The notes beneath the pieces were generated by a model. It made no database searches. It saw only the letters and a program-made list of their open reading frames with translations, and was not told the DNA's origin. Source: a virus. From it: 20,492 nt of DNA. Below, piece after piece: positions 1-20,492 of this stretch; position 1 is the first letter of the stretch, and each line of letters begins with the position of its first letter. Both the position numbers and the translations under genes were made by a program. Location of the stretch: positions 1 through 20,492 of IMG/VR virus record IMGVR_UViG_3300009409_000067, one strand, 5' to 3'.

Positions 1-2642
1 ACCCAGATAGGTCTGTACTGACCGTTCATGGTTATGGCGACACAAAAGTTACCAGCACCGGCTGTTAACGACGAGTCTCTATTGACAACATTTACATTAA
101 CCCCTGTGCTAACGCCATCTTGATAAATGGTTAGGACTCCGGTTGTCGGAGTGCTGATACTGCCAGCAGCAGTAATTGGAGTGGCTAAGATTCCCTCAAC
201 CTGAGAAGGACCAACTCCTCCGACATTGTAGATACCGCTACAGTCAACGTAGGCAGCTAGGGTATTATCACAGTACCAAGTTTGTATGTAGGTGTTTCCG
301 TTACCGCTATGAGCAACAGAATCTCTGCGGACTTCAAGAGGAGCCGTTGGAGACAGGCGAGGAACACCGATAGAGATGTTGGGTATATCAGTCCTACCAG
401 CAATGGTGTTCTGAATGTTAATACGGTTGGACAATGCTCCACCGCTAAACATCAGTCTGTTGTTGTCATCAATGTTTGTAACAATCTCGATGTTACCACT
501 ACCACCCTCACCGCTGGAGAATGTTCCCCGGAGGGCGTTTTCACCAATACCAATAGAGTTTGAATACGAGCCGTTCAGGCCAGCGTTTGACCCTATGAAG
601 ATGGAGTCAGAAGCACTGTCTGAGTTGTTAGCCGCGTTCGTACCGATACCAATTATGTTATCTGCGTTGTCGCAGTCGTAACCAGCACGATAACCAACGA
701 AGACAGCCGCAAAGTCCGAGTCCAACAGAGGGTTTGTAACCGTGGCGTTTGCACCAGCTTCGGTACCGATGATGACAGCGTGTTTCCAGCCACTAGCTCC
801 ATAGGCAACGTCACAGCCGATGAAGACAGAGCGTGACATGCTAGCGGAGTTAACCAGAAGTTCATTCTCTGCATTAGAGATGAGAACGTTGCAGTTTTCA
901 GCAATGGTACTCGCACCGCTCCCAACATAGTCAGTAAGTCCCTGTAGGGACATTTTACCAACCAAGGGCGATCCAGAGCCGCCAACCTGTGCTACAAGGA
1001 AGGTGTCGTCCGTTGTAATCGTACCAAGATTACCCGCCAAGTCAAGGTCACGGAAATCCAACACAATGTGATTTTCGTTGTTCTGAGAAACAACATTTGT
1101 TCCTGAGACTCCCAATAGAGGGACCAAATTCAATTCAGCAAGTCCAGATAGAGATGTCCCATCTTGGAATCGTATCGCACCACGCAGTTGGAAATCAGCA
1201 TCTAGTTTTGCAAACGGAGTAGTTGAAACCGGATTCTGATAAGAAGGGGTGTTTGTGAGAGGACCGCCGCGAGGGTCTAGTGTAAGTAGCGTTTGAGACA
1301 ACCCGGCACTGTTAGCGAATCTGAATTCCAGATCGTTGATACCCTGATTGCTGCCACCTCTACCGTAGTCGATAGTGTTGAGAACCGTGGTGTTTCTTGA
1401 GTAAACGTTATCAAACTCAAAGCTAGTTTCAAACTCCGCACTAGACACTAATAGTACAGAAAGGGTACCATCAACCGTCAGGCTCCTAGCACCAGTCAGC
1501 TTACCAAAGAGTAGCGGAGCAGTACCAAACCCAAGGGCGAAAGCTCCGTCTGCTGGGAGCGAAGACGTATATAGGTTTCTACCAATGATGATAGAATCGT
1601 CCATTCCGCCAAACGCTCCACCTCCGTTATTGACATTGCTATCGCCAAGAACGATGTTTCTGTTGCTGCTTGTGTATCCTTCAAGACTATCACACCCTAC
1701 AACCGTGTTGTTGGAGCTTGTGGGTTTCAGGCCACTACCAGTGTGGCGACCAATTAGGGTGTTACATGTAGCAACTCCCGCCTCTCCCATATCGAACCCT
1801 GCACCCCAACCGTAGTATGTGTTGTTGTACTTGCTGCTATCTGCCGCACGAGTGTCAGGAGTGTACCAGCCTCCGTAGGTGTTTCCGTTATTGCCGTAAA
1901 TCAAACCTCCACTAGAGACTAGCGGGTCTAAGTCTTGGCTCAATACAAGGTTTGTCTCAACACCTGTATCGTCGAGGAAGAAAAGAGCCTGACTACGGCC
2001 ACCCGTAGTGTATGGCTTAACGTAGATTTTACCAAAGGCAGCCGTTGCGTCTGGAGTTGTGGCCTGTTCGTGCTGGGCGATAGTCCCACTGTCCGGTACG
2101 TTTTCACAAAAGTACGCAATGGTCAGTGGAGAGTTGGCAGTAAAGTTGCGAGTAGTGTGAGTTCTAGTAAGTCCAATACCTACGTAACCCTTCTCAGTAA
2201 TGGAAATATGAGAGAATTCCATCCCGGTCTCACCACTAGCACGAATAAGCGAGAAGTCAACCACGGTGTTATCAACGCTACTTGGATGGACACATAAGTC
2301 GCCGTACCCATAGCTATTATCAACAACGAAGGCATCATCGTATTCTGGATCGTATGCTATGTGAAAACCAGAGGCCCTAATATTTCCGTTTCCAATTAGC
2401 TCTAGAGAGCTACGGAAGAATTTGGAAGGACCGCTAGAGAAGCGAATATTTGAGTCACCCGTAGACTGTACGTTGAAAATTGTATCAGGAAGAATGGGTT
2501 CTTGCCCACTTACGTATGTGGCGTTAGTAATGCCAACAAGGCCAGACTGGCTGGCCCGACCCCCATTACGCAATATGGTTACAGCCTCTCTGATCACTCC
2601 AGAGTCGCCATTATCCTGATGAATTGATAGTCGATCTTTCAT
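1..2642 (-). CDS. Long fibre-like virion protein, C-terminus beyond the left edge
   Basis: I translated the minus strand from the ATG at 2640-2642 and found no stop in 880 codons, so the gene leaves the window still open. An AAAGGA ribosome site lies just upstream of the ATG, 10 bp after the stop of the preceding gene. The protein is rich in Gly, Ser, Asn and Thr. It has two blocks of short repeats of the kind that form left-handed beta-rolls in phage fibres and YadA-like heads, at about residues 280-350 (for example SNNTVVGCDSL) and 575-700 (for example DSIFIGSNAGL and NSIGIGENAL). A stretch near residue 740 (APLEVRRD) resembles linker segments of phage fibres. It probably builds a tail fibre or other virion appendage for host contact. 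That role is inferred from composition, repeats and position after the capsid genes. I see no enzyme motif, and whether a C-terminal chaperone domain follows cannot be seen. Confidence 0.8.
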   Translation of the reverse strand, partial: MKDRLSIHQDNGDSGVIREAVTILRNGGRASQSGLVGITNATYVSGQEPILPDTIFNVQSTGDSNIRFSSGPSKFFRSSLELIGNGNIRASGFHIAYDPEYDDAFVVDNSYGYGDLCVHPSSVDNTVVDFSLIRASGETGMEFSHISITEKGYVGIGLTRTHTTRNFTANSPLTIAYFCENVPDSGTIAQHEQATTPDATAAFGKIYVKPYTTGGRSQALFFLDDTGVETNLVLSQDLDPLVSSGGLIYGNNGNTYGGWYTPDTRAADSSKYNNTYYGWGAGFDMGEAGVATCNTLIGRHTGSGLKPTSSNNTVVGCDSLEGYTSSNRNIVLGDSNVNNGGGAFGGMDDSIIIGRNLYTSSLPADGAFALGFGTAPLLFGKLTGARSLTVDGTLSVLLVSSAEFETSFEFDNVYSRNTTVLNTIDYGRGGSNQGINDLEFRFANSAGLSQTLLTLDPRGGPLTNTPSYQNPVSTTPFAKLDADFQLRGAIRFQDGTSLSGLAELNLVPLLGVSGTNVVSQNNENHIVLDFRDLDLAGNLGTITTDDTFLVAQVGGSGSPLVGKMSLQGLTDYVGSGASTIAENCNVLISNAENELLVNSASMSRSVFIGCDVAYGASGWKHAVIIGTEAGANATVTNPLLDSDFAAVFVGYRAGYDCDNADNIIGIGTNAANNSDSASDSIFIGSNAGLNGSYSNSIGIGENALRGTFSSGEGGSGNIEIVTNIDDNNRLMFSGGALSNRINIQNTIAGRTDIPNISIGVPRLSPTAPLEVRRDSVAHSGNGNTYIQTWYCDNTLAAYVDCSGIYNVGGVGPSQVEGILATPITAAGSISTPTTGVLTIYQDGVSTGVNVNVVNRDSSLTAGAGNFCVAITMNGQYRPIW

Positions 2643-2652
2643 GGTTTATCCT

Positions 2653-4245
2653 TTATTGATCCAGTTCGTCGTGATAAATTATACTGAATCCGCGAACACC
2701 GGCTCCGCTTTTGATTCGACTAGCAAATCTTTGCATTACCTGAACGCCAGAATCAACCGTTCCGTACATGACGGTGTAGTCATAGCCAACCGGATTCCCG
2801 CCCACAGAGTGTGTTCCAGAGCGAGCAATGAAGTTGATATCGTTAAGAGTGGGGTAGCGAGCTTCGTAGTGTGGCTCTTGAGCGACAACGACCCTCTGAC
2901 CAGAAGGGGTGACAGGCTCAACAAAGATTCCCATGCAGCCGCTCTGGATAGCCAAGCCCACATCGTTTCGACCCAACACCCTCTCACCGATGAAGGCTGT
3001 GTCGTTTAGGGCCTCAATTGAGATATTGCTTTCCCATCGAGACCTAGTGTAGGCACTGTCTTCTGGGAGACAGGAGAGACCCGCATCGGGGAATCTGTAC
3101 AAGAAATGGTAATCCCTACGATAAGTGCTTCCGCTAGAGTGGACCTCAAAGCCAGCACCGTCTAGGGCCTGATCGCTGAGAAATCCACAGACGGCGTCGT
3201 TGTGGAAGCCAGAATCAGTAGGGTCACAGAAACCACTAGTCGCCAAATGTAACGTTTTGCACTCGTATAGGCAGTTCGTGATTGTGTTGTATTCAATGTC
3301 ATTGGCGGTAAGTTGACCGCTGATGGTGACATCGTTTAGGTAAGCGTCCCACCTAAGAGAGGGGTGTCCCAAGGCGTATCGGTCATTTTGGTTTGGGACA
3401 AGGTCTCCATAGACCGTCATCTGAGCATCGGCCACTCCATGAATGGCTCCAGAGGGCATACCTCCTACGCCGACATTACCACCTGAGAACCAGATATTCT
3501 CATTGATAGATTTCCAAGGATGCTGGCTGCGACCCAGATGGTCTTTCCCGCTTTCGGTGGGAGATATGTCACCTGAGACTTGCAGCATACCATAACCGTG
3601 CAGGTTAGTGGTACCAATCGCCAGTTGATGACTTCCTACCTCTAGATTACCATAGAGCAGAGGTGCATCACCCGAAGTAAGCGGCTCACCGCTAGCGTCA
3701 CAGAAATCGCCAGACGTAACCGGAGTCGAGCCGACAATGAATGTATTGCTCGCCGTGGAATTTAGATACCACCCAGCACCATGACCGATAGCAATGTTGT
3801 AGCTACCGTGACGATTGTGGTGCATCGTATGGTTGCCGACACCAACGTTTCCGCTTCCCGTGACGTTGCCCACCAACGATTGATATCCGACCGCAGTATT
3901 TCCACTCCCGTAGATGTTACAGCTTAAAGCGTAACTGCCGAGAGACGTGTTCTGCGTGCCGTGGTAGTTGTTTCGTAAAGAGGCGTAGCCAAAAGCGGAG
4001 TTGTCAGTGCTAGAACGTCCAACCAAATTCATATGGCTTAGAGCCAAATCTCCAGCTACGGTAGTGCGTATGTCTGGAGTGGCGAAGTTCCGAGTGTCTA
4101 AAACGGCATCCTGCATAAGGCCCGGTACGGAATCGACCAAGTTTATGAGGCTGGTTCTTAAATCTAATGGTGAGATTTCTTGCGTGGCGTTATCGGGCAG
4201 CATTGCCGCGATAGACGCTAGATAAGCCGCTCTGGTAAGAATCAT
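2653..4245 (-). CDS. Fibre-like virion protein with beta-roll repeats (530 aa)
   Basis: The gene is complete, with an AGGGG site upstream of its ATG, and lies between the 154-aa virion-type gene and the longer fibre gene. Residues about 18-38 (LPDNATQEISPLDLR) look like an N-terminal motif I associate with phage fibre proteins. Residues about 80-175 form tandem short repeats such as GSGNTAVGYQSL and GSGNVGVGNHTM, typical of trimeric left-handed beta-rolls. The middle has two segments of the form LG..(S/H)..W.., seen around residues 240 and 290 (LGRSQHPWKS, LGHPSLRWDA), which mark repeated domain borders in phage fibres. No peptidase S74 chaperone signature is visible at the C-terminus. The most likely role is a structural fibre or appendage subunit. 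The pairing with the next gene suggests a two-part fibre, which is inference. Confidence 0.8.
   Translation of the reverse strand: MILTRAAYLASIAAMLPDNATQEISPLDLRTSLINLVDSVPGLMQDAVLDTRNFATPDIRTTVAGDLALSHMNLVGRSSTDNSAFGYASLRNNYHGTQNTSLGSYALSCNIYGSGNTAVGYQSLVGNVTGSGNVGVGNHTMHHNRHGSYNIAIGHGAGWYLNSTASNTFIVGSTPVTSGDFCDASGEPLTSGDAPLLYGNLEVGSHQLAIGTTNLHGYGMLQVSGDISPTESGKDHLGRSQHPWKSINENIWFSGGNVGVGGMPSGAIHGVADAQMTVYGDLVPNQNDRYALGHPSLRWDAYLNDVTISGQLTANDIEYNTITNCLYECKTLHLATSGFCDPTDSGFHNDAVCGFLSDQALDGAGFEVHSSGSTYRRDYHFLYRFPDAGLSCLPEDSAYTRSRWESNISIEALNDTAFIGERVLGRNDVGLAIQSGCMGIFVEPVTPSGQRVVVAQEPHYEARYPTLNDINFIARSGTHSVGGNPVGYDYTVMYGTVDSGVQVMQRFASRIKSGAGVRGFSIIYHDELDQ
2678..2683 (-). promoter_or_regulatory. 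Weak candidate -10 box ahead of the long fibre gene
   Basis: The minus strand reads AGTATAATTTATC about 35 bp upstream of the ATG at 2642, inside the 3' end of the 530-aa gene. It shares only the GTATAAT core with the stronger boxes at 4778, 7924 and 18120, and no -35 element is evident. It could be chance. Confidence 0.2.
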
Positions 4246-4255
4246 GGATTAGCCC

Positions 4256-4720
4256 CTACTTGAATTTGATTTGAAGCTGACTCGCGTCAAACTTTGGAGC
4301 GTCTCCCTGATAAACAACACGAGGGTTTCCTAGCTCTGCGTAGATGAGCAAATTACCGCTGCCATACTCACCAGAATCGACAATCGCTATGCCAGAGACC
4401 CATCCCCAATCAGTCAGGGCGGTTGCAAAGAGAAACGTGTTTAGATTTTTGATCAGTCCGCTACCGGCGTTATGATCGTTAACATCGTAATTCCAGAAAG
4501 CATCACCGAGAGTGGCCGGGTCGCCCAAGTCGTATCTTGTATATCCGGTTCCACTGCCATTGATCCCCGTAGGGAGTTCGGGAATGGTAACACCGGTATC
4601 AGAATCAACTGGGACTCCACTGCATAGGGCGATGGCGACATTTGAGGGTTTAGAGAAAGTTTCTCCCCTAAACACATGATGGAGTAGCCCAGACTCCATG
4701 TAATCAGATAAAGCTGCCAT
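4256..4720 (-). CDS. Small virion-type protein (154 aa)
   Basis: The gene has a clear AAGGGG ribosome site before ATG and is the first gene after the terminator and TATAAT box that follow the capsid gene. The N-terminus (LSDYMESGLLHHVFRG) and the order of later motifs (ATALTDWGWVSG, then GSGNLLIYAEL, then YQGD and FDASQLQIKF near the end) match a widespread family of roughly 130-160-aa phage proteins. These sit next to capsid or tail genes and are variously annotated as decoration, fibre-associated or hypothetical. The protein is beta-rich with no membrane segment or enzyme motif. Its place at the head of the fibre genes suggests an adaptor or fibre-base role, but that is inference. Confidence 0.75.
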   Translation of the reverse strand: MAALSDYMESGLLHHVFRGETFSKPSNVAIALCSGVPVDSDTGVTIPELPTGINGSGTGYTRYDLGDPATLGDAFWNYDVNDHNAGSGLIKNLNTFLFATALTDWGWVSGIAIVDSGEYGSGNLLIYAELGNPRVVYQGDAPKFDASQLQIKFK

Positions 4721-4771
4721 AGGTGGTTTCCCCTTAAAAAGAATCCTGTCGTGTGTGCAAAACGCTATTTA

Positions 4772-4793
4772 CATCCTATTATACACAAAAAAA
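4772..4793 (-). promoter_or_regulatory. Late-type promoter candidate before the fibre genes
   Basis: The minus strand reads TTTTGTGTATAATAGGATG, with TATAAT at 4783-4778. No -35 hexamer is visible at the right spacing, because that space is filled by the terminator's T-run and hairpin. The 19 bases match 17 of 19 at the box at 7924. The ATG of the next gene is about 50 bp downstream. Confidence 0.55.
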
Positions 4794-4819
4794 GAGCCAT
4801 CCCCGGTTAAATGGGGATG
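4787..4819 (-). terminator. Rho-independent terminator after the major capsid gene
   Basis: On the minus strand CATCCCC (4819-4813) pairs with GGGGATG (4804-4798) around an 8-nt loop, followed within five bases by seven T residues (4793-4787). It lies 37 bp past the capsid stop codon. The T-run merges into the promoter that follows. Confidence 0.8.
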
Positions 4820-4838
4820 ACCCTTTGATTGATTTTTA

Positions 4839-4850
4839 CCCCCGAAGGGG
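4839..4850 (-). other. UUCG tetraloop hairpin at the 3' end of the capsid transcript
   Basis: Minus-strand CCCC-TTCG-GGGG starts 5 bp after the capsid stop codon. C(UUCG)G hairpins are unusually stable and occur near the ends of phage mRNAs. No T-run follows directly, so it may protect the transcript end or assist the terminator at 4787-4819. Confidence 0.6.
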
Positions 4851-4855
4851 ACTGC

Positions 4856-5863
4856 TTAGAACGAAGCCAGAATAATACGACGATTATCCAGCACGCCGAA
4901 GCCCAATTCAGACCAACCGTAGTAGCCAACACGTTGTTGACGATGCATGGTTGGGTCTTCAAAGACTTGCAGGTCTTCTTTCACTGGCATGATGAAGGAG
5001 TCCGAAGACCCTTGATCCAAACCAACGACAAGTTCGAGGTCAGACGCTTCCAAAGAACCGCCCAAGCCGTTCAAGAAGAACTCTTGATACTCTTGACCTT
5101 CGCCCAGTTCGTCGAGGTCGTGGAGATTGACACCGTAGATGCGAGTGATGGGGGCACCACCCTCAGATGCGGTGTAGATTTCTCTACGAGTTACTTCGTC
5201 GATTTGGTCGAGTCCCCAGTTACGTACATCTTCCAGTGCTTCTGGAGAAACGTACATGTCGGTCAAGCGACCGCGATTCGCACTGCCGGTGTTACCACCA
5301 CCATTACGACGCATCACTGTTTGCGACAGGGAAACGATACGCTTGCTGAACAAGCCAGCGGTAGCGTCACCGTCGAACACCAAGATGTTACGATCAACAC
5401 CAGCAGCCAAAAGGGTATGCCAGCCGTCGTCGTTCATCTTCTTCACGAAGCCTGCTCTCATGGCTTGTGCAGCACGAGCCGCAACATCCCAGCGAGCTTC
5501 ACGAGCATAACGCAGCAAGTAATCAATACTTGAGGTAATGCTGTAGGTCGGAATCATCACGTAGTCGCTCTCAACGGCACGTTCAGGAATACGACCGTGA
5601 CCGGGATTGGTGTAAGCAACATGCTCACCTTCAAGGCCCGGTGCAATCAAGTCAAGAGGATACTCCGTAGAGGCTCCCGGCTCAACTTTGTTTACCTCGA
5701 AAATGTCTCCGAGGATATTACCAAGCAGAACACCCTTACGCAGAGGAAGCTCAAGAGCCTTAGCGAACTGACGCTGGGCTGCATAAGCAACGTTCTGATC
5801 GTTGTTACCTGTCTTTTTGTAAAGACTAAGGTATTCTTCTGGTGGTCTTGTCTGTGTAGACAT
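4856..5863 (-). CDS. Major capsid protein, HK97-fold type
   Basis: The 335-aa protein follows the scaffold and decoration genes, which is the usual position of the major capsid gene. It has a strong AAAGGAGAG site before ATG and ends in a strong hairpin plus terminator, as befits a highly expressed gene. The sequence has features of HK97-like capsid proteins: an N-terminal helical arm (residues about 1-45), then a segment GASTEYPLDLI, a central long helix region with YLLRYAREARWDVAARAAQA near 115-135, a DMYVSPEALEDVR segment near 205 typical of the A-domain, and a C-terminal EDPTMHRQQRVGYYGWSELG. No N-terminal scaffold domain is fused, since that function sits in the upstream gene. The assignment is from context and overall pattern; I could not run a profile search. 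Confidence 0.85.
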   Translation of the reverse strand: MSTQTRPPEEYLSLYKKTGNNDQNVAYAAQRQFAKALELPLRKGVLLGNILGDIFEVNKVEPGASTEYPLDLIAPGLEGEHVAYTNPGHGRIPERAVESDYVMIPTYSITSSIDYLLRYAREARWDVAARAAQAMRAGFVKKMNDDGWHTLLAAGVDRNILVFDGDATAGLFSKRIVSLSQTVMRRNGGGNTGSANRGRLTDMYVSPEALEDVRNWGLDQIDEVTRREIYTASEGGAPITRIYGVNLHDLDELGEGQEYQEFFLNGLGGSLEASDLELVVGLDQGSSDSFIMPVKEDLQVFEDPTMHRQQRVGYYGWSELGFGVLDNRRIILASF

Positions 5864-5892
5864 AAGATTTCTCTCCTTTACGTTATTCGGGC

Positions 5893-6387
5893 CTAAGCAC
5901 CGTGATTAGGAAGGTTGACATAAACTTTGGCATAGCCGTCAGCGTCCTTAGCGGACATGAAACGACCAACAGCCAAGTTTCCAGACCCGATAGCGTCAGA
6001 TGCGTGGTCTTGCAGGAACCCTGCTGTACCACCGGCATCAGAGGCATAAGCCAATTCTCCGGGGGTTACGGTACCATCAATCATGTTGGTTACAACCCAA
6101 CCGCGAGTCAAGATAGTTACCTTGCCTCCCTTTTGTACTTCATCTTTATAAACGTTAAGATGGGTACGGGTGAGGTCTTTGTTCACAACGTCGTTCAGAA
6201 GAATTCCTACAGGAACGTCTGTCACTGCGGCTTGCTGGTAGGACACGGTGTTGTCACCCTGATCCATCGCGGCACCCGAAGCACTCAGAAGGTCCAAACA
6301 AGCAACGCCACCACGAGTGGCTGTACTTGCTGTGTAGAAATAACTGATGTCAGTTGATTCTTCGTATCTATCGCCTTTAAGAGCCAT
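5893..6387 (-). CDS. Probable capsid decoration or stabilisation protein (164 aa)
   Basis: It lies between the protease/scaffold gene and the major capsid gene, the common position for head decoration proteins, with an AAAGGAG site 9 bp from its ATG. The protein is beta-rich. The pattern RGGVACLD near residue 26, a central VPVGILLNDV segment and GWVVTNMIDG...TPGELAYAS near 100-115 resemble small capsid-surface proteins that bind the shell after expansion. It has no membrane or signal sequence. Position carries more of this call than sequence. An alternative is another minor head protein. Confidence 0.65.
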   Translation of the reverse strand: MALKGDRYEESTDISYFYTASTATRGGVACLDLLSASGAAMDQGDNTVSYQQAAVTDVPVGILLNDVVNKDLTRTHLNVYKDEVQKGGKVTILTRGWVVTNMIDGTVTPGELAYASDAGGTAGFLQDHASDAIGSGNLAVGRFMSAKDADGYAKVYVNLPNHGA

Positions 6388-6405
6388 AGTTTTTTCTCCT
6401 TTTGT

Positions 6406-7104
6406 TTAAGCTAGAACGTGTTTTTCAAAGTATTCCGAAACGCTGGCTTGGGCCTTGGACAGTGCGTCGTCCGAGTCGTCACCAACATTCATTTCGTCGG
6501 AATCCGAAGCATCAACATCGTCAAGAGCGTCTGCCGCTGCTTGTGCCTGTTCTAACGCCAATGTGGCTGCTGCCTTTACTTCTTCTGCTGCTTTGGCGTC
6601 TTTCTTCTTCTTCTTGTCCTTGTCGTCGTCGTCGTCATCGCCCTTCTTCTTGAAATTCTCGAAGTTGGCTTGATTCTTAACAGCCATCTCTACGACAGCC
6701 GCAAAAGCGTCATCGTCAAGAGTCGCGAAAGAAATTACAGACTTGCTGGCTTCTTCTTCTTCAACTCCAGCTTCAACAAGAGCAGCCTTACGCTCTGCCG
6801 CTTTTTCTTTCTGCTTCATGTCGCCCATGTGCTTCTCTGCTGTAGTCAGAGCTTCCTTAGAAGTCGCAAGTGCGTCTTCCAGTTCTGCTACGCGGGCTTG
6901 TGTTGACTTGATCGTTTCGCCCAACTCCGCGATAGAAGCCGAAGACTGCTTTGCAGCAACCTCATATACTTCGATCTTGGAAGCGAACTCCAAGTCCTTT
7001 GCTTTTTCGATCTGGGCTTTAACAGTTGCAACTTCGGCCTTGACTGTGTCAAGTTCTACCTTAGTCTCTGCAAGCTGTTTTTCCAGAAGTGACTGATCAG
7101 CCAT
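6406..7104 (-). CDS. Nested in-frame scaffold protein (232 aa)
   Basis: Inside the protease-scaffold gene an ATG at codon 267 (7104-7102) is preceded by AGGAG (7117-7113) with an 8-base gap. That is a better ribosome site than many true starts in this window. The ATG falls at the change from protease domain to coiled coil (product begins MADQSLLEKQL). The predicted product is a free scaffold of 232 residues sharing the stop codon of the long form. This matches the lambda C/Nu3 arrangement, where free scaffold outnumbers the protease fusion. The Shine-Dalgarno and domain boundary are seen in the sequence; that the start is used is inferred. Confidence 0.65.
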   Translation of the reverse strand: MADQSLLEKQLAETKVELDTVKAEVATVKAQIEKAKDLEFASKIEVYEVAAKQSSASIAELGETIKSTQARVAELEDALATSKEALTTAEKHMGDMKQKEKAAERKAALVEAGVEEEEASKSVISFATLDDDAFAAVVEMAVKNQANFENFKKKGDDDDDDKDKKKKKDAKAAEEVKAAATLALEQAQAAADALDDVDASDSDEMNVGDDSDDALSKAQASVSEYFEKHVLA

Positions 7105-7902
7105 ATTGATTTCTCCTATAGAAAGTTTTGAATCAGTGTTCACGTTAAAAGATGCTGTGCTTGAATTCAAAATCACACTTCGGGGATTTGCGGGCTTTGA
7201 TACCAATCCCTTTCCAGAAAATGCGATTTGGGATAAAGCACGACCAATTTTGTATCCTTCATACTCACCGGTTCCGCCATAAGCCCTGAGATGTTTTGTT
7301 AAGAAGGCTGACGATTCTTCTCGCGTCAAAAGTTTGGCAAGTCCCTTTTCATCGACTAGAGCGTAGTCGAATCCAGCAAAGAGGCATTCCATTGACACAT
7401 ACCATTTGCCCTCTGGGATTTCCGCAAGAATCTGCTCCATTCTCTCTTTGTTCTCAGCGTTTATCCAACTGTTGTAGAGAACTGCTTGAGTGATGATGTC
7501 GAAATCGCTTGGGGGAGCTACGACTTGGTCTGAAACAGCTTTGCCGTCTTTGGTGAGAACGTAGCTGCCAGTGATATGTCCGATGATATCGTTCTCATCG
7601 TGCATAAAGTTGAATTGTTTGTCTTCTGGTGATTTCCGTGCCGCCCAAGTATTTTCAGCGAGGAAAACGTCGTCGTTCTTATTCCATCCGGTGGAGACAA
7701 GAACCGCCTCAAGGTAGAAAAGATCACGCTGATCTTTGTTTTCAGCCATGATCTTAGTAAGTATCTCCGGGTCGGAGATGATATTCGATGCCGCTTCAAC
7801 TGTCCCCGTATGGAGAGACACCGCTGAACAATACGCAACGCTAGCCGTACTTTTGACTAGATCGCCAATACCGTCATTGATTTCAGATTGAAAGATTTCC
7901 AT
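6406..7902 (-). CDS. Prohead protease fused to scaffold (498 aa)
   Basis: Residues 1 to about 245 look like a head maturation protease. H101 in FNFMHDENDIIGH and S170 in WYVSMECLF are good candidates for the His and Ser of the herpes/HK97-type serine protease fold. They are followed by FDYALV and a conserved-looking KHLRAYGG...GRALSQIAFSG stretch. Residues 267-498 are a different kind of sequence: a long heptad-rich coiled coil (about 270-375), then a Lys/Asp run (GDDDDDDKDKKKKK near 427-440) and an Ala-rich, acidic tail. That is typical of a scaffold core. The fused layout resembles lambda gpC/Nu3, where the scaffold is also made separately from inside the gene, and a ribosome site for such a product is visible here. 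The protease is expected to process head proteins and itself during assembly. The catalytic residues are my reading, not tested. Confidence 0.8.
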   Translation of the reverse strand: MEIFQSEINDGIGDLVKSTASVAYCSAVSLHTGTVEAASNIISDPEILTKIMAENKDQRDLFYLEAVLVSTGWNKNDDVFLAENTWAARKSPEDKQFNFMHDENDIIGHITGSYVLTKDGKAVSDQVVAPPSDFDIITQAVLYNSWINAENKERMEQILAEIPEGKWYVSMECLFAGFDYALVDEKGLAKLLTREESSAFLTKHLRAYGGTGEYEGYKIGRALSQIAFSGKGLVSKPANPRSVILNSSTASFNVNTDSKLSIGEINMADQSLLEKQLAETKVELDTVKAEVATVKAQIEKAKDLEFASKIEVYEVAAKQSSASIAELGETIKSTQARVAELEDALATSKEALTTAEKHMGDMKQKEKAAERKAALVEAGVEEEEASKSVISFATLDDDAFAAVVEMAVKNQANFENFKKKGDDDDDDKDKKKKKDAKAAEEVKAAATLALEQAQAAADALDDVDASDSDEMNVGDDSDDALSKAQASVSEYFEKHVLA

Positions 7903-7917
7903 AGTTGTTTTTTACCT

Positions 7918-7936
7918 CATCACATTATACACAAAA
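7918..7936 (-). promoter_or_regulatory. Late-type promoter candidate for the capsid unit
   Basis: The minus strand reads TTTTGTGTATAATGTGATG, with TATAAT at 7929-7924 and no recognisable -35 hexamer 16-18 bp upstream. It sits between the portal stop and the protease-scaffold ATG. The transcript leader would be only about 14 nt and contains the GAGGT ribosome site. Confidence 0.55.
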
Positions 7937-7968
7937 GGGAAATATTTTTACGAAAAAGGTCTATTTCC
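7933..7968 (-). terminator. Hairpin and T-run after the portal gene, weak terminator
   Basis: On the minus strand GGAAATA (7968-7962) pairs with TATTTCC (7944-7938). An inner TTTTT/AAAAA pairing encloses a CGT loop, with a 4-nt bulge on one side. CTTTT follows. The stem is AT-rich, so termination is probably partial. It begins 6 bp past the portal stop. Confidence 0.45.
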
Positions 7969-7974
7969 ACAGAA

Positions 7975-10005
7975 TCACTCTGCGTAACACTCGATGCAGT
8001 GATTCACATAGAGTCCGATTATAGCACTCTCGTACACGTCCATCGGAGTGTTTTCCAAGGAAATTCCCGCCTCAGATATGTCTACACTCAACTCTTGAGG
8101 GAGAGGAATATTAGAGGATAACGCTTTGTGGATAGCAGTATCGTCCACCTTTGACATCAGAGGGATAGTAGCTAGAACGCGAAACTTGATGTCCGTCAGT
8201 TCTTGGACTTGGGCTTTGGTTAGCTGTCTACGGTTTTTCTTCCCGGCTACATGGAGATAACCCTGAGCGATATTCTCCAGTGCGTCATAGGTGTTCATAA
8301 CCCAAGGAACCAATTCAGCCGTTCCCGGCTTGCTCTTGGGAGTATCTACACGCTTCTTTCTCTTGTTGCCGTCCTTGCTGTTTTTAGGTCTTCCGCCTTG
8401 AGGAGCGGCTGGCTTGGGCTTCATTTTCTCCTTCTGAACCGCCATTCTCTCGTTAATCTCACCCTGACGATCCATCTTCTCCATATCTTTCTGGTGAATA
8501 TCGTCCGATTCAGGTTGATGGAATGGGCCAGCCTTCGGAGACATCTTGTCTTTATCGCGAGCCGTGTTTTCACGCTGTAAGCGTAAACGCTCCACGGTGG
8601 GCACTTCCTTGAATCTCTCAAGGATAGTCTCGTGGGAGATGATGTCGCGGTCTGCGAGTTGAATGAGAAGGTTCTTCTCTGCGGCCTCGTCTGACAGGCT
8701 CATCTGGTCATACACGACGTGGGCTGGCTTTCTAAAGCCCATCGCTCGTCTGACTTCTTCAACTTCTTTTGCCCAAAACTTAGTCAGTTGGTCGCGACCG
8801 TACTGTAGTCGCTCCATAAGGGTTTTCAGCGAGATGAAGTTGTTGGTGAATCCGCCACCGATAGCCATGCCCGTAAGTGTTGGGGGTACGCCTAGCCCAG
8901 CGAAGATGCTGTTGAGAACGGCTTGATACTTCTCGGAACCGAGAAATTTATAGACCTGACTGTTACTCTCTGTGAACTTGAGTTCTGGACCCCAGACAAG
9001 TTCCATCGTTCCCCCACCAGTATTGCTGGCTAGGATGTTACGGAGCTTGTTGATACCCGCCCTTGTAGGCAGAACCTTGTGATCAAAGTCTCCGAGGGTC
9101 CACAGACGGATGTTAGAGATTGCACCATCCAAAGCAGCAAGGTCGGCCAGCTTCATCTTCTCAAGCATGACGATATCGTCGAGGATAGCATACACCATTG
9201 GATGTGCCCAAGATTGCCAGTCGTCCTTCTTATAGTAGCAGACGCACAGCTTCTCTGGGTCTAGCTGCACCTTTTCTTTCTTGTCCTTTATGGCCCTCTT
9301 AACTTCGGGAGGTAGGGTCTCAATGACCTTCATAGGAATCGAACCGTCCTTGAAGTTGTCAAAGAAGGTACTGGCAGTTAGCTCATAGTTCTTCCTACCT
9401 AAGAATAGGTTGACATCGCCGTCTTTTTGATCAATAGCCAGAGGGTTCAGGAAGTTGTAACGCCACGGCATCAGTCCCTTCTCTAGGTCTGGAATCTCAA
9501 CGACGATGTCGTTGGCAAGCGTTTTGAGGTACCTGCTTATCTTCGGAGAAATATTCGCATACGACTTGTAAATGAATACGTTTCCGGTGCGGTACAGGTT
9601 GTTAAGATAGCGTTCAGAACGCTCTTTACCATCAACCTTCTTGAACCACTGCTGGTAGAACTTCTCGACACTTTTGTTCTCGTGTACGAGGTTCACACCC
9701 TGACAGCCAAAGTCCCCCATCAGATCAATGATGTTTCGGACGATACCTACCTTGTCGTAGGCATCCATGCACATCTTAATGATTCGCTTTTGCTGGGTTG
9801 GAACCTGTTCGCCGGGACGAAAGGCGTAGTAGTCAGCGTGCCCAAACTGTGGCTTAACGGAGCGGTTTGGCTCTACGTCAAGGAATGTTCTAGCGTTTCC
9901 TTTCGCTACTCCATCATACACCTCGTGAATCTCAGCAAAATCTGCAAAAGCCGCCGCTCTGCTGGCGGGGTCGGCGTCATTCCATGTGTTTAGCGGATCA
10001 GGCAT
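7975..10005 (-). CDS. Portal protein
   Basis: The 676-aa protein directly follows the large terminase and precedes the protease-scaffold, as portals do. Twelve copies of a portal form the head vertex through which DNA is pumped. The central region has the alternating helix/strand pattern of portals, including YRTGNVFIYKSY near residue 142, a clip/stem-like MVYAILDDIVMLEKMKLADL stretch, and NSIFAGLGVPPTLTG, typical of the wing/crown region. The C-terminal 200 residues are Lys- and Pro-rich, then helical, longer than in many portals. I start at ATG 10005 because AAGGA lies 11 bases upstream and the product begins MPDPLNTW. An in-frame GTG at 10065 would add 20 residues but has no good ribosome site. 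The gap to the terminase is about 100 bp. Confidence 0.85.
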   Translation of the reverse strand: MPDPLNTWNDADPASRAAAFADFAEIHEVYDGVAKGNARTFLDVEPNRSVKPQFGHADYYAFRPGEQVPTQQKRIIKMCMDAYDKVGIVRNIIDLMGDFGCQGVNLVHENKSVEKFYQQWFKKVDGKERSERYLNNLYRTGNVFIYKSYANISPKISRYLKTLANDIVVEIPDLEKGLMPWRYNFLNPLAIDQKDGDVNLFLGRKNYELTASTFFDNFKDGSIPMKVIETLPPEVKRAIKDKKEKVQLDPEKLCVCYYKKDDWQSWAHPMVYAILDDIVMLEKMKLADLAALDGAISNIRLWTLGDFDHKVLPTRAGINKLRNILASNTGGGTMELVWGPELKFTESNSQVYKFLGSEKYQAVLNSIFAGLGVPPTLTGMAIGGGFTNNFISLKTLMERLQYGRDQLTKFWAKEVEEVRRAMGFRKPAHVVYDQMSLSDEAAEKNLLIQLADRDIISHETILERFKEVPTVERLRLQRENTARDKDKMSPKAGPFHQPESDDIHQKDMEKMDRQGEINERMAVQKEKMKPKPAAPQGGRPKNSKDGNKRKKRVDTPKSKPGTAELVPWVMNTYDALENIAQGYLHVAGKKNRRQLTKAQVQELTDIKFRVLATIPLMSKVDDTAIHKALSSNIPLPQELSVDISEAGISLENTPMDVYESAIIGLYVNHCIECYAE

Positions 10006-10052
10006 TATTTGGTTATTCCTTGTATATCTAAGTCTCTTGCTAGAGCTATCTA

Positions 10053-10068
10053 ACAGTGCCACCACTGT
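10053..10068. repeat. Small hairpin between terminase and portal genes
   Basis: ACAGTG and CACTGT form a perfect 6-bp inverted repeat around CCAC in the 104-bp gap between the terminase stop and the portal ATG. There is no T-run, so it does not look like a terminator. It may be an mRNA processing or regulatory hairpin. Confidence 0.4.
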
Positions 10069-10109
10069 CCGTCTCTTGTCTGACTGTCTAACAATATATA
10101 CTCAGAAAC

Positions 10110-12125
10110 TCAATAAACACCCTCCAAACCGTCCACAATCCAAGCTGGACCCTGTACCAATCGGTCTCCCTCTCCCTCAGTTTTCTCAACGGTCGCGAAG
10201 CCTCCATAGGTATCATAGGCTTCTGCCGTAGGTGTTCTAGCGATCTTACGGGCTGCCATGTTAGCCATCAGGAGTGAAGAATAACGATCCTTTCTGACCT
10301 TGCCCTTCTTACCAGCACCGATTACCGTCTCCGGGGTATCCCACTTGCCACGACCAGACGGGGTCTCTGTCATCTCGATCATGGCGAGTTCGTCCTTCAA
10401 GTCCTCAATCTCCATAACACACTGCTCAAGAGTATCAAAGAGGCGGTCTTTCATATTGTCTTCTATCCCGGCTATTCCGAGGCTCACGGAGTCAAACATG
10501 GGGAATAGTAGTGCCTTGTCTTCAAAGTCTTTACGTAGACCGTGATTGGCCTCTGAGAGCCATTCGTATTTCGCGAACTGACACATCTCTAGGATATGCA
10601 GACCACGGTAATCGTCCGTGTCTTTCTCTTTGTCTTCGTCTATCACTTCCCAGATGGGCAGTTCGTTTTCTTCAATCTTATCCTTGTCGTGCAGAGCCTC
10701 ACTCACGGCAATACCGCCACCCTGAGCATCCATCGCGATATGAACACATGGGAATATCTTCATAAGATCGCGGATTTTACGGGCACAGTATGAGTAGAAG
10801 TCGGTCTCTGTGGCGAACCCAGCCTTGACGCGGTCCTTGTGTTCAGTCCTGTTTGTTGTCCAAGAGTACACAATTCTCCGATGATCACCGCATAACTCAA
10901 GCACGACGATACTGAAATTGTCCACTTCACTGGCAGGATCGACGCCGAAGACATATTGCTTCTTAGGAGTCCCCATAAGTCTCGCCGTGAAGCAGATGGG
11001 ATTCTTGTCCTTGCCGTAAATGATCTTCTCCGCACTCCCAAAGTTACCGAGGTCTGGATCGACAACCACACAGGATTCGATGAGGGTACGCTTGAAGAAG
11101 CCGTAGGAGTCTCTCGTGAAGCAAGCACCGAATTCCATCTGATAAATACCAGCGTGTACGGTAGCCTTTGTTCTGGCTACCTGTGAGGCATCCATGAAGC
11201 CCTCTGGGAGCAATTCATAGGGAACCCTGATGATTGAGTAGTCTAACCAGCTAAAGTCCTTTGGAGGGTCTTCTCCGAAGATGTCACGCAGCCTGCTGAT
11301 CTTGCCACGGCTTTGGATGATTGACTTCCACTTCTTCCAGTATTCAGCAAAGTGATTGAAGTCGTAGTAAGCGGTACCGGATAGGATGATCTGGTTGGCT
11401 TTTGCTGAGAGGGAGTTCTCGTCTTCTGGTAGAATGGCAACCCCAAGCTCTAAGGCCCTTTTCTGTGAAGCAATTCGCTTAACGTTTGCAATTGGGTCTG
11501 AACTAACTGAGGCAAAACCAGCAACAACTGTCTCGAAAATCTCACGGGGAATAGAAGCAAATTCATCAGAAATGATATCGTTAGCCCGCTGACCACGAAT
11601 TTTAGTTCCGTCTCCAAGTGGGAGACAAGTGACACGAGAGGCGTTAATACGCATGACACAGCGGTCAACGTCACGTCTCGGACCAGAGTTAGCATCGCAC
11701 ATACTCCTTAGAACGGGGGCATTATTCCAAACGGTCTCCATGTATTCAAAGAGAACCTTCGACTGACGGAAGGCGGCACCAACCACGACGACCTTACGTC
11801 CCGGCATCAGCAACGCCCTCATCATAGCGTATAGGGAAAGGATGAACGACTTACCAAAACCACGACTAGCAATCATCATCGGGAAGCGTCTATTCCACAT
11901 CTCACATAGGAACAACGCCTGTGAGGGAAGGATGTTAATGTTGAATACGTACTTGCAGATAAACGAAAAGTACTCCGGCCTACACATAAGCCAAATGAGT
12001 CGGTACTGGAAGTCGTCCGCTTGCGGGTCCACGATAGCCATCGGGTTGAACAGGTTTTTATGGTCATGCTCGTCTAAGTTCAACCAAGCATCTTCGATAT
12101 GAATCAATTTTCTGTTGTTTTGCAT
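10110..12125 (-). CDS. terL: Terminase large subunit
   Basis: The packaging motor ATPase and nuclease, 671 aa. Seen in order: a variant Walker A, ASRGFGKS, at residues 86-93; Walker B with catalytic carboxylate, DIISDEF, at 183-189; coupling motif SGTAYYD at 249-255. The C-terminal RNase H-like nuclease has a first Asp in YVFGVDPASE (D395) and a second in HIAMDAQGGG (D466). Acidic residues further on in the RNase H-like domain could supply the third metal ligand. Length and order fit the terminase family well. It lies directly after a small membrane-protein gene (10-bp gap, weak ribosome site) and before the portal. The protein binds the portal and cuts and translocates concatemeric phage DNA. 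Confidence 0.95.
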   Translation of the reverse strand: MQNNRKLIHIEDAWLNLDEHDHKNLFNPMAIVDPQADDFQYRLIWLMCRPEYFSFICKYVFNINILPSQALFLCEMWNRRFPMMIASRGFGKSFILSLYAMMRALLMPGRKVVVVGAAFRQSKVLFEYMETVWNNAPVLRSMCDANSGPRRDVDRCVMRINASRVTCLPLGDGTKIRGQRANDIISDEFASIPREIFETVVAGFASVSSDPIANVKRIASQKRALELGVAILPEDENSLSAKANQIILSGTAYYDFNHFAEYWKKWKSIIQSRGKISRLRDIFGEDPPKDFSWLDYSIIRVPYELLPEGFMDASQVARTKATVHAGIYQMEFGACFTRDSYGFFKRTLIESCVVVDPDLGNFGSAEKIIYGKDKNPICFTARLMGTPKKQYVFGVDPASEVDNFSIVVLELCGDHRRIVYSWTTNRTEHKDRVKAGFATETDFYSYCARKIRDLMKIFPCVHIAMDAQGGGIAVSEALHDKDKIEENELPIWEVIDEDKEKDTDDYRGLHILEMCQFAKYEWLSEANHGLRKDFEDKALLFPMFDSVSLGIAGIEDNMKDRLFDTLEQCVMEIEDLKDELAMIEMTETPSGRGKWDTPETVIGAGKKGKVRKDRYSSLLMANMAARKIARTPTAEAYDTYGGFATVEKTEGEGDRLVQGPAWIVDGLEGVY

Positions 12126-12135
12126 TTTAGCCTAG

Positions 12136-12432
12136 CTACTCGTAATATTTTTGAGTACACAGAATTGAAACCACGACCAGCACAATGTACGTAAGTGCAA
12201 TGACTCGCTCTCTCCCAATGTCCCCAAATATGGGCTTTATTATCATCTCAGTAAAAGTTTGATCATCCAAAGATTCGTCTATATGGGTCAGTGGGCAACC
12301 GTTGAATATGAACCAAACGGAAATTAAGCCCAATGGAATCCAACGAACCACATACATCGTTTCAACCGGCCAGAGCGGCAGGGTGGTAAAAAACACCAAA
12401 AACATCAGGTGAACAACGGATGAAATCTTCAT
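12136..12432 (-). CDS. Small membrane protein with a CPLT motif (98 aa)
   Basis: Three hydrophobic segments are visible, at about residues 5-22, 27-44 and 77-93. Between the second and third lies NGCPLTHIDE, which recalls the Cys-Pro-Leu-Thr...Glu signature of small bacterial membrane proteins such as the DUF2784 group. I recognise the motif only from memory. The ATG comes 1 bp after the ClpP-like gene's stop, so translation is probably coupled. A holin is possible from size and membrane spans, but the polar conserved loop is unusual for a holin and no lysin is nearby. Function unknown. Confidence 0.65.
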   Translation of the reverse strand: MKISSVVHLMFLVFFTTLPLWPVETMYVVRWIPLGLISVWFIFNGCPLTHIDESLDDQTFTEMIIKPIFGDIGRERVIALTYIVLVVVSILCTQKYYE

Positions 12433-12433
12433 A

Positions 12434-13078
12434 CTATTTCAAGCTGTCTATGGTGGGAAATTTCTGTGTTTTAAGGATGCCATCTGCAAATCCGTAGTAG
12501 ACAGCTTCTTCTGCACTTAGGTACCAGTCTCCGTCTTTCAGTTTGCGTTTCAGAAAGTTCTTCACCTTTTCTTCACTGGGATCAGAGTAGTGTTCCTTCA
12601 TGTACTCACCGTTGATCACGTTCTCTGTATATATGTCGAGCATTACCTCCAAGTCTCTTTTCTCGAACATGGCGGCTTTCTGGACATCGAGGTAATTTCC
12701 ATCATACCCCGATTTGCCATAGTGACACATAAAGTAGGCATTTGGCATCATAACGCGACGGTCTGCTGCCTGCAAGATAATGCTGCTCATAGATTCTGCC
12801 TGACCGTAGACCAAAACGGTAACGACAGATCGAGCCATACTAATTGCGTCGAAGATAGCCATTCCATCATTCCAGCAGCCACCGATGCTGTGCATGTGGA
12901 CGATAATGGGTTCTTGGCTTATTGTGTCTAGCAGCCGAATGTTCTTGTAGAACGCCACTGCCATTCGATACTCTACGCCGGGGTCTTCATCCGTGTTGCC
13001 AACGTAGGAGTGAAGGTAAATCTCTCGATTTTTACAATCAAGCCCATAGTCGGATACGGTCTCTACGTTTCCGCTCAT
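12434..13078 (-). CDS. ClpP-like serine protease (S14 family)
   Basis: The 214-aa protein has the ClpP/crotonase-type fold signature: HSIGG near residue 63 in place of the usual SPGG oxyanion turn, GQAESMSS with nucleophile S96, YFMCHYG with H119, and KDGDWYLSAEEA with D184, followed by YYGFADGIL as in ClpP (…EYGLID). The complete Ser-His-Asp triad suggests an active peptidase. In many phages ClpP-like enzymes mature the head. Here a separate prohead protease is present downstream, so this one may process another virion protein or act on host proteins. The ATG overlaps the preceding stop (ATGA) and has a GGGAG site 7 bp upstream. Confidence 0.85.
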   Translation of the reverse strand: MSGNVETVSDYGLDCKNREIYLHSYVGNTDEDPGVEYRMAVAFYKNIRLLDTISQEPIIVHMHSIGGCWNDGMAIFDAISMARSVVTVLVYGQAESMSSIILQAADRRVMMPNAYFMCHYGKSGYDGNYLDVQKAAMFEKRDLEVMLDIYTENVINGEYMKEHYSDPSEEKVKNFLKRKLKDGDWYLSAEEAVYYGFADGILKTQKFPTIDSLK

Positions 13079-13596
13079 TTTTTTCTCCCAACTGAGTAGA
13101 ATTCGTTCACCCTTTTCAAAATGCTGTTGACTACCAGTTTGGCGTTCTTTCTGTTCCCACAGAAGATGACGTGGATATCATCGTACATCTGAAACTCAAT
13201 GAGCATCTTCAACATGTACTTGTTCGTGATTTTTACGTCTTTCCACTTTTCTTCTGGAATACTGGAACTCTGTGGAAAATTCATAACGTCTTCAAGCGTA
13301 AACTCTAGGACTAAGAACTTGAAAGGGAACCCTTTCACCCTTTCGATCTCAGCCATAAACCTGATTTTGTCTGAACCCAAGTTGATAGCCATCTCTGAGA
13401 TGGACCCTTTTCTCTCGATGGTCAGCTTGTCCTCATATCCAACGAGCGTGTAGTCGCCCGTGTCTAGTTTCTGGACAACCATGCCCGCACAAGAGGCGTA
13501 TCTACCGTCGAACCTTTCAAACGTGTATCCATGACCCTCATGCTCTCTCGTATCTTTGATCACCGTGTATGGAGGTGCCTTACTTTTGCTTGCCAT
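13075..13596 (-). CDS. ERCC4-type nuclease
   Basis: The 173-aa protein matches the XPF/MUS81-type nuclease core: DTREH at residues 15-19, DTGDY at 45-49 and the metal-site IERK at 60-63, followed by GSISEMA. The usual form is GD...ERKxxxD. Here an E stands in the last acidic position with one extra residue before it, which I have seen in phage members. No HhH or helicase domain is attached, so it is a stand-alone nuclease domain. It probably cuts branched or flap DNA during recombination, replication or before packaging. The start has a GAGG site 5 bp away. It overlaps the HNH gene by 17 bp and the ClpP-like gene by 4 bp. Confidence 0.8.
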   Translation of the reverse strand: MASKSKAPPYTVIKDTREHEGHGYTFERFDGRYASCAGMVVQKLDTGDYTLVGYEDKLTIERKGSISEMAINLGSDKIRFMAEIERVKGFPFKFLVLEFTLEDVMNFPQSSSIPEEKWKDVKITNKYMLKMLIEFQMYDDIHVIFCGNRKNAKLVVNSILKRVNEFYSVGRKK

Positions 13597-13864
13597 TTTT
13601 CCTCACAATCTCCATGAACAACGCTTCGTACAAGTGTTCTTTCTTTGAAATGGACTTATGACAGTCCCAACAAAGAGTGATGCCGTTGCGGGTATCGTAC
13701 CTCAACGCTGAGGCTGTAGACCACTTCTTAATGTGATGAGCTTGCAGGCTGCGTTTCTTTCCACAGCACTTTTTGCCCTTGGGCATCTGGCAACGATATT
13801 TGTCTCTCGCGTAAACCAGACGACGCCACTGCTTGTAAACGGGATCATCGTAGTTTCTTTTCAT
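13580..13864 (-). CDS. HNH endonuclease (94 aa)
   Basis: A compact HNH domain. The first part has RDKYRCQMP with C25 and a paired CC at 33-34; the catalytic part has LQAHHIKKW (H43, H44), N60 in RNGITLC, and a C65-x2-C68-H69 knuckle, giving a zinc-supported beta-beta-alpha-metal site. Small HNH proteins next to the large terminase are common in tailed phages, and in HK97-like phages one is needed for packaging-linked cutting. Here it sits in the packaging operon, four genes upstream of the terminase, beside an ERCC4 nuclease. A free-standing homing enzyme is less likely because it is short and embedded with overlaps on both sides. Confidence 0.85.
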   Translation of the reverse strand: MKRNYDDPVYKQWRRLVYARDKYRCQMPKGKKCCGKKRSLQAHHIKKWSTASALRYDTRNGITLCWDCHKSISKKEHLYEALFMEIVRKNGKQK

Positions 13865-14111
13865 CTTTGCAGAATACCTTTTTGATCCTCATTTCTTGTT
13901 GTAGCTCCTTACAAAGTTGTGCTACTTCTATTGACTCCTCTTGTCTCAGCAACATTTCGGAAAATTTACAGAAAGTGTAGTAACATGCCTGATCCGCGTC
14001 TTCGGCCTCAATGAACAGCGTCGGGAACTGAGAGTTAAATTCTCCCAGCTTAAAACGCTGCAAGCTGCCAAGGACATTGGTCATGTCTACCTCTACTGTG
14101 TAAATTTTCAT
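13845..14111 (-). CDS. Hypothetical protein (88 aa)
   Basis: A small soluble protein of mixed strand and helix, MKIYTVEVDM at the start and a Lys-rich end. Its ATG overlaps the gmd stop (ATGA) and its 3' end overlaps the HNH gene by 20 bp, so it is firmly part of the operon. I do not recognise a family. Confidence 0.7.
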   Translation of the reverse strand: MKIYTVEVDMTNVLGSLQRFKLGEFNSQFPTLFIEAEDADQACYYTFCKFSEMLLRQEESIEVAQLCKELQQEMRIKKVFCKDEKKLR

Positions 14112-15217
14112 TGCAGATCATTATCCACCATCATCTTCACCAGATCGGTGAATGAGTGTTTGGGGGTCCAGCCCAATTCATCTCTAGCCTTAGAGGCGTC
14201 ACCACGGAGGTAATCTACCTCAGCGGGACGATAAAACTCTGGGTCTTGAACTACTAGGTCTTCCCAATCTTCAATGTCAACGTGAGAAAAGGCCGCGTCT
14301 AGGAACTCTCGAATAGAATGAGTCTCGCCGGTGCAGATAACATAATCCTGTGGACTGTCCTGTTGAAGCATCATCCACATCGCTTCCACATAATCTCCTG
14401 CGTACCCCCAATCTCTACATGCTTCTAAGTTGCCTAGACGCAGCTTTGGAAAGTCTGAGACATAAGGAGAAACTATGTCGTTTTCGGTAAAAGTGTATGG
14501 TTCGGCATCGCCGTGATATTCACAGGCTTCTTGGTAGCTGTCTTCCCACTTCTTGAATTCTCCAATCCACTTGGTGATTTTCCGCGTAACGAAGGTTTCG
14601 CCTCGTCGCGGACCCTCGTGATTGAACAGAATACCAGCACACGCATGAAAGCCATAAGCCTCTCGGAACAGGCGGGTCATATGGTGAGCGGCGGTCTTCG
14701 CAATAGCGTAGGGGCTTTGCGGCATAAATTTGGTGTGTTCGTCTTGGTACTTCTCCATCTCCACCTGTGGGGGATTAGACAACAAGGAACGTCCAGTCGG
14801 ACGCTCGTCGCACTCTTTCCCGAACATTTCGCTGGAACTGGCCTGATAGAACTTCGCACGAACATCAAGATTCGCCATCGTCTCCAAGATGTTCAGGCAC
14901 CCTTTTCCCGTGATATCCCAAGTCAAGGCTGGTTGTTTGAAGGATACGGCGACGTGACTTTGGGCTGCCAAATTATAGATTTCATCTACATGAGCGTATT
15001 TCAAAAGTATATTGGCAATGCTGTGTGCGTCTGTGATATCCCCCTGAACCAGATCGAAAGTCGCGTATGGGAGAAGATGCTTGATTCTCTCTGTGCAGTC
15101 CGTACTGGACCGTCTCGCCACTCCAATGACGTGGTATCCCTTGCCGATTAGCAAGTCGGCAAGGTGGCTGCCGTCTTGTCCTGTTATTCCGAAAATGATG
15201 GCCGTCTGTTTCTTCAT
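14108..15217 (-). CDS. gmd: GDP-mannose 4,6-dehydratase
   Basis: Converts GDP-D-mannose to GDP-4-dehydro-6-deoxy-D-mannose, the first step to GDP-fucose, GDP-rhamnose, GDP-perosamine and related sugars. It is a 369-aa extended short-chain dehydrogenase. Seen: NADP-binding GITGQDG at 10-16, ARRSST at 35-39, ASSSEMFG at 126-133 with the catalytic Ser/Thr and Glu, the YxxxK pair Y170/K174 in SPYAIAK, then ILFNHEGPRRGETFVTRKIT, nearly diagnostic for Gmd. The C-terminal LGWTPKHSFTDLV also fits. An insertion of roughly 18 residues lies before SPYAIAK compared with typical Gmd. No fucose synthase or glycosyltransferase is in view, so the product may feed a host pathway, surface glycan change or virion glycosylation. 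Finding it inside a packaging operon is notable. Confidence 0.93.
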   Translation of the reverse strand: MKKQTAIIFGITGQDGSHLADLLIGKGYHVIGVARRSSTDCTERIKHLLPYATFDLVQGDITDAHSIANILLKYAHVDEIYNLAAQSHVAVSFKQPALTWDITGKGCLNILETMANLDVRAKFYQASSSEMFGKECDERPTGRSLLSNPPQVEMEKYQDEHTKFMPQSPYAIAKTAAHHMTRLFREAYGFHACAGILFNHEGPRRGETFVTRKITKWIGEFKKWEDSYQEACEYHGDAEPYTFTENDIVSPYVSDFPKLRLGNLEACRDWGYAGDYVEAMWMMLQQDSPQDYVICTGETHSIREFLDAAFSHVDIEDWEDLVVQDPEFYRPAEVDYLRGDASKARDELGWTPKHSFTDLVKMMVDNDLQ

Positions 15218-15546
15218 TGGATTGTCCCGCCTTTCTTAGATTCGGGATCGCAAAGATCGGGATAGTAACAGTCTTGGTCTGGAAGTATGCCTCCGACATT
15301 TTCCATGAAATCCACAAACTCCCCGTCCACAATCGGGTCGGTAGTCTTGTATGGGTCTCTATCGTCCTTGACGTATTTCTGGGGATTTGGGAGAGGAATA
15401 TGTTTCCGGTTTTCCACTTTCTCCTCGTCGTACACAAGTTGCAACTGCTCTCTGATCTCCTGTACTTGCCTATCGTCTAGGGTCATAGTCTGGTCAAACC
15501 CTAAAAATGACCCTATCCAGTGAATAAAATAGTCTTTAGCCGTCAT
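15214..15546 (-). CDS. Hypothetical protein (110 aa)
   Basis: A soluble, acidic protein with an N-terminal hydrophobic/aromatic patch (DYFIHWIGSFLGF), a helix with QVQEIREQLQL and a Pro/Asp-rich second half. It overlaps the zinc-ribbon gene by 11 bp and gmd by 4 bp. No known family recognised. Confidence 0.7.
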   Translation of the reverse strand: MTAKDYFIHWIGSFLGFDQTMTLDDRQVQEIREQLQLVYDEEKVENRKHIPLPNPQKYVKDDRDPYKTTDPIVDGEFVDFMENVGGILPDQDCYYPDLCDPESKKGGTIQ

Positions 15547-15925
15547 TCAGCACTCTCCTTAAATGTCTTAGTACTTGGGCCATCTCTGAGTTTTCAGACG
15601 GATCGTCAATATTCCAAGTGTCTAGTAATTCCTCGACTGTTCCGTCCCTCTGAATAGGTCTCAACCATTCGCCCATTCGCTGGTCTTCCATAAACGTAAT
15701 GGGTAGCTTCAAGAAGTTCTCGTAATCCCGTGGGCAAACAAGCCCACGCTCAATATGAGAAATTCCGTCGTCCGTCGCTTCCTCGTCCGTCTTGATTATG
15801 TGGCCGCACTTATAACACTGAACAAAATCGGGATCATCACCCATAGGGTTGTTGGTGTCTCCGACGTATACCATGTTTTGAGTATCGCACACATCGCATG
15901 TCGCCTCGTACCATGTTTCTTGCAT
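15536..15925 (-). CDS. Zinc-ribbon protein (129 aa)
   Basis: Two CxxC knuckles, C10-x2-C13 and C37-x2-C40 (CDVC and CYKC), spaced as in a zinc ribbon. A charged helical C-terminus follows, containing the segment LLDTWNIDDPSE. It could bind DNA, RNA polymerase or another protein. It stands directly after the coiled-coil gene (2-bp gap). The fold is supported by the cysteines; the role is unknown. Confidence 0.75.
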   Translation of the reverse strand: MQETWYEATCDVCDTQNMVYVGDTNNPMGDDPDFVQCYKCGHIIKTDEEATDDGISHIERGLVCPRDYENFLKLPITFMEDQRMGEWLRPIQRDGTVEELLDTWNIDDPSENSEMAQVLRHLRRVLNDG

Positions 15926-15927
15926 TC

Positions 15928-16737
15928 CTAGTCCTTCACTGTTTCCGGTGTCAAAAATGGTTGGTCTACCATGTCGTCGGTGTATTTGTGGAACTGAGAG
16001 AGTCTCTCCCCCTCTTTCTCCATCGCCAGCCTCATCATTTCCATCTCCCTACCGTACTCTGCTGACTGCTCTGGGCTAACCATGAGGTGAGCCATCCAAC
16101 TATTGAAGTTAGACTTGCTATCCTCTAGCCTCTTGCGTATCTGGTCACGGGTGGCCTTCATGTCTTTCATCATCGAGTTCTTCTTCGTTTGAAGCTCTCG
16201 GTAGTCTTTATTGAGGGATTCTTGGGAAGCCTTGAGGGACGCTACCTGCCGCTCCATGTTGAACATCTCGTCGGCATTCTGTTGATCAGCATCATGCTCT
16301 CGCTCCGTAGCAATGAGGGCCTCTAGAACATTGATCTGTTCCAAGTTGTCCTTATTACCCTTGAGTGCCCGGTTCATCAGAAGGTCCATCTTCACAAGAT
16401 CGACTACCTGAATTTCTTCCGTAGGACTGACTTCATTGTTGAACTGACCAACAATACGTACCCAGTGGTATTTGAACAGAATTAGCTCGTCGGTTGTGAA
16501 TTGCTGCTTTAGCTCCCCCCAATAGGGTCGCGACATAAGGTTGTACTCCCCTGAGTTTACGTCGCCCTCGTCTAACCATGAGGGTGCGAGGAAGTCCCCA
16601 CTAGCCACTTTTCGCCTGATGAACTCTGCAAGACTATTAGGGTCTCGGCTTAGAAGTTCCCCAAGTGCTTTGAGATCGAGATGAAGATTGCCCTTGATAA
16701 GGGTTTCGTCATCCTTTGATATTCTACCCTTCTTCAT
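15928..16737 (-). CDS. HTH plus coiled-coil protein, possible small terminase
   Basis: The 269-aa protein opens with what looks like a helix-turn-helix: KDDETLIKGNLHLDLKALGE followed by SRDPNSLAEFIRRK, residues about 8-43. A helical middle (TDELILFKYHWVRIVGQF and VDLVKMDLLMNRALKG, about 80-128) is followed by a long coiled coil, about 130-215, and a C-terminal tail. DNA-binding N-terminus, oligomerising core and position upstream of the large terminase fit a small terminase, which recognises phage DNA for packaging. Eight other genes separate it from the large subunit, which weakens the call. An alternative is a structural or regulatory coiled-coil protein. It overlaps the sigma-like gene by 14 bp. 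Confidence 0.45.
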   Translation of the reverse strand: MKKGRISKDDETLIKGNLHLDLKALGELLSRDPNSLAEFIRRKVASGDFLAPSWLDEGDVNSGEYNLMSRPYWGELKQQFTTDELILFKYHWVRIVGQFNNEVSPTEEIQVVDLVKMDLLMNRALKGNKDNLEQINVLEALIATEREHDADQQNADEMFNMERQVASLKASQESLNKDYRELQTKKNSMMKDMKATRDQIRKRLEDSKSNFNSWMAHLMVSPEQSAEYGREMEMMRLAMEKEGERLSQFHKYTDDMVDQPFLTPETVKD

Positions 16738-17251
16738 TTATACCCTCCGCGTAGCCGTGTTCCTCAAGAATTGATTTGACTATGTCAATGACTTCTTCTC
16801 GACGCTGTTTGCTCACGTAGACATCATTGATCAGCTTCAAGTAGTCCATTCTGACATTCGCTGGCATGTACTGGTCGATGGCCCTCGTCATCGACTTGAC
16901 ATCAATCTGCTCATATGAGTTCCCGAACGTCTCTGCGACATCAATGATCGAGTCCTCGTAGTCAAGCTGTGCCGGTTGTACGAGCTTCTTCCGCTGTTCG
17001 TTGGTCTGTGCCGTGAAGTAGTTGTCCCTCACAAAGGTTTTCAGCCTGTTCGACAGGTTCACGCTGAGAAAGTTCTCAAGCGGCCTCGTGGGGTCATATC
17101 TATTCAGGGCCTCAATACATAAGATGAACGCCTCTTGCCTGATGTCGTCCGTCGTATACCCGTAAAAAGCATACTTGGGGGCTATCCTGTTGACGACAAT
17201 CTGAATCTGGGCAATCACCTGTTCCTCCGTCATTCCTTCCGGTAAGTTCAT
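16724..17251 (-). CDS. Phage sigma-like factor (sigma-70 region 2)
   Basis: The 175-aa protein has a region-2 pattern at about residues 27-80: YGYTTDDIRQEAF, then CIEALNRYDPTRPLENFL, then NLSNRLKTFVRDN. This matches the D(L/I)xQEafi..lkal..yD......f..yl...i.n.l.d.lR signature of sigma-70 region 2, which binds polymerase and melts the -10. A helical stretch at 138-168 might be a degenerate region 4, but no clear -35-binding helix is seen. Size and the F.GYT element recall T4 gp55, the late sigma that reads a -10 box only. That fits the -10-only boxes in this window. gp55 likeness is inference; region 2 is seen. ATGA overlap with the upstream gene. Confidence 0.7.
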   Translation of the reverse strand: MNLPEGMTEEQVIAQIQIVVNRIAPKYAFYGYTTDDIRQEAFILCIEALNRYDPTRPLENFLSVNLSNRLKTFVRDNYFTAQTNEQRKKLVQPAQLDYEDSIIDVAETFGNSYEQIDVKSMTRAIDQYMPANVRMDYLKLINDVYVSKQRREEVIDIVKSILEEHGYAEGINEEG

Positions 17252-17910
17252 TCTAGTTCCTCTGTTTTAAGTGTCCTCCAAAAAGTTCCGTCAAAATATT
17301 CCAACCGTTGAGATATCTTGTTGTATATGAACATACCTTCCACCGGTCGATCTGGCCTAGACCAGACTGGGGAAAGTTGAACACGCTCATATGCGGGTGA
17401 TCGCCCCGTTGTGTAGCGACCTAGCTGTTCAAGTAGCTCATCGGCAGTGAGGGAATCAATATGACCCTCTTTATAGCCGAGATACTCATCTTTCTCAAGA
17501 GTGATCAACGCATCCGAAGTCATTACGGAGCAGTGTTGATTAGGGAGAAAGGAGAGATTTGATGGTTGATAGGCGTAGATGAGAAGATGGTCGCCGTCAC
17601 GCTTTAAGATGCGATCTCCAGCGATATCCTCATCAATCACGAGGGTTTTTTTACCGTCAGCGGTCTGAAAGTGCCCTACGTGAGTGGACTGACTGATGGG
17701 TTGTCCACCTAGGCAGAAATTAACGGCCACGAAGAAGGGTTCTTCATCTTCAACGAGGGTCGTTAGGCAGGGATGGTCTGAATTACTGAGGTAATCCTCA
17801 AGTTCACGTCCAACACTGCAATCTTTGAGGGTGCAGTCTCCAATAACGATCTCTCCCCCATCGCATGTCGCAAGACAGTACGAATTATTCGGCAGGATCG
17901 CTATTTTCAT
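17248..17910 (-). CDS. Unknown protein with fibre-type C-terminal motif (220 aa)
   Basis: I start at ATG 17910 because GGAGG (17924-17920) lies 9 bases upstream; the first residues are MKIAILPNNSY. Upstream in-frame ATGs (17916 and 17949) are too close to or before this site. The bulk is beta-rich with many Cys and Asp and no known domain. The C-terminus, GMFIYNKISQRLEYFDGTFW, is the short 'G..(I/V)YN....LE.(Y/F)(D/N)G..W' motif common in phage tail and fibre proteins, so it may be a virion or adhesin-like protein. The N-terminal 26 bp overlap the upstream 65-aa gene. Confidence 0.7.
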   Translation of the reverse strand: MKIAILPNNSYCLATCDGGEIVIGDCTLKDCSVGRELEDYLSNSDHPCLTTLVEDEEPFFVAVNFCLGGQPISQSTHVGHFQTADGKKTLVIDEDIAGDRILKRDGDHLLIYAYQPSNLSFLPNQHCSVMTSDALITLEKDEYLGYKEGHIDSLTADELLEQLGRYTTGRSPAYERVQLSPVWSRPDRPVEGMFIYNKISQRLEYFDGTFWRTLKTEELE

Positions 17911-18082
17911 CGGCATCTTCCTCCGAATCTTCTTCTTCTGGAATTCCATCGTGCAGAGACAGGAGGGTCGCTAAACACTTGTCCTCTGACTCAAGCTCCT
18001 TTTGAACTTCCAGCTTCAACTCGCCCGTCGCCTTGCAACAGAGTGTCACTTCACATTCTTGTGTCTTTTTTTCGTCGCTCAT
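17885..18082 (-). CDS. Small acidic protein, first gene of the leftward operon (65 aa)
   Basis: A GAGGG site lies 6-7 bp before ATG and the promoter at 18120 about 30 bp upstream. The first half has four Cys (two adjacent) and the last 20 residues are almost all Glu, Asp and Ser. Not recognised. The acidic tail could mimic DNA or bind a basic partner, which is speculation. Confidence 0.65.
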   Translation of the reverse strand: MSDEKKTQECEVTLCCKATGELKLEVQKELESEDKCLATLLSLHDGIPEEEDSEEDADENSDPAE

Positions 18083-18119
18083 GGTTTTCCCTCATGTAAA
18101 AGTTATCAGTACTCATACT

Positions 18120-18148
18120 ATTATACGCAATTCAGACGTTTTCTCCAA
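18120..18148 (-). promoter_or_regulatory. Promoter of the leftward operon
   Basis: On the minus strand TATAAT is at 18125-18120 and TTGGAG at 18148-18143, spaced 17 bp. The -35 matches consensus in only three positions. The context TTGCGTATAATAGTATG matches the 4778 box at 15 of 19 positions, so it may be read by the phage sigma-like factor, by the host sigma, or by both. Confidence 0.6.
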
Positions 18149-18151
18149 AAA

Positions 18152-18166
18152 GGTTTTGTCAAAACC
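18152..18166. promoter_or_regulatory. Palindrome between divergent promoters, candidate operator
   Basis: GGTTTTG-T-CAAAACC is a perfect 7-bp inverted repeat around one base. It overlaps the -35 box of the rightward promoter and lies just upstream of the leftward one, a good place for a regulator controlling both. On the minus strand it is followed by TTTTT (18151-18147), so it could instead be a weak terminator. Confidence 0.5.
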
Positions 18167-18184
18167 GTCAAATTGGACTAGAAT
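18156..18184 (+). promoter_or_regulatory. Rightward sigma-70-type promoter before the HNH gene
   Basis: TTGTCA (18156-18161), 17 bp, then TAGAAT (18179-18184): five of six matches in each box with optimal spacing. Transcription would begin near 18191 and give a leader of about 318 nt before the HNH start. Confidence 0.6.
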
Positions 18185-18239
18185 AGAGTGTGGCAATGGC
18201 TGTAAAGTGTCACAATTCGCCAGAAATCCGTAAAAAGAC

Positions 18240-18459
18240 GTAACCGGGTGCAGTTTTGCGTTCCTGACCCACTGGTGGAGAGAGAGTTACCGGAGGGTCT
18301 CAAGAACCCCAAGGTGAGGCAGAGTTTTTGGGCAACGTGTTACCAACCGACCCGAACCTGTGAAGGGCGAAAGCCACCAGCGACTTAATATTGCATTTGT
18401 AAGTATTTCAGCATAAAAGTCCTCACTGCTCTCTGACACAGCCTATTACCTTCACAGGT
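18240..18459 (+). ncRNA. Structured RNA leader of unknown class
   Basis: This non-coding stretch between the rightward promoter and the HNH gene contains a perfect 11-bp inverted repeat, ACCTGTGAAGG (18356-18366) with CCTTCACAGGT (18449-18459), enclosing 82 nt. Inside lie a GGC-GAAA-GCC tetraloop hairpin (18366-18375, sharing one base with the long stem) and a GACTT/AAGTC pairing. Upstream, GTAAC pairs with GTTAC around smaller hairpins (GCA/TGC, CCAC/GTGG), and CCCAA pairs with TTGGG. This looks like a folded RNA: a regulatory leader, a small RNA or part of an intron. I compared it in memory with RNase P, tmRNA, common riboswitches and group I and II cores and found no match. Confidence 0.5.
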
Positions 18460-18508
18460 ATAAATGGACTTGGTACGCCCGGATAACAATTTAGAACAAG
18501 GAGATAAA

Positions 18509-19198
18509 GTGGAAACTATCGTATGTACAGGATGTGGCAAAGAAAAACCGGATACCGACTACAACTGGCACTCCAAGGTGAAGCAAATAAGGAGAAAACA
18601 ATGTAGGATTTGTCAAGGCATCGCTGGGGTAGAATACTACAAAAACAACATTAATAGTAGGAAAGTCTATCTTGAGGAAAACAGAGAGAAAATTTCCAAT
18701 CAACGTTCGACGAGACTACGTGAAGACGAGGAACATGCTGAGAGATGCAGGGCAAGAACAAGAAAGTGGCAAGCAAACAACAGGAATCATATCAACAAGT
18801 ACCTAAAAAATAGGTATGACAACGACCCTAATTACAAAATGAGAACCGTTCTGTCCGCTAGGTTGAGATACGCCGTTGTTGCACAGAATCTAGAAAAGAC
18901 TGTCGGGACAATAGAGTTGCTTGGATGTAGCACACAGGAGTTGAGGCAACATCTTGAGGGCCAGTTTCGAGAGGGTATGAGTTGGGACACCTATGGCTTT
19001 TACGGCTGGCACGTAGACCACATAAGACCCTGTGCAAGTTTCGATCTGACCCAAGAGGATCAACAGAGGGCGTGCTTTCACTACAGTAATCTACAACCGC
19101 TCTGGGCTAAAGACAATCTGTCTAAGGGCGACAAATGGGAGGGTGAAGATGAGGTTGGACTTTATGGCGACGGAAAAATTTTGATAGGGGCGGTTTAG
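18509..19198 (+). CDS. Zinc-finger HNH endonuclease, homing type
   Basis: A 229-aa protein starting at GTG 18509, chosen because AAGGAG lies 5 bases upstream and the zinc finger begins soon after. An ATG at 18464 would add 15 residues but its only ribosome site is inside the 11-bp stem. The N-terminus has a Cys4 knuckle, CTGCGKEKP and CRICQ. A basic helical linker with many Arg and Asn follows. The catalytic HNH is WHVDHIRPCASFDL, then CFHYSNLQPLWAKDNLSKGDK, typical of free-standing or intron-borne phage homing endonucleases that cut phage genomes lacking the gene. It is the only large rightward gene and the gene-free stretches around it suggest a mobile unit. No interrupted exon gene could be found. 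Confidence 0.88.
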   Translation: METIVCTGCGKEKPDTDYNWHSKVKQIRRKQCRICQGIAGVEYYKNNINSRKVYLEENREKISNQRSTRLREDEEHAERCRARTRKWQANNRNHINKYLKNRYDNDPNYKMRTVLSARLRYAVVAQNLEKTVGTIELLGCSTQELRQHLEGQFREGMSWDTYGFYGWHVDHIRPCASFDLTQEDQQRACFHYSNLQPLWAKDNLSKGDKWEGEDEVGLYGDGKILIGAV

Positions 19199-19470
19199 AA
19201 ACTTTTGAAATACGCGAGGGAAATTTTTGTGGAAGAAGCAGAAGCATTTGCCAACTTTCGGTGTGAGACGTTTCTATCTGAGAGGGTTGGGTAATACTCA
19301 TGTTTTGGTGGGGTTTGGTGAGTCATAAGGACCAAGGCCCTTTTGTGCAGCGGCAACATGTTTATCTCTGAACTAACAACACCCATACCCCCGGCCCCTG
19401 TCCCATAAGTCCTTTGATAGTAATAACTTATGTCAATTTAATAAACTTTGCAAAACTTTAACGATTGGGC
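19199..19470 (+). other. Gene-free stretch after the HNH gene
   Basis: No convincing coding sequence. It holds a weak hairpin with a T-run (AAGG near 19327 with CCTTTT near 19339) that could end the HNH transcript, and a perfect 7-bp inverted repeat CATAAGT/ACTTATG at about 19406-19434. Possibly untranslated remains of the mobile unit. Confidence 0.4.
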
Positions 19471-19498
19471 TTGACATTTCGGGAGATGTTGGTATAAT
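19471..19498 (+). promoter_or_regulatory. Consensus sigma-70 promoter
   Basis: TTGACA (19471-19476), 16 bp, TATAAT (19493-19498): both boxes perfect. This is the form of strong early phage promoters read by host polymerase. Confidence 0.85.
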
Positions 19499-19504
19499 GG
19501 AAAT

Positions 19505-19666
19505 ATGAAAACAACAACTAACAGAGTCAAGATCGTTTGTCATCTCCGTGGAACCAAGCAGCAGTACTTCGTTGCACGCTGCGAGCGTAGCGATGGTTCA
19601 CTCATCGCGGTTCACACCAACAAGAATCGCCAACGACTTGCAAAAGTTACTGCGATTTATAGCTAA
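19505..19666 (+). CDS. Small basic protein, possibly leaderless (53 aa)
   Basis: The open frame begins at ATG 19505 (MKTTTNRVKIVCHLRG) and ends at TAA 19664-19666. It is Lys/Arg-rich, with KQQYFVARCERSDGS in the middle. The ATG is only 7 bp past the last base of TATAAT, right where transcription should start, so the mRNA would have no leader and no ribosome site. Either it is translated leaderless or the frame is not a gene. Its middle loosely resembles the next small protein (KRYWIAAFDGSPRR), which supports it being real. No family recognised. Confidence 0.5.
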   Translation: MKTTTNRVKIVCHLRGTKQQYFVARCERSDGSLIAVHTNKNRQRLAKVTAIYS

Positions 19667-19671
19667 AGGTA

Positions 19672-19700
19672 TTGACATCACAATGCCGATAGTATATAAT
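19672..19700 (+). promoter_or_regulatory. Second consensus sigma-70 promoter
   Basis: TTGACA (19672-19677), 17 bp, TATAAT (19695-19700): a perfect host-type promoter starting 6 bp after the preceding stop codon. The start site would be near 19707, leaving a leader of about 40 nt. Confidence 0.88.
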
Positions 19701-19720
19701 AGAGACAACAAGTTAACACA

Positions 19721-19738
19721 GTTCAGAGAGTTCAGAGA
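19721..19738 (+). repeat. Tandem 9-bp repeat in the leader
   Basis: GTTCAGAGA occurs twice in a row just upstream of ATG 19746. Each copy holds an AGAGAG-like sequence that could act as a weak ribosome site; the duplication may tune translation. Confidence 0.5.
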
Positions 19739-19745
19739 GTTTCAC

Positions 19746-19946
19746 ATGCAGAGTTTACAAAGTAAGATCATCAACATTGGCCCCAAGCCCTTGACCATTC
19801 ATATCATGGATGCGGGTGAAGGACACACCGAACGCTTCGCAATGGGCAAGCGTTATTGGATCGCGGCCTTCGATGGTTCACCACGTAGGGCGACTAGCTG
19901 TTCCAACAGTCGCCGTTACATTCAACGCAAATTCGATGAAAGATAA
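19746..19946 (+). CDS. Small basic protein (66 aa)
   Basis: Starts MQSLQSKIINIG and contains MGKRYWIAAFDGSPRRATSC, then an Arg-rich end. It follows a perfect promoter and the duplicated leader repeat. It may be distantly related to the 53-aa protein before it (both have K..Y(F/W)(V/I)A then DGS). Small basic proteins in phage early regions often alter host functions, but nothing here shows which. Confidence 0.65.
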   Translation: MQSLQSKIINIGPKPLTIHIMDAGEGHTERFAMGKRYWIAAFDGSPRRATSCSNSRRYIQRKFDER

Positions 19947-19950
19947 GACA

Positions 19951-20163
19951 ATGGCACAATCAACCCTGCTTGACGGTCAAGAGCTTTACACTCCCGCATT
20001 GGTTCGGGCACGCCTTGCGAACGAAGGCGACTTCAATGCACGCAGCTTCACAACTGGTAAGCTGTTGGAAGTGACGGCCATTGATGGCAGTTTGGTGACG
20101 GTCTACTTCGCAGGGACAGATGTTAAGTTCCACATGGACGCACACAAAATCAAATCACTTTGA
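19951..20163 (+). CDS. Small hypothetical protein (70 aa)
   Basis: ATG 19951 is 4 bp after the previous stop, so translation is probably coupled. The second half has a compact beta pattern, GKLLEVTAIDGSLVTVYFAG, like a small SH3-type barrel, then a C-terminal HMDAHKIKSL. An upstream in-frame ATG at 19936 would add five residues. Function unknown. Confidence 0.65.
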   Translation: MAQSTLLDGQELYTPALVRARLANEGDFNARSFTTGKLLEVTAIDGSLVTVYFAGTDVKFHMDAHKIKSL

Positions 20164-20172
20164 GGTAATACG

Positions 20173-20364
20173 ATGCTTGACGAACTAACACTAGCGGTAA
20201 CAGAGGGTGAGCCTACACTAGAGGAATGGAAGGCTATTTATAGGTCCATTTCGTACAAGGGTATGGGTGAATACACATCCATCCTCGCACCTAAGTGGTG
20301 TGGTGATAGTGAGGAAGTAGACTATCTGTGCAGGCTGATCACATCAATCGTATGTGCTGAGTAA
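20173..20364 (+). CDS. Small acidic protein (63 aa)
   Basis: A GAGGT ribosome site lies before ATG 20173, 9 bp after the previous stop. The protein is acidic and helical (EPTLEEWKAIYRSISYKG) with two Cys in the C-terminal half. Not recognised. Its stop codon touches the start of the terminal repeat. Confidence 0.65.
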   Translation: MLDELTLAVTEGEPTLEEWKAIYRSISYKGMGEYTSILAPKWCGDSEEVDYLCRLITSIVCAE

Positions 20365-20492
20365 CACACACACGCACGCACACACATGCACACGCACGCA
20401 CACACATGCACACGCACGCACACACATGCACACGCACGCACACACATGCACACACATGCACACGCACGCACACGCACGCACACACATGCACA
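20364..20492 (+). repeat. Alternating purine/pyrimidine tandem repeat, 10-bp modules
   Basis: From the stop codon's last base to the window end, purine and pyrimidine alternate without a break for 129 bp. From 20371 it is built of two 10-bp words, A = cacgcacgca and B = cacacatgca, in the order A B A B A B A B B A A B. Such (CA/CG/TG) tracts are prone to form Z-DNA. Because every stop codon needs two adjacent purines, the tract has no stop in any of six frames. It runs past the right edge. Confidence 0.95.

Follow-up and report, generated by a model that had tools for sequence, protein, structure and literature searches.

HEARO (OMEGA) RNA is a structured RNA located directly upstream of an ORF that encodes an HNH protein (IscB). 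RNAs with many interlocked pseudoknots are mostly catalysts, ribonucleoprotein scaffolds, or RNA cages, and to our knowledge few RNAs retain so many of them as the one described below. Phages carry GOLLD and ROOL, RNAs of unknown function that form cages via conserved intermolecular contacts; the variable linker of GOLLD sometimes holds tRNAs (PMC12286853). Here, we analyzed a stretch of 20,492 bases from IMG/VR virus record IMGVR_UViG_3300009409_000067 (the window), in which an initial annotation had placed a long structured leader before an HNH gene and had suggested a new regulatory RNA, an sRNA, or one side of an intron. By comparison of homologues, we show that positions 18189-18474 encode a predicted multi-pseudoknot RNA that is conserved at a fixed locus and occurs in two types (A, as in the window, and B) with the same helix order. 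The region between this RNA and a conserved 3' block behaves as an exchangeable cargo slot, which may be empty and which holds the HNH gene in the window. The main features of the locus are as follows:

17885-18082, minus strand: small divergent gene, adjoining the RNA in most relatives (tblastn)
18156-18184, plus strand: sigma-70-type promoter, TTGTCA-17-TAGAAT (10 of 12 matches), with spacing and -10 kept in 42 homologues
18189-18474, plus strand: predicted structured RNA, type A 5' domain, whole fold (42 homologues, 62 pairs)
18509-19198, plus strand: cargo ORF, an HNH nuclease of 229 aa, endonuclease VII-like (PHROG 1035, E 4e-21)
19276-19384, plus strand: conserved 3' block of ~110 nt behind the cargo slot, in all 38 type A loci whose flank is long enough

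A terminase query led to hundreds of uncultured relatives, with isolate proteins only ~25% identical. Relatives were gathered via terminase, sigma-factor, and pattern searches and then by iterated nhmmer, which placed the type A RNA at 71 loci, with 42 distinct sequences that cover the 5' domain nearly completely. They come from 42 distinct contigs, all of a single uncultured phage lineage, and occupy one fixed locus. An extra pattern search returned type A members again; wherever such a hit had flanking genes, it came from the same lineage. No type A match was found in the phage isolates and plasmids searched, and in cellular genomes the pattern hits, among the matches listed, are not members of the RNA family by HMM. 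A capsid search for the viral lineage gave no match, and psbA (a cyanophage hint) is absent in eight related contigs.

Elsewhere in the window, the leftward operon on the minus strand encodes, within 13075-15217, a second HNH protein (13580-13864) as well as an ERCC4-domain nuclease (13075-13596) and, at 14108-15217, a GDP-mannose 4,6-dehydratase. A phage sigma-70 region 2-like protein is encoded at 16724-17251 (minus strand), in the same operon and upstream of the terminase. Small genes occupy 19471-20364, at least two of them with their own perfect TTGACA-N16/17-TATAAT promoter (19471, 19672), and the last ~130 bases of the contig (20365-20492) are a simple repeat of the ACACACGCACGC type, perhaps an assembly limit.

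The likely promoter that had been noted at 18156 is borne out by the homologues. In all 42 type A loci, the -10 box reads T-A-n-A/T-A-T (TATAAT-like) and helix P1 begins 3-5 nt past it; the spacer between -35 and -10 is 17 nt in 37 loci and 18 nt in five. Because the -10 box sits so close ahead of P1, the RNA should start at P1, and the alignment shows the type A RNA to have a predicted promoter of its own, conserved directly before that helix. The proposed leader length of ~318 nt is consistent with a GTG start at 18509 behind the Shine-Dalgarno sequence AAGGAG (18498-18503), and the cargo ORF most likely starts there. Translation probably does not begin at the in-frame ATG at 18464, which heads the longest ORF but falls inside a conserved strand of the RNA, UAUAAAUGG. 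The RNA itself shows no conservation of a long reading frame; its stop-free stretch has a median of 41 codons.

Minimum-energy folding of the window sequence gave the leader an ordinary folding energy (z = +0.36 and +0.42). Folding energy thus offered no support, and comparison had to decide. In an APC-corrected covariation scan, stacked pairing columns ranked top, and the type A structure was written from that scan. It comprises 62 pairs in 12 helices, with 94.7% of cells paired (alignment A1, 42 sequences). Double changes occur at 45 of the 62 pairs compared with 28.7 in shuffles, and the covariation score is 0.423 compared with 0.171 +/- 0.006 in shuffled and at most 0.083 in slid controls. 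When partners are slid by one column, pairing falls to 38.6-45.9%, a control that somewhat favors the type A structure because the structure was derived from the very sequences counted; more weight rests on the double changes. A covariance model of the type A core has its sole match in the window at this place (by construction). It is covariation, and not folding energy, that argues for the predicted leader structure, and on this basis the interval almost certainly encodes a real conserved structured RNA. From 5' to 3', the order of its elements is P1, x, an H-type knot, c, d (with y), e, f (with z), and g:

18189-18214, plus strand: helix P1 at the 5' end (18189-18195/18208-18214), double changes at 6 of 7 pairs
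18198-18443, plus strand: pseudoknot x, P1 loop GGCUGU (18198-18203) with ACAGCC (18438-18443), from covariation
18238-18270, plus strand: small H-type pseudoknot (18238-18240/18259-18261; 18246-18253/18264-18270), the weakest part
18281-18434, plus strand: helix c (18281-18287/18428-18434) stacked on helix e (18313-18319/18421-18427), from covariation
18295-18309, plus strand: hairpin d (18295-18298/18306-18309) with loop CAAG, 100% paired, double changes at 3 of 4 pairs
18301-18472, plus strand: pseudoknot y, loop CAAG (18301-18304) with CUUG (18469-18472), 100% paired
18328-18355, plus strand: hairpin f (18328-18332/18351-18355) with loop ACCA, 98.6% paired, double changes at 4 of 5 pairs
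18343-18467, plus strand: pseudoknot z, loop CCA (18343-18345) with UGG (18465-18467), 96.8% paired
18356-18459, plus strand: pseudoknot g, the 11-bp stem, crossing c and e (conserved part 18357-18365/18450-18458)

The two outer pairs of P1 are often broken among homologues. Pseudoknot x is 97.2% paired, with double changes at four of its six pairs, and helices c and e are 95-98% paired, with double changes at 6/7 and 5/7 pairs, respectively. Within the H-type knot, the inner helix is 97% paired and carries double changes, the 3-bp partner is 77% paired, and the outer two pairs reach 61%. In four homologues, CAAG/CUUG of pseudoknot y becomes CGAG/CUCG. All three pairs of pseudoknot z show double changes, but few sequences carry them. 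The perfect 11-bp long-range stem of the initial annotation is exact (18356-18366/18449-18459); when the leader was dinucleotide-shuffled 200 times, a perfect stem of at least 11 bp arose in two of the shuffled sequences. Among the homologues, the outcome is the opposite of uncompensated change in its arms: pairing holds in 99.5% of cells over the nine conserved pairs of g, and both sides have changed at six of them. Some of the single-stranded stretches of the RNA are near-invariant. Other proposals from the single sequence fared less well. The nested pairings miss the conserved architecture, which is pseudoknotted, and the GAAA-loop hairpin (18366-18375), although present, is not conserved and falls in a segment that varies. 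A separate candidate spotted by eye, AAGUCC (~18416-18421) with GGACUU (~18466-18471), was rejected because several homologues break the pairing (e.g., L012, L009, L014) and because the strand is taken by y and z.

Sister phages that lack the type A RNA carry a different conserved RNA at the same locus (type B). This set reached 35 distinct sequences after a further pattern scan; the counts given here are for 34. The small divergent gene at 17885-18082 flanks the RNA in phages of both types and so serves as a locus marker. A separate covariation scan of type B gave x, the knot, c, d with its loop pairing y, e, z, g, and other helices, whereas hairpin f is almost invariant and was placed by eye. 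In type B, 97.4% of cells are paired, 26 pairs show double changes compared with 13.4 in shuffled alignments, and the covariation score is 0.250 compared with 0.113 in shuffled and at most 0.052 in slid controls. The two types share the locus and, from 5' to 3', the succession of helices and pseudoknots, including the order e', c', x', g', z', y' along the 3' strand. The sole short sequence common to both, found by eye, is a GGUA..AUAAA motif directly after helix g. The HMM sets of the two types do not overlap, and the type A covariance model finds no type B RNA. Because these searches fail to connect them, it is from locus and architecture that we infer that types A and B form one RNA class. 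Unlike sequences with the same helix order point to strong selection on the fold.

The 3' block (GGTTTRGGTAAGACA..GTCTGAACCACC..TTTTT..GAAGATAAAAC) also follows the type B RNAs. It shows no covariation within itself or with the 5' domain. Distant relatives retain the block and the slot, with ORFs right behind the promoter, and the HMM recognizes no RNA there. Because the block is present in relatives without the RNA, it is not part of the fold, and, as it also lacks covariation, the idea that it forms the second half of the RNA was dropped; it may be a terminator or a DNA element. In five of these distant phages (L093, L096, L098, L099, L109), a small ORF and then an HNH-like ORF of the homing-endonuclease type lie directly behind the promoter with no RNA (ORF types judged by eye).

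The contents of the slot vary greatly in type A. In 18 of 38 loci, the slot is empty (25-102 nt) and the RNA is kept. Filled slots hold HNH-type nucleases or remnants of them (eight), UDP-glucose/GDP-mannose dehydrogenase-like ORFs (four), DUF1289 or small zinc-ribbon-like ORFs (five), a cytidylyltransferase, a GNAT enzyme, and one unassigned ORF (Pfam classes UDPG_MGDP_dh, CTP_transf_3, GNAT, DUF1289, and HNH/GIY-YIG). On the RNA tree, the minimum number of changes is at least 15 for cargo, at least 10 for presence or absence, and seven for HNH. The genes that follow empty slots vary and have their own TTGACA/TATAAT promoters. Type B slots with enough sequence contained an ORF in every case examined, mostly DUF1289, and in filled slots of both types the start codon lies ~15-55 nt behind the RNA. 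At some type B loci (e.g., L347, L351, L340, and L354), larger ORFs (203 and 233 aa) are inserted in the slot ahead of the DUF1289 or small zinc-ribbon-like ORF; where tested, these had no Pfam or NCBIfam assignment. The description of the RNA as the leader of an HNH gene is thus partly right: because the RNA persists where the downstream ORF is absent or swapped for unrelated genes, it is not a specific HNH leader.

A trans-acting RNA with a cargo slot fits these observations best. The balance tips slightly toward a new class of phage noncoding RNA that acts mainly in trans, with the slot behind it. To the fuller account we give roughly even chances: a new two-type multi-pseudoknot class would act in trans in the course of infection, be it as a ribonucleoprotein, as an assembly of RNA only, or as a catalyst, and its transcript would be a landing slot for mobile or metabolic genes. 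The RNA would be transcribed by the host RNA polymerase, which we propose because the promoter is sigma-70-like. It would then fold to a compact globule, its 3' strand clamped by the loops of d and f together with the 9-11 bp helix g, and as a noncoding RNA would act on a target in the host or the phage, while the cargo ORF would ride along and be translated from its own Shine-Dalgarno sequence. The main competitor is a cis leader, whose fold would control translation, stability, or processing of the following ORF in the manner of a riboswitch or a general 5' UTR. Position at the 5' end of the transcript, near the start codon in filled slots, suits this, and the filled type B slots leave more room for a cis role in that type. 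However, the empty or exchanged slots of type A contradict a leader specific to one gene: nearly half of these loci keep the RNA with no slot ORF, and the cargo has switched repeatedly among unrelated functions; no Rfam riboswitch matches either. We therefore regard a cis leader as rather unlikely, though it deserves to be taken seriously.

Some of x, y, and z might instead be contacts between molecules of a homo-oligomeric particle, as GOLLD and ROOL cages are built through intermolecular contacts (PMC12286853). The RNA is phage-borne and has several loop-strand pairings, and covariation makes no distinction between intra- and intermolecular pairs; but it is a third to half the size of GOLLD or ROOL, whose models do not match, and the tandem y and z strands beside g suit an intramolecular clamp, so that an oligomer appears improbable. 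Lower still is the likelihood of a ribozyme, in which the compact knot would be a self-cleaving or other catalytic core: interlocked pseudoknots and near-invariant single-stranded stretches would agree with this, yet no known family matches and the alignment yields no inferable cleavage site. It is hardly credible that the leader and the 3' block are the two halves of an ORF-bearing self-splicing intron. An HNH-type nuclease ORF is indeed flanked by two conserved blocks, as the annotation's suggestion of one side of an intron would have it, but the promoter ends 3-5 nt ahead of the first helix at all 42 loci, so that transcription leaves no 5' exon; no flanking exon was found, the 3' block exists without the RNA and covaries with neither itself nor the 5' domain, and group I and group II models gave no match on 18050-19500 (E up to 10) or in eight related loci (E up to 5). 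We give as little credence to the absence of any RNA function, with conservation owing to DNA-level constraint or recent common descent. The ordinary folding energy of the single sequence agrees with this reading, but the compensated pairs and the loss of pairing after a one-column slide speak strongly against it, and type B independently gives the same result. The trans-acting RNA with a cargo slot remains our preferred reading.

With regard to known RNA classes, the covariance search that the annotation had proposed recognized none, even at lax thresholds. In Rfam 15, the window and eight related loci were unmatched at gathering and permissive thresholds (cmscan with E up to 10 on 18050-19500 and up to 5 on the related loci), a result that may miss a topological match to a known RNA, given pseudoknot-free models; three weak chance hits in the related loci fall outside the RNA. 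Together with the strong covariation, this agrees with the proposal of a new regulatory RNA (or an sRNA) outside the known classes. The searched literature has no description of the RNA, although one beyond the searched library is possible. Riboswitch and leader classes gave no Rfam match, and there is no constant regulated gene, the downstream ORF being absent or exchanged in type A. The RNA resembles tmRNA in combining pseudoknots and an ORF on one transcript, but ARAGORN finds no tmRNA in the window, Rfam gives no match, and no tRNA-like ends were seen. Like group I/II introns with HNH ORFs, it is a structured RNA adjoining a mobile HNH-type nuclease ORF; unlike them, it has its own promoter at the first helix, lacks exons, and often has an empty slot or unrelated genes. 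The HEARO/OMEGA model does not match, and no IscB-like (RuvC plus HNH) protein is linked to the RNA. The protein here is a small, dispensable endonuclease VII-like HNH of the PHROG 1035 kind (229 aa), missing or replaced in most relatives.

GOLLD and ROOL are nearest in kind to the type A and B RNAs. They are likewise phage-borne, pseudoknotted or ornate, and of unknown function, and other genes can sit in their variable part. The Rfam models of GOLLD, ROOL, and OLE do not match the RNA, which at ~290-330 nt is a third to half the size of GOLLD and ROOL (roughly 600-800 nt). The cargo here is protein-coding and lies behind the fold. At ~300 nt, the two types are compact targets for structural biology, from a phage locus in which the RNA is constant while the genes behind it change. 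By these comparisons, the type A and B RNAs look like a new RNA class within the already known, broad genre of large phage noncoding RNAs.
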